Positions 1 to 64,000 of a stretch of DNA of 64,000 nt are shown here, piece after piece; the first letter of the stretch is position 1, and the number at the start of each line of letters is the position of its first letter. The position numbers and the translations under genes were made by a program. This DNA comes from Candidatus Proelusimicrobium volucris (GTDB lineage Bacteria; Elusimicrobiota; Elusimicrobia; Elusimicrobiales; Elusimicrobiaceae): positions 62,001 through 126,000 of the forward strand of contig CALUXD010000001.1 of assembly GCA_944324665.1 (NCBI GenBank). The letters are read 5' to 3'. The notes beneath the pieces are model-generated. The model saw nothing but the letters and a program-made list of their open reading frames with translations, did no database searches and was not told the DNA's origin.

Positions 1-1711
1 TACCCATAAACACGGGGTTGTCCAGAAAACCTTTTACCTCTTTTCGGTATACCCACACGCCGGGCGAATGGATTGTATAAATCTGCGCTGCGGTGTCATA
101 GCTTACCCGCTGGATTTGGCGGTATAGTTTTATTCTCTCGCTCTTATCGGTGGAACGCACTGCCTTGTCTATCATAGCGTCCAAGTCGGCATTGCCGAAG
201 GACTGCGCCACCGCATAACGCCCTTTAGAATGCAGGAACGGAAATACAAAATTATGTTCGTCGGGGTAATCGGCTATCCAGCCGCGCACCCACAAAGGCA
301 TTTTGGAGGCTTGAGTCTTTTCCAAAAACGAAGCCCAGGGCACGCCACGCAATTCTATATTGAATTTGGGATTTAGCTTTTCTATATTGCGTTTTAATAT
401 TTCCGCCGAAGTCTGCCTCATTTGAGAGCCGGTATTGTAAGTAAGAGTAAAGGAAAAGCCTTTCTCCCACACTTGCCCGTCATAAGCTTTTTTAAAATAT
501 TCTTCCGCTTTTTTCAAATCGAACTCATAACAAGGGGCGTCTTTATCGTAAGAGGCCAAACCCGGCGGCACCGGCCCGCACGCGCGCGGCGCTTTGCCGC
601 CCATAGACTCTTCCGCAAAAGCATCATAATCAAAAGCGTAGGAAAACGCTTTCCTTATATTTATATCTTTAAAAAAGTCCGCCGGTATTCCCGCACCGTC
701 CAGCTTGCCGCTGCCTATATCGGGGTTGGCTTCCGTATTGATGTCAAAGGTAAAAAAGATGACCGGATCGGTCTTAAGGCGCGGGAGCCTGTCCTGCACC
801 ACCAAATCCGGGTTGGAGGCGATCTGATCGGTAAAAGTAGGCGCGATTTCCGCTATGTCCACGTCGCCAGATTCCAGCATAAGGCGCATGGTGCTTTGCT
901 CTGGTACGGTTATAAGCTGGATAGTTTCAAGTTTCGGCGCGCCCAATATATAATCCTTGTTCGCCCTTAAATATATCCTCTTGGCAGCATTGTCCCAACG
1001 CTCCAACATAAAAGGCCCGCTGCCGTTGGCTTTATCGAAAAGATAAGATTCGTTCTTGCCGCGGTTATTGTATTGCCTCCAAGTTCCCGCCGTGCCGTCC
1101 CACTCGCCGTGGCTTACCGCCCAGTTTTTACTTATTATATAAGACCATCGGGCAAGTATTGAAAGCAGCGGCGCAAACGGCCTTTTTAAAGTTATTATTA
1201 CTTTATCGCCGTCGCTTTTTATAGCGTTTTCCACGTCTTGGTAATCGAGTATTATATTTCCTTTATTGTCGCGGGTGGAAGTTATGCCCAAAATCGGCTC
1301 CAAAAGCAAAGTGGAAGGGCCGCTGACGGCATCGGATATCAAAAACCGTTTTAAGGAATATTCCACGTCCTGCGCGGTAAGCGGGGTGCCGTCGTGGAAT
1401 TTTATGTCTTTTCTTATATTAAAGGTATAAGTTTTGCCGTCTTGGGATATAAGGCCGTTCTCAACGGAAGGCACTTCTTGCGCTATCAGAGGTTCAAACT
1501 CCGTAAGGGAAGAACCTTTAAATTTTATTAAAGTATCGTAAATATTAAGCAAAACACCGTGCGTAAAGCCGTCGTAAGAAAAGACGGGATCGAAAGATTC
1601 CGCCTCCCCAATAATCGCCACAGTAAGATTGTTTGTTTCCTGCTTGGGCGCACAGCCAAATATGGCCGCAAGGCAAAGCGCTGCCGTAAAAATTATATTG
1701 TTTCTTTTCAT
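1..1711 (-). CDS. ABC-type oligopeptide-binding lipoprotein (SBP_bac_5), 3' end cut by window
   Basis: Periplasmic substrate-binding subunit of a Dpp/Opp-type peptide importer. The ATG at 1711 opens a lipoprotein signal ending in a lipobox-like IFGC, followed by a mature part typical of the family (FDPVFSYDG near the start, FHDGTPLTAQDVEYSLKR, then ADYPDEHNF near the end). About 570 codons are present and family members are usually 530-570 residues, so only a few C-terminal residues should be missing. No permease or ATPase genes lie beside it in the window. It starts immediately after the stop of the C39-like protease gene, so the two are probably cotranscribed. Substrate specificity cannot be read from sequence. 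Confidence 0.9.
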   Translation of the reverse strand, partial: MKRNNIIFTAALCLAAIFGCAPKQETNNLTVAIIGEAESFDPVFSYDGFTHGVLLNIYDTLIKFKGSSLTEFEPLIAQEVPSVENGLISQDGKTYTFNIRKDIKFHDGTPLTAQDVEYSLKRFLISDAVSGPSTLLLEPILGITSTRDNKGNIILDYQDVENAIKSDGDKVIITLKRPFAPLLSILARWSYIISKNWAVSHGEWDGTAGTWRQYNNRGKNESYLFDKANGSGPFMLERWDNAAKRIYLRANKDYILGAPKLETIQLITVPEQSTMRLMLESGDVDIAEIAPTFTDQIASNPDLVVQDRLPRLKTDPVIFFTFDINTEANPDIGSGKLDGAGIPADFFKDINIRKAFSYAFDYDAFAEESMGGKAPRACGPVPPGLASYDKDAPCYEFDLKKAEEYFKKAYDGQVWEKGFSFTLTYNTGSQMRQTSAEILKRNIEKLNPKFNIELRGVPWASFLEKTQASKMPLWVRGWIADYPDEHNFVFPFLHSKGRYAVAQSFGNADLDAMIDKAVRSTDKSERIKLYRQIQRVSYDTAAQIYTIHSPGVWVYRKEVKGFLDNPVFMG

Positions 1712-2686
1712 TTATTCACCTATCGCGTAAGCTATTCCTTTTTTGTTTTTGAGCCAAGCCGCGGCAAATTGTTTCCTGTCGTATACCCGCCGCACATTTT
1801 GCTCCTTGGAAGCGGCTGGATCCATAACGATTACGTTCCCATCCGCGTCAAAACCGCAAATCACCACCAAGTGCCCTTCGCTCTTTTTGACAGCCGCATT
1901 TTTTAAGGCACCATCTTTATAAGCTATGGAAACTATCAAAGGCCGCCCTTTATAAAGCTCACCTTCGGCCTGCGCCAAAGAACTGCACCTTACAACCGCC
2001 GCCGCAAGGCCAAGCTGCGCGGCAAAGGCGGTATTAAGCGGCCAACTGCCATAAATTTCGGCGCCTTCGTCATATACGCCTTTTAATATTTCCTCAAGCG
2101 GCAAATCTTTGCCGTAATGGGCCAAAACCATTTTAAGACAAGCCGGCGAACAAATGCGGCGGCGCAGTTTCTTATCCGCGTAAAGCATTTGGCTGACCGG
2201 CTTTAAAGGTATTTCAAAATCCCTAAGATCCAAAGTTTCCAACCCAAGAGAATCATCATAAGCGGCTTTGGCGCGCGTAAATGCCGCGGCAAGGAAATCT
2301 ATCTTCGCTCGGCCCAGTACTGTTATTTGATACTTAAAAGCCAAAGCGGGCTTTTTGGGTATTAGAGTGTCGCACTCAACTTTAGCGAAAGCGTCGCTCT
2401 GCTCTTTGAAAGTTTTTTTGTAATTAGGACTTACATAAAATAATTTATACAGGCCGCTCCAACCGTCTTCCGTTTTTACCGCCGCCTCCGCCAAAGCGGC
2501 GGATCCTTCCTCAAAACGCGCGCTTAGAGATAAGGCTAGCGAATCAAATTCAAACGGGCCTTTAATCGGTTTTGAGGCTATTACGTAAAAACCTTTAAAT
2601 TTGGCGCTTGGCGCCAGTTTCTCTTTAGGGAAGATATTGTTGTATACGGGCAATAGGGCGATTTGCTTTTTGCTCAGCGGTTGCAT
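1712..2686 (-). CDS. C39-like cysteine peptidase domain protein
   Basis: 324 residues. The C-terminal half (about 170-320) has the papain-like peptidase C39_2 pattern: putative nucleophile Cys179 in ICSPACLKMVL, His272 in EGHLVVICGFD and Asp289 in VIVMDPA. The first 160 residues are a beta-rich region I do not recognise. No clear signal peptide or ABC-transporter part, so it is not a bacteriocin exporter. It is followed without gap by the peptide-binding lipoprotein, which fits a peptide-processing and uptake pair, but that is inference. Substrate unknown. Confidence 0.75.
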   Translation of the reverse strand: MQPLSKKQIALLPVYNNIFPKEKLAPSAKFKGFYVIASKPIKGPFEFDSLALSLSARFEEGSAALAEAAVKTEDGWSGLYKLFYVSPNYKKTFKEQSDAFAKVECDTLIPKKPALAFKYQITVLGRAKIDFLAAAFTRAKAAYDDSLGLETLDLRDFEIPLKPVSQMLYADKKLRRRICSPACLKMVLAHYGKDLPLEEILKGVYDEGAEIYGSWPLNTAFAAQLGLAAAVVRCSSLAQAEGELYKGRPLIVSIAYKDGALKNAAVKKSEGHLVVICGFDADGNVIVMDPAASKEQNVRRVYDRKQFAAAWLKNKKGIAYAIGE

Positions 2687-2708
2687 CGGTTCGGCCTCCT
2701 ATGAAAAA

Positions 2709-2780
2709 TCGGGGCACCCGGGCTCGAACCGGGAACCTCCCGCTCCCAAAGCGGGCGCTCTACCTTTGAGCCATGCCCCG
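2709..2780 (-). tRNA. tRNA-Pro (anticodon TGG)
   Basis: Read on the minus strand it folds as a full cloverleaf: acceptor CGGGGCA with TGCCCCG, discriminator A, T-arm CCCGG-TTCGAGC-CCGGG, anticodon stem CCCGC with GCGGG around loop TTTGGGA, giving anticodon TGG. CCA is not encoded. A TATAAT box lies at 2790-2795, about 10 bases upstream, as expected for a tRNA promoter. Confidence 0.96.
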
Positions 2781-3007
2781 AATAATAGAATTATACAAAA
2801 TTATATAAGACCGTTACGGTCGGCTTTTCCCTTTTAAGAGCAATACCGCGCAGGCGCATCCAAAAAACACTTTCATTTCCATTAAACGCGCCTGCAAATA
2901 TTACAGACAACAAACTTTTAAAAATAATCAAACACGGGAAAACAACAAAACCCTTTTAGCCAATTATCGGCAGGCATAAAATTTATACGCCAAATATGTA
3001 TGCCAAA

Positions 3008-3032
3008 TAAAAAACCCCCGATCTATCGGAGG
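3008..3032 (-). terminator. Intrinsic terminator, ancestral terminator of tRNA-Gln
   Basis: On the minus strand CCTCCG-ATAGAT-CGGGGG is followed by TTTTTTA. It lies 15 bases outside the left prophage attachment core. In the chromosome without the prophage it would sit directly behind tRNA-Gln, now at 35225-35295, so it is most simply read as that gene's displaced terminator. The rest of 2781-3046 has no ORF that I can support. Confidence 0.75.
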
Positions 3033-3046
3033 CCACAATAAAAACA

Positions 3047-3061
3047 ACTCCGGGACTAGGA
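3047..3061. repeat. attL core (15 bp)
   Basis: ACTCCGGGACTAGGA, identical to 35224-35238. The sequences diverge immediately on both sides. The core equals the 3' strand of the T-arm and acceptor stem of tRNA-Gln including discriminator G73. Confidence 0.93.
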
Positions 3062-3170
3062 GTCTTACGAGGATAATACTTTTTTATAAAAAAATGGGCT
3101 TATTTTTTATCATAAAGACGATATAAAAAAGGAATTTAAAGAAAGTAAAAAAAACTAAAAATGACAAACA

Positions 3171-3193
3171 ACAGCCACACCAACAGCCACACC
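3171..3193 (+). repeat. Putative integrase arm-binding sites, left arm
   Basis: Two direct copies of ACAGCCACACC at 3171-3181 and 3183-3193, starting 12 bp apart. The right end has the same motif twice, in the same orientation and also 12 bp apart (35188-35196 and 35200-35210). Paired direct repeats flanking both att cores are what tyrosine integrases use as arm-type sites. Function is inferred. The stretch 3062-3170 holds no gene that I can see. Confidence 0.6.
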
Positions 3194-3214
3194 TTTAAGA
3201 GCAAAAAAACAATT

Positions 3215-3388
3215 TTATAAGTTTATATTTTTGCGGAGGGAAAACTCTTCTCTTTTACCCTTGTTCCAGCTCTGTACCGGCCTTAAATAACCGACCACCC
3301 TTGAATATACTTCGCAGTTCGTGCTTTTAACCGTTTCTTTCGCGGCTTTAAGTTCGGAAATTTTGTTTCTTATTTCTTGTTTATCCAT
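3215..3388 (-). CDS. Small NrdD C-terminus-like phage protein (57 aa)
   Basis: ATG at 3388, two bases past the stop of the lipoprotein gene. The protein has a short charged helix and then CEVYSRVVGYLRPVQSWNKG followed by KREEF. That pattern is the C-terminal glycyl-radical segment of anaerobic ribonucleotide reductase (NrdD), and similar standalone 50-60 residue proteins occur in phages under that name. It cannot be a reductase by itself. It could be a stand-alone radical-domain spare part or a structural relic. It is the last gene of the leftward operon, next to attL. Confidence 0.72.
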   Translation of the reverse strand: MDKQEIRNKISELKAAKETVKSTNCEVYSRVVGYLRPVQSWNKGKREEFSLRKNINL

Positions 3389-3389
3389 A

Positions 3390-3611
3390 TCAATCCTTAC
3401 ACGCTTTGTTTTCGGGTTCGCAAAGGCAGGCTATACCTACCACTTTGCCCCAATTAGAGGCGTTAAGCTCCATAATTGCGGGATCGGCAAAATCCCAAGG
3501 CGGAAAGCATACCGCCGCGCTACTTCTTTGAGAGGAAGCGACGCACCCACTCGTTACGCTCATTATCAGACATAGCAGAGCCACGCTTAAAACCTTTCTC
3601 ATACTTTTCAC
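3390..3611 (-). CDS. Probable outer-membrane spanin (Rz1-like lipoprotein)
   Basis: 73 residues with a signal peptide and lipobox TSGC around residue 23. Its 5' third overlaps the 3' end of the gene at 3520-3777 in another frame. A small lipoprotein overlapping a membrane-anchored helical protein at the end of a lysis cassette is the Rz/Rz1 spanin arrangement that disrupts the outer membrane of diderm hosts. Assigned from architecture, not from sequence identity. Confidence 0.6.
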   Translation of the reverse strand: MKSMRKVLSVALLCLIMSVTSGCVASSQRSSAAVCFPPWDFADPAIMELNASNWGKVVGIACLCEPENKACKD

Positions 3612-3777
3612 GCTCCTTTATCTCTTGTTTCAAAGCCTTTTGACGCTCGGCGGCTTTTCCGCTAGATCGGCCATTTAGGTATATCCAAGCCGCCAAAAGG
3701 CCAAGGGCGGCGATTGTGCCGCCCCAAAACAGGCCATTACTTAACAGAGGTGTTATCAGGCTTGATATTATTGCCAT
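3520..3777 (-). CDS. Probable inner-membrane spanin (Rz-like)
   Basis: 85 residues: an N-terminal membrane segment (about 14-33, GLFWGGTIAALGLLAAWIYL) followed by a charged helical domain with KQEIKEREKYEKGFKRG. It overlaps the holin gene at its start and the Rz1-like lipoprotein at its end. Topology and context fit the inner-membrane partner of a two-component spanin. Sequence alone would only give small membrane phage protein. Confidence 0.58.
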   Translation of the reverse strand: MAIISSLITPLLSNGLFWGGTIAALGLLAAWIYLNGRSSGKAAERQKALKQEIKEREKYEKGFKRGSAMSDNERNEWVRRFLSKK

Positions 3778-4072
3778 CGTCCGCCCCCAATTTTTCCACT
3801 TTTGCCTTAATTATCTTATCATAGCCCAGTTGCGCGGACGCAACGGAGCAGAGCCAAACAAGCCAAAAAGAAGTTTTAATAAACTCCTTGGCGCCGTCTT
3901 GCACTATATAGGCACAGCCGCCGGCGAGTGCAAGCATTATGATAAACTTTACCGCCGCCGGCAGTTTATCTATGGCGGGAATTTGTTTTAATCCTTCCAT
4001 CAACCCGTTAGTAAGCAGGGCGACCAGCGCGCCAAGCAAAACAACGGAAATAATGAACGTCAATACAGTCAT
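3737..4072 (-). CDS. Putative holin
   Basis: 111 residues with membrane segments at about 3-24, 41-60 and 66-85, and a charged C-terminal tail (KIIKAKVEKLG). A strong AGGAGG ribosome site lies 8 bases before ATG 4072, directly below a perfect 8-bp hairpin (4087-4107) that could limit its translation. It sits between the DUF5675 protein and the spanin-like pair, the usual place of a holin. The exact holin class is not recognisable. Confidence 0.6.
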   Translation of the reverse strand: MTVLTFIISVVLLGALVALLTNGLMEGLKQIPAIDKLPAAVKFIIMLALAGGCAYIVQDGAKEFIKTSFWLVWLCSVASAQLGYDKIIKAKVEKLGADDGNNIKPDNTSVK

Positions 4073-4086
4073 TTTTACTACCTCCT

Positions 4087-4107
4087 AAAATCGGTTTTTC
4101 CGATTTT
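4087..4107 (-). promoter_or_regulatory. Hairpin adjoining the holin ribosome-binding site
   Basis: Perfect inverted repeat AAAATCGG-TTTTT-CCGATTTT on the plus strand. On the mRNA it ends exactly where the AGGAGG of the holin begins (4081-4086). The stem may influence ribosome access and so lysis timing. No U-tract follows it on the minus strand, so it is not a terminator. Confidence 0.45.
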
Positions 4108-4192
4108 TCCGCTTCTAAAGTTTTGCGGCTCCGCCAAGAGCCACGACCTTATTTGTTGCTCCAATTTAATGTTTTTGGATCCACAAATCAAA

Positions 4193-4594
4193 TCAATTTA
4201 TCTCAATTTCCAGATTTTCGCCGCCTCGAACGGCGACAATCAATATCTTAAAGAGCTTTTGGAATGTTTTCCGGCTGTCCAAAACCTTACCCTTAACCCG
4301 ATTGAACCCGACCAAAATACACCCCTCGGTGTCTTCAGCCGTATTTCCCGAATGTATCCGCACGCCGCTAAAGCCAGGCACGTCTTTAATAATCGGCATA
4401 AGGCGGTTAAAGCGTATGCTTTCGGTAATTTCAATTTGATATTTACCGGCCGGAATAGCAGTCCTACCCGGGATTTTTACGCCTGCGGGGCGGACGGTAT
4501 CTTCCAAAGTATCGCAAAAATAATGCCCGTCTATGGATAATTTGCCGATAGTATATTTCGGCCCTTTAAATATTCTTTTAACGGTGATATTCAT
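4193..4594 (-). CDS. DUF5675 family phage protein, possible cell-wall-active lysis protein
   Basis: 133 residues with the DUF5675 signature: IPAGKYQIEI, VPGFSGVRIHSGNTAEDTEG then CILVG, whose His-Gly-Asn/Asp-Thr/Cys pattern is strongly conserved in the family. Such proteins sit in lysis cassettes of many phages. A role in peptidoglycan cleavage is suspected but not established as far as I know. No other endolysin-like gene is visible in this prophage, so this is the best endolysin candidate. It overlaps the preceding gene by 17 bases. Confidence 0.75.
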   Translation of the reverse strand: MNITVKRIFKGPKYTIGKLSIDGHYFCDTLEDTVRPAGVKIPGRTAIPAGKYQIEITESIRFNRLMPIIKDVPGFSGVRIHSGNTAEDTEGCILVGFNRVKGKVLDSRKTFQKLFKILIVAVRGGENLEIEIN

Positions 4595-4847
4595 GGATAC
4601 GCTTCTCCGATTCCGATAATCTTCTGTGGGCGGATTTTAAAGAATTTTCCGCCACCGCCATTCTTTCTTGAAGGTGGTTATACTTATCTTGCTTCTTTTC
4701 CAAACGACCGATGTCTTCCTTAACATCGCGCCGTAAATCCTCTACGGCTGTTTTAAGCGCTTTTATTTCGCCTTTAATCTGCCCCCACGCCAAGAAAATA
4801 GACGCGGCCGCCATAATCAAGGGCAAGTAGTCTAAGAGCTCTTTCAT
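4578..4847 (-). CDS. Membrane-anchored coiled-coil phage protein
   Basis: 89 residues: an N-terminal membrane segment (about 7-22, YLPLIMAAASIFLAWG) followed by a long amphipathic helix rich in Lys/Glu (KTAVEDLRRDVKEDIGRLEK). The layout resembles XhlA/haemolysin-like phage proteins, although there the membrane segment is usually C-terminal. It overlaps both neighbours between the fibre gene and DUF5675, so it is a late-operon protein with a likely role in lysis. No family recognised. Confidence 0.55.
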   Translation of the reverse strand: MKELLDYLPLIMAAASIFLAWGQIKGEIKALKTAVEDLRRDVKEDIGRLEKKQDKYNHLQERMAVAENSLKSAHRRLSESEKRIHEYHR

Positions 4848-6349
4848 TCTCCGCCCCCCTCGGCTGTGGATATGTTCATTACACTTGTTTCACAATCAAA
4901 ACTCCCGTCTTCAATGTTTTCGGCGGTAATAATAACGCTGTTTTTAAAAATCGACTCTTTCTCGTTAATATGTCTAACTATGGCTAAAACTTTTGAGAAT
5001 TTAATATCAAACGGAGATATGCTCAAAGAAGAACTGTTATCCCACATTCTCGCGAATTTGCCATCTTTATAAAAACCAGCCGCGGCGGAAGACGAAAAAC
5101 TTGCGGCACTCGTCGAGCCATATTTCGATAGAGCGCAAATTAAAGAAGAATCTTTGATATAAGGAACGATATTGCCGTTCTCGTCAAAAACCAAGTAGCC
5201 GTTGCCGAAATGCATAACGGTATACGTCTCTTTCCCCGGAACAGGACCGAAAGCCAAACATTCGCCGAAATTGGAACTCCCAAAATTAGTGAAAGAGAAA
5301 TTTACCAAACTTTTAAAAGGTATTATTTTGTTGGAGAATGATTTCGATATTTCGTCAAATACGGATAATTCTATTTCGCCATCGTGATATTGTGCGAAAT
5401 ATATTTTACCGTTATAACGTCCGAATATATTGCATTCCCGGAACCTAAATCCCCCGCTATATACACTGCTTTGGGGCAAATTATCCCAATTCCAATCAAC
5501 TATCAGCGTATTTTCTCTGTAAGAATATACACTTCTGGAACCTGATAATATTTTCCAATATTTTTTATCGCTTACAAATTGCGAAATATTTGATAACGCA
5601 GGTATCGTTAAAGGCTCATATATACCGCTTAGGGTATTTATTTTTAATAATCCGCCCGATTTTGGGACATAGGCCACGGCTAAACTTCCATCGGCGTTAG
5701 CCGCCAGAATTATAGGGGTTGAATTAGCAGTTTGGATAGTGTTGCCGTTTTCGTCTTTACATAGCTTTCCCTCGACATCGCCAAGCGAAAAATCTTCATT
5801 TATATTTACATTGATTATGCAATTTCCACCGAGATATAATGCTTTGTAGGCAAAATTATTACCGTTAAAATAGGGCTTTATATCATAATAGGACGTATTT
5901 GTCGAAATACCCTCGTCTTGAGTAGTCATGGCGGATATTATCTGAGAAGGGGTATAAGAGGTAAAGGAATAAGAGGTTTGCGCTTCCGGAACGGCCGTCG
6001 GCTCTTTTAACAATCTTATATCGTTATCGAATTTTCCGTAAACATCGTTCATTTTAGTACCCGAGAAAGCACTACCCGAAGTCGCGGAAGAAGCCTCGGG
6101 ATAAATCATTATCGGGAAATTCGGCTCTACGGCGTAACCGTCGCCGTCTATGGCGTCGGCCATTTGCGCAAAGGAATCGGTATACTCTATATCCGCACCC
6201 TTTTCCGTTAATTTTTGCGCCAACAGTTTTTTGCCGGCGGTAACGGTCGCGGAAAGCTCTATTAGGGCGCCGCTTAAATCTTCGCTCACGCCTCCGCCCG
6301 AGGCCGAAATTTTTAAAGTCTTTCCCAAAATGTTTAATTCTTCAGTCAT
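4844..6349 (-). CDS. Tail fibre or receptor-binding protein
   Basis: 501 residues. It begins with a short segment seen in many tail-appendage proteins (ALIELSATVTAGKKLLAQKL then a YTDSFAQMADAI helix) and continues as a Ser/Asn/aromatic-rich beta protein with repeated strand units, perhaps a propeller, with no known enzyme motif. It follows the baseplate and first fibre genes, where receptor-binding proteins lie, and ends just before the lysis genes. The C-terminal 350 residues are the likely host-recognition part. Confidence 0.65.
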   Translation of the reverse strand: MTEELNILGKTLKISASGGGVSEDLSGALIELSATVTAGKKLLAQKLTEKGADIEYTDSFAQMADAIDGDGYAVEPNFPIMIYPEASSATSGSAFSGTKMNDVYGKFDNDIRLLKEPTAVPEAQTSYSFTSYTPSQIISAMTTQDEGISTNTSYYDIKPYFNGNNFAYKALYLGGNCIINVNINEDFSLGDVEGKLCKDENGNTIQTANSTPIILAANADGSLAVAYVPKSGGLLKINTLSGIYEPLTIPALSNISQFVSDKKYWKILSGSRSVYSYRENTLIVDWNWDNLPQSSVYSGGFRFRECNIFGRYNGKIYFAQYHDGEIELSVFDEISKSFSNKIIPFKSLVNFSFTNFGSSNFGECLAFGPVPGKETYTVMHFGNGYLVFDENGNIVPYIKDSSLICALSKYGSTSAASFSSSAAAGFYKDGKFARMWDNSSSLSISPFDIKFSKVLAIVRHINEKESIFKNSVIITAENIEDGSFDCETSVMNISTAEGGGE

Positions 6350-7194
6350 ACACCCTCCGTAATATCTTCTATAACAACATTATCGCCCGCGACGATTTTC
6401 GTATTTTCCTTTAAAGCGGCTATTTCCTGCTCCAAAGCGATAATCCTTCCCAAGACTCCGCCAGTATCAAGCAAAATATCCAAAAGCGCTTGATTTTGCG
6501 CAACGCTTGCGGGGACGGCATAATTTACCACGCTGACCCACGGATATAGAGTTGTGTGCGCCGGCGTTACCGTATCGCTATTGCCGTAAACCGCATTAGA
6601 TCGGGACGCGTCAAAACCTGCCACCGGGTCGGATTGATTATCGGTATGGGCATTACCGTTTATTTTACGGCCCGTATCGTAAAAAGCTCCCGTCATTTCA
6701 CTGCCGCCTTTTCCGCTTAAAGTAAGCACCGTGCCCGTTATATTTGGCAAACCCGCCGCAACGCTTTTAATGCCCCCCTCCGGAGTGGCGGCCTTAATAA
6801 AATTCTTTAAAACAGGTAGTCGCAAAGAGCCTGTTTCCGTATTGATAACGTAAAATGGGCATTCGCCATATTTGGACAAACTATCTTCATACGCGGTAAG
6901 AGCAATGCAAAGCTCGCCATGGGCTTTTAGCCAATTAAAAAAATCTGGATATATTTTATCCGCATTAACGATAGTGTCTCCGCTAAATAACGGCAACCTG
7001 CCGGGATTATCCTCAATTTTGCGGCTTTGACTAAACGACACCGTTCCGATAGGAGCGGAATTTATTTTTAAAAATTCCCGCAATTGCTCCCCGCTAATTT
7101 TATAGGTATGAACTCCGTCGTCAACGGCAAGGCTGTCACTGCTTAACAGCGCCGTTTTCGCCGGCAGAGAGGATATTGTTGTTATTTCGCTCAT
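6346..7194 (-). CDS. Tail fibre / collar-type protein
   Basis: 282 residues. Middle and C-terminal motifs typical of phage fibres are visible: LPNITGTV, FDASRSNAVYGNSDTVTPAH then a TLYPWVSVVNY ending, and a C-terminal helix (LLDILLDTGGVLGRIIALEQ) for trimerisation. It lies between the gpI-like tail protein and the receptor-binding protein, overlapping the latter by 4 bases. Confidence 0.72.
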   Translation of the reverse strand: MSEITTISSLPAKTALLSSDSLAVDDGVHTYKISGEQLREFLKINSAPIGTVSFSQSRKIEDNPGRLPLFSGDTIVNADKIYPDFFNWLKAHGELCIALTAYEDSLSKYGECPFYVINTETGSLRLPVLKNFIKAATPEGGIKSVAAGLPNITGTVLTLSGKGGSEMTGAFYDTGRKINGNAHTDNQSDPVAGFDASRSNAVYGNSDTVTPAHTTLYPWVSVVNYAVPASVAQNQALLDILLDTGGVLGRIIALEQEIAALKENTKIVAGDNVVIEDITEGV

Positions 7195-7730
7195 TATTCT
7201 TCCTCCTTCAGTATGATGTTAAATTCCAAATATACTCCCGGATTTTTAAAAATATTAAGGACGGACCATACCTTATAATAATCCATATCGCCCAAAGCCC
7301 AGCGAAAATGAATAACATTTCCATTTTCATCGGATATGGCCGTTTCGGAAAGAATACTCTCCACCCACTTAAAGAAAGCGTTTTTATCGCTTTTTATATT
7401 GATTCTCAAAGCGGCCGAGGCTAAAATTTCAAAACTTATTTCGGCTTGCTCGCCGAAAATCCTTTTAAGTATAAAAAGATAGCTCTCAAAAGTGCCGCCG
7501 TAAGGGAATTGCCTAAAGATATCGTCGTAATAATCCGCAAAGACATCTCTTGCAACCACTCCGTCCAAAACGGCGGCGCCGCTGTCGTAAAGGGTATACC
7601 CCAAGGCTTTTGCTCCATAACATTTTTCAATAAATTGCGTTAAGGCCGATTTGATGTCGTCAAAAACCGCGTCGAATGCCCCGCAGAATTTCATTTCCAA
7701 ATTGTCGCCGTTAAAATTTTGATGGCTCAT
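7194..7730 (-). CDS. Tail protein, gpI/YmfQ-like
   Basis: 178 residues without a catalytic motif. Position and size fit the gpI/DUF2612-type protein that links baseplate and fibre, directly after the baseplate J protein (overlap 4 bases) and before the fibre gene (adjacent). The C-terminal WALGDMDYYKVWSVLNIF stretch may be the fibre-contact part. Assignment is mainly by order. Confidence 0.5.
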   Translation of the reverse strand: MSHQNFNGDNLEMKFCGAFDAVFDDIKSALTQFIEKCYGAKALGYTLYDSGAAVLDGVVARDVFADYYDDIFRQFPYGGTFESYLFILKRIFGEQAEISFEILASAALRINIKSDKNAFFKWVESILSETAISDENGNVIHFRWALGDMDYYKVWSVLNIFKNPGVYLEFNIILKEEE

Positions 7731-8536
7731 TGCATTATCACCTCTAGACGATTTTTGGCAAAGACAAACAAATCGGTATATTTGCTTTGATAAACTTGCG
7801 AAGAATAGGTTTCTTCCCCCTCTTTTTTGTACTCAAGCAAAACATCCGCGGCATACGGAGCGTCGCGCGAAACCGTGAAATATCTTGCAGGTTCGAACTT
7901 CCGCCCCAGCGCGTACATTTGCCCGATATTATCAATCAATTTATTTTTAATTTCTTCCTCGGAGTCCACCAAAATATTTGTATCGTTGGAAAGAGTTATG
8001 GTCAATTTTAAATATATATCGGTTTTATTGGGCAGATCGTAAGCAAATTCCATATCTTGCCCGTTGCTCAAGGTCCTAAATCCCCTTTCCGCGCCTTTAA
8101 AAGATATTCCCGCGACGGTATTATTTTTTAAAAGTTCCAAAATATCCGCTTTTATGCCTGCATAATCTTGCGCGGCGGAGTCTACGTCCACACATAGCCC
8201 TATCGTACCGGCATTCTGCAGGGTGTTTCTTTCAAGGCTGACGGTATAGCCATTTTTTTTGAAAACAGATATCAAAGCCTCTTCGGCTGTCTTGCTTACG
8301 GCCAACATTTCATTTGTGGAGCGTATATAATCGGTCAATTTCGCATAAGCCAAAGCGAAGTCCGCTTCAACGGAAATCAACTCTTGTATTATAGGGTAAA
8401 AACATTTATAGAAATTGGTTCCAATAAAGGTCTGCCTCGTATAGTCCGTGCCAAACTCCTCGTTAACGCGGACGATAATCCTGCTTAAAATATCCTCAAA
8501 ATCAGATGGTATATATCCGCCTTCTGAATATGCCAT
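7727..8536 (-). CDS. Baseplate J-like protein
   Basis: 269 residues. The N-terminal DFEDILSRIIVRVNEEFG region, the conserved helix LISVEADFALAYAKLTDYIR and the AAEEAL-like segment (KTAEEALISVFKKNGY) match the gpJ/Mu gp47 baseplate wedge family. It lies after the gp25/gpW-like gene, as in P2-like and other contractile tails. Family length is usually 250-380. Confidence 0.72.
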   Translation of the reverse strand: MAYSEGGYIPSDFEDILSRIIVRVNEEFGTDYTRQTFIGTNFYKCFYPIIQELISVEADFALAYAKLTDYIRSTNEMLAVSKTAEEALISVFKKNGYTVSLERNTLQNAGTIGLCVDVDSAAQDYAGIKADILELLKNNTVAGISFKGAERGFRTLSNGQDMEFAYDLPNKTDIYLKLTITLSNDTNILVDSEEEIKNKLIDNIGQMYALGRKFEPARYFTVSRDAPYAADVLLEYKKEGEETYSSQVYQSKYTDLFVFAKNRLEVIMQ

Positions 8537-8539
8537 AAA

Positions 8540-8848
8540 TCAACCTCTTATCATAGTTTTTATATCTTCGTTGGAAAAAACGAAGTCGTAAATATTTCTA
8601 AAATTCTCTTTTACTGTTTTAAAATCGGCGACATTAAAGCCCCATGTCGCAAGCTTTTGCGATAAATAACTTTCGAAGCTGGAGTTTTGAACTTTAAAAT
8701 CCGGATTGAGGAAAAATTCCAAATCTATCCCCCACTCTTTTGCGTAAAAAAGTGCGCCAAGTTGGGTGGTAAAAAGATTATAGGCTCTATGCGTTTGCAC
8801 ATTCACCACTTCCAAATCTTTGCCTTTAAATTCGGTTATATCTTTCAT
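8540..8848 (-). CDS. Baseplate wedge protein, gp25/gpW-like
   Basis: 102 residues with LGALFYAKEWGIDLEFFLNP and the following long helix, which fit the small gp25/gpW family of contractile-tail baseplates. It sits directly upstream of the J-like gene, its constant neighbour. It overlaps the preceding gene by 4 bases. Sequence similarity alone is weak. Confidence 0.55.
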   Translation of the reverse strand: MKDITEFKGKDLEVVNVQTHRAYNLFTTQLGALFYAKEWGIDLEFFLNPDFKVQNSSFESYLSQKLATWGFNVADFKTVKENFRNIYDFVFSNEDIKTMIRG

Positions 8849-9171
8849 TGAAGAGCCTCCTTCAATGCCTTTGCCTTTTCCGATAAAGCGGCCATAGCTG
8901 CGGCAAAATCGGGCGCTGTAATGTCTCCGCCGCCGTTCTTGGGCAATACTCCGCTGGAAACTATACCGGACAATTCTCTTAGCAAGTCTAAAATTTCTTT
9001 TAAGCTTTCTATCGGCACGGCAAAATATACCTTCTTCTCGCCGTTTAAGAACATAAACCCTTTGCTGCCGGCCTGCCCTTGCGAGGCTATTTCCACGCCG
9101 TCTACAACCTTACCGTTTACATAAACAATTCCGCTTTTACAATCGGCATTAAAAATATTACAGCGATCCAT
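8845..9171 (-). CDS. Baseplate-region structural protein
   Basis: 108 residues from ATG 9171. A GGGGAGG ribosome site just before this ATG makes it more likely than the upstream start at 9213. Cysteines cluster at the N-terminus (MDRCNIFNADC). The middle is predicted beta, followed by an amphipathic helix and a Gly-rich linker. Its position between baseplate genes suggests a small baseplate or spike-associated part. No family recognised. Confidence 0.5.
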   Translation of the reverse strand: MDRCNIFNADCKSGIVYVNGKVVDGVEIASQGQAGSKGFMFLNGEKKVYFAVPIESLKEILDLLRELSGIVSSGVLPKNGGGDITAPDFAAAMAALSEKAKALKEALQ

Positions 9172-9604
9172 ATTCCTCCCCATATATCTCGCAAATCTTA
9201 AAACTTTCGTCAAAAATACCGCTAAAACTTAATAATTTCTTGCCCTTTATTATCCCGCCCGCCTGCGGCAATCCTCTCAGGTTTAAACTTCCGCTCCAAG
9301 AACGGTAACTTTTGAGCTCCGTTTTTATATCTTCGGAGAAAGCGAGCTTTTTGCTTCCCAAATCAAAAACAAAACCGTTTGCTTTAAACAAATCTCCGTA
9401 ATCGGCGCAAATACTGGCTTTGGCGGTCAAATTGCCAAAGGGCTGATTTTTTAGGGAAAAAGGCTCCAACGAGGATAATTCCTCAAAAGTAAAATAATCC
9501 TGCTTAGGGCAAAGCTCTACGCCAAACGCGGCACGGAAACGGAATAAATCCGCCGTAGAAGAAGTGTAAAATTTATAATAGCCGTGATCGCAGTTAATTT
9601 TCAT
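9158..9604 (-). CDS. Baseplate-region protein, unknown
   Basis: 148 residues, beta-rich, no recognised motif. It overlaps both neighbours by 10-14 bases in the tail operon between the tape measure and the gp25-like gene, so a baseplate hub or adaptor role is likely from context only. Confidence 0.48.
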   Translation of the reverse strand: MKINCDHGYYKFYTSSTADLFRFRAAFGVELCPKQDYFTFEELSSLEPFSLKNQPFGNLTAKASICADYGDLFKANGFVFDLGSKKLAFSEDIKTELKSYRSWSGSLNLRGLPQAGGIIKGKKLLSFSGIFDESFKICEIYGEEYGSL

Positions 9605-9851
9605 AACGACCTATCCAAATATCCCCTTTAGAATCCAAAGCCGCGAGCCTATCCCCTTTTACTATCGGATTAACGCCGTTAAGGCCGGGGCAAAACAAAT
9701 ATCCTTCCCAAATCAGCAAATAAGCCTTTTGCGCCTTTATAAAACGGATTTCTTTCTTCCCGTATTTTCCCAAATCATATACGGCCGCATAGTCGGGCGT
9801 GAGGGTTTCTTCCAAAAATTTTACGTTTAATAATTTAAAAAAATTCCACAT
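9594..9851 (-). CDS. Small tail/baseplate protein
   Basis: 85 residues: a short N-terminal helix, then a beta-rich domain (YDLGKYGKKEIRFIK, YLLIWEGYLFCPGLNGVNPI). It starts at the stop codon of the preceding tail gene and overlaps the next. Small proteins here often act as tail-tube plugs or LysM-type hub parts, but no family is recognisable. Confidence 0.48.
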   Translation of the reverse strand: MWNFFKLLNVKFLEETLTPDYAAVYDLGKYGKKEIRFIKAQKAYLLIWEGYLFCPGLNGVNPIVKGDRLAALDSKGDIWIGRYEN

Positions 9852-10483
9852 TATAAAGAAGCCTCCCTCTGCACCACTTTCGGGAAATAAATATCCACAC
9901 CGGCCCCTCCTTGCTCGGCGGGTATCAAGGTAACTTTTTTCAATTCTTCGCCGTCTGCGCCTATCGTGTCATACGGATTTTGAGAGGAATACGGCAACGG
10001 GGTAGCCGAATCCTTATCTGTTTTTTCTTTTTCTTCATCGGGCTTTATTTCCAAAGTTATGGAAAGTTTAATCAAATTCGTGCCGCTTTCCGGCCTTTTG
10101 TCGTAGCCGAGAAGTTTCGCGTCAAAAATAAGGATATCTTTGTGAAAATAGGCCACCTTATAGCCGTCCTGCTCTATCACGTTTACCGCAATCATTTTAA
10201 GCAAGGGCAGTATTTTGCTCAAAGCGGGCGAATCTTCCCGCGCCGCCAAATCCAATATGACGGTTTGGCTAAGCCCTTTTTGCACAATTTCAAGCCTGTT
10301 TTCCTTATCTATATCCGCCAAACTCTCCGTAGCTATTTGCAAACTTTCGCTTTCGCTCTCCACGGATATTTGCGTCAAGTCTTCGTCAAGATATATGGGT
10401 ATTGGCGGCAAGAAGTCTCTTTTCCCGTCTTTTTCCGTGGATATCGTGTAAAAAAGCAGTACCGGATATAAGCTGTTAAGCAT
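9851..10483 (-). CDS. Tail/baseplate protein downstream of tape measure
   Basis: Taken from ATG 10483, which overlaps the tape-measure stop as TAATG. An upstream in-frame start at 10531 would lie inside that gene. 210 residues. Residues 1-140 carry beta strands and a conserved-looking SQTVILDLAAREDSPALSKI. A charged linker (KPDEEKEKTDKD) leads to a C-terminal segment. It probably contacts the tail tip or hub. Function not recognised. Confidence 0.5.
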   Translation of the reverse strand: MLNSLYPVLLFYTISTEKDGKRDFLPPIPIYLDEDLTQISVESESESLQIATESLADIDKENRLEIVQKGLSQTVILDLAAREDSPALSKILPLLKMIAVNVIEQDGYKVAYFHKDILIFDAKLLGYDKRPESGTNLIKLSITLEIKPDEEKEKTDKDSATPLPYSSQNPYDTIGADGEELKKVTLIPAEQGGAGVDIYFPKVVQREASL

Positions 10484-11607
10484 TATTTGCCCCCTCCGCC
10501 GTAACGTTCCTTTTGGGTATTTTCTTTCCAAGCGGCAAGGCCTTTAGGCGCCTTTTGCGGATTACCCGTATTGATAATATCTCTTTGCACAGAAGGCGTT
10601 TTCGCAAAAGATATCCCTATTTTCCCCGCGATCAACTTTACGATATCTGCCGTTTCGGATACGACCCAGCATGCGTTTTGAAGTATCGGCCCCAAAGTCT
10701 CGACGAAATATTTTACGCCTTTGGCCAATAATGGCATAATCGGCAAAACGTATTGCAAAATTGCGTTTTTAAGCTCTTCCATGCTGTTGCTCATTTGCGC
10801 CAAATCCTTATATTGTTTTAAGAGAAGGTTTTCCCTGTTAAGACGTTGCTTCTCCATATCGTTTTGATTGTAAATTGCGGCGGGCGTAATAACCTTGTCC
10901 TTATTTATCAAATCCCGCAAATTAAGCCTTTGACGCAAAACGTCCTGTAAAGTGCCTTTTGAATCAAGCCCCAAAATAGCCTTTTGCAAATCGGCGATAT
11001 TTAAGCCGTCCAGCACTCTTTTTAAAGGTTCGTCAAAGCCGGCATTAAGCAAAGCGGCCATACGGCCCGTTACCCTTTGGCCGAAGATCTCACTCGCCAT
11101 TCGAGTACGTTCCGCGCCCGGCCCCATTTGTTTTAGCGCGGAAACGACTTTATACAAAGCTACCGCCATATCGCTTTCATTGGCGTAATTTTTAAGCAAA
11201 TCGTTATCTCCCGTTTTTGCCTGTCCGATAAGCTCCATAACCCTATTGCCCATCAGATTAAATTGCGCCTCGTCCACGCCCTTTGCGGCCGCCGCGCTTT
11301 GCAAAGCGGCATACAACCCTACGGAAGTATTCATTGCGTCGGCTTGGTCTTTAATGTTGCCGCTTTTGGCCAATATGGCGTCCAAAGCGGTGTTAATTTC
11401 TTGCAAGGGATTTAATATCTGCGAAATAATACCGGCCGCCGTCGCCGCGAAAGCGCCGAATTTAAGCATTTTCCCCGCTTTCTGCAAGCCCTGCCCAAAC
11501 CTTTTGGCGATTTTTGTAAAACGTCCGTTTAAATCCTTTTCCATTTTCTGCATGGAAGAAGTATCGCCCTGAAACTTAATTAACGCCAAATAAGAACCCT
11601 GTGCCAT
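10483..11607 (-). CDS. Tape measure protein (short)
   Basis: 374 residues, mostly helical, with an N-terminal tail-tube-interacting start (GSYLALIKFQGDTSSMQKME), hydrophobic helices at about 45-65 and 285-330 and a Gly-rich end. It follows the frameshifted chaperone gene, the diagnostic place of a tape measure, and its ATG lies inside the frameshift extension. At roughly 0.15 nm per residue, a tail of about 55 nm is expected, short for a contractile phage. Confidence 0.75.
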   Translation of the reverse strand: MAQGSYLALIKFQGDTSSMQKMEKDLNGRFTKIAKRFGQGLQKAGKMLKFGAFAATAAGIISQILNPLQEINTALDAILAKSGNIKDQADAMNTSVGLYAALQSAAAAKGVDEAQFNLMGNRVMELIGQAKTGDNDLLKNYANESDMAVALYKVVSALKQMGPGAERTRMASEIFGQRVTGRMAALLNAGFDEPLKRVLDGLNIADLQKAILGLDSKGTLQDVLRQRLNLRDLINKDKVITPAAIYNQNDMEKQRLNRENLLLKQYKDLAQMSNSMEELKNAILQYVLPIMPLLAKGVKYFVETLGPILQNACWVVSETADIVKLIAGKIGISFAKTPSVQRDIINTGNPQKAPKGLAAWKENTQKERYGGGGK

Positions 11608-12081
11608 ATACCGCCCTGTAAACGGCGAAATTTATCGCCTCTTCCAAAGTAAATCCGTTTTTCAAACGGTAAGCCTCCGCCATAATGTCTACGCTATGGG
11701 GAGGGAGTTTTTTTTTAATTCCTCGCTTACGCTTTTAAGTTTAATATCGCTGATTTTAAGACAGACCGCGGTTATTATATCCACAATTTCCGCAGGTTTT
11801 AAACCGGCGGCGTTGGCCGCGCCGTAGGCAAGGCCGTTAGGGTCTTGGGCAAAAGCCAAAAGGTCCAGCATTTCGTCCTCGCCAAGTTTGCAAAGGCCTA
11901 CGGCGTAACGAATCGTCTTTTCCTTATCTTCCCTTTTTAAATCGTCAAACCAGCGATAGAACTCCTCCTCGCTTTTTGCGGCGTGCGCAGGCGTACAATG
12001 CACGCCGAAAAGCAAAGCGTTAAACGCACATAAAGCGTGGACCGATTTCAAACCCGTTAAAGGAAGCAGTTTAATCGTCAT
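11576..12081 (-). CDS. Frameshifted tail assembly chaperone (gpGT-type product)
   Basis: Long product made if ribosomes slip back one base at A AAA AAC (11707-11713). After the slip the reading continues CTC CCT CCC CAT AGC and encodes LPPHSVDIMAEAYRLKNGFT plus about 23 more residues, ending at TAA 11578-11576 inside the tape-measure gene. Making a G product and a G-T fusion in a fixed ratio is the known rule for tail chaperones that bind the tape measure. The extension has normal coding character (EEAINFAVYRAVYG). Confidence 0.8.
11689..12081 (-). CDS. Tail assembly chaperone, zero-frame product (gpG-type)
   Basis: 131 residues from ATG 12081, overlapping the tail-tube stop by 11 bases. An upstream ATG at 12114 lies within the tube gene and is less likely. 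Helical protein ending SVSEELKKNSLPIA at TAG 11689. It carries the slippery run AAAAAAAAAC nine codons before its stop. It lies between tube and tape measure, the canonical position of the chaperone. Confidence 0.75.
   Translation of the reverse strand: MTIKLLPLTGLKSVHALCAFNALLFGVHCTPAHAAKSEEEFYRWFDDLKREDKEKTIRYAVGLCKLGEDEMLDLLAFAQDPNGLAYGAANAAGLKPAEIVDIITAVCLKISDIKLKSVSEELKKNSLPIA
11707..11713 (-). promoter_or_regulatory. Programmed -1 frameshift site A AAA AAC
   Basis: The zero-frame codons are GAA TTA AAA AAA AAC TCC. The heptamer A AAA AAC fits the X XXY YYZ rule exactly. The -1 frame stays open for 43 codons beyond it, into the tape-measure gene. Nine consecutive A residues precede the C. 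Confidence 0.82.
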
Positions 12082-12499
12082 TATCCTCTCCGTTCTCCAC
12101 CGCGAAGCTTTCAAACACGAGGGTAAGATTCATTTCTTCCGCGCCGTCGGTCATCGTCAGCTGTTCAGGTTCTTGGGTCAAAACGGCGTCCTTAAATACC
12201 CTGTTATTGCCCGTTTTACGGTCAATGCAGTAAACTTCCACTCTGTCTTCTTCGGCATATATCTTGCGAAATACGGGAAAGAAATCTTTCCTCAGCCCCA
12301 CTAGAGATACACTTATTCTTTTCGGGGTATTTAAACTTTCGCTGTATATAAGGCCTTTTTTGCTTACCCCCGTTCTGCCGCGCACAAGATGTTTGCTTTC
12401 GGTATCCTCTATCGTTACGCCGTCCACATATTCCGTGAAATCGTATTTTACTTCGTTATAAATGATTCCAAAGTCGCACTTCCTTAACTGTAATAACAT
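12071..12499 (-). CDS. Tail tube protein
   Basis: 142 residues, beta-rich. KCDFGIIYNEVKYDFTEYVD starts a tube-like beta barrel, followed by a loop (RGRTGVSKKG) and the ending MNLTLVFESFAVENG. It directly follows the sheath gene and precedes the chaperone/tape-measure pair, the fixed order in contractile tails. Confidence 0.65.
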   Translation of the reverse strand: MLLQLRKCDFGIIYNEVKYDFTEYVDGVTIEDTESKHLVRGRTGVSKKGLIYSESLNTPKRISVSLVGLRKDFFPVFRKIYAEEDRVEVYCIDRKTGNNRVFKDAVLTQEPEQLTMTDGAEEMNLTLVFESFAVENGEDNDD

Positions 12500-13435
12500 T
12501 TAATTTGCCTCCTGAGTCAAATTGCCCTGCAAGCGCCATAAAGCCTTAGGTTCCGCTATGGCGATATTACCCGTCGCTAGGAAATTATCCCCACTTAAAA
12601 CCACGCTTATCTTGGCGCTTTCCACAAGCCCGGTATTAACGTAATTGTCGTCCAATTCCTTTTGAAGGCATTTTTCCAACAATTTCGCGTTCACCAAGGT
12701 ATAATCCGGATTATTCGTCCTTATCCAATTTAAGGCCTTGCCTTGCTGGCGGGTGCGGATTTCCTCGGTAATGTAGGGCGCGGTTATGGCCTGTTTGCCG
12801 GCCGCAAAAAAGGCCAGGCAGTTGGCGTATTCCGGCGAAGTTAAAACGAAGCTTACTCTATCTTCAAAGAGGCTTTCCGCAGTTCCGATATCTTTCACTC
12901 CGTCGGACAGCGGCATATCTATATATTGGCAATTACTCCATTTCGCGCCGCCCAACAAAGCGCCGAAGGCAAAAGCGGCGTTCTTGCCGCCATTATCTTT
13001 ATTTGCGAAAAACCCGCATTGATTTTTTACGGCCGAAAATTCCTTGGCTTGCTCCCTGTCGCTAAAAGCACGGGCCAATACGCCGTCAAAAGAGCCGAAG
13101 TTTTTCCCCGCCCAATCTTCGTCGTCAAACTCCGAACCTGCAAATATGGTAAAGAATCTGTAATCAGCCTTATCCAAAATATCCGCTATATCCAGTGTTT
13201 GCGTGGGCAAAACATATACATAACTTTTACCCCCTTTTATCATTTGAGCCGCCTCTTGATTATTGGTCAAGGCGGATATCTCGGCCTCGCTGATACAGCG
13301 GGTTATTTGGGCTGGTGTATCTTCACTCAAAGGTTTGACCACGGCCAAAATATTGCGGATATAGGAAGTATCCGGGCTTGCGGACGGAGTATGCACATTT
13401 ATTTTAAATACATATTGCAACAGAGTGTCTCTCAT
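12500..13435 (-). CDS. Contractile tail sheath protein (DUF2586-like)
   Basis: 311 residues, short for a sheath. Features of the compact DUF2586/gut-phage sheath group: an N-terminal arm, a central alpha/beta part with FAGSEFDDEDWAGKNFGSFD, then IDMPLSDGVKDIG and RQQGKALNWIRTNNPDYTLV, and a C-terminal beta end. It makes the tail contractile. The gene follows the tail terminator-like gene and precedes the tube gene. Confidence 0.72.
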   Translation of the reverse strand: MRDTLLQYVFKINVHTPSASPDTSYIRNILAVVKPLSEDTPAQITRCISEAEISALTNNQEAAQMIKGGKSYVYVLPTQTLDIADILDKADYRFFTIFAGSEFDDEDWAGKNFGSFDGVLARAFSDREQAKEFSAVKNQCGFFANKDNGGKNAAFAFGALLGGAKWSNCQYIDMPLSDGVKDIGTAESLFEDRVSFVLTSPEYANCLAFFAAGKQAITAPYITEEIRTRQQGKALNWIRTNNPDYTLVNAKLLEKCLQKELDDNYVNTGLVESAKISVVLSGDNFLATGNIAIAEPKALWRLQGNLTQEAN

Positions 13436-13869
13436 TGTTTTATCGCTCCTTTTATATAATTAAAAATCCACTTAATACCCGTTATAAACCCCTTAACGGG
13501 ATAATATTCGTTGGCGTAAAAATACATAAAATCAATTGTTTGGGTTTTTATCTCCCATCCGGGCAGATTCTCGCTCTGCCATTCCGTTTTACCGAAATGG
13601 AATCTCTTCTCCAAAGCATTGGGCGCGTCTTCCAATTTTTTATGGAAAAATCCAAAAGGATTACCGGCAAGCGGCCCCGCAATCCCTATCCTCCCTCTTA
13701 CCGTGGCAAACTCCGCGCCGCGGCGCACCGTCGTCTTTGCCGAAGAAATTTCGACATAAAGAATATTTTGCTCCAGTGCGTTTTCAATCCGCTGGAATAC
13801 TATTTTCTTTACTTTAAAAATCGCTTTAAGGTCGCGTTCCAAGGCCTTTTTAAACATTTTTCTTCGCAA
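13432..13869 (-). CDS. Tail terminator / completion-like protein
   Basis: 145 residues. N-terminal helix (MFKKALERDLKAIFKVKKIV), then beta strands (NILYVEISSAKTTVRRG, GRIGIAGPL). It overlaps the neck gene upstream and the sheath downstream. Tail terminators hold this position and are of similar size. No family seen directly. An alternative start at ATG 13857 (MFKKA) is possible. Confidence 0.5.
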   Translation of the reverse strand: MRRKMFKKALERDLKAIFKVKKIVFQRIENALEQNILYVEISSAKTTVRRGAEFATVRGRIGIAGPLAGNPFGFFHKKLEDAPNALEKRFHFGKTEWQSENLPGWEIKTQTIDFMYFYANEYYPVKGFITGIKWIFNYIKGAIKQ

Positions 13870-14326
13870 GCCTCGTTTTTAAATTTTCAAACAGCGTGCC
13901 GGTATTTATGAGCAAACGGTTAAAACCTTTTACGGCCTGCGTCTGGGGGCTGTTATCGCCGTATTCGCCTCTCAAGATTGGGTTTCTCACTACGGCCTGC
14001 GCCGCGTTAAGAAAGCGCTGTTTATCCGCGCTTGTTTTATTCATATCCGCAATCATTTCCCTTACCGTCAGAGCCACTTCCATATTATCTCGTTTAGCCC
14101 AAGGTCCAAGCAGTATATTGTATATTGCGTCCAATTTTTCCAAAACCGCCCTTAAGGGTACGGGACTGTCCTTCCCTTTTTTATTTGCGACTCCGCCGTG
14201 AAAAGGCTTTTGCTCTTTTCTCGCGAATTTGGCAGGAATATCCGCAAGCACGCCGACTTCAAGGGTATAACCTTCAAGTTTTTTGTTGATTTCGTCCTTG
14301 ATTTTTAACATTTCCACGCTAAACAT
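13850..14326 (-). CDS. Head-tail neck protein (HK97 gp10-like)
   Basis: 158 residues with the familiar segment of neck/virion-morphogenesis proteins near the C-terminus: NPILRGEYGDNSPQTQAVKG, then LLINTGTLFENLKTRL. The first half includes TLEVGVLADIPAKFARKE. It joins head completion to the tail. Start and end overlap the neighbours. Confidence 0.6.
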   Translation of the reverse strand: MFSVEMLKIKDEINKKLEGYTLEVGVLADIPAKFARKEQKPFHGGVANKKGKDSPVPLRAVLEKLDAIYNILLGPWAKRDNMEVALTVREMIADMNKTSADKQRFLNAAQAVVRNPILRGEYGDNSPQTQAVKGFNRLLINTGTLFENLKTRLAKKNV

Positions 14327-14601
14327 CAGTCTAAAGGCCCCCCTATAAAAATATTGCTAAACCCCTCTCTCTGCTTTTGGCTCAAATCGGCCTTGCTAAG
14401 CCCGCGGGCGGCAAAATAAGCGTGCAAGTTCTCAATATCCGTTCCTTGCCCCCCGCGCGCATAAAGTACCGAGAAAAGAGCCCGATACTTATCCTTATCC
14501 GTAGTTCCGCCGTTAAGCGTAAGCGCGGCCTCGCACCACTCGTTTGCGGTAAGGTAAGGCGCGCTTATCGCTCCCAAAATATTATCGAGCTCTTCTCTCA
14601 T
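14326..14601 (-). CDS. Head-tail connector-like small protein
   Basis: 91 residues, all helical (LGAISAPYLTANEWCEAALT, then YFAARGLSKADLSQKQREGF). It lies directly behind the major capsid gene, where connector or head-completion proteins sit. Stop and next start touch. Assignment by context. Confidence 0.5.
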   Translation of the reverse strand: MREELDNILGAISAPYLTANEWCEAALTLNGGTTDKDKYRALFSVLYARGGQGTDIENLHAYFAARGLSKADLSQKQREGFSNIFIGGPLD

Positions 14602-14609
14602 GGCGTATC

Positions 14610-15458
14610 CTAAGCTATATTTACCGGCTGGGCTATTATACCGCCTTTTTCTTTTACGTCGACCATAGCGGTTCCGTAAATATAGTTAACCCACACTTCA
14701 TTGTTTCTCTGATCTTCGCCGCTTGCCTCAACCTGCGGCAAGAGCGTGTATTGCAGCTTCACGATATCGGGGCAAATTACTACGATACCGTTGCTGTTTG
14801 CGGCCAAGTTGGAAGGCACGTCCAAAAAGCCAATCCCGCTACTTAGTGAATCGCGCAGTATTTTGCCGTAAGTCGTGCCGTTGCTCAAGGTTTTAAGCAA
14901 ATACTTTTTTAAATCTTTGCCATAAAACGCCAAGTTAAACTTGGAAGAGGAAGAAGTATTCTCCACCTGCGTTTTTAAATCGCTCACCAAAGAAACAAGG
15001 GCGTCCACACCGTTATTGCCGTTTATAGTCGCAGGCAAAGACGCGGCCGTATTTAAAATATGGTTCGGGTCGTTAGAAATCAAAACGCCGTTATTGTCCA
15101 CGCCGTTCCATATTTCCAAATCCAGCTGTTTGTGAAAGGCCTTGATAATTTTGTTGTTAATAGTGGGCAAAGCGGAATTTGCCTGCCTTATATTCTCGGC
15201 GTATTGGACGCCTTTAAAAAACTTCGCGTAATATTTGGAATAGGCTCCGCTTTTTACGTGGGCGCGCTCCGTATCTTGGGCATTCATCGCTTTGGCCACG
15301 ATTTCGTCGTCTCCGCGGATCGTGGTAAACTTAACATTCTCTATTTTTGCCGCATTAAGCTCGCCTTGAAAAACGGTATAAAACGGCGCATAATCCAAAA
15401 TTACGCTTTGCATTAACTGTTCTCTTGTGGGAACAGCCGAAATATTATCGCTTGACAT
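14610..15458 (-). CDS. Major capsid protein
   Basis: 282 residues with features of HK97-fold coat proteins: an N-arm, an E-loop-like beta region (VKFTTIRGDDEIVAKAMNAQ), a long spine helix (NSALPTINNKIIKAFHKQLD) and an A-domain region (VVICPDIVKLQYTLLPQVEA then VWVNYIYGTAMVDVKEKGGI). It is preceded by AAAGGAG at 6-7 bases. Location between decoration/scaffold and connector genes agrees. Confidence 0.72.
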   Translation of the reverse strand: MSSDNISAVPTREQLMQSVILDYAPFYTVFQGELNAAKIENVKFTTIRGDDEIVAKAMNAQDTERAHVKSGAYSKYYAKFFKGVQYAENIRQANSALPTINNKIIKAFHKQLDLEIWNGVDNNGVLISNDPNHILNTAASLPATINGNNGVDALVSLVSDLKTQVENTSSSSKFNLAFYGKDLKKYLLKTLSNGTTYGKILRDSLSSGIGFLDVPSNLAANSNGIVVICPDIVKLQYTLLPQVEASGEDQRNNEVWVNYIYGTAMVDVKEKGGIIAQPVNIA

Positions 15459-15606
15459 TGTTTTTAGCTCCTTTAAACTTTAATAATTTGCGAAGCCCTT
15501 TTTTTATTTTAGGGGCTTTGACGGTCTCGCTTTCGCTGTTTGCCGCCGGCAAGGTCATATTCTCGCAAACGTCGTTCTGACGCTCCTTATTGGCTTTTTT
15601 GCCCAT
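15445..15606 (-). CDS. Small basic head-region protein (53 aa)
   Basis: ATG 15606, stop TAA 15445. It overlaps the capsid start by 14 bases and holds the capsid ribosome site within its coding region, which suggests translational coupling. Lys-rich (KAPKIKKGLRKLLKFKGAKN), mixed acidic middle. Too short for standard ORF lists. A role in head assembly is only a guess. Confidence 0.45.
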   Translation of the reverse strand: MGKKANKERQNDVCENMTLPAANSESETVKAPKIKKGLRKLLKFKGAKNNVKR

Positions 15607-15610
15607 AGTC

Positions 15611-16036
15611 TTACAGTCCGCCCGGGAAGTCTATCGCCGCGGCAAAAGAATTTTCGCCTTTGCTGTTAAGGCAAGTTTCCTTTTCCGAGGCGAAAACAGC
15701 ATTAACCGCGATATTATCCGTCTCTTGGGTTTGGGCCTTCTCGGTGAACTTACCTTGCGCGTCCACGTATACGGCCGCACCTTTCTGCGGTTGGGCGTCT
15801 TCGGCCAAGAGGACATATACCTCAAGCCCGCATCTTACGAAAGACTGTCTTTTGTGTTCGGCCACAGCCGCAACTCCCACCACTATATCCGCGGCGGAAG
15901 ATACGGCCTTTATCGAGCCGTCGCTATGCTTGCAAACCGCCAAACCTTCGGCAACCGGTGTGCCGTTGTAAGGGGCGGCATTATCAATTACGTCGCTTTT
16001 GCCTCTCGTGTAAGGCGTAGCTAATCTTTTACTCAT
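15611..16036 (-). CDS. Capsid decoration/cement-like protein
   Basis: 141 residues, beta-rich. KSDVIDNAAPYNGTPVAEGL opens a small beta-barrel domain with VVGVAAVAEHK and YVLLAEDAQPQKGAAVYVDA, the pattern of DUF2190-like or Gp24-type structural cement proteins that sit next to the capsid gene. It precedes the capsid gene in the same operon. Confidence 0.6.
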   Translation of the reverse strand: MSKRLATPYTRGKSDVIDNAAPYNGTPVAEGLAVCKHSDGSIKAVSSAADIVVGVAAVAEHKRQSFVRCGLEVYVLLAEDAQPQKGAAVYVDAQGKFTEKAQTQETDNIAVNAVFASEKETCLNSKGENSFAAAIDFPGGL

Positions 16037-16039
16037 TTT

Positions 16040-16735
16040 TTATTCTCCTTGTTTCGCGCCGAGGTAATGGCTTTTTAAAGCAAAAACCCGGTCATTGTAT
16101 TGTTTGCGGGAGTCATCTCCCTCTTCAAATGGTTTGGCGCCGCCGTTGGCGCGTTTGGCCGCCTCTATCTGTGCGGACATTTTCTTTTGATTTACCGTCA
16201 AGGTAAGGCAATCCCAATATTTTACGGACTGCTTTTCCTTCTCATCGTCGGCGAGGGCTTTATAGGTCATAATTCTGCCTTTTAATTCCTCGGGAGCGGC
16301 GTCTATATTCTCCTGCAGACTGAAGAAATAATCCATAAGCCCCTTCTTGACCGCGGAGGCCTTCTTCTCTTCGTCCGAAAAAGGTTTGGAATCCAACTCT
16401 TTAAATAAACCTTTGGACAATTCCCCTATATATTGGCCGTTTTCTTCCACGAATTTCCCGGCGGACAAATTAAAGCGTATAGCCTCCTGCATTCTGTTTA
16501 CGGCGGCCTCTTTAGCGGCTTTATCCTGCAAATCTTTACGGACTTTATCCACATCGCTGGGGACGGGTGCGGGCTCCGCGCCGCCTTTTTTAAGGGCCGC
16601 TATTTCCGCTTTTAATGCGGCAATTTGTTCGGCGACATCATTATTAGGTGCGGGGCTTCCTCCTCCGCCCGGTGCGGGATCTCCGTCCTTATCCATCAGA
16701 ACCCTGTCCTGCCATATCCTTAAAAGTCTTTTCAT
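16040..16735 (-). CDS. Scaffold-like head protein
   Basis: 231 residues: an N-terminal tail, a Gly/Pro linker (DPAPGGGGSPAPNNDVAEQI), a coiled coil (AALKAEIAALKK) and charged helices to the end. This composition is typical of phage scaffolding proteins or of the N-terminal part of capsid protease-scaffolds. No protease catalytic motif is visible. Position just before decoration and capsid genes fits. Confidence 0.6.
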   Translation of the reverse strand: MKRLLRIWQDRVLMDKDGDPAPGGGGSPAPNNDVAEQIAALKAEIAALKKGGAEPAPVPSDVDKVRKDLQDKAAKEAAVNRMQEAIRFNLSAGKFVEENGQYIGELSKGLFKELDSKPFSDEEKKASAVKKGLMDYFFSLQENIDAAPEELKGRIMTYKALADDEKEKQSVKYWDCLTLTVNQKKMSAQIEAAKRANGGAKPFEEGDDSRKQYNDRVFALKSHYLGAKQGE

Positions 16736-16768
16736 TTTCTGCTCCTTATTGATTTAATTTAAAATCCG

Positions 16769-16797
16769 TTGAAATTTCATTGTTTTTTAGCTATACT
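16769..16797 (+). promoter_or_regulatory. Sigma-70-type promoter facing against the late operon
   Basis: TTGAAA at 16769-16774, 17-bp spacer, TATACT at 16792-16797. This near-consensus promoter points rightward inside a leftward operon. Predicted transcription start is around 16804. No ORF follows, but a structured stretch ends in an intrinsic terminator at 16919. Confidence 0.7.
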
Positions 16798-16803
16798 ATC
16801 TTT

Positions 16804-16919
16804 GGATGCGGTACTTAAATGTACGAGTATGTGCGAGCCATACCTGCATGCAGGGAACTTATGGGATAGGTTTTAACCTTTGAAAAGGCTTTTTGCCTTG
16901 TCTGATAAGTTCCTTTTTT
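16804..16919 (+). ncRNA. Candidate phage small RNA, ~116 nt
   Basis: Lies in the only sizeable gap of the head operon (16736-16917), on the opposite strand. From 5': a small stem (GTAC with GTAC), stem GTATG-TGCGAGC-CATAC, palindrome CCTGCATGCAGG, then a long stem GGAACTTAT (16854-16862) with ATAAGTTCC (16905-16913). That stem encloses two small hairpins (AGGT/ACCT and AAGGC/GCCTT) and is followed by TTTTTT. Consensus promoter upstream and U-tract downstream define a unit. I do not recognise the family. It overlaps the end of the head-protein gene by two bases, so it would act mainly in trans. Confidence 0.62.
16854..16919 (+). terminator. Intrinsic terminator of the small RNA
   Basis: Nine perfect base pairs GGAACTTAT/ATAAGTTCC around two inner hairpins, followed by TTTTTTA on the plus strand. 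There is no U-tract on the minus strand, so it should not stop the late operon. Confidence 0.68.
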
Positions 16920-17889
16920 ATTGCTTTCCATAAAAAGTTTTAAACAATAAATGCTTCTTTTTCTTACCGATTGTTACAATCTCGGTGAAATGATGCCCTA
17001 TTTTCTTCTGAAATTTTAACCGACGCATACCGTTTTTTTTATTTTCCAAAGATACCCTGTCAAATTTCCATACAATATGGGGAATTAGCCTAAGTCTTTT
17101 CTTATCTATTACAACTTGTCCCGATTCAATTTCCTTATATTCACCGTGTCCGCTTAGTGCATGAAATACTGATTCTCCATCCATTTTAAAAACGAAGCCT
17201 TTTAATGATTCTCCTGTTTGTTTCTCAATTTTCCTTACGGTTTTACTTGGCAATTTCCCAAAATTGACTGTCAAATTATTGTTTTGAAAATTATGTTTTA
17301 TAGCATTTTCATAAAGCGCATCAGTCTTAATAGTAATGTTTTGGGATATATGTCCTAAAAAAGCTTTTTCTTGAGAACTATACATCAAGACTTCTTCTTC
17401 TCCCAGCCACTCGATGCCGCACTGGCAGCCGTAACGCTCGCCGGGCATATTGCCTTCTTTGTCGCCTTCCCCTACGCGGAAAATCTTGCCGTATAAAAGC
17501 CCATGCTGAGGGTCCGGGTTTTCCGCGCTGCTCGGCATCCACCTGTAAAACTCCCCTTTGTGCTTGGCTTTTAAATCTTGGATTTTGTCAAAGACTACGG
17601 CCTGCTCTATCCTTTGCCTTAAAAGGTTTTCGCCGCCTACGGCCGCTTCAAAAGCTTGGGCTTTGCCGAAATCTTCCGCCGCGATTAAATCCTTATACTT
17701 GGCCTTATATTGTAAAAGAACATCGTAAACCGTCTTATCTATGGGCCGGCCTGTGGCAAGCCTTGCCCGGTTCATAGCGCTTATGGCGCCTTTTTGCAGG
17801 CTAAAGTTTTTAGACACAAGGCCCTGCGTGTAAAAACTCTTGGGCATTACCTGCTTTAAAAATCTGTCGGGATAAAACCTCTCGCCCAT
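16918..17889 (-). CDS. Head morphogenesis protein with C-terminal PBECR-type nuclease domain
   Basis: 323 residues. The N-terminal two thirds are a minor head protein (SPP1 gp7/Mu F-like) with WMPSSAENPDPQH, then GKIFRVGEGDKEGNMPGERY and GCQCGIEWL, the usual Cys-containing ending of that domain. The C-terminal 120 residues (GKLPSKTVRKIEKQTGESLK, HALSGHGEYKE, RLRLIPHIVWKFDRVSLENK, KIGHHFTEIVTIGKK) fit the phage barnase-EndoU-colicin-RelE-like (PBECR) nuclease group that phages attach to head proteins, perhaps for delivery with DNA. The C-terminal part is visibly more AT-rich, as if swapped in. Nuclease activity is inference. Confidence 0.75.
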   Translation of the reverse strand: MGERFYPDRFLKQVMPKSFYTQGLVSKNFSLQKGAISAMNRARLATGRPIDKTVYDVLLQYKAKYKDLIAAEDFGKAQAFEAAVGGENLLRQRIEQAVVFDKIQDLKAKHKGEFYRWMPSSAENPDPQHGLLYGKIFRVGEGDKEGNMPGERYGCQCGIEWLGEEEVLMYSSQEKAFLGHISQNITIKTDALYENAIKHNFQNNNLTVNFGKLPSKTVRKIEKQTGESLKGFVFKMDGESVFHALSGHGEYKEIESGQVVIDKKRLRLIPHIVWKFDRVSLENKKNGMRRLKFQKKIGHHFTEIVTIGKKKKHLLFKTFYGKQ

Positions 17890-17892
17890 AGC

Positions 17893-18861
17893 TTACCCCA
17901 TAATTTCTTTTATCAGCTTGTCCTTGTATTCCTTGGGGAACAAATCTTCTCCCACCGCTTCCAAAACAGGCAACAGATTTGCAATTTCGGCAAATTTTCG
18001 CCAACGGGAAGTCTTGAAAATCAAATGTGTTCCCAAAAGGCTGTCGCAGACAGGCTTAAAAATGGAATTAAAATAATATCTTAACCCCCGCTCAACGGCC
18101 TCGGCGTCGCCTTCGCCGGTATTGTTAAGGCCAGACGTCAAAATACCCGAAATATAGGCTTTAGGCAAACCGCTTACCATGGACATCAATCCAAACAAAA
18201 CGTCAAGCGCGACTTCCATGGGCTCGCTGTCGAATTTGGGTAAATCCACCACATCGGAAGCGTCCAACAATGCCCCTTTCCCCTCTTTAAGGCCTTTCTC
18301 TATTGCCTTAGCCTGTTTAATCGCGTCCTCGGCATTTTGGTTTGATACCGAATCTCTCAGCCCAGCTATTCTTAAAAGCACGCTTTGGCTGATTTTAAGG
18401 CCGGTATTTGCGTTTACCAGAAGGCTCTCCACCAATGAAGCGAGTACCAAAAGAATCGTCGCCTTTTTAAAATTTGAGAAAGAAATCTTCACGCCCTTTT
18501 TCCCGGCGGGATTATCGTCAATTTCCCGCTCCTCGCTCTTATTGGCCACGCGTACGAAACCGCCGTCGTACACCAAATAAAGCGAACCCGTGCGGTTTAA
18601 CATGCCGTTGGCAAGCAATGTAATCAGCCCCTGCCTGGCCGAGGTAGAAACAACGCTGTCCCACAATGCTTTTTGTTTTTCTTCCGGGAAATCACCCGCC
18701 AAACTAAAACAATCAGTCAAAATCTTGTGGAAAAATTGAAAAACAAAAACGGACGTAAACTCCGCGTCTTTCCCGCCGTAAACAAGCGGGAACGCCAATG
18801 ATACGGAATAATCCGTTGCCGTTCTGTTCTGCTGAAAATTAAAAATTCCCTTTATGTTCAT
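17893..18861 (-). CDS. Portal protein
   Basis: 322 residues, short for a portal (usually 400-550). The typical portal clip/wing helix is clear: LMSMVSGLPKAYISGILTSG then LNNTGEGDAEAVERGLRYYF and a following helix. Order terminase-portal-head morphogenesis is standard. It overlaps the terminase gene by 23 bases. A short variant portal is more likely than a truncation because the reading frame starts and ends cleanly. Confidence 0.75.
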   Translation of the reverse strand: MNIKGIFNFQQNRTATDYSVSLAFPLVYGGKDAEFTSVFVFQFFHKILTDCFSLAGDFPEEKQKALWDSVVSTSARQGLITLLANGMLNRTGSLYLVYDGGFVRVANKSEEREIDDNPAGKKGVKISFSNFKKATILLVLASLVESLLVNANTGLKISQSVLLRIAGLRDSVSNQNAEDAIKQAKAIEKGLKEGKGALLDASDVVDLPKFDSEPMEVALDVLFGLMSMVSGLPKAYISGILTSGLNNTGEGDAEAVERGLRYYFNSIFKPVCDSLLGTHLIFKTSRWRKFAEIANLLPVLEAVGEDLFPKEYKDKLIKEIMG

Positions 18862-20443
18862 CCGTTATTTTTCCTATATACATCATTAAATTTGCCAACG
18901 CGTCAGGCGCGTCGTCGTGTTCCGCATTATATTCATATTCAAGCACCATATCGTTAAAAGCCTTTTGCGCGTTTTGAAAAGCAGGCCTCTTTAAAAGCGG
19001 CGGCAAAGTATTGCACAATCTGATATTATCCCTATACATAGCCGCGTTCATAATGCGCGCATGCTTATTATTGGTACTTTTCCACCCTTTAACATTGGCG
19101 CCCATTTGCCTTAAAACCATAACCGGGTGTTTGCCTACCCCGTTCGTTTCAAAAGCAAATTTCACGCAATTAAAGGCTTTCATAACCTCTACAATATCGT
19201 CTAAGCAGTCGTCCCAAGCCTTCTGCCATGCGAATCCGACAAAAATCAACTGATCAAAATTCGCCGCGCACATTGCAAAAGCGGTATAATCGTTGCCTTC
19301 GTGGCTGGGATCAATAAAGCCGGCGCAAGTCCCTTTCGGGAAAAAATCCGCAAATTGCACTTTCGCAAAAGGTATCCTGTCCATATCCTCTATCTTTAAA
19401 AAGTACGAAGCCTGAATACTCCTTTCACTTACCCCCGCGGCCCGCTGTGCTTCCAAGTCTGTGTCGAGTTCCGCGATTGAGCCGTACGGCACTTCCATTT
19501 TTCTAACGCCATGTTGTCTGCGAAATTTAGCGTAAACATCTTTGCTGTGGACAGGCTGCCCAAGTAAAGTTATATTCGGAGTCAGTTTAAAAAGTTCGTC
19601 TACAACCTTGTCCACGCGCACACGCTCGGCTCTGCTGTCGTCGTCGGGCGTTATGATGTCGTCGCAGAGGATAAATTTAGGATGTTTCCCCCTGAACCCT
19701 TTTGACCTTACAGGTAAAGCCGTCAAATTAGCGTCCTTACCGATAAGCCCCGCCACCCGCACCTGTTTGCTTGATTTCCGTGCCAAAATAATACCGTTTG
19801 CCTCCAAAACATTCGCCACCTCAAGGCATATATCCGCGCCTCGGCTTTTTTCCTTAGTGACCAATAGGCAGGTAAAAAGCGGATCTAGATATATCGCATA
19901 AGCCACGCCGCAAATACTTATATAATCCGTCTTACCGTAACCGCGAGATCCCAAAATCATATTCGCCCCGCCTTGCAAAGCGAAATCTTTCATTTCAATT
20001 TGCTTCGGATAGGGTTTTGGATAGCAGGCATTTAGGCAAAATTGAACGAAATCAACTTTCCCCGCCGCACTATCCGGGCTTTTCTCTTCACGCTCGGGGA
20101 TATAACTGCCCGGCTTACTCATAATGTCAAAGAACTTAAAAGCCAGTTTGGCCTGTTCCAGCGTCAACTTGTCCGTCTTGGAACTTAAAAGTGTTTTCTT
20201 CAGCCTAAAAACCAAGGCTTTGGTCCCGATCATTTTAGTACCGTCGGACAAAGTTATTTCCTCGGCAAACTCCTCGGCTATATTGTCCAGCAAACGGTTA
20301 CGGTCGTGCCACTTTCTAAGGCCCTCGCTTTTTGCCTGCGGGCTGGGCTGATTTACGGCGCTGAATCTATGCTCTTTCGGCGGGATAATCCCGCCCTTGC
20401 CCGCCTTGTCACTCTTATTGGTACTTTTCTTTTTGCGGGGCAT
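18839..20443 (-). CDS. Terminase large subunit, with N-terminal extension
   Basis: 534 residues. Packaging ATPase: Walker A GSRGYGKT (165-172), Walker B KFILCDD (about 255). RNase-H-like nuclease: GFIDPSHEGNDYTAF with first Asp, FAFETNGVG, and last acidic motif HDDAPDALANL. Residues 1-130 contain a basic tail and a helical region (HRFSAVNQPSPQAKSEGLRK, LLDNIAEEFAEEITL) that resembles small-terminase/DNA-binding proteins of other phages. No separate small subunit is visible, so it may be fused here. It cuts and pumps phage DNA into the prohead. Confidence 0.88.
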   Translation of the reverse strand: MPRKKKSTNKSDKAGKGGIIPPKEHRFSAVNQPSPQAKSEGLRKWHDRNRLLDNIAEEFAEEITLSDGTKMIGTKALVFRLKKTLLSSKTDKLTLEQAKLAFKFFDIMSKPGSYIPEREEKSPDSAAGKVDFVQFCLNACYPKPYPKQIEMKDFALQGGANMILGSRGYGKTDYISICGVAYAIYLDPLFTCLLVTKEKSRGADICLEVANVLEANGIILARKSSKQVRVAGLIGKDANLTALPVRSKGFRGKHPKFILCDDIITPDDDSRAERVRVDKVVDELFKLTPNITLLGQPVHSKDVYAKFRRQHGVRKMEVPYGSIAELDTDLEAQRAAGVSERSIQASYFLKIEDMDRIPFAKVQFADFFPKGTCAGFIDPSHEGNDYTAFAMCAANFDQLIFVGFAWQKAWDDCLDDIVEVMKAFNCVKFAFETNGVGKHPVMVLRQMGANVKGWKSTNNKHARIMNAAMYRDNIRLCNTLPPLLKRPAFQNAQKAFNDMVLEYEYNAEHDDAPDALANLMMYIGKITDEHKGNF

Positions 20444-21763
20444 TTACGCCCCCTTTACCCGTTCGGCCGTCTTACCCGTAAACTTTTCCCAACGCGTTAA
20501 AATTACGTCGCAATAGTGCGGATCAATCTCCGCCGCGCGGCACCTTCTAAGCAATTGCTCGCACGCAATTAAAGTGGATCCGCTTCCGCCGAACAAATCC
20601 AAAACTATATCGCCTTTTTGGGAACTGTTTTCAATAAATTGCGCCAATAGCTTTATCGGCTTCATAGTCGGGTGTAAATCGTTTTTAAGAGGTTTATCCA
20701 CGCGTATAATATCTGGGGTTAAAAAGGCCATTAAATCTTTTATCGCAGAGCGCAGTTCCGCCTCATTCATAAAATCAAAATCTTCAATGGCATTTGCCTT
20801 ATTGCGCCCGCCGTTCCACGTCCCTATGCTTTTCCCCTTACAGCCAAAGAGGCAAGGCTCATATATGTTTTGGTATTTCGCCCCGCCCAAAACAAATTGA
20901 TTCTTAAGCCAAATAAGCTGTTGTTTAAAGGTCAGCCCGGAACGCTCCAAAGCCGTGATAAATACGCCTTTGCCCAGTTCCTTATAGAAAACGTAAAAAG
21001 AGCCCTTTTCTTTTAAAGCGGCAAAAATGTTTTGGTAAATTTTCGCTAAAAAGGCTTCAAATTCTTTAGCCGGCAAATGGTCGTTTTTAATTTTTTGAGT
21101 TCTGCGAGGTTCGCTGTTACCCGCGCCCTGATAGTTCATGTTATAAGGCGGGTCCGTAAGCACCAAATCCGCGCTTAAACCGCCCATTAAGAGGTTAATT
21201 GCGCTACGTTCGGTACTGTCCGCGCAAATTAAGAGATGTTCGCCCAAACGCCATATATCCCCTTCCTTAACGCGCGGAGTGATTTCTTCTTCTTCGGGCA
21301 AATCAACTTCCACGATTTCGGCAGGCTTATCGCCGTCCAAAATAATATCGCTTAAATATATGCTTTTGTCCGAAACGGCATAATCGGTTAAATCCGCCGC
21401 GGTTAAATCATACTCCGCCAGTAAAGCCGAAAGCTGTTCCATATCGGTGGTGCCGTCGCTTTGATTGTCGGCCAAAGCTATTTTGGTAATTATTTTATTG
21501 TCAGTTAAATCGGGGAACAGAATAATATCGGCCGTTTCAAAACCAAGCTCCCTATACGCTTTTAAACGCTGGTTCCCGCCGATAATTTGGTAAGTGCCGT
21601 CCTCTTTGCCGGCAATGGCTAAAAGGGGTTTAAAAACTCCAAGTTCTTTTATTTTATTTTTAAGACGGGCAAACGCCTCCGGCGAAATATCGCGGAAGTT
21701 TTTATCCCACAGATTAAGATTTTTAAGCGGAATATTTTTTACAAATTCAGTTTTTATACCCAT
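20444..21763 (-). CDS. ParB-like domain fused to DNA (N4/N6) methyltransferase
   Basis: 439 residues. Residues 1-110 are ParB/Srx-like (FKPLLAIAG, YQIIGGNQRLKAYRELGFE). From about 165 comes a beta-class methyltransferase: motif IV DPPYNMNYQG near 205, target-recognition middle, motif I DLFGGSGSTLIACEQ near 395. These orphan enzymes are common next to phage terminases. They modify phage DNA, perhaps against host restriction or to mark packaging sites. No cognate nuclease is adjacent. It is the first gene after a leftward terminator, so the late operon probably starts close by. Confidence 0.88.
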   Translation of the reverse strand: MGIKTEFVKNIPLKNLNLWDKNFRDISPEAFARLKNKIKELGVFKPLLAIAGKEDGTYQIIGGNQRLKAYRELGFETADIILFPDLTDNKIITKIALADNQSDGTTDMEQLSALLAEYDLTAADLTDYAVSDKSIYLSDIILDGDKPAEIVEVDLPEEEEITPRVKEGDIWRLGEHLLICADSTERSAINLLMGGLSADLVLTDPPYNMNYQGAGNSEPRRTQKIKNDHLPAKEFEAFLAKIYQNIFAALKEKGSFYVFYKELGKGVFITALERSGLTFKQQLIWLKNQFVLGGAKYQNIYEPCLFGCKGKSIGTWNGGRNKANAIEDFDFMNEAELRSAIKDLMAFLTPDIIRVDKPLKNDLHPTMKPIKLLAQFIENSSQKGDIVLDLFGGSGSTLIACEQLLRRCRAAEIDPHYCDVILTRWEKFTGKTAERVKGA

Positions 21764-21793
21764 TAAAAAGTGCTAAGCACCCGGGTTTAGGCA

Positions 21794-21846
21794 ATAAAAA
21801 AGCCGCCCCGAAAGTGTGCACAATAGGCATAACTTTCAGATCGGCT
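21794..21846 (-). terminator. Intrinsic terminator between cassette and late operon
   Basis: On the minus strand AGCCG-ATCT-GAAAGT pairs with ACTTTC-GGGG-CGGCT across a 4x4 internal loop and is followed by TTTTTTAT. It ends transcription of the early region and AT-rich cassette. The remaining gap 21847-21935 is AT-rich and shows nothing else. Confidence 0.72.
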
Positions 21847-21935
21847 ATATCTAAAGATATTTTTACTAATTTTTAACCAAAAATCAAGGATATAATGCTT
21901 TTAATTATCTTAATACAAGTTAATGTTATAAAAAT

Positions 21936-22775
21936 CTATTTAATGTATACATAATATAGAAAATGAGTATTATCATAAAATGTTAGGAGAAATAATCCAA
22001 TATTCTTATATACATTACTACTTTTAGGCTCCATAATAACAAAACTATATTTAAAAACACCATTTTGTAAACTTTTATTAAAAATTTTTATTATGCCCTC
22101 TTGCTTGTCAAGAACTCTATTCCCTCGCAATAATTCGCTAATAATATCTTTGAAACTTTTATCTAAAAGAAAAACTATCCCGTTATCGGTGTAAGTTTCT
22201 TTTTTTAATAACTTATTAGAGTGTAAAAATGCTATATTATCTCTTAAAACTTTCTTGGTTTCTATATAATATATTCCTCGTATAATTTTTATTAAAGTTT
22301 TATTTAATGCTATTCTAGCATCTGCCCACATATTGCAAGTGGAAGTGCTTCCTAATACTACCCCAGAAGAGGTCTTTATTACTGTTCCACTTCTCATATT
22401 CGTATTAATATTGTTAATTATCTTTTGGTTTTTGTATATAGGTTTTAGTTTTTTAGCTTCTAGAACCTTTGTCGCGAGGTTATTTCTATCTGCACTCATG
22501 ATTGTAATAAAAACAGTAAAAAGCTCATCCCATTTACTAGCAGAATTATTACACTCAAAACAAGCAGGAACTATTATGTTATCTTTATTTGGAATAGATT
22601 TTATATCATTAAGCCCAACATGTTGTTTGAAAAAGGACTCTGGAGGAATATGCTCTATAGTAGCGCCTTGATTTAGTTTACATTTTACACGTTTTTTACA
22701 TATAAGATTAATGCAAATTTGTTTTCCACAAGAATAGCATTGACCTGCAATATAGTGGGTACAAATAGGATTCAT
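21936..22775 (-). CDS. HNH endonuclease-like protein (cassette gene 3)
   Basis: 279 residues. The N-terminus is Cys-rich and probably zinc-binding (CTHYIAGQCYSCGKQICINL then CKKRVKC). HNH core: TIEHIPPESFF, then IIVPACFECNNSASKWDELF, with His and Asn/His positions of the HNH_5 type. About 180 residues of helical/beta sequence follow with no known domain. Strongly AT-rich like its two upstream neighbours, 7 bases behind gene 2. The likely effector (DNA or RNA cutting) of a three-gene module. Activity is inferred from motifs only. Confidence 0.72.
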   Translation of the reverse strand: MNPICTHYIAGQCYSCGKQICINLICKKRVKCKLNQGATIEHIPPESFFKQHVGLNDIKSIPNKDNIIVPACFECNNSASKWDELFTVFITIMSADRNNLATKVLEAKKLKPIYKNQKIINNINTNMRSGTVIKTSSGVVLGSTSTCNMWADARIALNKTLIKIIRGIYYIETKKVLRDNIAFLHSNKLLKKETYTDNGIVFLLDKSFKDIISELLRGNRVLDKQEGIIKIFNKSLQNGVFKYSFVIMEPKSSNVYKNIGLFLLTFYDNTHFLYYVYIK

Positions 22776-22782
22776 ATATAAT

Positions 22783-23574
22783 TTAAAATAAAGACAACTG
22801 TTCCGGAATAGTAGTATGTGGAGGGTAAAAAATACCTATAATAAGAAAAGGATTTTTTGAAACAGCGTGACATGCTAATGTCGTTCCTAAAAAGAAAGAA
22901 ATATCACGATTATGTACAAAGTTATCAAAATATTGTTCTTTAACCTTTTGGCAAGCAAAATCTTCGCCCTTATTTGCATATTTCAAATATAATCTTCCTA
23001 TTTCCCAGTCTTCTATCATTAATTTAGATCTGTGGCCACTATCATCTTCAAAAATATACTTAAATTTATACGGTATTTTTTTAACTTTTTTAAAATTATT
23101 ATCAAAAAGCTCTAGCTGTTTAGCTGCTTTTTCCTCCCACTGTTCTTCTTGTTTTTCCCAAATAAAATTAATAATTTTTGTAGGTTTAAAATGTGCTAAT
23201 GATAGGAAATTAGGCTTCTTAGATTTAGCTATTAACTTTGGAAGATTAGTAAATATAGGGACTTTAGTTAACCATTCTTTACGTTGTTTCCAATTATTTT
23301 TTGTATCTAAATGATCTTTTATAACAGGGGCACCAAGTGGACGATAGCTTTCAGGACGAAAATCTTTAGTCCTTTTTAAGATATCAACTTCTACTATATC
23401 ATACTTGGCATATTGTTTATCATATGGCAAAGCTCTAAAGACAATAGGATACAACCTCACCCACTTTCCAGTTTCTGTTATCCCAGCAGTACAAACAAGT
23501 TCATCATATTTTCTAGATGGTGTAGGATAGGTTTTTACTAAAATTAATACTTTCTGTTTACCTGACAAAGTCAT
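22783..23574 (-). CDS. Uncharacterised DUF488-associated protein (cassette gene 2)
   Basis: 263 residues from ATG 23574, which overlaps the DUF488 stop as ATGA. A start 8 codons upstream at 23598 is less likely. The N-terminal motif KVLILVKTYPTPSRKYDELV, then CTAGITETGKWVRLYPIVFR and YDIVEVDI, looks OB-fold-like and belongs to an uncharacterised family I associate with DUF488 genes in many genomes. The C-terminal part has LMIEDWEIGRLYLKYANKGE and a DISFFLGTT-ending beta domain. No catalytic motif seen. AT-rich. Could bind or sense nucleic acid. Confidence 0.6.
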   Translation of the reverse strand: MTLSGKQKVLILVKTYPTPSRKYDELVCTAGITETGKWVRLYPIVFRALPYDKQYAKYDIVEVDILKRTKDFRPESYRPLGAPVIKDHLDTKNNWKQRKEWLTKVPIFTNLPKLIAKSKKPNFLSLAHFKPTKIINFIWEKQEEQWEEKAAKQLELFDNNFKKVKKIPYKFKYIFEDDSGHRSKLMIEDWEIGRLYLKYANKGEDFACQKVKEQYFDNFVHNRDISFFLGTTLACHAVSKNPFLIIGIFYPPHTTIPEQLSLF

Positions 23575-24458
23575 AGGTGCTCCATGGTAAAGTCCCACCC
23601 TGGCAATGTTGCTATATGTTGCGCAATCCTTTTACGATGGCAAAAATTGCTATCCGCCTCAAAACATGTTAATGCTATCTTTTTATTTATTTTCAATATA
23701 TGTAAAATTTTATTAAGTATTTCTTTTCGTACAGGCAAAACCGTCTTCTCATAATCATCAAACAGATTGTTGTAACTTTTTATATCTGACAAATTTTTTC
23801 TCTTGTCAGATTCAACACCAAGTTCAGGAAAATGCATATATAATATACCCAAATCGTTGGCATAAGTGGATAAAACTGGTTTAGAAAACCCATATTTCAT
23901 ACTAATAGGGTTTTTACGAACATCAATAAGGACTTTAATGTTTTTTAACAAAAGCGCATTAAAATATGACTCTACACTTTTACCTTCATATCCTATTGTA
24001 TATAGCACAGTTCTATTGTTAGAATCAAATATTTTGGAAATATTATTTTTAATTGATGGCGTAAGGAAATCTTTCAAGATACTTTTAGACGCATAAAAAG
24101 GGAAGGTGTTATAAGTATATCGTATTAAATCTTCTTTTGAATAACTTCTAAATCTAGAGAGTAAAAAAGAGATTGCTGCATTATCTTTTGATTTTATCTT
24201 ATGATTATTTTCATCAAATTTAAGTAAAATAATATTATGTGGCCCACTTTTAAAACTTACCAATCCGTCATTACCCATACAATTCAAATCTGAATAGGCT
24301 GTAAACGAAAAACAACCTTGTTTATATGGAACAAAATCATAATAAGATAATCCGCCCTCAGTATTAAGTAGAAAAAGTAATTTCATAAAAGAAACTTTAT
24401 CTACATTCCCACCAAGAACCCTTAATAAATTCAAAATAATTTTTCTTCTATATAACAT
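23571..24458 (-). CDS. DUF488 protein with N-terminal SocA/antitoxin-like region (cassette gene 1)
   Basis: 295 residues. Residues 1-110 resemble a winged-helix/SocA-like region (NVDKVSFMKLLFLLNTEGGL, then YYDFVPYKQGCFSFTAYSDL). Residues 145-290 are DUF488: YTIGYEGKSVESYFNALLLK, LIDVRKNPISMKYGFSK, YMHFPELGV, and the Cys/His end LTCFEADSNFCHRKRIAQHI. DUF488 function is not established to my knowledge. Its conserved Arg, Cys and His residues suggest an enzyme. First gene of an AT-rich operon with its own extended -10 promoter ending 6 bases before the ATG. Confidence 0.72.
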   Translation of the reverse strand: MLYRRKIILNLLRVLGGNVDKVSFMKLLFLLNTEGGLSYYDFVPYKQGCFSFTAYSDLNCMGNDGLVSFKSGPHNIILLKFDENNHKIKSKDNAAISFLLSRFRSYSKEDLIRYTYNTFPFYASKSILKDFLTPSIKNNISKIFDSNNRTVLYTIGYEGKSVESYFNALLLKNIKVLIDVRKNPISMKYGFSKPVLSTYANDLGILYMHFPELGVESDKRKNLSDIKSYNNLFDDYEKTVLPVRKEILNKILHILKINKKIALTCFEADSNFCHRKRIAQHIATLPGWDFTMEHL

Positions 24459-24464
24459 ATTTTC

Positions 24465-24473
24465 ATTTTATCA
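24465..24473 (-). promoter_or_regulatory. Extended -10 promoter of the AT-rich cassette
   Basis: TGA-TAAAAT on the minus strand, with the -10 ending 6 bases before ATG 24458, so transcription would start at the ATG (leaderless). No good -35. It would let the cassette be expressed in the lysogen even when the early promoter is repressed. Confidence 0.5.
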
Positions 24474-24521
24474 AATCATTAGTTAAAATCCATACTAAAA
24501 AATTAAAACTACAGTAAATAA

Positions 24522-24716
24522 TTACTTTAGTTTAAATCTTTCTTCCCTCTCAGTATAAAAATCCCTTGAGCGCGGGCACGGGCACGGATCAAAGTCAAAG
24601 CCAAACTCTTCGCCTATAATAGATACCCCAGCCGATTCATTATCCGCAAATAGGGGGTGTTTTGTGCGGGCATATTGCAAAGATTGCTTTATCAATTCTT
24701 TTGTTTCTTTTTTCAC
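24522..24716 (-). CDS. Small hypothetical early protein (64 aa)
   Basis: GTG start at 24716, preceded by GGAGGAG. The start overlaps the TGA of a possible 16-codon leader ORF. Lys/Glu-rich helix, then an acidic Cys/Pro stretch (FDFDPCPCPRSRDFYTER). Last gene of the original early region before the AT-rich cassette. Not recognised. The gap 24717-24817 shows only three GTTCTA repeats. Confidence 0.5.
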   Translation of the reverse strand: MKKETKELIKQSLQYARTKHPLFADNESAGVSIIGEEFGFDFDPCPCPRSRDFYTEREERFKLK

Positions 24717-24817
24717 AACTCCTCCAAAAACATAGAACAGAAGTCATACTTAACGCCGTTCATCGCCGTTTAGACGTTCTAATTTTACATTGGCGTTCTA
24801 GCTATTGTTCTAATAAA

Positions 24818-25510
24818 TTATTTTGTTAATCCGAGTTCGGCGGATTTAATTTTAAAATCTTGCCCGGAATGCAAAGTCTTAGCTTTTAAATGTTTCGTGC
24901 GGAAGTCCTCGGACAGGTTTTCGACGAATAAGTCCATAACGCCGGAAATGCGGCTGGGAATCCTGTCGTTGTTTAAAAGCAATGCCAACTCTTTAATCGA
25001 ATAATTGCACGGAATTATTAACCCCGTCTTCTTTAACCAAAGCCATTGATTTAATAACTCCGTCAAAGTATCGGTTCCGCTTTTAGATAATTCTTCGGAT
25101 CCTAAATCATCAAGGATCAGGACATCTTTCCGCAATAGTTTTTGGATAAAATCCTTAGAATTACTCTTTCTTGCCTCTATCGCCTTAGAATTAAAATCTG
25201 ATATTGGTAAGAAAAGCATATCAATAAACTTCCCTGCTGCGGCGCAGTCTTGCTTATATTTATAACCGGCGGCCCAAGCTAATCGGCTTTTCCCGTTCCC
25301 GGGGGTGCCGTAAATGAATAGATTAAATGGTTTTTTGCTGAATTTAAGAGCGGATTCAAAGGCGGCAGCATTTTTGAAATCAACGTTGTAATTTTCAAAA
25401 GTCCAATCTTTAAACTCAGGCTTATATCCCATAGCCATTAACGCCCTACGCTGCTCCTGTTCTTCTTCCTCTTTTTGAATTTTTTGCCAATCGATTTCTC
25501 TATTTTCCAT
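24818..25510 (-). CDS. DnaC-like replicative helicase loader
   Basis: 230 residues, AAA+ ATPase: Walker A YGTPGNGKSRLAW near 70, Walker B DVLILDDLGSEELS near 130, sensor region IPCNYSIKEL. Family members load DnaB-type helicase on phage origin DNA. The gene directly follows a replication-initiator-like gene (gap 3 bases), the same pair as lambda O/P or phage DnaD-DnaC. Confidence 0.86.
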   Translation of the reverse strand: MENREIDWQKIQKEEEEQEQRRALMAMGYKPEFKDWTFENYNVDFKNAAAFESALKFSKKPFNLFIYGTPGNGKSRLAWAAGYKYKQDCAAAGKFIDMLFLPISDFNSKAIEARKSNSKDFIQKLLRKDVLILDDLGSEELSKSGTDTLTELLNQWLWLKKTGLIIPCNYSIKELALLLNNDRIPSRISGVMDLFVENLSEDFRTKHLKAKTLHSGQDFKIKSAELGLTK

Positions 25511-25513
25511 ACT

Positions 25514-26218
25514 TTAAGCCTCGTATTTTTCCAAAGGGCTTGGCAAAGCGTTGCCTTTGTTAAAATGTTGAACGCGTTTAGCGTCCAAATCCGCATAATC
25601 GATAAGAAAGCGATCGTCATTCAACCATGCGGCCGCCCCCTTGGCATAGCCTCGAGCTACTTCATTACTTCGGGCGTAGTCTTTAGATTTCTCTATAATT
25701 TGATCCGGAGAGGTGCCTGTGCGCTTCACGGCGGCGATAAAAGCCGATCGGGCTTTATCTTTGTTCCCTATTCTTTGTTTGGGGAAAACCGTCCAAAATT
25801 GATCAAAAGCAATTTCTATGGCGCTTTGTTTTTCTACCGAATCGGCTTTCTTTTGTATTTCTTTTATTTCTGTTTCTGTATCTGTTTCTGTTTCTGTATG
25901 CCGTTTAGGTATGCCGTCGGCAGATAAAACGGCGGTGCCGCCGTCTGAAAGTCTGCGTTTCTCATTTGTTTTTTTAGCTCCCAAACGCCCCGCTTTTTTC
26001 TTTTGTTTAAGCGAGAAAACACTCTCATTTTTCCAGCCCATTAGCATTTCGTAAAAGGCTTCTTCCGATTCTGTTTTAGCTATATAATCGGTATAGTTTT
26101 CAAAGGCCTGTTCACAAATGCCTATAAGGGCGGAACCGATTTGCTCTGCTGTCAGTTTACGGCTTTTGGCCAGCAAATCGGCCGTGTATATCTTGATGTA
26201 AGGAATTTTCATGCTCAT
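25514..26218 (-). CDS. Phage replication initiator-like protein
   Basis: 234 residues. The N-terminal region (IPYIKIYTADLLAKSRKLTA) is like phage DnaD/DUF6291 proteins. A low-complexity linker TETETDTETE sits at about 109-119. The C-terminal domain (FDQFWTVFPKQRIGNKDKAR, IIEKSKDYARS, KGAAAWLNDDRF) is the typical C-terminal domain of phage replication proteins that contacts the helicase loader. The DNA encoding the linker is a hexamer repeat that may form part of the origin. Confidence 0.75.
   Translation of the reverse strand: MSMKIPYIKIYTADLLAKSRKLTAEQIGSALIGICEQAFENYTDYIAKTESEEAFYEMLMGWKNESVFSLKQKKKAGRLGAKKTNEKRRLSDGGTAVLSADGIPKRHTETETDTETEIKEIQKKADSVEKQSAIEIAFDQFWTVFPKQRIGNKDKARSAFIAAVKRTGTSPDQIIEKSKDYARSNEVARGYAKGAAAWLNDDRFLIDYADLDAKRVQHFNKGNALPSPLEKYEA
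25867..25896. repeat. Tandem hexamer repeats inside the replication gene
   Basis: Five adjoining TTTCTG-type units (one is TATCTG), encoding the TETETDTETE linker. Lambda-type phages carry origin iterons in the middle of the initiator gene at the same relative place, so this may be an origin element. A simple coding-repeat explanation is equally possible. Confidence 0.45.
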
Positions 26219-26604
26219 TCGCCCCTAATTCCATTGATTATATCTGCGGCTTGCTGTGCGGAGTATACTATGTAATAATCAAAACCCATAGCCTTTACCC
26301 GCGCCGCCCAAGCCGCCTGTGCGGGGCTTTGTTTACCCGCAGGGCTTACACATACGGGATTGCCTTTCTTGCCCATAGTATATTCCTTAGGCTTTTTTAC
26401 CTCAAAAAATACCGTTCTACCGCCGTTTAATAAAACCACCAAATCCGCAACGCCGGGGCAGTATCCCTCTCTTTTCAACTTAGCGAAATATGCTGCGGGA
26501 TTCTTCTGCCGGAATTTCTGCTCATTCGCCACCTTGAAAAAGGTAACCCCCAATGCACGCAAGATATTGCAGATCTGCGTTTGCACTGTATATTCGCTCG
26601 TCAT
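26215..26604 (-). CDS. VRR-NUC nuclease
   Basis: 129 residues, PD-(D/E)XK fold: GVADLVVLL carries the Asp, VFFEVKKP the Glu-x-Lys, then SPAQAAWAARVKAMGFDYYI. VRR-NUC enzymes act on branched or Holliday DNA, so this is probably a phage recombination/resolvase nuclease working with the ERF annealase. 4-bp overlaps with both neighbours. Confidence 0.85.
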   Translation of the reverse strand: MTSEYTVQTQICNILRALGVTFFKVANEQKFRQKNPAAYFAKLKREGYCPGVADLVVLLNGGRTVFFEVKKPKEYTMGKKGNPVCVSPAGKQSPAQAAWAARVKAMGFDYYIVYSAQQAADIINGIRGE

Positions 26605-27080
26605 TTTGTAACCTCTTTAACGCTAAACAATTCTCCCTGCGCCCTCTCGCTACCGGAGATAAAACGCTCGCAAAAGCCAATTATGCCGACTATATCTTTA
26701 GCTAAATAAGCGTCCATAACGGTAACGCTGTTTTCATTTCGGTAAGGCGGGATATACGGCGTGTTTAAGCATAGCGGCGCATTGGAATTTTCCAAACTCT
26801 TTACCGCGCTTATTACGATTCCGAAGTTTGCAAAATCTTCAGCGGCTGGGTTTTCCTCTTTCAAAGTGAGCCCCGTTATCGTCATACCCTCGCCATATTT
26901 TTCGTCTAAATCCAAAACCTCCAAAAGGTAAGGTTTAAACTCTTGCAAGGCGTTTAAAAATTCCGAACTTTGTTTGTCAAAGCTTTTGTACACAGTCGTT
27001 TTACTATTGGTCCGATCCGAATCGCTCGTATAGTGGATTTCGGTTTCGTTCCCTTTGATTTTCAGCTTAGTTATTTGCAT
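26601..27080 (-). CDS. Conserved-type early phage protein, unknown
   Basis: 159 residues: an N-terminal beta sheet (QITKLKIKGNETEIHYTSDS), helix, beta (MTITGLTLKEE), and a helical end. Resembles proteins of unknown function beside phage recombination genes. It overlaps the VRR-NUC gene by 4 bases, so it probably serves DNA replication or recombination. No catalytic motif. Confidence 0.55.
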   Translation of the reverse strand: MQITKLKIKGNETEIHYTSDSDRTNSKTTVYKSFDKQSSEFLNALQEFKPYLLEVLDLDEKYGEGMTITGLTLKEENPAAEDFANFGIVISAVKSLENSNAPLCLNTPYIPPYRNENSVTVMDAYLAKDIVGIIGFCERFISGSERAQGELFSVKEVTK

Positions 27081-27198
27081 ATTGAACCACCTTATAAATC
27101 TTAAATTCGCCGACTTTTACTCGGCCCATTTTGGTTGGGGTGCTTGTTTTAAAAAACGGGCTCCACCCTCTTGAATTGATTTTCTTGTTACGCTTCAT
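27067..27198 (-). CDS. Small basic early protein (43 aa)
   Basis: ATG 27198, stop 27067. It overlaps the previous small ORF by 11 bases and the next gene start by 14. Basic: MKRNKKINSRGWSPFFKTST. Short and unrecognised. Overlapping junctions on both sides support it. Confidence 0.4.
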   Translation of the reverse strand: MKRNKKINSRGWSPFFKTSTPTKMGRVKVGEFKIYKVVQYANN

Positions 27199-27295
27199 TT
27201 TTCTTTCCCGGAGTAAGAATTTGACGCAGGCACCATTCTATGGTTTGCGCCTGTTGTTTTTGATAAAAGAGTTTGGATTCTTTAGATATTTTCAT
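27188..27295 (-). CDS. Small early protein (35 aa)
   Basis: ATG 27295, preceded by AGGAGAA. Peptide MKISKESKLFYQKQQAQTIE plus 15 residues, ending GKKNEA. Overlap with the next small ORF suggests translational coupling. Unknown function. Confidence 0.4.
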   Translation of the reverse strand: MKISKESKLFYQKQQAQTIEWCLRQILTPGKKNEA

Positions 27296-27346
27296 ATATT
27301 CTCCTATACGCGGGGACGGGGAGATGATTCCGCCCCCGCGGCGACG

Positions 27347-27619
27347 TTAAAAGGGAACGCCGCTGTTTTTGGATTGTTCGGATTCTCCACTAGGCGGGAC
27401 CCTCGAATCTATTTCCGCCAAACATGCTTTGTAAGTAAGCGCGGCGATTAAGGCCAAATCGCTTTTATTAAAAAAAGAAGTTTGCTGCCATTCGCCGTTT
27501 ACGTCTTTGTAAGATTTTTGAAACGAAAAACTAAAATAAGGTTTCCCGTCCGCAGTCTGATTTGCCCATACGGCACATTCAATAGCGCCGAGTTTATAAC
27601 TTTTACAAGGTTTTGCCAT
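27347..27619 (-). CDS. ssDNA-binding-like early protein
   Basis: 90 residues. KSYKLGAIECAVWANQTADG, then FSFSFQKSYKD and TSFFNKSDLALIAALTYKAC match a widespread small OB-like phage/plasmid family. The C-terminus SGVPF resembles the acidic-PF tip by which SSB recruits partners, although the tail here is only weakly acidic. Probably coats or handles ssDNA for the neighbouring annealase. Confidence 0.6.
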   Translation of the reverse strand: MAKPCKSYKLGAIECAVWANQTADGKPYFSFSFQKSYKDVNGEWQQTSFFNKSDLALIAALTYKACLAEIDSRVPPSGESEQSKNSGVPF

Positions 27620-27628
27620 TTCTTTCTC

Positions 27629-28033
27629 CTATTTCAAAAAATAAGTTTTATCGGGTTCGGGAATATCTATACCCTGTTCCCCGCACCAGCGAAGCACTTT
27701 TTCCAAAAACTCCGCCATTTCGTCTTTGCTTGCACCGCTTTTACTGCGCGGCAGTTTTATCAACCTTCCGGCGATTTCCTCTTCCCGATAAAAGAACAAA
27801 TCGTTAAAAAAGGTGTTTAATTGCGCCAAGCTGTACTCGTTACCGTCTTCTCTAAAGAACCGCCTAACCCTCGGCAATATAACGCCGTGATAGTAGCCGA
27901 GTTGCTCCATACTCTTACTTGCTCGGCTTTTTACTTCGCAGGTAACGAATCTGCCCTTATTTACCGCTTTCATAATCGCTAAGCAAAGCGGGGCAAGTTC
28001 TTTTTGGCAGGATATGTCAAATACTATCGACAT
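27629..28033 (-). CDS. NinB-like recombination protein
   Basis: 134 residues: KSRASKSMEQLGYYHGVILP near 40, then RLIKLPRSKSGASKDEMAEF and CGEQGIDIPEPD at the end. This Ser/Gln-Tyr-Tyr start and late Met-x-Glu-Phe/IPxP pattern is typical of phage NinB/recombination-mediator-like proteins. It lies between DUF1351 and SSB-like genes in the recombination module. Family placement is moderate. Confidence 0.55.
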   Translation of the reverse strand: MSIVFDISCQKELAPLCLAIMKAVNKGRFVTCEVKSRASKSMEQLGYYHGVILPRVRRFFREDGNEYSLAQLNTFFNDLFFYREEEIAGRLIKLPRSKSGASKDEMAEFLEKVLRWCGEQGIDIPEPDKTYFLK

Positions 28034-28825
28034 TTAAACCACCTCCCGTATCTTTATCCCCAAAGAACGTGCGAAAGCTCTTAATTGCGCGAATTGGCTC
28101 GGAGTAGCGGTTATTGAACATTGGAAAATCACACTCTTTTCCGTTTGCGGGAAATCATTAAAAAGCTGAACTTCCTGCGGATTTTCCACTGCCCCCAAAG
28201 CGGCCTCTTGCTTTTCTTTTTCGGAGATTAACAAGGTTTGTTTTGCCAAAGTCTGTGTAACAGACATTGTTTCTGAATATGTGTGCAGACATTCCGTGCG
28301 AAACTCCGGTTTGATAATTTGTTCAAGCTGCCCTATATCCGCCTGCGTTTTTTCCATTTTTTCGTTCATTTCGTTTAGCGCGCGAGCAAGACGGTAAGAG
28401 GACAACAACCATTTCTCCCCGGCGATAAAACGCTCGAACGAAATAACTTCGCCCATTTTGTTGATCTTCTCGAAATGTTTTTTTAATTCCTCAGTCCGCT
28501 TTTGTAAAGAGCGTGCTTCCGATTCTTTAATCTGTTTATCTATCAGAAGTATCGGTTTATCTAAAACGGATAAAATATCTTTTATTTGCGCCTCAAACGT
28601 AGTATAAGGAACTAACCATTGCTTCTTTACCTCTTTACGCTTTTCGTCTATTTCAAGGCGCAGACGACGCAGATCGGCCCTGTCGGCCTTGGCAAAAGCT
28701 ATTTCATCTTCGCCATATATGGCGTTATCGTATTTAGCGGATATTTTCTCGCAATATCCTTTTATTTCGGCCAAATTGGCCGTAATTGGCGACAGCGGCG
28801 CCAGCGCGACTTTAAATTCCATCAT
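28034..28825 (-). CDS. DUF1351 phage protein
   Basis: 263 residues, largely coiled coil. N-terminal KGYCEKISAKYDNAIYGEDE, then a long Lys/Glu helix with LRLEIDEKRKEVKKQWLVPY, as in DUF1351. These proteins accompany phage annealases. Exact role unknown. It overlaps the ERF gene by 4 bases. Confidence 0.8.
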   Translation of the reverse strand: MMEFKVALAPLSPITANLAEIKGYCEKISAKYDNAIYGEDEIAFAKADRADLRRLRLEIDEKRKEVKKQWLVPYTTFEAQIKDILSVLDKPILLIDKQIKESEARSLQKRTEELKKHFEKINKMGEVISFERFIAGEKWLLSSYRLARALNEMNEKMEKTQADIGQLEQIIKPEFRTECLHTYSETMSVTQTLAKQTLLISEKEKQEAALGAVENPQEVQLFNDFPQTEKSVIFQCSITATPSQFAQLRAFARSLGIKIREVV

Positions 28826-29427
28826 TTTAATCCCTCCTGCTCACGTTTGTGATAATAATCCCGCAGAGCCGAGAGTTGCGCTTGAGATAGATGTTTCTTC
28901 CACTCAACGCACACGGCCTGCAATTCAATTAGACTTTTTGCTTGATCAGCTTCGTGATAAAACTCCTTAGGCAGCTGCGGAAGGCTTTCCTCCGCCGTAG
29001 TAGAATCGGCGTCATTATCTTCGCCTTTTGTGGGAATGCAAAAGACTTGGATAAAGGCATATTTATATGCGGCCGACATAGCTTTGTTTGTGGACTTATC
29101 GGCGCTGTCCATAGCCTCGCCGTAAGTGGTAATTATATGCTCGGAATTGTCTTCCGTGCATACAAGGTGGTATGAAACTTTTATTGCAGTATAAATAAGA
29201 CCGTTTCCGCTTTTAGTCGTTCGTTCCGTTTGCTTCCATTCAATGACTTCGGGCAGAATCACGATCTTATTCTTTACGAGGATTGGGCTTACGACATTGT
29301 ACATATCGTCTATCCCTCGGAAGTTATATCCCTGCTGGGCATTCCGTCTATCCTTAGATATGCCCACTTTGACCAAATCGGACATTGTATCCAAAATGGC
29401 CTTATATATCTTTTTTTCCATTTTCAT
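28822..29427 (-). CDS. ERF-family single-strand annealing protein
   Basis: 201 residues: YNFRGIDDMYNVVSPILVKN, then GNGLIYTAIKVSYHLVCTED and AMDSADKSTNKAMSAAYKYA, all hallmark ERF blocks. It promotes annealing-type homologous recombination and genome circularisation. The first large gene of the early operon. SSB-like and nuclease partners follow. Confidence 0.9.
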   Translation of the reverse strand: MKMEKKIYKAILDTMSDLVKVGISKDRRNAQQGYNFRGIDDMYNVVSPILVKNKIVILPEVIEWKQTERTTKSGNGLIYTAIKVSYHLVCTEDNSEHIITTYGEAMDSADKSTNKAMSAAYKYAFIQVFCIPTKGEDNDADSTTAEESLPQLPKEFYHEADQAKSLIELQAVCVEWKKHLSQAQLSALRDYYHKREQEGLK

Positions 29428-29493
29428 CTCCTTTATTTAATCGTGCGGGACATTACGCCGCCCCGCTCGCGTCCGTAAAGCATATTTATATCC

Positions 29494-29548
29494 GCCCGTG
29501 CCCACGGGCTCTACTTTTTAGCAATCTTGCGGGCTTTCGGCCGCCCGC
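29494..29548 (-). promoter_or_regulatory. Two GC-rich hairpins before the ERF gene
   Basis: GCGGGC-(8)-GCCCGC at 29529-29548 and GCCCGT-GCCC-ACGGGC at 29494-29509. Neither has a U-tract, so they are not terminators. They may stabilise or process the early mRNA or form a leader structure. No ORF longer than 16 codons fits 29428-29573. Confidence 0.45.
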
Positions 29549-29573
29549 CGGCCTTTCTTCGTTTAAGGAGGGT

Positions 29574-29696
29574 TTAATGAAGAAATCCAAAAACAAAACC
29601 AAACAGTATTAACCCTTTTACGGCGAAACTTAATGTCAGCGCCATAATCAAAAAATCCAATATATTTTCTAAACTATCGCTGATAGCTTTTAACAT
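29574..29696 (-). CDS. Small membrane protein (40 aa)
   Basis: ATG 29696 with a very strong AAGGAGG ribosome site 5 bases upstream. A single hydrophobic helix, ILDFLIMALTLSFAVKGLIL then FGFVFGFLH. Short but well supported by the ribosome site and by its place in an otherwise empty gap. Could be an early membrane effector such as an exclusion or host-takeover protein. Unknown. Confidence 0.52.
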   Translation of the reverse strand: MLKAISDSLENILDFLIMALTLSFAVKGLILFGFVFGFLH

Positions 29697-29774
29697 CGTA
29701 TCCCTCCTTAAAGGCCCACTTAAAAGCAAGCCTTACATTCACCGTCGCGCCAAAAGGCGCAATAAACAGGAAGC

Positions 29775-30002
29775 TTACAGCTTTTCCCATATATAATCGC
29801 CCCAGGCGTCTTCAAAGGCGCGCAGATCGCATTTTAGCGGCTTGCCTTCGGCGGCAACTTCCATAACTTCCAGCTCGCCGCCCTCTGCCGGCTCCCAAGT
29901 ATCAGGGTGCCCGCTTTTATTCTCGGCGGTCGGCGGTGTATAATACCCCGACACTTCAAGAGTCAGGCCGCCTATATCAAGCTCTATATCGTATGGCGTC
30001 AT
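29775..30002 (-). CDS. Small early phage protein, beta-rich
   Basis: 75 residues, acidic, IELDIGGLTLEVSGYYTPPT, then EPAEGGELEVMEV and a Trp-containing helix (AFEDAWGDYIWEKL). This opening resembles widespread small phage proteins of unknown function. Eight bases behind the excisionase-like gene. Confidence 0.55.
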   Translation of the reverse strand: MTPYDIELDIGGLTLEVSGYYTPPTAENKSGHPDTWEPAEGGELEVMEVAAEGKPLKCDLRAFEDAWGDYIWEKL

Positions 30003-30010
30003 ATTTCCCC

Positions 30011-30193
30011 CTAAATTACCTTTGCCGAGACTTTTAAATTTTCCATATCGGAACGCTTAAAAAAGTACTTCCTCGCTCCGGGGTAAGGCTTTACGGCCGG
30101 CACCCTGCCCAGCTTTGCCAAATAACGCAGCCATTGCGGGGTAAACCCCAGCAATTGCGCCGCTTCCTTCGTCGATAAATATTCGTTAATCAT
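30011..30193 (-). CDS. Excisionase/HTH_17-like DNA-binding protein
   Basis: 60 residues: LSTKEAAQLLGFTPQWLRYL, then GRVPAVKPYPGARKYFFKRS, a winged-helix MerR/excisionase-type domain. First gene behind the early leftward promoter and structured leader. Likely Xis or a Cro-like early regulator. Which one cannot be decided from sequence. Confidence 0.72.
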   Translation of the reverse strand: MINEYLSTKEAAQLLGFTPQWLRYLAKLGRVPAVKPYPGARKYFFKRSDMENLKVSAKVI

Positions 30194-30224
30194 TTTTAAC
30201 CTTCTTTAATTACTTTAATTTGGT

Positions 30225-30421
30225 AAAATAAAACCGTATAGGCCTTTCCTCTCTTAAGTTGGGCCTATACGGACTTAGATATAGCACGATCGGTATGTAT
30301 TACCTATCGTATTAGCCTGTTAGCGGCAGGCTAAAAATTTTAAAACTATTTGCTATTTGCTATATCTAAGCCGCACATTGCGGATTTAAGATTACCCCGC
30401 CAAAGCGGGATTGAACCTTAT
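30225..30421 (-). ncRNA. Structured early leader RNA with attenuator hairpin
   Basis: From the predicted start (~30421) leftward: hairpin CCCGC-TTTG-GCGGG (30396-30409); hairpin CCGCA-ATG-TGCGG (30371-30383); a 12-bp stem CTTAGATATAGC (30274-30285)/GCTATATCTAAG (30359-30370) enclosing TTAGCCTG/CAGGCTAA (30312-30334) and ACGATCGGTA/TACCTATCGT (30286-30310, one mismatch); finally CCGTATAGGCC/GGCCTATACGG (30234-30272) followed on this strand by TTTTATTTT, an intrinsic terminator 32 bases before the first early gene. It may be an attenuator/antitermination leader or a free ~200-nt phage RNA. Family not recognised. Confidence 0.68.
30234..30272 (-). terminator. Attenuator before the first early gene
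   Basis: 11 perfect base pairs with a 17-nt loop, U-tract TTTTATTTT (30233 to 30225 on the minus strand). All early genes lie downstream, so they need read-through or antitermination. Confidence 0.7.
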
Positions 30422-30456
30422 GTACTTATTGTAGGTAATGTTAAGTACATTGTCAA
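30420..30456 (-). promoter_or_regulatory. Early leftward promoter with overlapping dyad operator
   Basis: TTGACA (30451-30456), 17-bp spacer, TACAAT (30428-30433) on the minus strand. A perfect 9-bp dyad ATGTACTTA (30420-30428)/TAAGTACAT (30442-30450), centre 13 bp, covers the spacer and the downstream edge of the -10. This is the expected operator of the divergent CI/LexA-like repressor. ATTTGC motifs flank it at about 30347-30360 (twice) and 30463-30486 (three times). Confidence 0.8.
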
Positions 30457-30500
30457 GGGGTGATTTGCATTTGCCCTAATTTGCGACGAGGAAAAGGTTT

Positions 30501-31157
30501 ATGGATAAAAAAGAAGAACTTTTAAAAAAATGGAATAATGGCGTTTTAAGGGGCGCTCAATTACATTTAGCCAAAGAGTTAAACATCTCACATGTTTCAG
30601 TTACAAGGTGGTTTAAAGGAACACAAAAGCCATCAGAAATTTATATTAAAGAAATGTCCAAACTATTTAAAAAGTCAGAAAGTGAACTTAGAGAAATCTT
30701 TAATATAAACGAGAAGACTCAAAACAATATTGTAGAGGGCAAAATAGAGCTTACATATATACCAGTTCGCGGGCTATCGTCGGCCAGCGGCGGGAAATTT
30801 ATCCTCGAGGAAACCGAAACCTTTTTACCTTTCAAAAAAAGCGGCCCAAATCAATTTGCTATCAAAATTGTAGGCGATTGTATGGTAGATCCCGACGATC
30901 CGCGCAATAGCATATATGACGGCGACTATGTCATAGTTGATCCCGATGTGGAGGCCCGCAACGGCGATGTAATCGTCGCGCGATTAGACGGCGAATACAG
31001 CACCGTCAAACGTATGTACCGCCATGGCGAGGAAGTCCGCCTTGTTCCCGATAATCCCGAATATGCCCCGATAATTCGCACCGCCGCCACCTTTATCGTC
31101 GGCAAGGTTATAGACGTATACCGCCCTGTTCGCGCCAAGAAAGAAAGAAACAACTAG
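30501..31157 (+). CDS. Prophage repressor, LexA/CI-like with S24 peptidase domain
   Basis: 218 residues. HTH at about 18-50 (LHLAKELNISHVSVTRWFKG). The C-terminal S24 fold begins at IPVRGLSSASGG; IKIVGDCMVDPDDPRNS carries the nucleophile position, and Lys in YSTVKRMYRHGE is the general base. The usual GDSM reads GDCM, so Ser is replaced by Cys. The scissile Ala-Gly or Cys-Gly is not obvious: SASGG offers Ser-Gly. It represses the divergent early promoter and opens a rightward lysogenic transcript. GAGGAAAAGG ribosome site. Confidence 0.88.
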   Translation: MDKKEELLKKWNNGVLRGAQLHLAKELNISHVSVTRWFKGTQKPSEIYIKEMSKLFKKSESELREIFNINEKTQNNIVEGKIELTYIPVRGLSSASGGKFILEETETFLPFKKSGPNQFAIKIVGDCMVDPDDPRNSIYDGDYVIVDPDVEARNGDVIVARLDGEYSTVKRMYRHGEEVRLVPDNPEYAPIIRTAATFIVGKVIDVYRPVRAKKERNN

Positions 31158-31216
31158 GATTAAATAATATAATATTAGTAATACAAAATAATTATAATCA
31201 AATATGGAGGTTTAAA

Positions 31217-32056
31217 ATGGCTTTACCTGCAAGAGTAATTGAGAGATTTAATAAAGAGATTAAAAAATTCCAAAATGTTTTGCAAAACGCAAAAGATGCA
31301 GATCGGAACGAAAGCGATACTGTATCAATAATTACCGATATGCTGGCTGATATGTTTGGTTATGATAAATATATGGAAGTAACCAGCGAGCTTGCTATCC
31401 GCGGCACTTATTGCGATTTGGCGATAAAGTCGGACGGGAAAGTTCAGTACCTTATTGAATGTAAATCCGTAGGTACGGAACTAAAGGACAATCATTTGAC
31501 CCAAGCCGCAAACTACGGCGCCAATTACGGGATACCGTGGATTGTGCTAACCAACGGAATAGAATGGCAAATTCATAAGATAAAATTCGAGCAACCAATC
31601 AGCCACGACTTAGTTTGCAAAATCAATATTTTGGAAATAAACCCCAAAAAAGAGGAAGACCAAGATAAACTTTTCCTTCTATGTAAAGAAGGATTATCAA
31701 AAGATACTCGCGAAGATTATTACGAAAAAAGGCAATGCCTAAACCGTATAGTAATAGGCGGCTTTATCTTAAGTGAACCGGTTATAAGCGTAATACGACG
31801 GGAAATACGCAAATTCGCCAACGGCTTAAAAGTAGATACCGAGGAAATAGAAAAAATTATCCGACAAGAAGTTCTTAAGCGTGATATTTTTGAAGGAGAA
31901 GAAGCTACAAAGATACAAAGCAAAATAAAACGCTTTTACAAAAAGCAAACAAAAAAACAGGAAGAAAACCCCTCCCCAGCCGCTTCGCCGAATAACTCCG
32001 AGGAGGAAAACATCCCATCTTCTTCTGACAATGATTCCACCCCAACCGGTAATTAG
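31217..32056 (+). CDS. Type I restriction HsdR N-terminal-like nuclease (prophage cargo)
   Basis: 279 residues. Residues 30-150 match the HSDR_N_2 PD-(D/E)XK domain: DMFGYDKYMEVTSELAIRGT, YCDLAIKSDGK with Asp, LIECKSVGT with Glu-x-Lys, and GIPWIVLTNGIEWQIHKI. The C-terminal part is a charged coiled tail ending in Ser/Pro. There is no helicase or methylase subunit. Downstream of the repressor on the same strand, so likely expressed in the lysogen: candidate anti-phage nuclease. Good TGGAGG ribosome site. Confidence 0.78.
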   Translation: MALPARVIERFNKEIKKFQNVLQNAKDADRNESDTVSIITDMLADMFGYDKYMEVTSELAIRGTYCDLAIKSDGKVQYLIECKSVGTELKDNHLTQAANYGANYGIPWIVLTNGIEWQIHKIKFEQPISHDLVCKINILEINPKKEEDQDKLFLLCKEGLSKDTREDYYEKRQCLNRIVIGGFILSEPVISVIRREIRKFANGLKVDTEEIEKIIRQEVLKRDIFEGEEATKIQSKIKRFYKKQTKKQEENPSPAASPNNSEEENIPSSSDNDSTPTGN

Positions 32057-32064
32057 AGGATATT

Positions 32065-32490
32065 ATGAAAAAACTTATAACAATCAGTTTGATTTTTCTT
32101 ACCGGGTGTACCCTTCCTTTCGCTTTGTCAAAAGATAAAACTTACAAAGCCAAAGTAGAACAATATAGGAAAGAAGCCCCTTCGGGCTATTCCTTTTCGG
32201 TCAAGCAAGAATACCCTTACGAATTGGCCAAAATACCATATAAAGTAATACAAGTAATCGGTCCTAACGAAGTCTTGGCTTGCCGAGTTAAGAAGTATAT
32301 AACCTATCGTTGGGAATACGGCCAGTGCCGCGACGAAAACTTTGAACATATAATATTTGAGGGCTCTTCCAAAAGACTGGTAGACAACGATTTATTTGGC
32401 GTTACATATTACAAAGAACTTCAGCCCTATTCTTACATTAACACTCTTGGTTCGACATCTACTGTAAGATCCTACTCCGTACGAGATTAG
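32065..32490 (+). CDS. Prophage lipoprotein, possible surface/exclusion factor
   Basis: 141 residues with signal peptide and lipobox FLTGC (Cys at about 15). The mature part is beta-rich and contains a Cys pair (CRVKKYITYRWEYGQC). It starts 9 bases after the nuclease gene. Lysogenically expressed lipoproteins often block phage receptors, but this one has no recognisable family. Confidence 0.6.
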   Translation: MKKLITISLIFLTGCTLPFALSKDKTYKAKVEQYRKEAPSGYSFSVKQEYPYELAKIPYKVIQVIGPNEVLACRVKKYITYRWEYGQCRDENFEHIIFEGSSKRLVDNDLFGVTYYKELQPYSYINTLGSTSTVRSYSVRD

Positions 32491-32521
32491 ATAGCTTAAA
32501 AGGGAATAAAAAGAGAAGAAT

Positions 32522-33964
32522 ATGGATAGAAATGATATTGATAGTCTATTACAATACGAAGAATGCGAATGGTTGGAATTTAAGGAAAATAATGACAATC
32601 CTGAAGAAATCGGGGAATATATTTCTGCATTATCCAATTCAGCCTGTCTACACGATAAAGAGAATGCCTTTTTAGTATACGGAATTCAAGATAAAACCAA
32701 ACAAATAATTGGCACGTCCTTTCTTCCCCAAAAAGAAACTAAAGGAAATATGCCACTTATTGCTTGGTTGGAAAGGCAATTATTGCCACGAATTAACTTT
32801 CGGATAGAAGAACTTGATTATGATGGAAAAACTATCGTTTGTTTTATTATTCCAGCAACAACACAAGGTCCTATCCGTTTTAATGGGAAAGAACAAATTA
32901 GAGTTGGGTCTTCTAAACAAAGCCTTAAAGACTATCCAGAAAAGGAAAAAACACTATGGGATAAAAGAAACGCCCACTCCTTTGAAAACGGTATAGCAAA
33001 AAACAATCTAAATATAGAGGATATTCCCAACTTATTACAATATGAATCTTATTTTAACCTTACTAAACAACCTATACCTACCCAATTGACATCCATTATA
33101 GAAAAACTTATTCAAGAACAACTAGTTGTTAAGGAAAAGAAACATTTTGCTATTACCAACTTAGGAGCAATTTTATTCGCTAAAAATCTAAAAGACTTTC
33201 CTTCTTTGGCTCGCAAAGCAGCTAGAGTAATCTTATATAAGGGTAAAGACAGAACTCATACTTTGAAAGAACAAGTCGGTCAAAGAGGCTATGCAACAGG
33301 TTTTGTTGGCTTAAATAGCTTTATTGATTTATTATCATTAAACATAGAGGAAAATATAACCTCCCCATTGCGAGATTCCTCCCATACTTTTCCCCCAATA
33401 GCTATACGTGAATTATTAGCTAATGCATTAATTCACCAAGACTTCTATGTTTCAGGAGCAGGGCCTATGGTAGAAATTTTCAGCAATAGAATTGAAATTT
33501 CCAATCCTGGAACACCTATCATAGACATCTTACGTTTTATTGATCATCCGCCCCGCTCTAGAAACGAAAAACTAGCAACCTTAATGCGACGATGCTGTAT
33601 TTGTGAGGAAAGAGGAAGTGGGGTAGATAAGGTTATTAAAGCTATTGAAGATGTCCACCTCCCAGCACCCGACTTTATTGCGGGGGATGATTTTGTAAAA
33701 GTGATTCTATTTGCCCCTACTACTCTGCGAGGCATGGAAAAAGCAGATAAAATCAGAGCATGTTATCAACATTGTTGTCTTAGATTTGAAAGCGGAGAAA
33801 GAATGACAAATCAATCTTTAAGAGAACGTTTTCATATAAAAGAGAAGAATTATCCAATGATATCTAGAATTATCGCTGATACAATAGCGGATGGGAAGAT
33901 TAAGCTATCAGATCCAACAAATAAATCACGAAAGCATGCAAAATATATCCCATTTTGGGGATAA
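32522..33964 (+). CDS. AlbA_2/Schlafen-type protein with RecG-like C-terminal ATP-binding domain
   Basis: 480 residues. AlbA_2 at 1-130 (EECEWLEFKENNDNPEEIGE, AFLVYGIQDKTKQIIG, RVGSSKQSL). Middle HATPase_c_4-like block: AIRELLANALIHQDFYVSGA, FSNRIEISNPGTP, CCICEERGSGVDKVIKAIED. C-terminal winged helix. Commonly annotated as ATP-dependent helicase RecG-related, but no helicase motor is present. Similar proteins act as regulators or in defence. AT-rich compared with the integrase, third gene of the rightward cargo block. Confidence 0.82.
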   Translation: MDRNDIDSLLQYEECEWLEFKENNDNPEEIGEYISALSNSACLHDKENAFLVYGIQDKTKQIIGTSFLPQKETKGNMPLIAWLERQLLPRINFRIEELDYDGKTIVCFIIPATTQGPIRFNGKEQIRVGSSKQSLKDYPEKEKTLWDKRNAHSFENGIAKNNLNIEDIPNLLQYESYFNLTKQPIPTQLTSIIEKLIQEQLVVKEKKHFAITNLGAILFAKNLKDFPSLARKAARVILYKGKDRTHTLKEQVGQRGYATGFVGLNSFIDLLSLNIEENITSPLRDSSHTFPPIAIRELLANALIHQDFYVSGAGPMVEIFSNRIEISNPGTPIIDILRFIDHPPRSRNEKLATLMRRCCICEERGSGVDKVIKAIEDVHLPAPDFIAGDDFVKVILFAPTTLRGMEKADKIRACYQHCCLRFESGERMTNQSLRERFHIKEKNYPMISRIIADTIADGKIKLSDPTNKSRKHAKYIPFWG

Positions 33965-33968
33965 TTTC

Positions 33969-34122
33969 TTATGTAACTGTTATGTAACTGAAAAGATTTC
34001 TAAAGGGCTATGCCCCCTATACAACCCACTGAATTCTTATGTAACTATTATATAACAAAACAAGATTTTTTTAGGTTGTTACTGACGAAAAAGTTTATAT
34101 AACTGTTATGTAATTAAAAAGG
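33969..34122. repeat. Three paired TTATGTAAC repeats before the integrase
   Basis: Copies at 33969-33996, 34037-34064 and 34095-34122. Each has two TTAtgTAAC-type half-sites 11 bp apart, one helical turn, followed by an A-rich tail. GTTATGTAAC is itself nearly palindromic (GTTA/TAAC). The whole 167-bp intergenic gap is taken up by this array. It may bind Xis, the integrase, or a regulator of integrase expression. Not similar to the early-promoter operator. Confidence 0.72.
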
Positions 34123-34131
34123 CAATAATAT

Positions 34132-35151
34132 ATGGGCATATTTAAACACCCCAAAACGGGCATATATCACGCCAATTACTTTAACGACAGCGGCAAACGT
34201 TGCCGCCCGTCCTTGCACACGCGTGATAAACGTATAGCCCAAATCAAATTTGCGGAAATTGTGCAAGGCAAGGAGGCTCTCTCAGGCAACGCGTCAAAAA
34301 TTCCGTGGCAAGCATTTAAAAATAAATTTATAGAAACAATCGCCCCGGAGCGAGCTAAAACCACCATAAACCACTTTAAACGCGCCTGCTTTTATTTGGA
34401 AAGCGAACTCCACCCAAAATACCTTACGGATATGACCCCGCTTAAATTGCAGGAATTAAAAACAATACTAAAAGAGCAAGGCAAAGGAGAAGCGGGCATA
34501 AACCGCTGGCTTAGGGCTTTAAAAACGATGTTGCGCAAAGCCGAAGACTGGAACTATATCCCCCCACAAAAGTGGCAAAGCGTCGGCAGTTTTAAGGAAG
34601 TGGAACACCGCGTGGTTTTTTATACTGTTGCGGAACTAAAAAAGATGCTTAAATGCGCTAAACTGTTTGAAAAGACTCTAATTTTACTTGGTTGCCAAGC
34701 GGGTTTGCGCCGCGGAGAAATCGCAAATCTTCAATGGCAAGATATAGATTTTAAAAAGGCTGTTCTATCAATAACACCTAAAGATAATTGGCACCCAAAA
34801 GATTTTGAAGTCCGTCATATTCCGCTTGCCAAACAGCTGGGGAACCATTTAAAGGCATTAAAAGAAAAAGCCCAAAGTCTCTATGTTTTAGCAAAACAAG
34901 ACGGGCGGCCTTACACCCCTGATGAGCTGACAACGCTTTTCACGCGCTTTTTGAAACAGGAAGATGTAAACATTCCGGGCAATATCCATAAACTAAGGCA
35001 TACTTTTGCCAGCTTGATAATGCAAAACGGCGGTAATTTATACGATTTAAGCAAACTTATGGGGCATAGTAGCATTAAAATGACGGAAAAATACAGCCAC
35101 TTGGGCAAAATAAAAACAGAAACTACCATAGATCGCTTGCCTAATTTATAA
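34132..35151 (+). CDS. Tyrosine recombinase (integrase)
   Basis: 339 residues. Arm-binding N-terminus (GIFKHPKTGIYHANYFNDSG), core-binding domain (about 60-165), catalytic domain with Arg in CQAGLRRGEIANLQWQDID, His-x-x-Arg in HKLRHTFASLIMQ, His in LMGHSSIKMTEKYSHL and the Tyr nucleophile in that segment. Located next to attR, 73 bases before the core. It integrates and excises the prophage at tRNA-Gln. Confidence 0.94.
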   Translation: MGIFKHPKTGIYHANYFNDSGKRCRPSLHTRDKRIAQIKFAEIVQGKEALSGNASKIPWQAFKNKFIETIAPERAKTTINHFKRACFYLESELHPKYLTDMTPLKLQELKTILKEQGKGEAGINRWLRALKTMLRKAEDWNYIPPQKWQSVGSFKEVEHRVVFYTVAELKKMLKCAKLFEKTLILLGCQAGLRRGEIANLQWQDIDFKKAVLSITPKDNWHPKDFEVRHIPLAKQLGNHLKALKEKAQSLYVLAKQDGRPYTPDELTTLFTRFLKQEDVNIPGNIHKLRHTFASLIMQNGGNLYDLSKLMGHSSIKMTEKYSHLGKIKTETTIDRLPNL

Positions 35152-35176
35152 AAAAAAAGTGGCTCAAAGCCACTTT
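35150..35176 (-). terminator. Phage-supplied terminator behind tRNA-Gln
   Basis: AAAGTGGCT-CAA-AGCCACTTT hairpin. The U-tract (TTTTTT) follows on the minus strand only. It therefore stops leftward transcription from tRNA-Gln entering the prophage, replacing the terminator that integration moved to 3008-3032. It may also protect integrase mRNA 3' ends. Confidence 0.68.
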
Positions 35177-35187
35177 AAAATCTTATA

Positions 35188-35210
35188 ACAGCCACAAAAA
35201 CAGCCACACC
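35188..35210 (+). repeat. Putative integrase arm-binding sites, right arm
   Basis: ACAGCCACA at 35188-35196 and ACAGCCACACC at 35200-35210, 12 bp apart and in the same orientation as the left pair at 3171-3193. They sit 13 bases from the attR core. Confidence 0.6.
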
Positions 35211-35223
35211 CTCTGGGAAAAGC

Positions 35224-35238
35224 ACTCCGGGACTAGGA
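35224..35238. repeat. attR core (15 bp)
   Basis: ACTCCGGGACTAGGA, identical to attL at 3047-3061. It forms the 3' end of tRNA-Gln, so recombination leaves the tRNA intact. Confidence 0.93.
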
Positions 35239-35295
35239 CTCGAACCTAGGCTAAACGCTCCAGAGGCGCTTGTGCTACCATTACACCATCCCGGA
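35225..35295 (-). tRNA. tRNA-Gln (anticodon CTG), prophage target
   Basis: Minus-strand cloverleaf: acceptor TCCGGGA with TCCCGGA, discriminator G as usual for Gln, anticodon loop CTCTGGA (CTG), T-arm CTAGG-TTCGAGT-CCTAG. No encoded CCA. A TAAAAT -10-like box lies at 35313-35318. The 3' 14 bases come from the phage copy of the att core. Confidence 0.95.
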
Positions 35296-35323
35296 AAAAT
35301 TTCTACATCAATATTTTAGCATT

Positions 35324-35352
35324 TTTACGAAAAAATTAGAATAGTGTATAAT
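35324..35352 (+). promoter_or_regulatory. Promoter of murI operon
   Basis: TTTACG (35324-35329), 17-bp spacer, TATAAT (35347-35352). The predicted start lies about 4 bases before ATG 35363, so the mRNA would have almost no leader, and there is no ribosome site. Confidence 0.55.
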
Positions 35353-35362
35353 ATTTTATTAT

Positions 35363-36169
35363 ATGAAATCAGACGAAAAAGCCATCGGTATCTTTGATTC
35401 CGGATTGGGCGGCCTTACCATTTTAAAAGCCGTAAAAAAGCTAATGCCGAAAGAAAATATTATTTATTTTGGCGATACGGCTCATGTTCCTTACGGCTCC
35501 AAATCCAAAGAGACTGTTACGGAATATTCCCTAAATGTAGCCAAATTCTTGGAAAGTAAAAAAGTAAAACTGATTTTGGTCGCGTGCAATACCGCATCGG
35601 CGCTTGCCTTACCCACTTTAAAACGGCATATAAAAGTGCCCGTACTCGGGGTAATAACACCCGGCGCGGCCTGCGCCGTAAATACCACGAAGAATAAAAA
35701 TATAGTTGTGCTGGCCACCGAGGCTACGGTAAAAAGCAAGGCTTATATCAAGAGTATAAAAAGGACGGACAAATCCATTTCCGTCACGCAATATGCCTGC
35801 CCGCTTTTCGTACCTATAATAGAGGAAGGCTTGGCTTTAAGCGATATTTCCCGCTTGGCCATAAAAAAATATCTTACTCCTCTTAAAGGCGGCAAAGCCG
35901 ATACTGTAATTTTGGGCTGCACGCATTATCCGGTAATCAAAAACGAGATAGCGGAATTTCTAGGCAAGAAAATAATGCTTGTCGATTCCGCCGAAGAAAT
36001 TGCAAAACGCGCCAAAGATTTGCTTGAAAGGAAACGTATTTTAAAAACTAAAGGCAAAGGCAAGACGCAGATATATGCAAGCGACCTGCCGGAAAGATTT
36101 TCCCGCTTGGCGCTTAATATAATCGGCGGCAAAAGGCTAAAAGTTAAAGAGAGCAGGTTTTTTATATGA
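35363..36169 (+). CDS. murI: Glutamate racemase
   Basis: 268 residues. Makes D-glutamate for peptidoglycan. IGIFDSGLGGLTILKAVKKL, FGDTAHVPYGSKS, the first catalytic Cys in VACNTASALALP and the second in LGCTHYPVIKNE are all present. Followed with an ATGA overlap by the YfiH-like gene. Cytoplasmic. Full family length. Confidence 0.95.
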   Translation: MKSDEKAIGIFDSGLGGLTILKAVKKLMPKENIIYFGDTAHVPYGSKSKETVTEYSLNVAKFLESKKVKLILVACNTASALALPTLKRHIKVPVLGVITPGAACAVNTTKNKNIVVLATEATVKSKAYIKSIKRTDKSISVTQYACPLFVPIIEEGLALSDISRLAIKKYLTPLKGGKADTVILGCTHYPVIKNEIAEFLGKKIMLVDSAEEIAKRAKDLLERKRILKTKGKGKTQIYASDLPERFSRLALNIIGGKRLKVKESRFFI

Positions 36170-36867
36170 AAATTTTTTCCGACGAAAGACTTATAAATCT
36201 GGGCATTATCAGCGGCACCGCCTCCAAAGACAGCGGCAGCGGCAGAGAAAAGCAAAACACCGATAAATTTTTCTCTTCCCTCAATATACCCGCAGATAAG
36301 ATATTGGGGCTGAAACAAGTGCACGGCGATAAAATAATCCCCCTTTTAACAGAGCGGGATCTTTCCGCATACCGCGCGTCCGAAGTTCATGAGGCCGACG
36401 GCTGGCTCTTGGGTTTAAAAGGATTTGGCGTAATGATTTTAACTGCCGACTGCGTACCGCTGTATCTGTGGGATAAACAAGGCAAATTTATAAGTCTGTG
36501 CCATTGCGGCTGGCGCGGAGTAGCCGCGCAAATGCCCAAAAAAGCGGCAAAACTCATTAAAGACCAGGCCGGCCAAAACTGCGAGATTTGCGCTTATATC
36601 GGCCCCCACATAAACGCCTGTTGTTTTGAGGTTCAAGAGGATGTGGCGGGGCAGTTTGATCCTTCCTCCATAATTAAAAGGGACGGCAAACTGTTCGTGG
36701 ATCTTACCGCCGATATAGTGCGCCAGCTTAAGGAATGCGGCGTAAAGATGGAAGATATAAAATCGCCCTGCTCCTGCGAATGCACCTGCTGCAACAAAGA
36801 AATATTTTTCTCCTATCGCAGGGACCACACTAAAGACGTGCTTATCTCCTTCGCTTACAAATTATAG
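36166..36867 (+). CDS. pgeF: YfiH/PgeF-type laccase-domain protein
   Basis: 233 residues of the multicopper polyphenol oxidoreductase/LACC1 family: LKQVHGDKIIPL, EADGWLLG, MILTADCVPLYLWD, SLCHCGWRGVAAQMPKKAA, CAYIGPHINACCFEVQEDV. The His-Cys-His metal residues are seen. Family members are purine-nucleoside-modifying enzymes or peptidoglycan editing factors. The place behind murI fits the cell-wall role. Confidence 0.9.
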   Translation: MKIFSDERLINLGIISGTASKDSGSGREKQNTDKFFSSLNIPADKILGLKQVHGDKIIPLLTERDLSAYRASEVHEADGWLLGLKGFGVMILTADCVPLYLWDKQGKFISLCHCGWRGVAAQMPKKAAKLIKDQAGQNCEICAYIGPHINACCFEVQEDVAGQFDPSSIIKRDGKLFVDLTADIVRQLKECGVKMEDIKSPCSCECTCCNKEIFFSYRRDHTKDVLISFAYKL

Positions 36868-36899
36868 GTAAATATGGCGCCGACAAAAGCCGAGCGGGA

Positions 36900-38228
36900 T
36901 TACCTGTCCTTGGCGATAAGATGCTTTTGCTGGTGCATAATTTCAGTCTTTTTCACGGGGCAATCCCAAGCGGCGTTTTCAGGGCAGACGTCGCGATGCC
37001 TCTTGAAAAGGAAATTTATCGCAGGCATACACCAGCCCTTTTCTATGAAGAACGAGAACAAAGTAGCCAAAATAATGCTAAACAGTATCACCGAATAGAT
37101 TGTATTTTGCAAGACCGCGCCGCCCGATACGCCGGACTTCATAATCAAAGCGGCTAAGACAGCCGTAACCAAACCTTTGGGAACCATTACGGAAGTTACC
37201 GCGCTGTCTATACGGCTGACGGATTTATCCAAAACATAATTGACGACGGGTATCCTCGCCATAAAAATGACAATCGTAAACAATAAGCCGCAAAGCATAG
37301 AGTACATGCTGGTAATCTGCATAGATATACCGATATATACGAAGAAAAAAGTCCTCAAAACAAACACCACCTCGCTAAAGAAGCTTTTTTCCACGTCATT
37401 AAAGGCCTTGCTTTTTACGTTTTTGGTAAAGCGTTCGATAAATTTAAAACCGTTAAGCTTCCGGATCGTCCTTATATTGCCGGCTACTATCCCAAAGATA
37501 AACGCCCCTATCGAGCCGTCAGAGCCCAAAGTCTCGCATACGGAATACACCACCAAAACGAATGCCAAAGTTAAGAAAATCCCGTTTTCCAACTTTCGCA
37601 CTTTATTAAGTACGGTAGTCCAAAATATAGCCGCAGCACCGCCGACCGTACAGGAAACCATAAAGGTATATATTATTTTGGCTATAATGAGGCTTGGATC
37701 AAAAGACTGTATTTTGGCCATACTGAGCAAAGTCATTGTAACAACGATTGATATCACGCCGCCCATGGTCGATTCCGTAAGGAGCACGGTTTTAATATTG
37801 TTGGATATGTTAAGTTTTGATATCAGCGGTATTATTATGGCAAAGGAATTATCTGCCAAAATGGAACCAAGTATTATTGCGTAAGCCCAATGAAGGCCAA
37901 GTGCAATTTTTGCCAAAAGCGCAACAATACACATTATTATTACGAAGCTGATTACGGTAAGCCTTGAACTCTGCTCCCAGGTGCTTCTTATTTGGGAAAT
38001 GCGCAAGCCAAGCCCGCTTTCAAATAAAATCACTATCAGCAATACTCGGCTGAAGACTTGGTCAACCATACCGAAATCGCTTGGCGATACAATTTTCAAT
38101 ATCGGCCCGATTATAATGCCCAAAATCAAAAGCGGCAACACCTCGGGCATACGCGTTTTGACAAACATGGCCGAAAATAAATGCGACAAAAAAATCAATA
38201 TCGCCAGTGATATTATTACCCCTTCCAT
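36900..38228 (-). CDS. Cation:proton antiporter (CPA family)
   Basis: 442 residues with about 12 membrane helices, e.g. GVIISLAILIFLSHLFSAMF, LPLLILGIIIGPILKIVS, ESGLGLRISQIRS, ILGSILADNSFAIIIPLI. This layout matches Na+/H+ or K+/H+ exchangers of the CPA1/CPA2 group. An inner-membrane ion and pH homeostasis protein. The ion is not deducible. Convergent with pgeF. Confidence 0.82.
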   Translation of the reverse strand: MEGVIISLAILIFLSHLFSAMFVKTRMPEVLPLLILGIIIGPILKIVSPSDFGMVDQVFSRVLLIVILFESGLGLRISQIRSTWEQSSRLTVISFVIIMCIVALLAKIALGLHWAYAIILGSILADNSFAIIIPLISKLNISNNIKTVLLTESTMGGVISIVVTMTLLSMAKIQSFDPSLIIAKIIYTFMVSCTVGGAAAIFWTTVLNKVRKLENGIFLTLAFVLVVYSVCETLGSDGSIGAFIFGIVAGNIRTIRKLNGFKFIERFTKNVKSKAFNDVEKSFFSEVVFVLRTFFFVYIGISMQITSMYSMLCGLLFTIVIFMARIPVVNYVLDKSVSRIDSAVTSVMVPKGLVTAVLAALIMKSGVSGGAVLQNTIYSVILFSIILATLFSFFIEKGWCMPAINFLFKRHRDVCPENAAWDCPVKKTEIMHQQKHLIAKDR

Positions 38229-38292
38229 AGTTTATATGATAGAAATTTAAGGGCCTCAAGCGCAACAAAATAAAATCTTAAAGTAAAAACGA

Positions 38293-38321
38293 TTGTATTT
38301 ATCGTTATTTTTATTTAATAT
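38293..38321 (+). promoter_or_regulatory. Promoter of the TPR-kinase gene
   Basis: TTGTAT (38293-38298), 17-bp spacer, TAATAT (38316-38321), then 7 bases to ATG 38329. Transcription is predicted to start at the ATG. Confidence 0.55.
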
Positions 38322-38328
38322 ATCTTAT

Positions 38329-39786
38329 ATGACGAAACTGCTTATGGCCGTTCTTTTTGCGTTTATTCCGCTTTTCGGGTTTGCGGCTCAAGCCGCGCCG
38401 ATAATAGTGGAAGGGCGTTATTCGGCCGGATTTAAGAATATAGAAGACGGCTCAAACATCAAAAAGGCCGCCGCTTTGGAAAACGCTTTAAACGAAATAG
38501 AACGCAAGCTTGAAACGGGCGACTATACCACCGTACTGAATGCCTGCCAAAGCCTGCTGGACAATAATTACGACGACCCCCGCATATATACTTTAATGGC
38601 ACGCGCTTATGAAGAATCCAAGGATTTTGACAATGCCTATTATTTTGCCTCTCAAGCGATAGCCAAAAGCCCCTCAAACGTAGAGGCCTATACCACCCGC
38701 GCGCACAGCTACCTTGAACGTAAAGACATAATGCGCGCAACCGAAGATATAGACACCGCTTTAAAACTTAATCCTCGCTCCTCAAGGGCAAAAAGCGTAC
38801 AGGATTTGATAAACGAGGCGCAAAAACCGGCCAAAAAGAAGCGGGCGTCCCTATCAGATTATCGTTTGCCGCCGTGGTTTTTTGTTTATTTCGTATGCGT
38901 AGTGCTGGTTATAGCTTTCTATGTGGTGCTTAGATACTATAATGTATTTGGCGGGCCGGTAGACGTTAAAGGCAGGAAACTTAAAGAAGTAAACATAAAA
39001 GAGCAATACCACTTTATAAGGCCGATAGGCGAAGGCGGTATGGGGAAAGTCTACGAAGCTTACGACAACGCCCTTAAGCGCAAGGTGGCGGTAAAACGCA
39101 TTAAGCCGGAACTGTTAAGGAACGATTACGTGCGCGAGCAGTTTTTGTCCGAGGCGAGAATGGTCGCCATGTTGCACCACCCGTGTATAGTGGAAATTTA
39201 TACCGTTATAGAAACGGTAAACAGCTTGTATTTGGTGTTTGAATACGTAGACGGACAGACCTTGGAAACCCGCCTTGACATAGACAGTTATATCGATTTT
39301 GACGAAGTCAAAAACATTTTTGAATCGGTATGCCAAGGCCTAAGCTACGCGCATTCGCAAAATATCGTACATTGCGATTTAAAACCCGGTAATATAATGA
39401 TAGCCGACAGCGGCGTGGCAAAAGTAATGGATTTCGGCGTGGCGCAAAAGATTACCGATGACAATGAGGACAAATCCCACCCGGTGGCGGGTACCCCGGC
39501 GTATATGTCGCCAGAACAACAAAAAGGCATTACCTCCAAACAGTCCGATATATATTCCCTGGCCGTATGTCTTTATGAGGCTTTGGTGGGGCAGGTGCCG
39601 TGGAGCGTCAAAGGGTTCGACGTAACTACAAAGAAGATAGTGCCGCCTTCTCAAATAGCGCCTTATGTCCCCAAAGAAATAGACGAGCTTATAATCCGCT
39701 CCTTAAACGAGGACCCGTCAAAACGCATACAGACGGTGGAACAGTTCTGGAATATACTTAAAAACTCCCAAGCGGTGAACTCTTAG
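38329..39786 (+). CDS. Membrane Ser/Thr protein kinase with N-terminal TPR domain
   Basis: 485 residues from ATG 38329. The longer TTG-start version has its first codons inside the promoter. Signal peptide (FAFIPLFGFAAQA), TPR-like repeats at about 50-155, one membrane helix (WFFVYFVCVVLVIAFYVVLR), then a Hanks-type kinase: GEGGMGKVYEAYDNAL, VAVKRIK, catalytic HCDLKPGN (HCD instead of HRD), DFGVAQK, GTPAYMSPEQ. Topology puts TPRs in the periplasm and the kinase in the cytoplasm, with the sensor first and the kinase last, the reverse of PknB order. Confidence 0.88.
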   Translation: MTKLLMAVLFAFIPLFGFAAQAAPIIVEGRYSAGFKNIEDGSNIKKAAALENALNEIERKLETGDYTTVLNACQSLLDNNYDDPRIYTLMARAYEESKDFDNAYYFASQAIAKSPSNVEAYTTRAHSYLERKDIMRATEDIDTALKLNPRSSRAKSVQDLINEAQKPAKKKRASLSDYRLPPWFFVYFVCVVLVIAFYVVLRYYNVFGGPVDVKGRKLKEVNIKEQYHFIRPIGEGGMGKVYEAYDNALKRKVAVKRIKPELLRNDYVREQFLSEARMVAMLHHPCIVEIYTVIETVNSLYLVFEYVDGQTLETRLDIDSYIDFDEVKNIFESVCQGLSYAHSQNIVHCDLKPGNIMIADSGVAKVMDFGVAQKITDDNEDKSHPVAGTPAYMSPEQQKGITSKQSDIYSLAVCLYEALVGQVPWSVKGFDVTTKKIVPPSQIAPYVPKEIDELIIRSLNEDPSKRIQTVEQFWNILKNSQAVNS

Positions 39787-40496
39787 AGGAACTTTCTTAT
39801 AACTTGTTCGGTTAAAGCGCGCAAAGCCTTCACGGTTTGCGCGTTTTTGTTTGTCGACAACCAGCGTTCGCCGAAAAGCAAATCGCTTATAACAAATACC
39901 GCCGAAGCCTTAAGGCCGCGCGCTTTGGCAAAGGCAAACAAAGCCGAGGCTTCCATATCTACCGTAAGGCACCCTTTTTTATCATAATGCCGTACGGCCG
40001 AAAGCGTTTCCCTAAAAAGAGCGTCCGTAGTCCAAGTATCGCCTTCGGCCTTAACGGGTAAATCGCAAAGCGCGGGCATTTTGTCAGCCGGGATATATTC
40101 GCCGTCAAAATAATGCCGAGCGGTACCCTCGTCACAAAAAGCGCCACGGCACAGAACTCGGTCGCCAAAGGTCAAATTTTCATTCAAGGCGCCGGCGCTG
40201 CCTAGCAAAATAAAATTCTCGGCCCCCAAAGCGGCGGCCATTTCCGCCAAAACAACGCACAAGGGCGCGCCTAAAGAAAAATTGTGCATAAGCGCCAAAT
40301 CGTCGTTGATGATCTCGATATCGGACATAAGTTTATAGGTTTTCCTGCTCAAAGCGGAAAATGCGCCGCCCCAATTTACGCAAGGCGCCATAATAAGGGT
40401 TTTAGGCAAAGGGAAATTGATGTTTTTGGCAGCCAAAAAATCCGCGGCGGAAAAAAGGGGCGCATCTTTTTTGTCTTCTTTATCGCATATCGGCAC
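39783..40496 (-). CDS. Nucleoside phosphorylase (purine/uridine phosphorylase family)
   Basis: 237 residues from GTG 40496, with GGAAGG upstream. LLGSAGALNENLTFGDRVLC, the substrate-binding VDMEASALFAFAKARGL and VFVISDLLFGERW fit the PNP_UDP_1 family. Cleaves a nucleoside with phosphate in salvage. The base specificity is not clear. Convergent with the kinase gene by 4 bases. Confidence 0.85.
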   Translation of the reverse strand: MPICDKEDKKDAPLFSAADFLAAKNINFPLPKTLIMAPCVNWGGAFSALSRKTYKLMSDIEIINDDLALMHNFSLGAPLCVVLAEMAAALGAENFILLGSAGALNENLTFGDRVLCRGAFCDEGTARHYFDGEYIPADKMPALCDLPVKAEGDTWTTDALFRETLSAVRHYDKKGCLTVDMEASALFAFAKARGLKASAVFVISDLLFGERWLSTNKNAQTVKALRALTEQVIRKFL

Positions 40497-40569
40497 TGTA
40501 AACCTTCCAATAATGATAAAATATAAAGATACAAAAATTATATAAAAATAAAGGGAACGGAGTCGGCCT

Positions 40570-41904
40570 ATGCAGGAACTGGAAAAAGCAATAAATTATT
40601 TCAACGAGCTTATTTGGACTTATCCGATGATATTGTTGCTCGTTGCTACGCACTTATATCTAACTTTTAAGCTCAAATTTATACAGAAGTATATATTTAA
40701 AGCGATGAAATTGTCGGTAAAAAAAGACAATTCCGCGGGTATGGTAAGCAATTTCGGGGCTTTGGCGGTTTCCTTGGCGGCCACGATAGGAACGGGCAGT
40801 ATTCTCGGGATGACCACGGCCGTAGCGATAGGAGGGCCTGGCGCGGTGTTCTGGATGATCCTTATAGGGATATTCGGCATAGCTACAAAATATTCCGAAT
40901 GTCTTTTGGCGGTAAAATACAGAGTGCGCCTTAAAGAGACCAAAGAATACGTAGGCGGGCCGATGTATATAATGAAAAATGCCCTTAAAATGAAATGGAT
41001 GGGAGTAATCTTCGCGATATGCGGCCTTTTAATGGCGATAAGCGGCGGCGGATTTCTGCAGGTAAACGCGATTGTCGACGTGCTTGGTGACGCTTACAGC
41101 ATAAACGGGTTGCTTATCGGCGTGATAGTTTCGCTCTTGGTAGCGATAGTTATTATAGGCGGAGTAAAAAGCATAGCCGCGGTCTGCGAATGGCTGGTGC
41201 CGATAATGGGCGGTTTATATTTGATTGCCGCTTTGTATATATTCATAGTGAACATACAGGAAATGCCGGCAACAATAGCTTTGATAATAAAGAGCGCGTT
41301 CGGTTTTAAAGCCGTAGGCGGCGGATTTTCGGGCGCGGCTTTGCTTACGGCTTTGCATGTAGGAACTAGCAGGAGCGTACTTTCGACCGAAGCCGGCATG
41401 GGCAGTGCGTCCGTAGTGGCGGCGGCGGCGAAAACAAAGAACCCCGTAAGGCAGGGCTTGGTAGCCAGCACCTCCGTATTTTGGACATTCTTCATCTGCA
41501 CTTTGACGGGCCTTGTAATAATAGTGGCGGGCGATTGGCAAAGCGGAGAGAAATTCGCCGGCGATTTGTGCAACAGCGCATTCCAAACCATTCCTTACGT
41601 GGGGATACCGCTTTTGGTGTTTTCTTTGACGATATTCTCTCTTACCACGATAATCGGCTGGGCCTACTACGGCGAAAAATTTATGGAGTTTCTGGGCGGC
41701 AGCAAAATAGTAAAACCCTTCCGCATATTCTGGATAATATCTATGCTTTCGGGAGTATTCATATCGCCGTCTTTGGCCTGGGCGCTGGTGGTGACGATAA
41801 CCGCCATGATGTCCATACCCAACCTTATTATGATTTTTATGCTTAGAAAGAGAGTGGTGAAAGAAACAAATCTCTATCTTAAATCGGAAATAGATAATAT
41901 ATAA
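40570..41904 (+). CDS. Alanine/glycine:cation symporter (AGCS)
   Basis: 444 residues, about 11 membrane helices. SLAATIGTGSILGMTTAVAI, GGPGAVFWMILIGIFGIATK, KYVGGPMYI-like KEYVGGPMYIMKN and SVLSTEAGMGSASVVAAAAK are AGCS signatures. Sodium- or proton-coupled amino acid uptake. SD GGAACGGAG 9 bases upstream. Likely in one unit with the next gene. Confidence 0.92.
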   Translation: MQELEKAINYFNELIWTYPMILLLVATHLYLTFKLKFIQKYIFKAMKLSVKKDNSAGMVSNFGALAVSLAATIGTGSILGMTTAVAIGGPGAVFWMILIGIFGIATKYSECLLAVKYRVRLKETKEYVGGPMYIMKNALKMKWMGVIFAICGLLMAISGGGFLQVNAIVDVLGDAYSINGLLIGVIVSLLVAIVIIGGVKSIAAVCEWLVPIMGGLYLIAALYIFIVNIQEMPATIALIIKSAFGFKAVGGGFSGAALLTALHVGTSRSVLSTEAGMGSASVVAAAAKTKNPVRQGLVASTSVFWTFFICTLTGLVIIVAGDWQSGEKFAGDLCNSAFQTIPYVGIPLLVFSLTIFSLTTIIGWAYYGEKFMEFLGGSKIVKPFRIFWIISMLSGVFISPSLAWALVVTITAMMSIPNLIMIFMLRKRVVKETNLYLKSEIDNI

Positions 41905-41922
41905 TTAGAACAGGAGGCGAAA

Positions 41923-42846
41923 ATGCAGAGAACTTATCTTATCAAGAACGGCAAAATTACTGAAGACGAATCGGCGTCCGCCTCCAGTTGCGATATACTC
42001 CTGTTCGTGGACCCTACGTCAAGCGAACAGCGTTATCTTATAGATCATCTTAGAATAGACGAGCATACTTTAGCCTCTTCCATGGACCCGGAAGAACTGC
42101 CCCGTCTTGAAACGGAACCAGATCATACCGCCTTGATTTTAAACCGCCCGCGCAATTATTCGGGCAAAGAGCAGCTGGTGTTTAAGGTAGCCTCTATGGG
42201 AATGTTCCTGTTCAAAGACAAGTTGGTAATAGTAATGACGGAAGACATTCCGCTGTTCATAGGCAAGAGGTTCAATCAGGTGCTTTCTCTGCACGACGCT
42301 TTCCTAAAAATAATCTATAACGCCATAGCGCACTATTTGGAACATTTGCGCGTCATCAATATGATAACGGAAGAAATAGAGGACAAGATGACGGGCTCGG
42401 TAGACAATAAATATCTGATAAACCTTTTCAGTCTGGAAAAGAGCTTGGTGTATTATCTTAGCGCGATAACATCAAACGGTTTTGTATTTGAAAAGTTGAG
42501 AAACTTTTCCGGGCGTATCGGCTTTGACGAACGCTGCCGCGAAATGCTTGACGACATCATCATTGAAAACACTCAATCCCAAAAGCAGGCGGAAATTTAT
42601 TCCAGCATTTTAGCAGGCCTTATGGACGCCAGAGCCTCAATCGTAAACAATAATTTAAACCTGCTGATGAAACGCCTAAATGTTATCACCATTTGGATTA
42701 TGGTGCCGACTTTCGTGGTGAGTGCTTTCTCGATGAACGTGGTAATACCTCTACAAGATCACCCGCAGGCTTTCTGGATGGTAATGGGGTTGGCGATGAT
42801 GTCGGTCTGGCTGACGGCGATATACTGGAAACACAGAAACTGGTAA
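41923..42846 (+). CDS. corA: CorA-family metal ion transporter with SMN variant
   Basis: 307 residues: cytoplasmic alpha/beta domain, long stalk helix (about 140-240), two C-terminal membrane helices. The pore motif usually GMN reads SMN (VVSAFSMNVVIPLQ). The loop DHPQAFW and the C-terminal WLTAIYWKHRNW agree with CorA/MIT proteins. It may carry Mg2+ or another divalent ion. The Gly to Ser change could affect selectivity. AGGAGG ribosome site. Intrinsic terminator follows. Confidence 0.85.
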   Translation: MQRTYLIKNGKITEDESASASSCDILLFVDPTSSEQRYLIDHLRIDEHTLASSMDPEELPRLETEPDHTALILNRPRNYSGKEQLVFKVASMGMFLFKDKLVIVMTEDIPLFIGKRFNQVLSLHDAFLKIIYNAIAHYLEHLRVINMITEEIEDKMTGSVDNKYLINLFSLEKSLVYYLSAITSNGFVFEKLRNFSGRIGFDERCREMLDDIIIENTQSQKQAEIYSSILAGLMDARASIVNNNLNLLMKRLNVITIWIMVPTFVVSAFSMNVVIPLQDHPQAFWMVMGLAMMSVWLTAIYWKHRNW

Positions 42847-42907
42847 AACCGAATCCATCCGCGCGCAACACTCCAAGCAAAATAAATTCGGCATTAAATT
42901 ACGCAAA

Positions 42908-42937
42908 CAAACCCCCGCTTGATGACGGGGGTTTTGT
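42908..42937. terminator. Bidirectional terminator corA / uppP
   Basis: CCCCCG-CTTGATGA-CGGGGG with A-rich left and T-rich right flanks. Serves the convergent genes on both sides. Confidence 0.85.
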
Positions 42938-42986
42938 TTTTAAAAAAATATTAAAAAATTTTTAAACGCTCAAAATGCCGTCTTTC

Positions 42987-43772
42987 TTATTTTATGAAAT
43001 AAAGGGCTATTATCACTATACCCAAAATACACCTGTAATAAACAAAAACGTCAAAACTGTGGCTTTGGATATATTTCATCAAGAATTTTATTACCAGCCA
43101 GCCACAAATCATCGCCGCGAAGAATCCCGCCATAAACGGGGCGTCTATTTCCGAAAGGGAAATATCCTTCAATTTAAGTACGGCCGCGCCCGCTATTATG
43201 GGTATGGACAACAAAAAGGAAATTCTGGCCCCCGCGGCGCGGCTGAAGCCGAGCAGCAAAGCGGCGGTAATAGTTGCGCCGGAGCGCGATACGCCGGGCA
43301 TTATCGCCAAAGCCTGTGCGCAGCCTATCAGCATCATCGCCGCCAGCGGGAAAACGGTCTTATAACTTTTAAGTTTGGCATTGTATCTATCGGCCAAGAA
43401 CAGAAACAGCGCAAAAAGCATAAGCATAACGGCTATCATCATAGGCGAGCGGAAAACATTTTCCGCCGCGTCCTGCAAAAAATAGCCCGCCAAAGCCGCA
43501 GGTACAGTAGCCAGACCGATATACCAAAATTGGCGGCCTTCCTCGCTTTTTGGCCTGCTCAACCCGTTAATGGTAAGTTTAAGCAAATCCTTCCAAAAGT
43601 AGGCACATACGGCTATCAAAGTAGCCAAATGCAGGGCGACGTCATAAGTCAAACCTTGATAAACCCCGCCCGAAAAAAATGGAAAAAGCGCCAAATGCGC
43701 CGAACTTGAAATCGGCAGGAACTCTCCCAGAGCCTGCAATATACCCAAAAAAACCGCTTCGCCGAGCGTCAT
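42987..43772 (-). CDS. uppP: Undecaprenyl-diphosphatase
   Basis: About 261 residues from ATG 43772, chosen because AAAGGCGG lies just upstream and because the family starts shortly before the first motif. A TTG start 10 codons upstream is possible. Motifs: LQALGEFLPISSSAHLALFP and IMPGVSRSGATITAALLLGF. Integral inner-membrane enzyme recycling the lipid carrier for peptidoglycan and LPS. Confidence 0.94.
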   Translation of the reverse strand: MTLGEAVFLGILQALGEFLPISSSAHLALFPFFSGGVYQGLTYDVALHLATLIAVCAYFWKDLLKLTINGLSRPKSEEGRQFWYIGLATVPAALAGYFLQDAAENVFRSPMMIAVMLMLFALFLFLADRYNAKLKSYKTVFPLAAMMLIGCAQALAIMPGVSRSGATITAALLLGFSRAAGARISFLLSIPIIAGAAVLKLKDISLSEIDAPFMAGFFAAMICGWLVIKFLMKYIQSHSFDVFVYYRCILGIVIIALYFIK

Positions 43773-43832
43773 AAAAGTAACCGCCTTTATCCAAAATATC
43801 AAAACATTACATAAATTATATATTATTTATAT

Positions 43833-46800
43833 ATGCGTCTGTTTACGGGAAGTTTCCGCGCTCTTGAGGAGCATTTTATAAACTTTATCTCAAAGGAAAA
43901 GCAAAATCCTTTGGATAGAGCGCTCGTCGTTTTGCCTTCCGTAAGGCTGCAAAATTCGCTTTCCAAGGCATTGGCGCGCAAAAGCGGTTTTATCAGCGCA
44001 GTGGATTTCGTCGATTTTGAGAATTTGGCCGCCTCGCTTAATGCATATTCAACAGATAAAGCCAATGCGCTGCTGCCAGCAAACGCTTTGCAAGATTTTA
44101 TAATTAAAGACATACTTAACAAATACAGTTCCCTGCCCGTTTCCCGCGGATACAGAACTCTGTTTAAATCCGCATTTAGGGACCTTATCGCCGCAGAAAT
44201 AACCGTCAAAGACCTGCTGCTTTTAATGGAGTCGGACGAAATTCCCTCACAGGAACAAAAAAAACAACTTTCCGAATTTATAGTCTGCTACGATCAATAT
44301 CTCCGCCAAATACGAAAAGACGGCTTTGATTCTTACGGAGACTTTTTCAAAAAAGCGGCGGGCACGGTAAAAAACAATGCCTATTTAAAAAAATTCAAAT
44401 ATATAATCTTTTACGGCTTTTACGATTTGACCGCCCTGCAATACAATGTATTTAAAGAGATAGCGGCCGATTTTGAGGTATCGGTATATTTCCCATATTT
44501 AGATACGCCCGCTTATTCATTCGTCAAGAATTTTTACGAAGGCTCTATCCTTCCTTTGGCGCAATATAAGGAGGCTCTGCCCCCGGACAATTCCCCCTTC
44601 CGTCAAGCGGCTTGCGATATCTTCCTTCCCTCCGATAACGAAGCGCAAAATCCGGATATAAGGATTATAGGCGTTTCGGGCGTACGCGACGAGGTAAACG
44701 CCGCGGCCAAAGAAATTCTGACGCTAAAGGAAAAGCACCACATCGCCTTTGGCGAGATTGCCCTTTTCGCCAGAACAATGGACCCATACAAATACGATAT
44801 CCCGGCCATATTCGCACGCAACAAGATACCGGTAAACTACTCTTTTGAATTTCCGCTTTTAAGCCACCCTTTCGCGGCCTATATATACAATCTTCTTAAT
44901 CTCGGCAGAAACGATTTTTACAGCGCGGACGCAGCCGCGGTGGTGGCTTCGCCGTATTTCAAAGAGGGCAGGCGCGAGTGGCGAGACATAATAAGAAACA
45001 GCGGCATAACGGGCGGACTATCCCAATGGTCGGGCCTGGCGAATCTCTACATCAACAGCAAAAACGAAGAAGAAAAACGCCTTTATAGGGCAAATGCCGC
45101 GCAAATAACCCAAACGATACAAGCTTTGGCCGACTTCTATCCCGCCTTGGAAGAAGCGGGCGATTTTGAGTTCTTGGCGGAAAAGGCAAACTCTTTTATA
45201 GAAGCCTTCACACGTGAAGATATTGAGGACTACGAGCGGAATATCCTTGAAAAAATAAGGAAAATTATTCGCCAAACGGCATCTTTCTCGCAAGTGCGGC
45301 GCCGCGCGCAAAAGGGCGAATTTCTGGACGAATTGCTTTGGGCGATGAAGGAAGAAACCTTCGCCAAAACCTCCGAATACTCCGACGGCGTACAAGCCGC
45401 CGACATAATGGCCTTAAGAGGCCAACACTTTAAAGCGGCGGTATTTCTTGGCATGAACGAGGGCCTCTTGCCCGCCACACCAGCGCCCGACCCGATATTA
45501 AAAGAGGAATACCGTACCTTACTCCAAAAGGTTGGTTTTTTGATACATAATCAAAACGAAAGATATTTTGAGGAAAAGCTGCTGTTCTCTCTGGCTCTTT
45601 CAAGCGTGGCAGAAAAATGCTCTTTTATCTTTGAGAGGAGCGGCGACGACGGAAAGACAAAAATACCATCTCTCTATCTAAGCCGCTTGGCGCAAAGCGC
45701 GGGCAAAAACCTAAGGCGGCCGGACCTTTCTTTAAGCCGCAGGGAAAGCGAGAAGCTGGCCCAATGGCCCTTTGAGCTTTTAAATCAGGAGGAGGCGGCC
45801 TCTCTCGCGGCTTTAAAATTCCCCGCCGCCAAACAAGCGCTTTATACGGCCTTTAACCCGGAAGAACTGCCCGATACTCTGTTGGAAAACCAACTTGAAA
45901 AGGCACCCTTTTTAGCTTTTAAATCGCCCGGCCTAAACGCCTATGACGGCGTTATAGGGCACTCCAACGCCTTGGCGGAAAAAATAAATATCAAAGGGCT
46001 TTCGCCCAGCAATCTGCGCGCTTTATGGCTATGCCCTGCGAGTTATATGTTCAAAAACATTATCCGCTCAAACGAGCCGCCGGAATACGACCGCGCCAAA
46101 ATACCCGCAAACGCGAAAGGAACCCTGCACCACGAGATTTTGCAAAAGTTCTACATTTACGTAACAAAGAACAAACTGCTGGATAAGTTGTTTACGGGCG
46201 CGGCGGGTGATATTTTTGAAGAGTTTTCAAACTCCAGCCTCACTGCCGAACGTTATAAGGAATACGGCCTTTATCCGCTTGTATGGAAAGACCTTTGCAA
46301 AGACATCAAAAAGAATTTAAGGCACTTGATAGAGGCCGATTTGCCCGTCCTCCAGGAAAATAATTTAACGCCATCTTTTTTTGAATACCACTTGGAGGCC
46401 GAAGCCGATTTTGACGGCGTCAAACTTAAACTGCACGGCGAAACCGACCGCATAGACATCAACAAAGAAACCCTTTTCTGCCGCGTGGTGGACTATAAGA
46501 GCGGCAAGGAAGATTCATCCATGCTCAAAGCCATTTTTGAAAAGGGCATTTTGCAGCCGCCGCTTTATATGCTTATGATAAACGAAAGCAAAGATAAAAA
46601 TCTGCAAGGCTGCAAAGCCCAATCGGCATCGCTTTTGGCGGTTGAGGAAGAGGGCAACCCGGAAAAGAGCTTTTCCCTTTCCGAATACGAAGCCGTAAGA
46701 GAACCTTTTGAACGGGCTGTAAAATACCGTCTGGATTTGGCGCGAGAGGGTGTTTTCCTAATAACACCCTGCGAAGATACCTGCAAATATTGCGCCTTTG

Positions 46801-46895
46801 CCGATATTTGCCGCAAAGACCACGTCCCCAGTTTAAGGCGCGCGGCGCTTTCGGCGCAAGCGGTTAAACTAAGGAGTTTCAATGCCCCAAAATAA
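43833..46895 (+). CDS. addB: AddB-like subunit: degenerate helicase with Fe-S PD-(D/E)XK nuclease
   Basis: 1020 residues. Starts ALVVLPSVRLQNSLSKALAR without a Walker A, so the helicase part is inactive as a motor. C-terminal nuclease: ANAKGTLHHEILQKF, CRVVDYKSGKE with Asp and Lys. Four cysteines in the Fe-S arrangement: Cys in RALWLCPASYMFKN, then CEDTCKYCAFADIC. Works with the overlapping AddA downstream in double-strand break processing. A -10 TATTAT ends 6 bases before the ATG. Confidence 0.85.
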   Translation: MRLFTGSFRALEEHFINFISKEKQNPLDRALVVLPSVRLQNSLSKALARKSGFISAVDFVDFENLAASLNAYSTDKANALLPANALQDFIIKDILNKYSSLPVSRGYRTLFKSAFRDLIAAEITVKDLLLLMESDEIPSQEQKKQLSEFIVCYDQYLRQIRKDGFDSYGDFFKKAAGTVKNNAYLKKFKYIIFYGFYDLTALQYNVFKEIAADFEVSVYFPYLDTPAYSFVKNFYEGSILPLAQYKEALPPDNSPFRQAACDIFLPSDNEAQNPDIRIIGVSGVRDEVNAAAKEILTLKEKHHIAFGEIALFARTMDPYKYDIPAIFARNKIPVNYSFEFPLLSHPFAAYIYNLLNLGRNDFYSADAAAVVASPYFKEGRREWRDIIRNSGITGGLSQWSGLANLYINSKNEEEKRLYRANAAQITQTIQALADFYPALEEAGDFEFLAEKANSFIEAFTREDIEDYERNILEKIRKIIRQTASFSQVRRRAQKGEFLDELLWAMKEETFAKTSEYSDGVQAADIMALRGQHFKAAVFLGMNEGLLPATPAPDPILKEEYRTLLQKVGFLIHNQNERYFEEKLLFSLALSSVAEKCSFIFERSGDDGKTKIPSLYLSRLAQSAGKNLRRPDLSLSRRESEKLAQWPFELLNQEEAASLAALKFPAAKQALYTAFNPEELPDTLLENQLEKAPFLAFKSPGLNAYDGVIGHSNALAEKINIKGLSPSNLRALWLCPASYMFKNIIRSNEPPEYDRAKIPANAKGTLHHEILQKFYIYVTKNKLLDKLFTGAAGDIFEEFSNSSLTAERYKEYGLYPLVWKDLCKDIKKNLRHLIEADLPVLQENNLTPSFFEYHLEAEADFDGVKLKLHGETDRIDINKETLFCRVVDYKSGKEDSSMLKAIFEKGILQPPLYMLMINESKDKNLQGCKAQSASLLAVEEEGNPEKSFSLSEYEAVREPFERAVKYRLDLAREGVFLITPCEDTCKYCAFADICRKDHVPSLRRAALSAQAVKLRSFNAPK

Positions 46896-49800
46896 CGATT
46901 TTTTTATCGCGCCGGACCAAAAAGCGCGCGACGCCGCCGTAACGGAAACGTCCAACAACGTAATAGTGGAGGCGGGGGCCGGCACGGGTAAAACCACGCT
47001 TTTGACAGACAGGCTCTGCTACCTTATTTTGAATAAGGGCATAGCCATAGACAAAATAATCGCGCTCACTTTTACCGAAAAGGCCGCCGCGGAAATCAAA
47101 GCGCGCCTGCTCGATAAAATGAACGATATGCTCCTGCTGATAAAAGGCGAGCCCCCCAAACAGGGCGAAGAGGAAAAACGCAAGGAAACTTTAAAACTTA
47201 GAAATAAAATCGCACGCGACGACAAAAGCCTCAAAGAACATATAGAAAAGAATTTGGAATTGGCCGAGCGCGCAATAATAAGCACCATACACGGCTTCTG
47301 CTTTAAGATTTTAAAGAGATTCCCCGCCGAAGCCGGGACCGCGCCCGATCTTACGGCGGACGCGCAAAACTCGTCGGAGGCGATACTAGATAAAGTATGG
47401 ACGGCATTTTTGGACCAACAGCTTAATTACGATTCCCCGCGCGCAGATTTATGGGAAAACATACTCTCCGCCTGTACTTTGCAGGAGATAAAGAGTTTCG
47501 CCTTTACTCTTTTAAAACAACCCCTGAACAATTATCACCCCGATTTGAAAAGCAGGGAAAAGGCCAAAATCCTGCGCGAAAAAGCCCAACGCGCCGAAAA
47601 TTTTTTAAAAGAATATAAAAACACCAGTAAAAAAGGAAACGCCTTCGACCGAATTTTGGAGCAGGCGATTGCCGTCTTAAACAATACCGTGGCATACCAC
47701 GAAGGCGGAGAATACGGCGACGTCAATATGGATCAAACCAAGAAAGTTTCCCGCCGGCCCAGTGGCTGGACCTCGGAGGAAGACTTCCTGGAAGCGGGCG
47801 AAATAATAGCTTTGGCCAATAATGCATCGGTAAAGAACATTGAGATTCTTAAAAAGGCGCACCTTGTTTTAAGCGAATTTCTGCCTTTGGCGCGCGAAGC
47901 GCTAAAAAAATCCAACCTTATAGATTTTGACGACATGATACTCAAAACAAGGGATTTGGTAAAAACACACCTTCACGTAAGGCAGATTTTAAAAGAAGAA
48001 TATCAGAGTATTCTGCTTGACGAATTCCAAGACACGGATCCAGAACAGGGCGAAATATTCCTATACCTCAGCGAAACGCAAGACAGCCAAGCCAAAGACT
48101 GGCGCGACGTCCTTTTGGAGAGAGGAAAACTCTTTATAGTAGGCGATCCCAAACAGTCCATTTACCGCTTCCGCGGCGCGGATATATCGGCCTATGACGT
48201 CTTTATAGACACCCTGTTAAAACAAGGCGCGGCGAAATATTTCCTGCAAAGCAATTTCAGAAGCTCGCGCGAAATAGTCGCCTACGCCAATAAATTCGGC
48301 CAAAAAGCGATAAAGGAAGAACACGGCATACAGCCCAAGTATGTCCCCATAGAACATACTAAAAATTACAAAGCCGAACCGGTGCGCATTTTGGCAATTA
48401 CCGACAACGGACAAAAAATCCATTCCGAACGGCAGCGCCGATTTCAGGCTGATCTCATCGTCAAATGGATAAACGAAAACGCCTTCAAAACGGAACTTTC
48501 CGAAGGCCGCGCTATGACTTATAAAGACATCGCCGTACTCTACCGCAGCGCGGCCGGGCTTTCGCTTCTGATAGATGCCCTAAAGCAGGCCGCCATTCCT
48601 TACAGCGTGGAGGAAAACAAAAATTTCTATCAGACCCAGGAAATAAAGGATATTTTAAACCTGTTAAAACTGGCACAAAACCCGATGGACAAAACGGCGC
48701 TTATCGGCGTGCTCAGAAGCCCCTTGTGCCTTATCGGCGACGACGAAATCCTGGCTTTGGCCGAAAGCGGCTCCTTAAACATATATGCCGAAGTTTCCTC
48801 CCCCCACATAAAAGCCTGCTTTGATATGCTGAAAGAAATTTGCCGACGCGCGCAAACTTCGCCGCTGGAAGATTTTATAAACTATATTCTCTACCAAACG
48901 CGCTTTAAGCAAATGCAGCTTTTATGCGGCGCGGGCGAACAGACAAGCGCGAACATATCAAAATTTATGGATATAGCCAGGGGTTTCGCCTCAAACGGAA
49001 TGCTGGCCTTGCCCCAGCTTATACGCCATATCGAAGTATATTTCAAGAAAAAGGAGAAGGAAGGGGAGTCGCCTTTGGCGGAAGACTCTTTGGACAGCGT
49101 CAAACTGATGAGCATACACAAATCCAAAGGGCTACAGTTCCCCGTGGTCCTAATTTACGACATAGCCAAAGAGGACAAAAAAGGCAATAAGGAAGAACGC
49201 TCTTATCTAAGCGATTGGCTCTCGGGCGCAGGTGCGCCGCGCTTGGGCAAAATAAAGGATTTGACCTATTCCCTCCTGGAACAGACCAACAAGAAACACG
49301 CAAAAGCGGAAGAGCGGCGCATTTTATACGTCGCGCTTACCAGGGCTAAAGAAAGGCTTATAATTTTAGGCTCGGCAAAAGCGGCAAAAACCTTGGCCGA
49401 ACCGCTTTTGGAGGCGGGCTGTTACCCGGGCGAAGATATGCCGCCGCTACTGCAAGAAGGCGTTTGCGAAGTTTCCTATATCCCCTATGGCGAAGGCGGC
49501 GCGGGCGCGCCGGGCTTCGGCGTACACCCCGGGGAAGGCGATCCGGCTTTCCTTACGGAATGGAAAGAAATCTGGCTTAAAAGAAGTGAAGAATACAAAA
49601 AAGCCGCCCTCCGTACGCCGCGCCCCAGCGCCGCCGCACAAAGCGGATATGAGAGCGAAGAAAGAACTAAAGCCATGCTCATCGGCCGAATATGCCACAG
49701 ATTGCTTTGCCAAATTTTGCTGGGGCGGGAAATCTCCTTAAACAATGCCGCAGTAATAGAAGGCGCGGACCCTAAAGCCGACGCCGAAGCGATTAAAGAG

Positions 49801-50148
49801 GCGCAAGATATTATAGAAGATTTTAAACAAAGCGAGGCTTTTAAAAAATTAACCTCTATGAAAACGCTCGCCTGCGAATTGCCCTTTTCGCTGAAAGAGG
49901 GCTCGGCGGAAGTTTACGGCAGCGGAATAATAGACGCCATTTTTGAAGACAAGTTCGGCGGCATATTTATAGCGGAGTTTAAATCTGATAAGATAAATAA
50001 AGAGCGGCAGAAAGAAACCGCGGGAAAATACATGCCCCAGCTTGAGGCCTATCTAAACGCCGCACGCGTTATATTTAAAGGCAGGAAAGTAAACGGCGCA
50101 TTGATATTTTTGCGGAGTAAACAAATTTGCCCTTTAGGAGAAGATTAA
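46882..50148 (+). CDS. addA: AddA-like UvrD-type helicase/nuclease
   Basis: 1088 residues. Walker A EAGAGTGKTTLLTDRL near 35, motif II LLDEFQDTDPEQGEIF, motif IV/VI RRILYVALTRAKERLIILG, C-terminal nuclease GSGIIDAIFEDKFGGIFIAE followed by FKSD. RecBCD/AddAB-type subunit for end resection to Chi-like sites. 14-bp overlap with addB. Somewhat shorter than Bacillus AddA. Confidence 0.9.
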   Translation: MPQNNDFFIAPDQKARDAAVTETSNNVIVEAGAGTGKTTLLTDRLCYLILNKGIAIDKIIALTFTEKAAAEIKARLLDKMNDMLLLIKGEPPKQGEEEKRKETLKLRNKIARDDKSLKEHIEKNLELAERAIISTIHGFCFKILKRFPAEAGTAPDLTADAQNSSEAILDKVWTAFLDQQLNYDSPRADLWENILSACTLQEIKSFAFTLLKQPLNNYHPDLKSREKAKILREKAQRAENFLKEYKNTSKKGNAFDRILEQAIAVLNNTVAYHEGGEYGDVNMDQTKKVSRRPSGWTSEEDFLEAGEIIALANNASVKNIEILKKAHLVLSEFLPLAREALKKSNLIDFDDMILKTRDLVKTHLHVRQILKEEYQSILLDEFQDTDPEQGEIFLYLSETQDSQAKDWRDVLLERGKLFIVGDPKQSIYRFRGADISAYDVFIDTLLKQGAAKYFLQSNFRSSREIVAYANKFGQKAIKEEHGIQPKYVPIEHTKNYKAEPVRILAITDNGQKIHSERQRRFQADLIVKWINENAFKTELSEGRAMTYKDIAVLYRSAAGLSLLIDALKQAAIPYSVEENKNFYQTQEIKDILNLLKLAQNPMDKTALIGVLRSPLCLIGDDEILALAESGSLNIYAEVSSPHIKACFDMLKEICRRAQTSPLEDFINYILYQTRFKQMQLLCGAGEQTSANISKFMDIARGFASNGMLALPQLIRHIEVYFKKKEKEGESPLAEDSLDSVKLMSIHKSKGLQFPVVLIYDIAKEDKKGNKEERSYLSDWLSGAGAPRLGKIKDLTYSLLEQTNKKHAKAEERRILYVALTRAKERLIILGSAKAAKTLAEPLLEAGCYPGEDMPPLLQEGVCEVSYIPYGEGGAGAPGFGVHPGEGDPAFLTEWKEIWLKRSEEYKKAALRTPRPSAAAQSGYESEERTKAMLIGRICHRLLCQILLGREISLNNAAVIEGADPKADAEAIKEAQDIIEDFKQSEAFKKLTSMKTLACELPFSLKEGSAEVYGSGIIDAIFEDKFGGIFIAEFKSDKINKERQKETAGKYMPQLEAYLNAARVIFKGRKVNGALIFLRSKQICPLGED

Positions 50149-50433
50149 ATGTTTGACAACTTAAAGAAACTTATGGAACTTAAAAAAACAATGACCGAGG
50201 TAAAAAAACGCTTGGACGAAATGGTAATCAAGGTTGAAAGCCCGGCCAAAAATTTTGAGATGACGATATCGGGCTCCCAGCAGGTGCGGGAACTTAAAGT
50301 CCTTAAGGATTTAAAGGAAGTTTCAAAAGAAGATATAGAAAAGGATTTGACCGAGCTTTTTAACAAAGCGGTAAAAGATTCACAGGCTATGGCCGCGCAG
50401 GCCATGGGCGGATTGGCAAACTTGGGGCTGTAA
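50149..50433 (+). CDS. YbaB/EbfC-like nucleoid-associated protein
   Basis: 94 residues, the YbaB pattern: LKKLMELKKTMTEVKKRLDE, then beta MVIKVES and EMTISGSQQVRELKV, helix to AAQAMGGLANLGL. Binds DNA as a dimer. Usually found with recR/dnaX, but here directly behind AddAB, consistent with a recombination link. Starts at the addA stop. Confidence 0.75.
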   Translation: MFDNLKKLMELKKTMTEVKKRLDEMVIKVESPAKNFEMTISGSQQVRELKVLKDLKEVSKEDIEKDLTELFNKAVKDSQAMAAQAMGGLANLGL

Positions 50434-50438
50434 AAATT

Positions 50439-50801
50439 ATGCGGGAAGGGATAATAGCGGTTGTGGGGGCGTCCTCGGACAAAAGCAAATATTGGCATAA
50501 AATCTTCGCGGATTTAAAGGCCGCCGGCTTTGACGTCTGCTGCGTCAACCCGAAAACCGAAGCTGACTCGCAAAATAATATATATAAAGACTGGGCGAGC
50601 CTGCCGCTCAAGCCTCAAACCATAATAATAGTGGTCCGCCCCGAACTCACCGCCGAGATAGCAGCTTACGCCGCAGAAAACGGCGTCAAGGAATTATGGT
50701 TCCAGCCCGGAACTTATGACGAAACTTCCGCAAAAACCGCAAAAGAGGCCGGCATAAGCGTACATAATGCCTGCTTTATGCTCCAGAAAGGGATTTGGTA
50801 G
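50439..50801 (+). CDS. CoA-binding domain protein
   Basis: 120 residues, Rossmann CoA_binding_2: IAVVGASSDKSKYWHKIF, FDVCCVNPKTEA, LWFQPGTYDETSAKTAKEAG, HNACFMLQKG. Single-domain YccU-like protein; ligand is probably CoA or a nucleotide, function unknown. In one operon with neighbours. Confidence 0.85.
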   Translation: MREGIIAVVGASSDKSKYWHKIFADLKAAGFDVCCVNPKTEADSQNNIYKDWASLPLKPQTIIIVVRPELTAEIAAYAAENGVKELWFQPGTYDETSAKTAKEAGISVHNACFMLQKGIW

Positions 50802-51728
50802 ATGTTATACACCCAAAAATCAGGCCTGAAAATATCAAGGCTGGGGCTTGGAACGTGGGCGATGGGCGCGGGGAAAGACTGGGGCCCAGCCGATAAAAAT
50901 GATTGTATCGGCGCGATACATGCCGCCCTCGACGCGGGAGTAAACTTGATAGATACCGCGCCGATATACGGCAATTTCCGCTCGGAACTTATAGTAGGCG
51001 AAGCTATTAAAGGCAAAAGAGATAGAGTTGTTTTGGCGACGAAATGCGGCCTTCAGCCAGGACAAAGGGCGGTGCGTTTTGACCTTTCCCCAAAAGCCGT
51101 ACGTGCGGAAATAGAAGCCTCCCTAAAAAGACTTGATACCGATTACATAGATATTTACTTTATCCACTGGCCCGATAGAAACACGCCCCTTGCCGATACC
51201 TTGTCCGAATTTGAAAAAATCAAGCGGGAAGGGAAAATCCGCCTTTGCGGAGTTTGCAACTTTTCCCTCTCTCAACTCAAAGAGGCTTGCGAAATAACCG
51301 ACATAAGTTTTGTTCAAAACGAATTTTCGCTCTTGAAAAACGAACAGTCCAAAGAGATAATCGCCTTCTGCGGGCAAAACGACAAAACCTTTATGGCATA
51401 CGGTGTACTGGGCGGCGGAATATTAAGCGGGAAATACAAAAAGGAACCCTGTCTGCCAAAGTACAGCGTCAAATCGTTTTTCTACAAATTTTACAAAGGC
51501 GCGGCTTTCGAAAAAGCGCGGCAAGCCGCCGAACTTTTATCGCAAGCGGCACAAAAATACAACGGAGATCCCGCACAAGCGGCGCTGAATTACGCTTTGG
51601 CGCAAAAGGGCGTAGACATCGCCCTGTTCGGCGCGAGAAATCCGCGCCAAGCCCTGCAAAACGCCCGCGCCGCAGATTGGAGTTTTAACCCTAAAGAACT
51701 GGAGTTTTTGAATGAAAGATATGCTTAA
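50802..51728 (+). CDS. Aldo/keto reductase
   Basis: 308 residues. The catalytic set of the AKR fold is visible: Asp/Tyr in NLIDTAPIYGNFRSELIVGE, Lys in VVLATKCGLQPG, His in YFIHWPDRNTPLADTL, and RLCGVCNFSLSQLKE. NADPH-dependent reductase of an unknown carbonyl. Overlaps the following gene by 17 bases. Confidence 0.9.
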   Translation: MLYTQKSGLKISRLGLGTWAMGAGKDWGPADKNDCIGAIHAALDAGVNLIDTAPIYGNFRSELIVGEAIKGKRDRVVLATKCGLQPGQRAVRFDLSPKAVRAEIEASLKRLDTDYIDIYFIHWPDRNTPLADTLSEFEKIKREGKIRLCGVCNFSLSQLKEACEITDISFVQNEFSLLKNEQSKEIIAFCGQNDKTFMAYGVLGGGILSGKYKKEPCLPKYSVKSFFYKFYKGAAFEKARQAAELLSQAAQKYNGDPAQAALNYALAQKGVDIALFGARNPRQALQNARAADWSFNPKELEFLNERYA

Positions 51729-53013
51729 CCTGCAAGAAGCCGCCCGCGCCGCCGCGCAAGCGCTTCTGCCCAAAGCCGGCCTTAACAAACAGCGCGAAAT
51801 ATCGCGCCTGATTTTTGAAATTTGCAAACGCGACGATACCGCCCCCGCCGATATTTCCGCAAGGATAAACGCCAAAAATTTTGAGCAGGCAAAAAAAGAG
51901 CTGCTGGCCCTAAGATATCCTATTTCCTTTAAAACGGCGAAACGGGAAAATTTCTATCTTCCGAAACTGGACCTGCAAGCCCTGCCCGACGCCGAAATCA
52001 AAAGAGAAGAATTTTACCCCAAAAATATATTTATAGAGAAGGAAGTCCTCAATTCTCCCTTGGCGCAAAGAGCTTTAAAACTTTTCCCAAAAGCTAAAAC
52101 CGAAATATTGGAAAAGAAAACTTTCTGCGGAAGCGAAAACTATTCCAAACGCAAAGAGAACTTGGTAATAATAAAGGAAAATTTTGATTTCGTCAAACCC
52201 TGCCCCTGCACCAAAAACTGCTTTTGCTGCGGATACAATTTGGTTAATTTAGGTTTCGGCTGCGCCTACGAGTGCAGTTATTGCTTTCTTCAGCAATACC
52301 AAAACCTGCACGCCATAGTACTGCCGGCGAATATCAAAGATTTTTTGGATAAAATAGAAAAGACCCCTTTAAGAAAAGGCCCTTTCCCCCATATCCGCAT
52401 AGGCAGCGGGGAATTTACCGATTCTCTGCTGTTTGACCACATAACAAACTATTCTTTTGACATAGTTGATTTTTTCAGAGGGCGGGAAGAATATTTTGAG
52501 TTTAAAACAAAAAGCACAAATATCGATAATCTTCTCAAAATACCCGCCGCCAAAAATATCGTGGTGGGCTGGAGCGTCAATCCTCAAAACGTAATAGACG
52601 ACGCCGAAGCGCTGACAACCCCTCTGCACGCACGCCTGGCCGCCGCCGCAAAAATAGCCGCGCACGGCTATAAGACTGCCTTTCACTTCGATCCCGTAAT
52701 TATCCACGAAGGCTGGCGGGCGAATTATCTTTCGGTAATAGAGAAGATAAAAAACACCGTACCCGCAGAAAGCATAGCCTGGATAAGCATCGGCACCCTG
52801 CGCTTTAGCAGGGAACTTAAAAAATGCATAGAAAGCAGATTTAAAAGCAATACCATACTGGACGGTGAATTCCTGTTGGATTTCGACGGGAAAATGCGCT
52901 ACCCCAAAGTCCTTCGTAAACAGGTTTACGAAACTTTGGCACCGGCATTAAAAAAAGCCTTTCCCGGAACTTATGTCTATCTCTGTATGGAAGAGCCCGA
53001 TTTGCAAATATAA
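51712..53013 (+). CDS. Spore photoproduct lyase-like radical SAM protein
   Basis: 433 residues. The radical SAM cluster CAYECSYC sits in NLGFGCAYECSYCFLQQYQN, preceded by a Cys-rich CPCTKNCFCCGYN seen in the SPL-like family. Then IGSGEFTDSLLFDHIT and KTKSTNIDNLL, VGWSVNP, HFDPVIIHEGW, all SplB-family blocks. True SplB repairs spore photoproduct, but no sporulation genes are seen, so it may repair other thymine damage or act on RNA/DNA in another way. Confidence 0.85.
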   Translation: MKDMLNLQEAARAAAQALLPKAGLNKQREISRLIFEICKRDDTAPADISARINAKNFEQAKKELLALRYPISFKTAKRENFYLPKLDLQALPDAEIKREEFYPKNIFIEKEVLNSPLAQRALKLFPKAKTEILEKKTFCGSENYSKRKENLVIIKENFDFVKPCPCTKNCFCCGYNLVNLGFGCAYECSYCFLQQYQNLHAIVLPANIKDFLDKIEKTPLRKGPFPHIRIGSGEFTDSLLFDHITNYSFDIVDFFRGREEYFEFKTKSTNIDNLLKIPAAKNIVVGWSVNPQNVIDDAEALTTPLHARLAAAAKIAAHGYKTAFHFDPVIIHEGWRANYLSVIEKIKNTVPAESIAWISIGTLRFSRELKKCIESRFKSNTILDGEFLLDFDGKMRYPKVLRKQVYETLAPALKKAFPGTYVYLCMEEPDLQI

Positions 53014-53080
53014 ATTCCCCGCGGAACTTGCGACCAGATTTGAAAACTCCCCCCCGCCCGGCCGGGATTTTCTGAAAATA

Positions 53081-53110
53081 AAAAAGCCCCCGCTTTTGCG
53101 GAGGCTTTTT
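53081..53110. terminator. Bidirectional intrinsic terminator
   Basis: AAAAAGCCCCCGC-TTTT-GCGGAGGCTTTTT, between convergent SplB-like and thioredoxin-like genes. Confidence 0.88.
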
Positions 53111-53125
53111 GTTAAGCTCAATTCC

Positions 53126-53644
53126 TTATTTTAAAGATTCGTCTATGGTCGCCGACATTAACTCTATATAGGCCGGATCGGCGCCGATCCATTTCTTGGT
53201 TTCGCCGTTTGTACCGATAAAGAACATCGTCGGGAAACCGGTTACGCCCATATCCTGCCCGAAATGCGCGGCATTATAGTGGATTTTCGCGTTCTTGGCA
53301 TTTTTTACCACGTCTATTTCTTTAAGTTTGTCATTGGCGGGATCCACGAAAGCTATAACGATATCGACGTTTTTGTCTTTATATTTGCCGGCCATTTCGT
53401 CAATCAAAGGCAGCATTTTTTTGCAATAGCCGCAAAAACCCGCCATCGAAGCGACCAATATCGGTTTGGAAGGATTCTCTTTTTCCAAGACGAAATCCTC
53501 TCCGCCTAAAACGGCGGGCAAAGTATAGGCAGCCGGAGCTTGCGCGACCGTATTATCGGTCTGGACCGGCTGCTGTTGGGAACTTTCTTTGGCGCAAGCC
53601 GCGAAAGCTAATACAGCAAAGGTCAATATTAACAGTTTTTTCAT
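53126..53644 (-). CDS. Thioredoxin-fold lipoprotein (TlpA/DsbE-like)
   Basis: 172 residues from ATG 53644. The upstream extension to 53746 lies across the divergent promoter and is unlikely to be coding. Lipobox AFAAC, a Pro/Gln linker, then MAGFCGYCKKMLPLIDEMAG with active-site CGYC and the cis-Pro in TGFPTMFFIG. Periplasmic thiol-disulfide reductase or oxidase on the envelope. Divergent from the M23 peptidase. Confidence 0.88.
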   Translation of the reverse strand: MKKLLILTFAVLAFAACAKESSQQQPVQTDNTVAQAPAAYTLPAVLGGEDFVLEKENPSKPILVASMAGFCGYCKKMLPLIDEMAGKYKDKNVDIVIAFVDPANDKLKEIDVVKNAKNAKIHYNAAHFGQDMGVTGFPTMFFIGTNGETKKWIGADPAYIELMSATIDESLK

Positions 53645-53718
53645 AACTCTATTATAGTTTTTATTTAATTCCTTTGCACTATGTTTATTATTTAAGTTAT
53701 AAAACGGGCCAAAAATGA

Positions 53719-53724
53719 TAGAAT
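53719..53724 (+). promoter_or_regulatory. Extended -10 box of the M23 peptidase gene
   Basis: TGA-TAGAAT followed by 7 bases and GTG 53732. Leaderless architecture. Confidence 0.48.
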
Positions 53725-53731
53725 TAAAATT

Positions 53732-54637
53732 GTGAGAAAAAGTCAATCTTCAATCTCAAGGCTGTTGTTTGAGCGTATGGAAATAGTCCTTATGCCGCGT
53801 TTCGGCTCGGGAATAAAATTTTCCGTATATCCGCTTTTGCTGATTTTAATACTGTTGGCTTGGCTGGCCGTAACGGTATATGCCGTATTTATAGCTTCTA
53901 AAAATATAGATTACGAAATCGTAAAAGCCGACAACAAGGTAATGAAGACAAAATTCGCTATGATAGCCGAAGAACTTTCAAGAAACAGAAAGTATATCGA
54001 AATGTCCCAAAAAACGGATGAACAGATGCGCCAAATGCTCGGAATGAAAGGCGGCAAACACGTAAACAGACCGTTTGAAGGAAGCGAAGAAATCAATTTT
54101 AAGGAAATGCTCGCCAAAGAAGCCAAAGATATTGACGAAGAACAAATAAACCAATATCTTAAAGACACCACCGAGCTGGCGCAGGCGCGTTTGGCAAGCT
54201 TCCAGGAGATAGCCTGGTTCTACGCCAACCAAAAGAATATAAGCGACTCCACGCCGTCAATCAAACCGGCGACGGACGCGGTTATAACTTCAGGCTTCGG
54301 ATACAGGCTTTCGCCGTTCGGCTCTTTTATAGCGTCATTCCACAAGGGGCTGGACTTCGCGGGCAAGCCGAACTCTAGAATCAGAGTGACTGCCGACGGA
54401 GTGGTAAGACACGCGGGCTGGGCGCAGGGCTACGGCCAGGCGGTACTTGTAGACCACGGATTCGGCTATTCAACGCTTTACGGCCACTTGGCAGATATTA
54501 AAGTAAAAGCCGGCGATGTGGTAAAAAGAGGGCAGTTCATAGCCAATATGGGTACGACCGGCCGCTCTACTGGCGTGCATTTGCATTATGAAGTTTGGAA
54601 AGACGGTACTCCCGTCAATCCCAGATCATATTTTTAA
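53732..54637 (+). CDS. M23 metallopeptidase, membrane-anchored
   Basis: 301 residues, GTG start. N-terminal membrane helix (about 31-53, YPLLLILILLAWLAVTVYAV), a coiled-coil region, then LytM/M23: SGFGYRLSP, HKGLDFAGKPN with zinc His/Asp, LYGHLADIKVKAGDVVKRGQ, VHLHYEVWKDG with HxH. Cleaves peptidoglycan cross-links. Next to bactofilin, which guides M23 peptidases in other bacteria, so they probably shape the cell together. Confidence 0.92.
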   Translation: MRKSQSSISRLLFERMEIVLMPRFGSGIKFSVYPLLLILILLAWLAVTVYAVFIASKNIDYEIVKADNKVMKTKFAMIAEELSRNRKYIEMSQKTDEQMRQMLGMKGGKHVNRPFEGSEEINFKEMLAKEAKDIDEEQINQYLKDTTELAQARLASFQEIAWFYANQKNISDSTPSIKPATDAVITSGFGYRLSPFGSFIASFHKGLDFAGKPNSRIRVTADGVVRHAGWAQGYGQAVLVDHGFGYSTLYGHLADIKVKAGDVVKRGQFIANMGTTGRSTGVHLHYEVWKDGTPVNPRSYF

Positions 54638-54654
54638 TTTATTTCGGAGGAGTT

Positions 54655-55125
54655 ATGGGTTTTTTAAGCAAAGACGATAAAACGGGAGAATATGTTTCCG
54701 TAATAAGCGAACAATGCCAATTCCAGGGGACATTGGATTTACAGGGATCTTTAAGAATAGACGGCGCTTTGGAAGGCAATGTAGATAACGCCAAATACGT
54801 TACGATAAGCAAAAGCGGAACGGTAAAAGGCGACATTACCGCACAGGGCGTAGTGATAATAGGGAAAATGACGGGCGACATCGTGGCCGACAGCGTGGAA
54901 ATTTTAGCCGACGCCAAAATTACCGGTAACATACGATCAAAGAGCATTTTGATAGAAGGCGGGGCAAAAGTCAGTGCGACTATACAAGTAGTAGGAGAGG
55001 AAGAGACTTCTCTTGACGAGGAGGAAATAGCCGCCGACGAACCGCAAAATAAACCCGCTAAAACGGAAAAGATTGAAAAGCAGGAAAAACACGAAAAGAA
55101 AGACAATAAAAAAGGAGATAAATAA
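54655..55125 (+). CDS. Bactofilin
   Basis: 156 residues from ATG 54655, behind CGGAGG. Upstream in-frame codons overlap the M23 gene and are not used. DUF583/bactofilin beta-helix with repeats: CQFQGTLDLQGSLRIDGALE, then GTVKGDITAQGVVIIGKMTG and AKITGNIRSKSILIEGGAKV, then an acidic-basic tail (Lys/Glu-rich). Polymerises as a cytoskeletal scaffold. Cotranscribed with the M23 enzyme. Confidence 0.92.
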   Translation: MGFLSKDDKTGEYVSVISEQCQFQGTLDLQGSLRIDGALEGNVDNAKYVTISKSGTVKGDITAQGVVIIGKMTGDIVADSVEILADAKITGNIRSKSILIEGGAKVSATIQVVGEEETSLDEEEIAADEPQNKPAKTEKIEKQEKHEKKDNKKGDK

Positions 55126-55842
55126 ATGATTTCCATTCTCAACAAGTACAAAAACCCCATATTGATCATAACCATTTTATTTTTTGTCGGCAGCTTGGGA
55201 TTTGTCGGCGCGGGCGTGTTTATGGAAGAATACGGCCCCAACGCGGCGGTAGCCAAAGTCGACGGAGAACCGATAAAATATAAAGACTTTTTGAGAAATG
55301 TCGAGTTGGTATCGCAGAAAGCCAGAAACCAAGAAGATTATACCGAAGACACCGAAAAGGCCATTAGACAGCAGGTCCTGCAAGCTATGATAACCCAGGA
55401 GACCATGGCGCAGGCGGCCGAAAAGTTCGGCATTGGCGTATCGGATTTGGAAATAGGCTACGAAATAAAAAACTCCCCCGCGTTCAACGACGGCAACGGC
55501 TTCAATAAAAACGCTTATATTTGGGTGGTAAGGAACCAATTCCATTTAAACCCCGCCGAATATGAAGCGCAGCTTAAAAAAGAGAAGTTAGCCTCCAAAT
55601 TCCAAAATACTTTAATCCTCGCGGCGAAGGTAACCCCGCAGGAAGAAAAACTGTTGAAAGAAGAAACTGACAAGGTCTTTGCTTCGGATAAAGAGGCCGC
55701 TAAAAAATTAAGCTCCGACGCCGATACCGCGCAAGCTGCTCTGCAATTGGCCGCGATCCAGGTAAAAGCGCAGGATCTGCTTAAATCTTATTCAGATAAA
55801 ATCAACGGCGAGAACAAAATAAAGTTGTTCTATAAGGACTAA
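55126..55842 (+). CDS. SurA/PpiD N-terminal-like periplasmic chaperone without PPIase domain
   Basis: 238 residues. Starts at the stop of bactofilin. Membrane anchor at about 11-31 (ILIITILFFVGSLGFVGAGV), then the SurA_N-type domain: AAVAKVDGEPIKYKDFLRNV, LQAMITQETMAQAAEKFGIG, helix-rich end. No parvulin motif follows. Likely membrane-bound folding factor for exported proteins. Confidence 0.78.
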   Translation: MISILNKYKNPILIITILFFVGSLGFVGAGVFMEEYGPNAAVAKVDGEPIKYKDFLRNVELVSQKARNQEDYTEDTEKAIRQQVLQAMITQETMAQAAEKFGIGVSDLEIGYEIKNSPAFNDGNGFNKNAYIWVVRNQFHLNPAEYEAQLKKEKLASKFQNTLILAAKVTPQEEKLLKEETDKVFASDKEAAKKLSSDADTAQAALQLAAIQVKAQDLLKSYSDKINGENKIKLFYKD

Positions 55843-55843
55843 A

Positions 55844-56761
55844 ATGGAAAAGAACAAAAGTAAGGTAATAATAGTCGGCTCGATGGCTTTCGACAATATA
55901 AAAACGCACAAATCGTCGGTTAAGAACGTTTTGGGCGGATCGGCCAGTTATTCGTCGATAGCGGCAAGTTTCTTTGCCAAACCCAAAGTAATAGCGGTGG
56001 TCGGAAGCGACTTCACGAAAAAGCACATCAAACCCTTCCACGACCGCGGGGTAGACACCTCCGGCATAGAGGTTAGAGACGGCAAAACCTTTACTTGGGC
56101 CGCCGAATACGACAAGGATTTCAAAAACGCGACTACTATCTCCACAGATTTAAATGTCTTTGCCGATTTCGCCCCGGCTTTAAAACCCGCCGATACACAA
56201 CCCGAAGCTTTGTTCCTTGCAAATATCTCGCCCAAGCTGCAGCTTGACGTATTAAAACAAGTCAAGAAGCCGCGCCTTATCGCCTGCGACACCATGAATT
56301 TGTGGATAAAAAACAATAAAGCGCAGCTGCTTAAACTGTTAAAGTCGATAGACATCGTTTTCGTAAACGAGGCCGAATCGCGCCAGCTTACCGGCATATA
56401 CAATCTTATAAAGGCGGGCAAAGCGATACTTAAAATGGGGCCGAAGGTAGTTGTTATAAAACTCGGGCCCAACGGCGCTTTGCTGCTGACCAAAGACGCT
56501 ATGTTCCAGGTTCCGCCGTTCCTTATCGAAGAACCGGTTGACACCACCGGCGCGGGCGATAGCTTTGGCGGGGGATTCGTGGGATATTTGGCTTCGGTAA
56601 AAAATTGGAATAATATAAAGCATATAAAGAAAGCCTTAGCCTACGGAACGGTTTTGGCTTCTTTCGCGATAGAAAGCTTCAGCATAAAGAAACTGGCTCA
56701 GGTAAAACCGCAGGACATAAAGAAACGGTTTGAAATTTACAGCAAATCCTGCCGTTTTTAA
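55844..56761 (+). CDS. PfkB-family sugar/nucleoside kinase
   Basis: 305 residues. VLGGSASYSSIAASFFAKPK near the N-terminus and the ATP/catalytic signature DTTGAGDSFGGGFVGYLAS near 240, with the catalytic Asp, fit the ribokinase/adenosine kinase family. Substrate undetermined. Last gene of the M23-bactofilin cluster. Confidence 0.88.
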   Translation: MEKNKSKVIIVGSMAFDNIKTHKSSVKNVLGGSASYSSIAASFFAKPKVIAVVGSDFTKKHIKPFHDRGVDTSGIEVRDGKTFTWAAEYDKDFKNATTISTDLNVFADFAPALKPADTQPEALFLANISPKLQLDVLKQVKKPRLIACDTMNLWIKNNKAQLLKLLKSIDIVFVNEAESRQLTGIYNLIKAGKAILKMGPKVVVIKLGPNGALLLTKDAMFQVPPFLIEEPVDTTGAGDSFGGGFVGYLASVKNWNNIKHIKKALAYGTVLASFAIESFSIKKLAQVKPQDIKKRFEIYSKSCRF

Positions 56762-56828
56762 AACTGCTTTGAGTAAAAGAGTTTTCTTTTGCCAAGTAAA
56801 AAAGTCCGGGAAGAAGGACGGCCTTTCC

Positions 56829-56857
56829 TTGGCATAGAAAGTAAAAATTGTTATAAT
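56829..56857 (+). promoter_or_regulatory. Promoter of tRNA-Thr
   Basis: TTGGCA (56829-56834), 17-bp spacer, TATAAT (56852-56857), start about 56864. The -35 lies in the right arm of a hairpin (GCCAAG/CTTGGC, with inner GTCC/GGAC) that may end the pfkB mRNA. Confidence 0.72.
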
Positions 56858-56875
56858 TTTAACTAGTCAGTTAAC

Positions 56876-56947
56876 GCCGAGGTAGCTCAATGGTTGAGCA
56901 ACGGTTTTGTAAACCGTAGGTTGTGGGTTCGAGTCCCATCCTCGGCT
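56876..56947 (+). tRNA. tRNA-Thr (anticodon TGT)
   Basis: Acceptor GCCGAGG with CCTCGGC, anticodon stem ACGGT/ACCGT around TTTGTAA (TGT), T-arm GTGGG-TTCGAGT-CCCAT. No encoded CCA. The trypsin-like gene begins 37 bases downstream. Confidence 0.96.
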
Positions 56948-56983
56948 TTCTTTGCACAAACGCAGTTTGCGTGCGGTACTTTT

Positions 56984-57733
56984 ATGAGGAAATACATCGT
57001 CTTATTATTCTTATTGTCGGCCGCCGTCACAAACGCACAAAAAACACCCGCCGAAATAGCGGAAATGTACGGCAATGCCATAGTATCGGTAAACGTACTT
57101 AAGGAAGACGGCTCGACATACAGCGGAACGGGCTTTATCGCCAATTCCGACGGACTTATAGCCACGGCCGGGCATGTCGTTGAAAATGCCGCCTTTATAA
57201 ATCTTACCTTTAAGAACGGTGTAGTTTCCGAAGAGGCCATCGTAATAGACAAAAGCCCTAACAAAGAAATAGATTTAGCCCTGCTTAAAATAAACAACCG
57301 CAATCTGCCATATGTACAGTTCAAAAATGCCGACTATGTAAAAGCGGGCGACCCCATTATAGTAATAGGAAACCCCAGAAGACTGCAAAACACCGTTACA
57401 GACGGACTTATATCCCAGATAAGAAGGGTAAGCAAGGGCGTCATTTGGCTGCAAATAAGCGCGCCGATCTCCCCCTCATCGTCAGGTTCGCCGGTATTTG
57501 ACAAAGATGGCAGAGTCATAGCGATGGCTCTTTCCAGCCTAAAAGGCACCGACATACAAAATATCAATTTCGCCATACCGTCAAACTACTTGATGCAGAT
57601 GATGCGTAAAAACGGCTATATTGTACCCATGCCACAAAAGAAAGTCTATGAAAATACCGTATGGGGCAGACTGAAGGAACATTGCGCCAAATCCTGGCGG
57701 ATACTCAAGAGCAAAATTTCGGCGATATTCTAA
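56984..57733 (+). CDS. Periplasmic trypsin-like serine protease (S1C, DegP-like, no PDZ)
   Basis: 249 residues from ATG 56984. The ORF can be extended upstream only through tRNA-Thr, which is not coding. Signal peptide (YIVLLFLLSAAVTNAQ). Triad: His in LIATAGHVVENA, Asp in NKEIDLALLKIN, Ser in PISPSSSGSPVFDKDGRVI. HtrA-type chymotrypsin fold but no PDZ domain. Protein quality control in the periplasm. Confidence 0.88.
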   Translation: MRKYIVLLFLLSAAVTNAQKTPAEIAEMYGNAIVSVNVLKEDGSTYSGTGFIANSDGLIATAGHVVENAAFINLTFKNGVVSEEAIVIDKSPNKEIDLALLKINNRNLPYVQFKNADYVKAGDPIIVIGNPRRLQNTVTDGLISQIRRVSKGVIWLQISAPISPSSSGSPVFDKDGRVIAMALSSLKGTDIQNINFAIPSNYLMQMMRKNGYIVPMPQKKVYENTVWGRLKEHCAKSWRILKSKISAIF

Positions 57734-57804
57734 AACGGATTTACTTTAAAACGGTTTTTTAGTACAATATAGTAAACAAATTTATAAGCCAGGAAGAAGA
57801 AAAT

Positions 57805-57999
57805 ATGTCATACAAATGCGAAATCTGCGGGAAACAATCTGTAAGCGGCGGTTCTTACAGCCATTCCCATTTGAAAACCAAAAGAACTTTCAAACCGAAT
57901 CTCCATAAACAGAAACTCGTTTTGGACGGTAAAACGCAAACCGCTTATGTTTGCTCCAAATGCATGAAGTCGGGCAAAGTGGTAAAACCCGCGATATAA
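57805..57999 (+). CDS. rpmB: 50S ribosomal protein L28
   Basis: 64 residues: KCEICGKQSVSGGSYSHSHL, KTKRTFKPNLHK, YVCSKCMKSGKVVK. Zinc-ribbon version with two Cys pairs (CEIC, CSKC). AGGAAGAAG ribosome site, intrinsic terminator 18 bases after the stop. Confidence 0.95.
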   Translation: MSYKCEICGKQSVSGGSYSHSHLKTKRTFKPNLHKQKLVLDGKTQTAYVCSKCMKSGKVVKPAI

Positions 58000-58017
58000 T
58001 GTTCTTAACTTTTTAAA

Positions 58018-58041
58018 CCCCGCTTAACGGCGGGGTTTTTT
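58018..58041 (+). terminator. Intrinsic terminator of rpmB
   Basis: CCCCGC-TTAACG-GCGGGG followed by TTTTTTATT. Confidence 0.88.
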
Positions 58042-58155
58042 ATTGCCCAAAACGGCTTTTTATTACAAAATACATCCAAATAAAGGGAAGTTTTTTAGTT
58101 GTTAAAAGAATATGCAATAATCCCGCTTTGTTTTGCGTTCTATTAGTGAGGGCCT

Positions 58156-58695
58156 ATGATACACGAAGATATGGTTATTTACAATGTCAAGAACGGAAAT
58201 ACGGAAGACTTCGGACTTATCATAGAGAAGTATAAGGACTCTTTATATTCTTATATCTTTTACAGCGTAAAAGACGAAGGCGCGGCGGGCGATATTTTCC
58301 AAGATACGATGCTCAAAGCGCTGACGGAAATAAACAAATATAAAGAGAAAGGCAAATTTAAGGCGTGGCTCTTTACCATAGCGAGAAACAAAATTACGGA
58401 TTATTTCCGTAAAGCCTCTAAAACCGTAAGCTTGGAAGAAGATGAAACGGGCGAAAGGGCCGATTCTTCGGACAATACGGAAGCCAAGGCGCTTTCAAAC
58501 ATCTCGCTGGAGGAGATCTCGTCCTTCATAGACAAATTGCCGCAAGCCCAAAAGGAAGTAATATTATTAAGGCAGTATTTAAGTTTCAAAGAGATAGCGC
58601 AAACTTTATCTTGCCCGCTTGGGACGGTACTTGCCAGGATGAACAGAGCAATAAAGAAATTGCAGGAATTTATGGGAGAGGAATATGCCGTATAA
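58156..58695 (+). CDS. ECF-type RNA polymerase sigma factor
   Basis: 179 residues. Region 2: IFQDTMLKALTEINKYKEKG then FKAWLFTIARNKITDYFRKA. Region 4: LPQAQKEVILLRQYLSFKEI then AQTLSCPLGTVLARMNRAIK. Followed with a short overlap by its likely anti-sigma. Probably controls envelope genes downstream, but target promoters are not visible with confidence. Confidence 0.92.
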   Translation: MIHEDMVIYNVKNGNTEDFGLIIEKYKDSLYSYIFYSVKDEGAAGDIFQDTMLKALTEINKYKEKGKFKAWLFTIARNKITDYFRKASKTVSLEEDETGERADSSDNTEAKALSNISLEEISSFIDKLPQAQKEVILLRQYLSFKEIAQTLSCPLGTVLARMNRAIKKLQEFMGEEYAV

Positions 58696-59134
58696 ACACG
58701 AAAATAAAATGCAGCAAGACGCACTCCTTTACGCCTACGGCGAACTGCCGCAAGAGCGCGAAGCGATGTTCCTCAAGCATTTAAAAGACTGCAAAGAATG
58801 TCAGCGGATTGTTCAAACCTCTTCGTTGATAAACGCGGCTTTGCCGCAGCTTAAGGCACCGGAATATCTGCCCATACCGGATTTAAGCGCTTTTAAGCGA
58901 AAGAAGAGCTCTTTATTTTCCTTTTTGGGTTTTAACTTCAGATTCAGACTTTTGGCCCCGCTCGGCGCGGCGGCGGTTATGCTGGTAATGGCCTTGGGGA
59001 CTTATGAAGTGGCCAATATATATTCCCAGCGCCGCAGTCAAGCGTCGCTGCAGTATATAGACAATATGTACGACAGCGTATATACGCTTGAAGACGAAGT
59101 CTACGATCTGGCAGACTACATTGACAGCTTATAA
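58685..59134 (+). CDS. Anti-sigma factor with zinc-finger (zf-HC2) and one membrane helix
   Basis: 149 residues. The cytoplasmic ASD has the His-x3-Cys-x2-Cys pattern in HLKDCKECQRIV. Membrane helix at about 97-115 (PLGAAAVMLVMALGTYEVAN), then a short periplasmic helix with many Tyr/Asp/Glu. Holds the upstream sigma factor at the membrane. Confidence 0.85.
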   Translation: MPYKHENKMQQDALLYAYGELPQEREAMFLKHLKDCKECQRIVQTSSLINAALPQLKAPEYLPIPDLSAFKRKKSSLFSFLGFNFRFRLLAPLGAAAVMLVMALGTYEVANIYSQRRSQASLQYIDNMYDSVYTLEDEVYDLADYIDSL

Positions 59135-59145
59135 AGGAGAGCAAA

Positions 59146-59697
59146 ATGAAAAGAATATTCATAGCCGCATTGGCAATTGTGTTCGGAGCAGGTATCCTTT
59201 CCGCCCAGCCCATGCAGAACAGGGAAGAGCGCAAAAAAGAAGTTAAAGAAATGAACCAGCTTGTAGAAAATTACAAGAGTGAAAAGAATAAAAAGAAGAA
59301 AGCCGCCATCGAGGAACAAATTAAGGAAAAGGTTTCCGCTAATTATGACAGGCACATAAAATTCCTGGAGGAATTGGTTGCCGATTCTGAGGAAAGGCTC
59401 GCAAAAACTAAAGAGAAACTCAACAAAGCCAATGACCCTAAAGAAAAAGAAAAGCATATCGATGAGGTAACGAAGAAGATACTTTCCGGCGAAAAGCCGA
59501 CTCTTTTCGGGCCACCCGACAGGCAAAAAGGCAAGAAGTTTGACCGCAAAGACAGACGCCCTCAGATGAAAAGAAATGACTGCGACTGTCCCTGCCTAAA
59601 AGGGCCAAAAGGCAGACAGGCTCGTGCCGGGGATTTGGTTCCGCCCCCCTCGCAGGCAGACGAAAAGTCCGCAAAAGAAGAACCGGCCAAGAAATAA
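59146..59697 (+). CDS. Periplasmic charged helical protein, Spy/CpxP-like
   Basis: 183 residues. Signal peptide MKRIFIAALAIVFGAGILSA, then an almost purely Lys/Glu helix to 120, a Lys/Arg stretch, and a CDCPC cluster near 146. Last gene of the sigma/anti-sigma operon (AAGGAG before ATG). By position it might be a periplasmic stress chaperone or sensor. No family matched with certainty. Confidence 0.55.
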   Translation: MKRIFIAALAIVFGAGILSAQPMQNREERKKEVKEMNQLVENYKSEKNKKKKAAIEEQIKEKVSANYDRHIKFLEELVADSEERLAKTKEKLNKANDPKEKEKHIDEVTKKILSGEKPTLFGPPDRQKGKKFDRKDRRPQMKRNDCDCPCLKGPKGRQARAGDLVPPPSQADEKSAKEEPAKK

Positions 59698-59779
59698 ATC
59701 GTGTGATAAATACAGCTACAAAACAAACGACCTTCGCCGTTTCCTATAAGACGGCGATACATAAAAACGGCCTACAAAA

Positions 59780-59812
59780 GATGCAGCCTTTACCCGGGCT
59801 GCATCCTTTTTT
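59780..59812 (+). terminator. Intrinsic terminator of the sigma operon
   Basis: GATGCAGCC with GGCTGCATC (nine pairs), then CTTTTTT. Confidence 0.88.
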
Positions 59813-59901
59813 ATCCATGCAGAGATATACATAGCCAAAAGGCAATATTTACCGAGATATATTTTCCGCTATCCAAATTATATAACGCTAAGCCTAAGTA
59901 A

Positions 59902-59910
59902 TGATATAAT
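59902..59910 (+). promoter_or_regulatory. Extended -10 promoter of bamA
   Basis: TGA-TATAAT, with 6 bases to ATG 59917: +1 would be the A of ATG. No ribosome site is present. Confidence 0.6.
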
Positions 59911-59916
59911 ATTTAT

Positions 59917-62394
59917 ATGTTTAAACATTTAAGACCAATACCACTTTTAACTTTATTATCATTACTACCCGCAATTTGTGCGGCGCAGGGCCTTGGCATA
60001 GACCAGGGAATCAAAAGAAGCCCTTTGAATTTTACCAGAGATAACTATGTCAGCCCGGAAGAATACGCCGAAACTCTTGGCCTTCCCGGCGAAACTCAGG
60101 CTGAACAAAACCAAGAAAGTACGGAACAGGAATCAAAAACCGACCCCAACGGCCCTTGGATGATATGCAAAATAACGGCAGACGGCCTTGTAAACATCAA
60201 TAAAAAGACCATAACCAAAAATATATCAGCTAAAGAAGGCCAGCTATATTACAAAGGCTCCATTCAGGAAGACGTATCCGCCCTTATGGCCTTGGGTAAT
60301 TTCGATAATATGGAAATCTCCATAGAGCAAACCGAAGGGCAGAAAAAAGACAAAGAAGATAAACAAATGTATCCCTGCCATACGCTTACGGTTATAGTGA
60401 CGGAAAAGCCTATCGTCGACAAAATAAATTATGTCGGCAGGAAGGCCCTCTCCAAAACGGCCATACAGAACGCCATGGCGCTTAAAGTAAAAGATCCGTA
60501 CAGCGAGTCAAAACTGGAATCGGATATGGCCAAGATAGAAGCCGCTTACGCAGCTAAAGGCTACACCAATACAAAAGCGACTTTCTCGGTATCGGAAGAC
60601 AAAGACACAAATACCGTCACGGTAACAATCAATCTTGACGAAGGCTCCAGAACAAGGGTTAAAGAAGTAATAGTTGAAGGTTTAAACGACATTCCCGCCA
60701 AAAAGTTTATAAAAAAAATGTCCAACCGCCCCAAAAAAGTATTCAAAGGGCAGAACTTGGCGCAAGACCAATACAAAGCGATAACTTATGCCAGGAATTT
60801 GGGCTATTTCGATTTTAAAATAGACGATTTTTCCACGGAATTTAACGAAGACAAAAGCGAAGTCACCCTAATTTACAAAGTGACCGAAGGACACGACGTC
60901 GTTTTCGGCGATACCACTTTTGAGGGCAATACCGTATACACCACGCCCGAACTGGAAGAAGTGGTATTCTACAAGAAAGGCAAAAAATTCAATCAGCAGA
61001 AATTCGATATCACCGTAAGGGATTTGCAGGAGAAATACGCCAATAAAGGATACTTACGCGCCGATATTACACCTCAAAAGAATTTGGACGAGGAAACAGG
61101 CGAACTAAATATAAATTTTGACATATTGGAAAACAACCGCGTCTACATCGACCATATAGACATCACCGGCAACGAACAGACAAAAACCTATGTCTTTGCC
61201 AGAGAGTTAACTATAAAAGAAGGCGAAATTTTTAATTACGACAAAGTAAGACGAAGCCAAAACAAACTTATGAACCTCGGCTTTTTAAACGACGCGCAAA
61301 TAGACATAACGCCCACAAACGACATAAGCAAAGTGGACGTCGCCTATAACGTGGTGGAAGGCCGCCCGGGAATGTTTACGGCGGGTATAGCGATGTCCTC
61401 TTTAGACGGTCTTTACGGCGATGTATCATTAAACCATCTTAACTTGTTTGGCAAAGCGCAGCGACTCTCTTTAAGAGCATTGTTCGGCAGCAGGATATTG
61501 GATTACACCCTAAGTTGGTCCACCCCGTGGATAGGCGAAAAACCGATAAGTTTCGGCGTGGACGTTTTCAACACCAGAAGGTACCGCTCTTACAGAAGCA
61601 CAAGCTCCGCCTATACCGAAAAACGCAAGGGCGGCAGGCTCAATATCGGGCCGAGATTCAACGACGATATTTACCAGCTTAATTTCTCCTATACTTTTGA
61701 AAACATCAATATCTACGATATAGAAGAGCAATACAAAAACGAGCTGGAACAGGGTACGACAAATGTTTCCACCTTGGGGGCAAGCTTTGCGATAGACACG
61801 CGCGACAATATTTGGGACGCCACAAGCGGCATGAGGAACTCCCTCGCGGTAGATCTCTCCGGCGGGCCGATGTTCGGCGATTTGGATATATACAGGCTTA
61901 CATTTAAATCCTCATACAATAAGACTTTAATAAATATCGGCAAAGATTATCCGATAGTACTTATGATAGGCAACCGCGCGGGCTTGGTAAAACCCTACGG
62001 CAGGACGGACGAAGTGCCCGCTTACGAAAGAGTATTTTTGGGCGGCGCCGATACCGTAAGGGGTTATGATACCACCGGTCAAATCGGGCCGGCCACCGGC
62101 GGCGAACTTTACTATATAGGCAATGTGGAGCTTAAATTCCCGCTGGCCAGGGAAGGGCGCAGAACAATAGCGCAGATAGCAGCTTTCTTTGATATAGGGA
62201 ACTCTTGGATGGATTTCAACGACATAAAATTCCAGACAGGCACCGCCGAAGACCAATTCAAGATGGGCGTAGGCTTGGGCTTGAGGCTGGTAACGCCGTC
62301 CTTGCCGATAAGGATAGACTGGGGTTACGGACTCAATCATAAACCAGGCGAAAAGAGAGGCTATATCTACTTCTCCATGGCAAATTTGTTTTAG
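59917..62394 (+). CDS. bamA: Outer-membrane protein assembly factor BamA
   Basis: 825 residues. Signal peptide (PLLTLLSLLPAICAAQ), an extra N-terminal linker with LNFTRDNYVSPEEYAETLGL, POTRA repeats at about 80-460 (ITADGLVNINKKTITKNISA, INYVGRKALSKTAIQNAMAL and so on), then the beta-barrel with NLFGKAQRLSLRALFGSRIL and RVFLGGADTVRGYDTTGQIG (the VRGY-type lid loop), and C-terminal Phe. Inserts beta-barrels into the outer membrane. First of bamA-skp-lpxD, the usual order. Confidence 0.95.
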   Translation: MFKHLRPIPLLTLLSLLPAICAAQGLGIDQGIKRSPLNFTRDNYVSPEEYAETLGLPGETQAEQNQESTEQESKTDPNGPWMICKITADGLVNINKKTITKNISAKEGQLYYKGSIQEDVSALMALGNFDNMEISIEQTEGQKKDKEDKQMYPCHTLTVIVTEKPIVDKINYVGRKALSKTAIQNAMALKVKDPYSESKLESDMAKIEAAYAAKGYTNTKATFSVSEDKDTNTVTVTINLDEGSRTRVKEVIVEGLNDIPAKKFIKKMSNRPKKVFKGQNLAQDQYKAITYARNLGYFDFKIDDFSTEFNEDKSEVTLIYKVTEGHDVVFGDTTFEGNTVYTTPELEEVVFYKKGKKFNQQKFDITVRDLQEKYANKGYLRADITPQKNLDEETGELNINFDILENNRVYIDHIDITGNEQTKTYVFARELTIKEGEIFNYDKVRRSQNKLMNLGFLNDAQIDITPTNDISKVDVAYNVVEGRPGMFTAGIAMSSLDGLYGDVSLNHLNLFGKAQRLSLRALFGSRILDYTLSWSTPWIGEKPISFGVDVFNTRRYRSYRSTSSAYTEKRKGGRLNIGPRFNDDIYQLNFSYTFENINIYDIEEQYKNELEQGTTNVSTLGASFAIDTRDNIWDATSGMRNSLAVDLSGGPMFGDLDIYRLTFKSSYNKTLINIGKDYPIVLMIGNRAGLVKPYGRTDEVPAYERVFLGGADTVRGYDTTGQIGPATGGELYYIGNVELKFPLAREGRRTIAQIAAFFDIGNSWMDFNDIKFQTGTAEDQFKMGVGLGLRLVTPSLPIRIDWGYGLNHKPGEKRGYIYFSMANLF

Positions 62395-62438
62395 GGTCTT
62401 GTCCAGGCAGATTAAATCTGCTTAACTAAATTTAAGGA

Positions 62439-63578
62439 ATGATGAAAAAGCATTTGATATTTTCGGCCGTATTTTTATTGCTGACAGCAACTCTCCAAGC
62501 GCAGCAAAGCGGCGTTGTGCCTCAGGGTGAGGAAGTTTCGCAGGAAACGGCCCAGGCTCTTGAAAAGCTGCCGGGCGAAAGCTCCATTCCTTTGGAAAAA
62601 TACGATACTACCGCAATAGTGCAGATACCGGTAATGTCGCCTAGCGAGAGCAGGCCCGCGGGCAATTTTGACTCCAATTCCCAAATGCCGGAGGGTTCAT
62701 CTTCGGGCGACCAAACACCGCAGACGCTCGCACCGGTACAGGACCCGCAAGCAGCGGCTTTGCAAACACCGGTGGATAATGCTTTGGGCATATCCGAAGC
62801 GCAGGAAGCGCTGGAACAAGCGCAGGAACAAAACTCCGCCCTAACGCAGGAGGCGACGCATCATAAACTTTGGGAAGAAGACCACTTCGGTCTGAAACTA
62901 GACGGCAACAACCAGGAAGAAAACGATATCCCGCCCGGTACTTTGGCTGTATATATAGACATAGAAGAAGCCTTCAATAATAACCCTTGGACCATAAAAG
63001 CCAGACGCAACATAAAGATAGATTTGGAAACAAAGCAACTTGAATATGTACAAATGCAAAGCCAGCTGCAGGAGCTTAAAAACAAACTGGCGGATTTGAG
63101 ACAGGAACTGCTTTATTATACCCCGTATTATCAAAATATCCAGTATATCCCGGCGCTGGGCGATAAAACATATCCCTCGGTCAAGGCCGACAAAATAGAG
63201 GAAATATGCAAGAATTTGCTTTTCTGCTCCTCAGCCACCCAGGTGGACAGCCCTCTTAATATCCCGCTAAAGATTAAACAACTCAAAAGCGCGATAGAGG
63301 ATACAAAAAAAGCGATAATAGAAAAAGAGGCCTTCCTGCTGAATTACAGGGAGCTTTCCAAAGAGGAAATACTCTCCCGGCAGGATTATATAGTCCAGCA
63401 AATACTAAAGCAGATATACAGCGGGATAAAAGAATACGCCACCGTCCGAAATATAGGCATAGTGGTGGACAAAAAAGATTTAATCTTCGGCAAACCTTTG
63501 GATATAACGCCGGAGTTTATAAAATGGATGAAAAGCTATAATAAAAAATACACGAAAGAAAACGGAGACCTGTTATGA
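62439..63578 (+). CDS. Skp/OmpH-like chaperone with long N-terminal linker
   Basis: 379 residues, about twice a normal Skp. Signal peptide ending LTATLQAQ, Gln/Pro/Ser-rich low-complexity stretch to about 150 (e.g. QTPQTLAPVQDPQAAALQTP), then a Skp-like start GTLAVYIDIEEAFNNNPWTI and a long coiled coil, and the C-terminal beta NIGIVVDKKDLIFG. Holds outer-membrane proteins for BamA. ATGA overlap with lpxD. Confidence 0.78.
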   Translation: MMKKHLIFSAVFLLLTATLQAQQSGVVPQGEEVSQETAQALEKLPGESSIPLEKYDTTAIVQIPVMSPSESRPAGNFDSNSQMPEGSSSGDQTPQTLAPVQDPQAAALQTPVDNALGISEAQEALEQAQEQNSALTQEATHHKLWEEDHFGLKLDGNNQEENDIPPGTLAVYIDIEEAFNNNPWTIKARRNIKIDLETKQLEYVQMQSQLQELKNKLADLRQELLYYTPYYQNIQYIPALGDKTYPSVKADKIEEICKNLLFCSSATQVDSPLNIPLKIKQLKSAIEDTKKAIIEKEAFLLNYRELSKEEILSRQDYIVQQILKQIYSGIKEYATVRNIGIVVDKKDLIFGKPLDITPEFIKWMKSYNKKYTKENGDLL

Positions 63579-64000
63579 ACCTTACCTTAAAACAAATAGC
63601 CGAACTGAGCAAAAGCGAACTTAAAGGGGACGAGAATTTCGTACCTTCCGGCATCTGCGGTTTGGACAGTATACGTGAGGGCGCAATTTCTTACAGCAAT
63701 AATATAGACAAGCCCGAAACTTTTAAAGATTTAAAATTAGGCGCTTTGATTTTGCCCAAATCGGCCAAAGATAAGGAAATTCCGTTTGGCGGCAATATAA
63801 TCTACGCCGACAATCCCGAATGGGCTTTTACCTTGGTGATGAGGGAAGTTTCCACCCTTAACAAAGACATCAAACCCGGCATTCACGAAAGAGCCGTGGT
63901 TTCCCCCAGTGCCAAGATAGGGCAAAACGTCTTTATAGGCGCAAATACCGTAGTGGAAGATGACGCCGTAATCGGCGATAACACCATAATATATCCCAAC
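63575..64000 (+). CDS. lpxD: UDP-3-O-acylglucosamine N-acyltransferase, N-terminal part
   Basis: 142 codons are present, truncated by the window. N-terminal uridine-binding domain (TLKQIAELSKSELKG, IIYADNPEWAFTLVMREV) then hexapeptide repeats (SPSAKIGQNVFIGANTVVED). Lipid A pathway step 3. Confirms an LPS-bearing diderm host. Confidence 0.93.
   Translation, partial: MNLTLKQIAELSKSELKGDENFVPSGICGLDSIREGAISYSNNIDKPETFKDLKLGALILPKSAKDKEIPFGGNIIYADNPEWAFTLVMREVSTLNKDIKPGIHERAVVSPSAKIGQNVFIGANTVVEDDAVIGDNTIIYPN

What the first reader, a model, noticed from the sequence alone, without database searches (positions are those of the whole stretch)
30194..30456. Early operon begins with a structured ~228-nt leader ending in an attenuator
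Between the consensus early promoter (TTGACA-17-TACAAT) and the first early gene lie five perfect or near-perfect helices: two small hairpins, a 12-bp stem that encloses two more hairpins (a three-way junction), and an 11-bp stem with a U-tract. The last is an intrinsic terminator 32 bases before the gene, so early expression must overcome it. Such an arrangement recalls RNA-based antitermination (put sites of HK022) or a free phage RNA, but the fold is not one I know.
Basis: partly seen in the sequence, partly recalled or inferred. Interest (0 to 1): 0.78.

Follow-up and report, generated by a model that had tools for sequence, protein, structure and literature searches.

The report
Structured RNA inside phage lysogeny switch
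Dormant viruses of Elusimicrobia bacteria begin their lytic operon with a strongly folded, undescribed RNA that ends in a stop signal overlapping a predicted backward-facing promoter for the repressor, so the two opposing transcripts would be complementary; it is a new kind of part in a familiar type of virus on/off switch, and its exact action is still untested.

Summary
On the minus strand, 30420-30225 folds into P1, P2, a 12-bp P3 enclosing two hairpins (P4, P5), and an 11-bp P6 with a U-tract (z about -7 to -8). I found 20 more leaders of this type beside phage repressors in the same bacterial family. Most cannot be aligned by sequence. They share the layout (P3 abutting P6), and wobble pairs in their stems fit RNA on the lytic strand (26 G.U against 5 A.C). 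No Rfam family matches. (1) The P6 U-tract is, read backwards, an extended -10 promoter (TGnTAAAAT) present in 19 of 21 leaders, including three that lost the U-tract. It faces the repressor gene, which has no other consensus promoter. (2) The first early gene is an excisionase-like HTH. The layout is therefore a P2/186-like face-to-face lytic/lysogenic switch whose overlap encodes the folded RNA. Not supported: put-like processive antitermination, a conserved antiterminator, CRISPR-repeat mimicry. Best guess: most early transcripts stop at P6, giving a ~190-nt RNA antisense to the repressor mRNA leader. The anatomy is well supported; the regulatory steps are inferred.

The parts
30501..31157 (+). 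CI-like repressor (HTH_3 + Peptidase_S24)
   Evidence: Pfam PF00717 2e-21, PF01381; PHROG repressor 3.9e-36
30428..30456 (-). early (lytic) promoter TTGACA-17-TACAAT
   Evidence: equivalent TTGACA promoters at most related loci
30420..30450 (.). palindrome ATGTACTTA-N13-TAAGTACAT over the early promoter, presumed repressor operator; a different palindrome in the relatives
   Evidence: binding not tested
30387..30420 (-). P1 hairpin
   Evidence: covarying pair in G017
30371..30383 (-). P2 hairpin CCGCA-aug-UGCGG
30359..30370 (-). P3, 5' strand CUUAGAUAUAGC
30312..30334 (-). P4 hairpin (loop CCGCUAA), compensatory U-A to C-G in G017
30286..30310 (-). P5 hairpin, sequence largely replaced but still a hairpin in G017
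30274..30285 (-). P3, 3' strand GCUAUAUCUAAG, one nt before P6
30234..30272 (-). P6, 11-bp stem with a 17-nt loop, terminator hairpin
30225..30233 (-). U-tract UUUUAUUUU, predicted 3' end of the early RNA
30221..30229 (+). extended -10 promoter TGGTAAAAT, antisense to the leader, facing the repressor; candidate lysogenic promoter
30011..30193 (-). first early gene, 60-aa HTH_17/excisionase-like protein
   Evidence: PF12728 6e-9; PHROG excisionase families
29775..30002 (-). second early gene, 75 aa, unknown, kept in G017

Best explanation
The leader is a structured regulatory RNA lying in the overlap of two face-to-face promoters of a temperate phage switch. The early promoter, presumably blocked by the repressor at a phage-specific palindrome, starts an RNA that folds into P1-P6; P6 with its U-tract stops most polymerases, releasing a ~190-nt RNA, and the fraction that reads through expresses the excisionase-like HTH and the recombination genes. 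The U-tract is also the -10 region of an opposing extended -10 promoter that transcribes back through the leader into the repressor gene (lysogenic promoter). The two transcripts are therefore complementary over about 200 nt. I infer that P6 filters leaky early transcription in the lysogen, and that colliding transcription and pairing between the early RNA and the repressor-mRNA leader reinforce the on/off choice. Shown by sequence analysis: fold, conservation, strand, order of parts, antisense -10 motif. Inferred: termination in vivo, promoter activity, antisense action.
For: Fold z -7 to -8, same fold in G017. 21 leaders of this type from 20 genomes beside phage repressors; mean fold z -6.0 on the early strand against -4.9 on the other. 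G.U 26 against A.C 5 in the stems, 21 against 5 after removing near-duplicates, p = 2e-4, so the stems are kept as early-strand RNA. P3 abuts P6 beyond chance (fraction of shuffles <= 0.05) in 15 of 21. U-tract after P6 in 18 of 21. Extended -10 in reverse at P6 in 19 of 21, kept in three leaders whose U-tract is gone, with variation typical of a -10 (TAAAAT, TATAAT, TACAAT, TAAACT). In the window this motif is a promoter signature: 6 of 12 copies lie in the 9% intergenic DNA, and the five besides ours lie just upstream of genes or tRNAs. No consensus plus-strand promoter found next to the repressor. First gene excisionase-like, as Cox/Apl in P2-like phages with face-to-face promoters (PMC7498355).
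Against: No transcript data. The antisense promoter has no evident conserved -35. P6 has a 17-45 nt loop in many members, which is unusual for an efficient terminator. In three leaders (G030 and two in G122) the U-tract is missing and no P3 abuts P6, so neither is universal. The repressor ribosome site is not covered by the early RNA, so antisense silencing would need cleavage or another step. A phage with a nearly identical repressor start and an identical early promoter lacks the P2-P6 module (G038), so the module is not essential to the switch.
Confidence: 0.45

Rival explanations
1. Passive noise filter: P6 is a plain partial terminator that keeps leaky early transcription off in the lysogen, and the upstream helices only protect the RNA and keep P6 free to fold; no RNA-RNA regulation.
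For: P6 has no conserved competing partner; P3 abuts and could insulate P6; termination insulators are known in mobile elements (Tn916 T1, PMC11658703).
Against: A simple terminator does not need about 190 nt of conserved multi-helix architecture kept through near-complete sequence turnover with wobble bias on one strand.
Confidence: 0.22
2. Conditional antitermination: the P1-P5 domain is a sensor for a host or phage protein or ligand that lets polymerase pass P6.
For: Structured domain directly upstream of a terminator, as in riboswitches and protein-controlled leaders; one architecture across many phages.
Against: No shared sequence core stands clearly above shuffles, as a common ligand or protein site would predict; no conserved alternative pairing with the P6 5' arm; no Rfam match.
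Confidence: 0.14
3. RNA-only processive antitermination of the put/canT type acting in cis on polymerase.
Against: P6 is the only strong terminator-like site on the early strand from 31.0 to 18.0 kb; the adjacent terminator would always be cancelled; layout unlike put.
Confidence: 0.07
4. Antisense-controlled attenuation of the pT181/pIP501 type: the lysogenic transcript binds the leader and forces P6, which is otherwise prevented by an antiterminator pairing.
For: Antisense promoter just beyond the terminator; in this window GGCUAAUACG could pair with CGUAUAGGCC of P6 (by eye, 9 of 10; shuffled fraction 0.08).
Against: The antiterminator pairing is not conserved: the fraction of shuffles reaching the observed pairing spans 0.01 to 1.0 over 21 leaders, many above 0.4.
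Confidence: 0.08
5. Trans-acting free phage RNA, for example an anti-CRISPR repeat mimic.
For: A discrete ~190-nt RNA is predicted; Cas9 is present in 8 of 13 searched leader-bearing genomes; a host spacer matches the operator/P1 stretch of a related phage.
Against: No significant similarity between the CRISPR repeats of six hosts and their own phage leaders.
Confidence: 0.04

Closest known systems
[quoted passage not shown]
   Same: Repressor gene, then repressor-controlled lytic promoter, then opposing candidate lysogenic promoter, then small excisionase-like HTH as first lytic gene
   Different: Promoters about 200 bp apart instead of 40-60 bp (PMC7498355); the overlap encodes a conserved folded RNA; a terminator lies on the lytic strand exactly at the lysogenic -10; S24-type repressor
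HK022 putL/putR antiterminator RNA
   Same: Structured RNA just downstream of an early phage promoter
   Different: put is ~70 nt with two stem-loops, binds the RNAP zinc-binding domain and suppresses distant terminators (PMC9378689); here ~190 nt, six helices, little sequence conservation, ends in its own terminator, no distant terminators seen
Tn916 canT / pLS20 conAn termination-antitermination systems
   Same: Mobile-element operon with a terminator near the start and structured RNA upstream
   Different: canT and conAn serve operons with several terminators that only loaded polymerases pass (PMC11658703, PMC8955417); here one terminator directly after the element
Antisense-controlled plasmid leaders (pT181, pIP501; CopA/CopT) - from general knowledge
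   Same: Structured leader, terminator before the gene, opposing promoter making complementary RNA, fast sequence turnover with fixed architecture
   Different: No conserved antiterminator; the opposing transcript would continue into a repressor gene; no transcript shown

Membership tests
P2/186-like face-to-face switch | lytic and lysogenic promoters converge | tested here: met
   early promoter and reverse extended -10 in 19 of 21 leaders; by motif only, activity not tested
P2/186-like face-to-face switch | separation of about 40-60 bp | tested here: not met
   here about 200 bp; literature value
P2/186-like face-to-face switch | small HTH excisionase/Cox-like protein as first lytic gene | tested here: met
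   HTH_17, PHROG excisionase hits for this phage; 11 family members carry this HTH after the leader, other members have different first genes
P2/186-like face-to-face switch | Cox/Apl protein binds at the lysogenic promoter | not testable with these tools
   needs footprinting
HK022 put | ~70 nt, two stem-loops | tested here: not met
   against PMC9378689
HK022 put | suppresses terminators further down the operon | not testable with these tools
   activity cannot be tested; no further strong terminator-like site on the early strand in the 18.0-31.0 kb stretch scanned, so no target was seen
pT181-type antisense attenuation | antiterminator (pre-emptor) pairing with the terminator 5' arm | tested here: not met
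   no conserved complementarity over 21 leaders
pT181-type antisense attenuation | opposing promoter making RNA complementary to the leader | tested here: inconclusive
   promoter motif present, transcript not shown
any Rfam family | score above the family's gathering threshold | tested here: not met
   no match for this leader or for 19 loci with related leaders
anti-CRISPR repeat-mimic RNA (Racr) | similarity to the host CRISPR repeat | tested here: not met
intrinsic terminator | GC-containing hairpin followed by a U-rich tract | tested here: met
   11 bp with 7 G-C pairs by the scan, UUUUAUUUU; the 17-nt loop is longer than usual

The most novel reading that the evidence does not exclude
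The early leader RNA and the repressor-mRNA leader form a true antisense pair: a phage counterpart of plasmid CopA/CopT control in which two opposing structured RNAs, started at face-to-face promoters, silence each other and add RNA-level, phage-specific immunity to the protein repressor. Fast sequence turnover with fixed architecture would then be the mark of immunity types.
Probability: 0.2. Interest if true: 0.85.

Novelty: new variant of a known kind. Interest (0 to 1): 0.6.

Why it matters
It gives a phylum with little phage biology (Elusimicrobiota) a defined, recurring switch module and a structured RNA type absent from Rfam. The P6 end appears to serve two opposite transcripts (terminator one way, promoter the other). 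If the antisense reading holds, lysogeny control in these phages would act at the RNA level as well as at the DNA level, and the natural phage that shares promoter and repressor start but lacks the module (G038) gives a ready comparison.

Tried and rejected
Rfam at gathering and permissive thresholds: nothing above cut-off. BLASTN against phage records: mainly chance-level hits of about 46 bases to Staphylococcus phages over the promoter end; no record covers the leader. Exact P4 motif GCCTGCCGCTAACAGGC in viral and genome contigs: among the hits only the G017 contig was recognised as related. P3 pattern in viral contigs: none. Relatives through the ERF-like gene in viral contigs were fetched but their leaders were not examined one by one. 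Antiterminator pairing: not conserved. Shared short sequence core for a polymerase or protein site: only A/T-rich words, at or barely above the shuffled maximum. Downstream terminators for processive antitermination: none strong (the simple scan gave mainly in-gene hairpins on that strand). CRISPR-repeat mimicry: rejected. Phi29 pRNA (three-way junction) considered only; this phage has an ordinary large terminase. The idea that the conserved tail is only a U-tract was dropped when three leaders kept the reverse -10 without the U-tract. Column-based covariation on MAFFT alignments of the distant leaders is unreliable; arm-by-arm complementarity was used instead. A covariance model was not built for that reason.

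Full report
1. The thing itself. On the minus strand a near-consensus promoter (TTGACA-17-TACAAT, 30456-30428) overlaps a 9-bp palindrome (30450-30420) and is followed by a leader that folds into P1, P2, a 12-bp P3 closing a junction with P4 and P5, and an 11-bp P6 followed by UUUUAUUUU; the first gene starts at 30193. The fold is 7-8 standard deviations below dinucleotide shuffles.

2. Setting. The locus is a prophage: integrase 34132-35151 (+), S24-type repressor 30501-31157 (+), then on the minus strand the leader, a 60-aa excisionase-like HTH, an ERF recombinase, a DUF1351 protein and the large terminase.

3. Relatives. One close homologue (G017) is 79% identical over 215 bases. It folds on its own into the same structure. 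Aligned, 91.9% of cells of the window structure pair, against 25-42% when the 3' partners are slid; five pairs change on both sides, in P1, P4 and P5 (two sequences only). P5 has a largely different sequence but remains a hairpin. The repressor HTH and the operator differ between the two phages while leader and first genes are kept, so leader conservation is not a by-product of operator conservation. Through the HTH gene, the repressors and the tail motif I collected 21 leaders of this type from 20 genomes of the same bacterial family. Most are not detectable by BLAST yet show the same order: promoter with its own palindrome in most, small hairpins, a long stem enclosing at least one hairpin, and P6 starting within a few bases of that stem. 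A P3 abutting P6 is beyond chance (fraction of shuffles <= 0.05) in 15 of 21. Repressor-adjacent regions in the sister family f2 show no such leader, nor do HTH relatives outside the family by inspection.

4. Which strand. Stems were searched with G.U and A.C treated alike. In early-strand orientation 26 wobble positions are G.U and 5 are A.C (21 and 5 after removing near-duplicates; p = 2e-4 against base composition). Mean folding z is -6.0 on the early strand and -4.9 on the other. So selection acts on RNA made from the early promoter. Caveat: members are related, so the p-value is approximate.

5. The end of the leader. P6 is followed by a U-tract in 18 of 21 leaders, and in the window P6 is the only strong terminator-like site on the early strand from 31.0 to 18.0 kb in my scan. 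But conservation runs past the U-tract: TTTTATTTTAnCAAA. Its reverse complement, TTTGnTAAAATAAAA, is an extended -10 promoter. Across 90 family genomes the pattern CNNTTTTATTTTANCAAA occurs 34 times, against 7 for the reversed control. In the window TGnTA[ACT]AAT occurs 12 times; 6 copies lie in the 9% intergenic DNA, and the five besides ours lie directly upstream of genes or of the tRNA-Thr and tRNA-Gln genes. In the leaders it is found in 19 of 21 at the same place; the other two have TG one base off. Three leaders (one in G030, two in G122) have lost the U-tract but keep TGCTAAAAT, and the hexamer varies as -10 boxes do (TATAAT in G131, TACAAT in G054 and G018, TAAACT in G051). No consensus promoter was found on the plus strand between the early promoter and the repressor. 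The simplest reading is that the repressor is transcribed from this site back through the leader. In G025, a repressor locus without the P6 arrangement, a perfect TGGTATAAT faces the early promoter from much closer.

6. Mechanism. The order repressor - lytic promoter - opposing lysogenic promoter - excisionase-like HTH is that of P2-like phages, where face-to-face promoters are 40-60 bp apart and Cox/Apl acts on the lysogenic promoter (PMC7498355). Here the gap is about 200 bp and encodes the folded RNA. I propose that most early transcripts stop at P6, yielding a ~190-nt RNA complementary to the 5' part of the repressor mRNA; read-through expresses the lytic genes. Termination, promoter activity and RNA pairing are predictions, not observations.

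7. Tests of alternatives. Antiterminator pairing between the P6 5' arm and upstream sequence is not conserved, against the pT181-type mechanism. put is ~70 nt, two stem-loops, binding the RNAP zinc-binding domain (PMC9378689); canT and conAn serve operons with several terminators (PMC11658703, PMC8955417). Neither the structure nor the terminator content matches here, and an adjacent terminator would always be cancelled by a constitutive cis-antiterminator. Cas9 is present in the own genome and in 8 of 13 searched leader-bearing genomes against 11 of 41 other searched family members, but the hosts' CRISPR repeats do not resemble their phage leaders.

8. A natural deletion. The prophage in G038 has a nearly identical repressor N-terminal part and an identical early promoter, palindrome and P1 to that in G029, but the sequence diverges right after P1 and P2-P6 is absent. 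The module is separable from the repressor-operator unit.

9. Verdict. Observation confirmed; the interpretation needs revision: a conserved structured RNA in the overlap of a face-to-face switch, with a terminator on one strand doubling as promoter on the other. New variant of a known kind. Weak points: no transcripts, motif-based promoter calls, shallow alignments, metagenome assemblies, and a divergent subgroup (G030, G122) without an abutting P3 or U-tract.

Noticed in passing
L340 (G000:C1:52000-66000), array from about 2004; spacers at 2798 and 3392: The own genome carries Cas9 next to a CRISPR array a few kb left of the window; one spacer (28/30) matches the operator/P1 stretch of a related phage (G029), another (27/30) a gene of the G017 prophage.
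   Followed up: partly
L247 (G038:C6) against L245 (G029:C3): Natural leader-less version of the same early promoter and repressor start: identical up to the end of P1, then unrelated sequence with a short ORF.
   Followed up: partly
window 30478-30491 (+), and the same place in G017, G040, G029, G006: Conserved CGACGAGG-like stretch just before the repressor start in otherwise different phages; perhaps a shared ribosome site or another control element.
   Followed up: no
L003 2379-2449 (+): A tRNA gene inside the early operon of the G017 prophage, downstream of the leader.
   Followed up: no
L122, L123, L124, L127: The P4 hairpin sequence GCCTGCCGCTAACAGGC recurs as a strong hairpin in unrelated GC-rich viral contigs; probably coincidence or a common hairpin.
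   Followed up: partly
L254, L255 and similar loci in most g6 genomes: A family-wide HTH gene with a TTGACA promoter and, in L254, an opposing TGCTACAAT motif at a hairpin may be a domesticated or host version of the same promoter layout.
   Followed up: no
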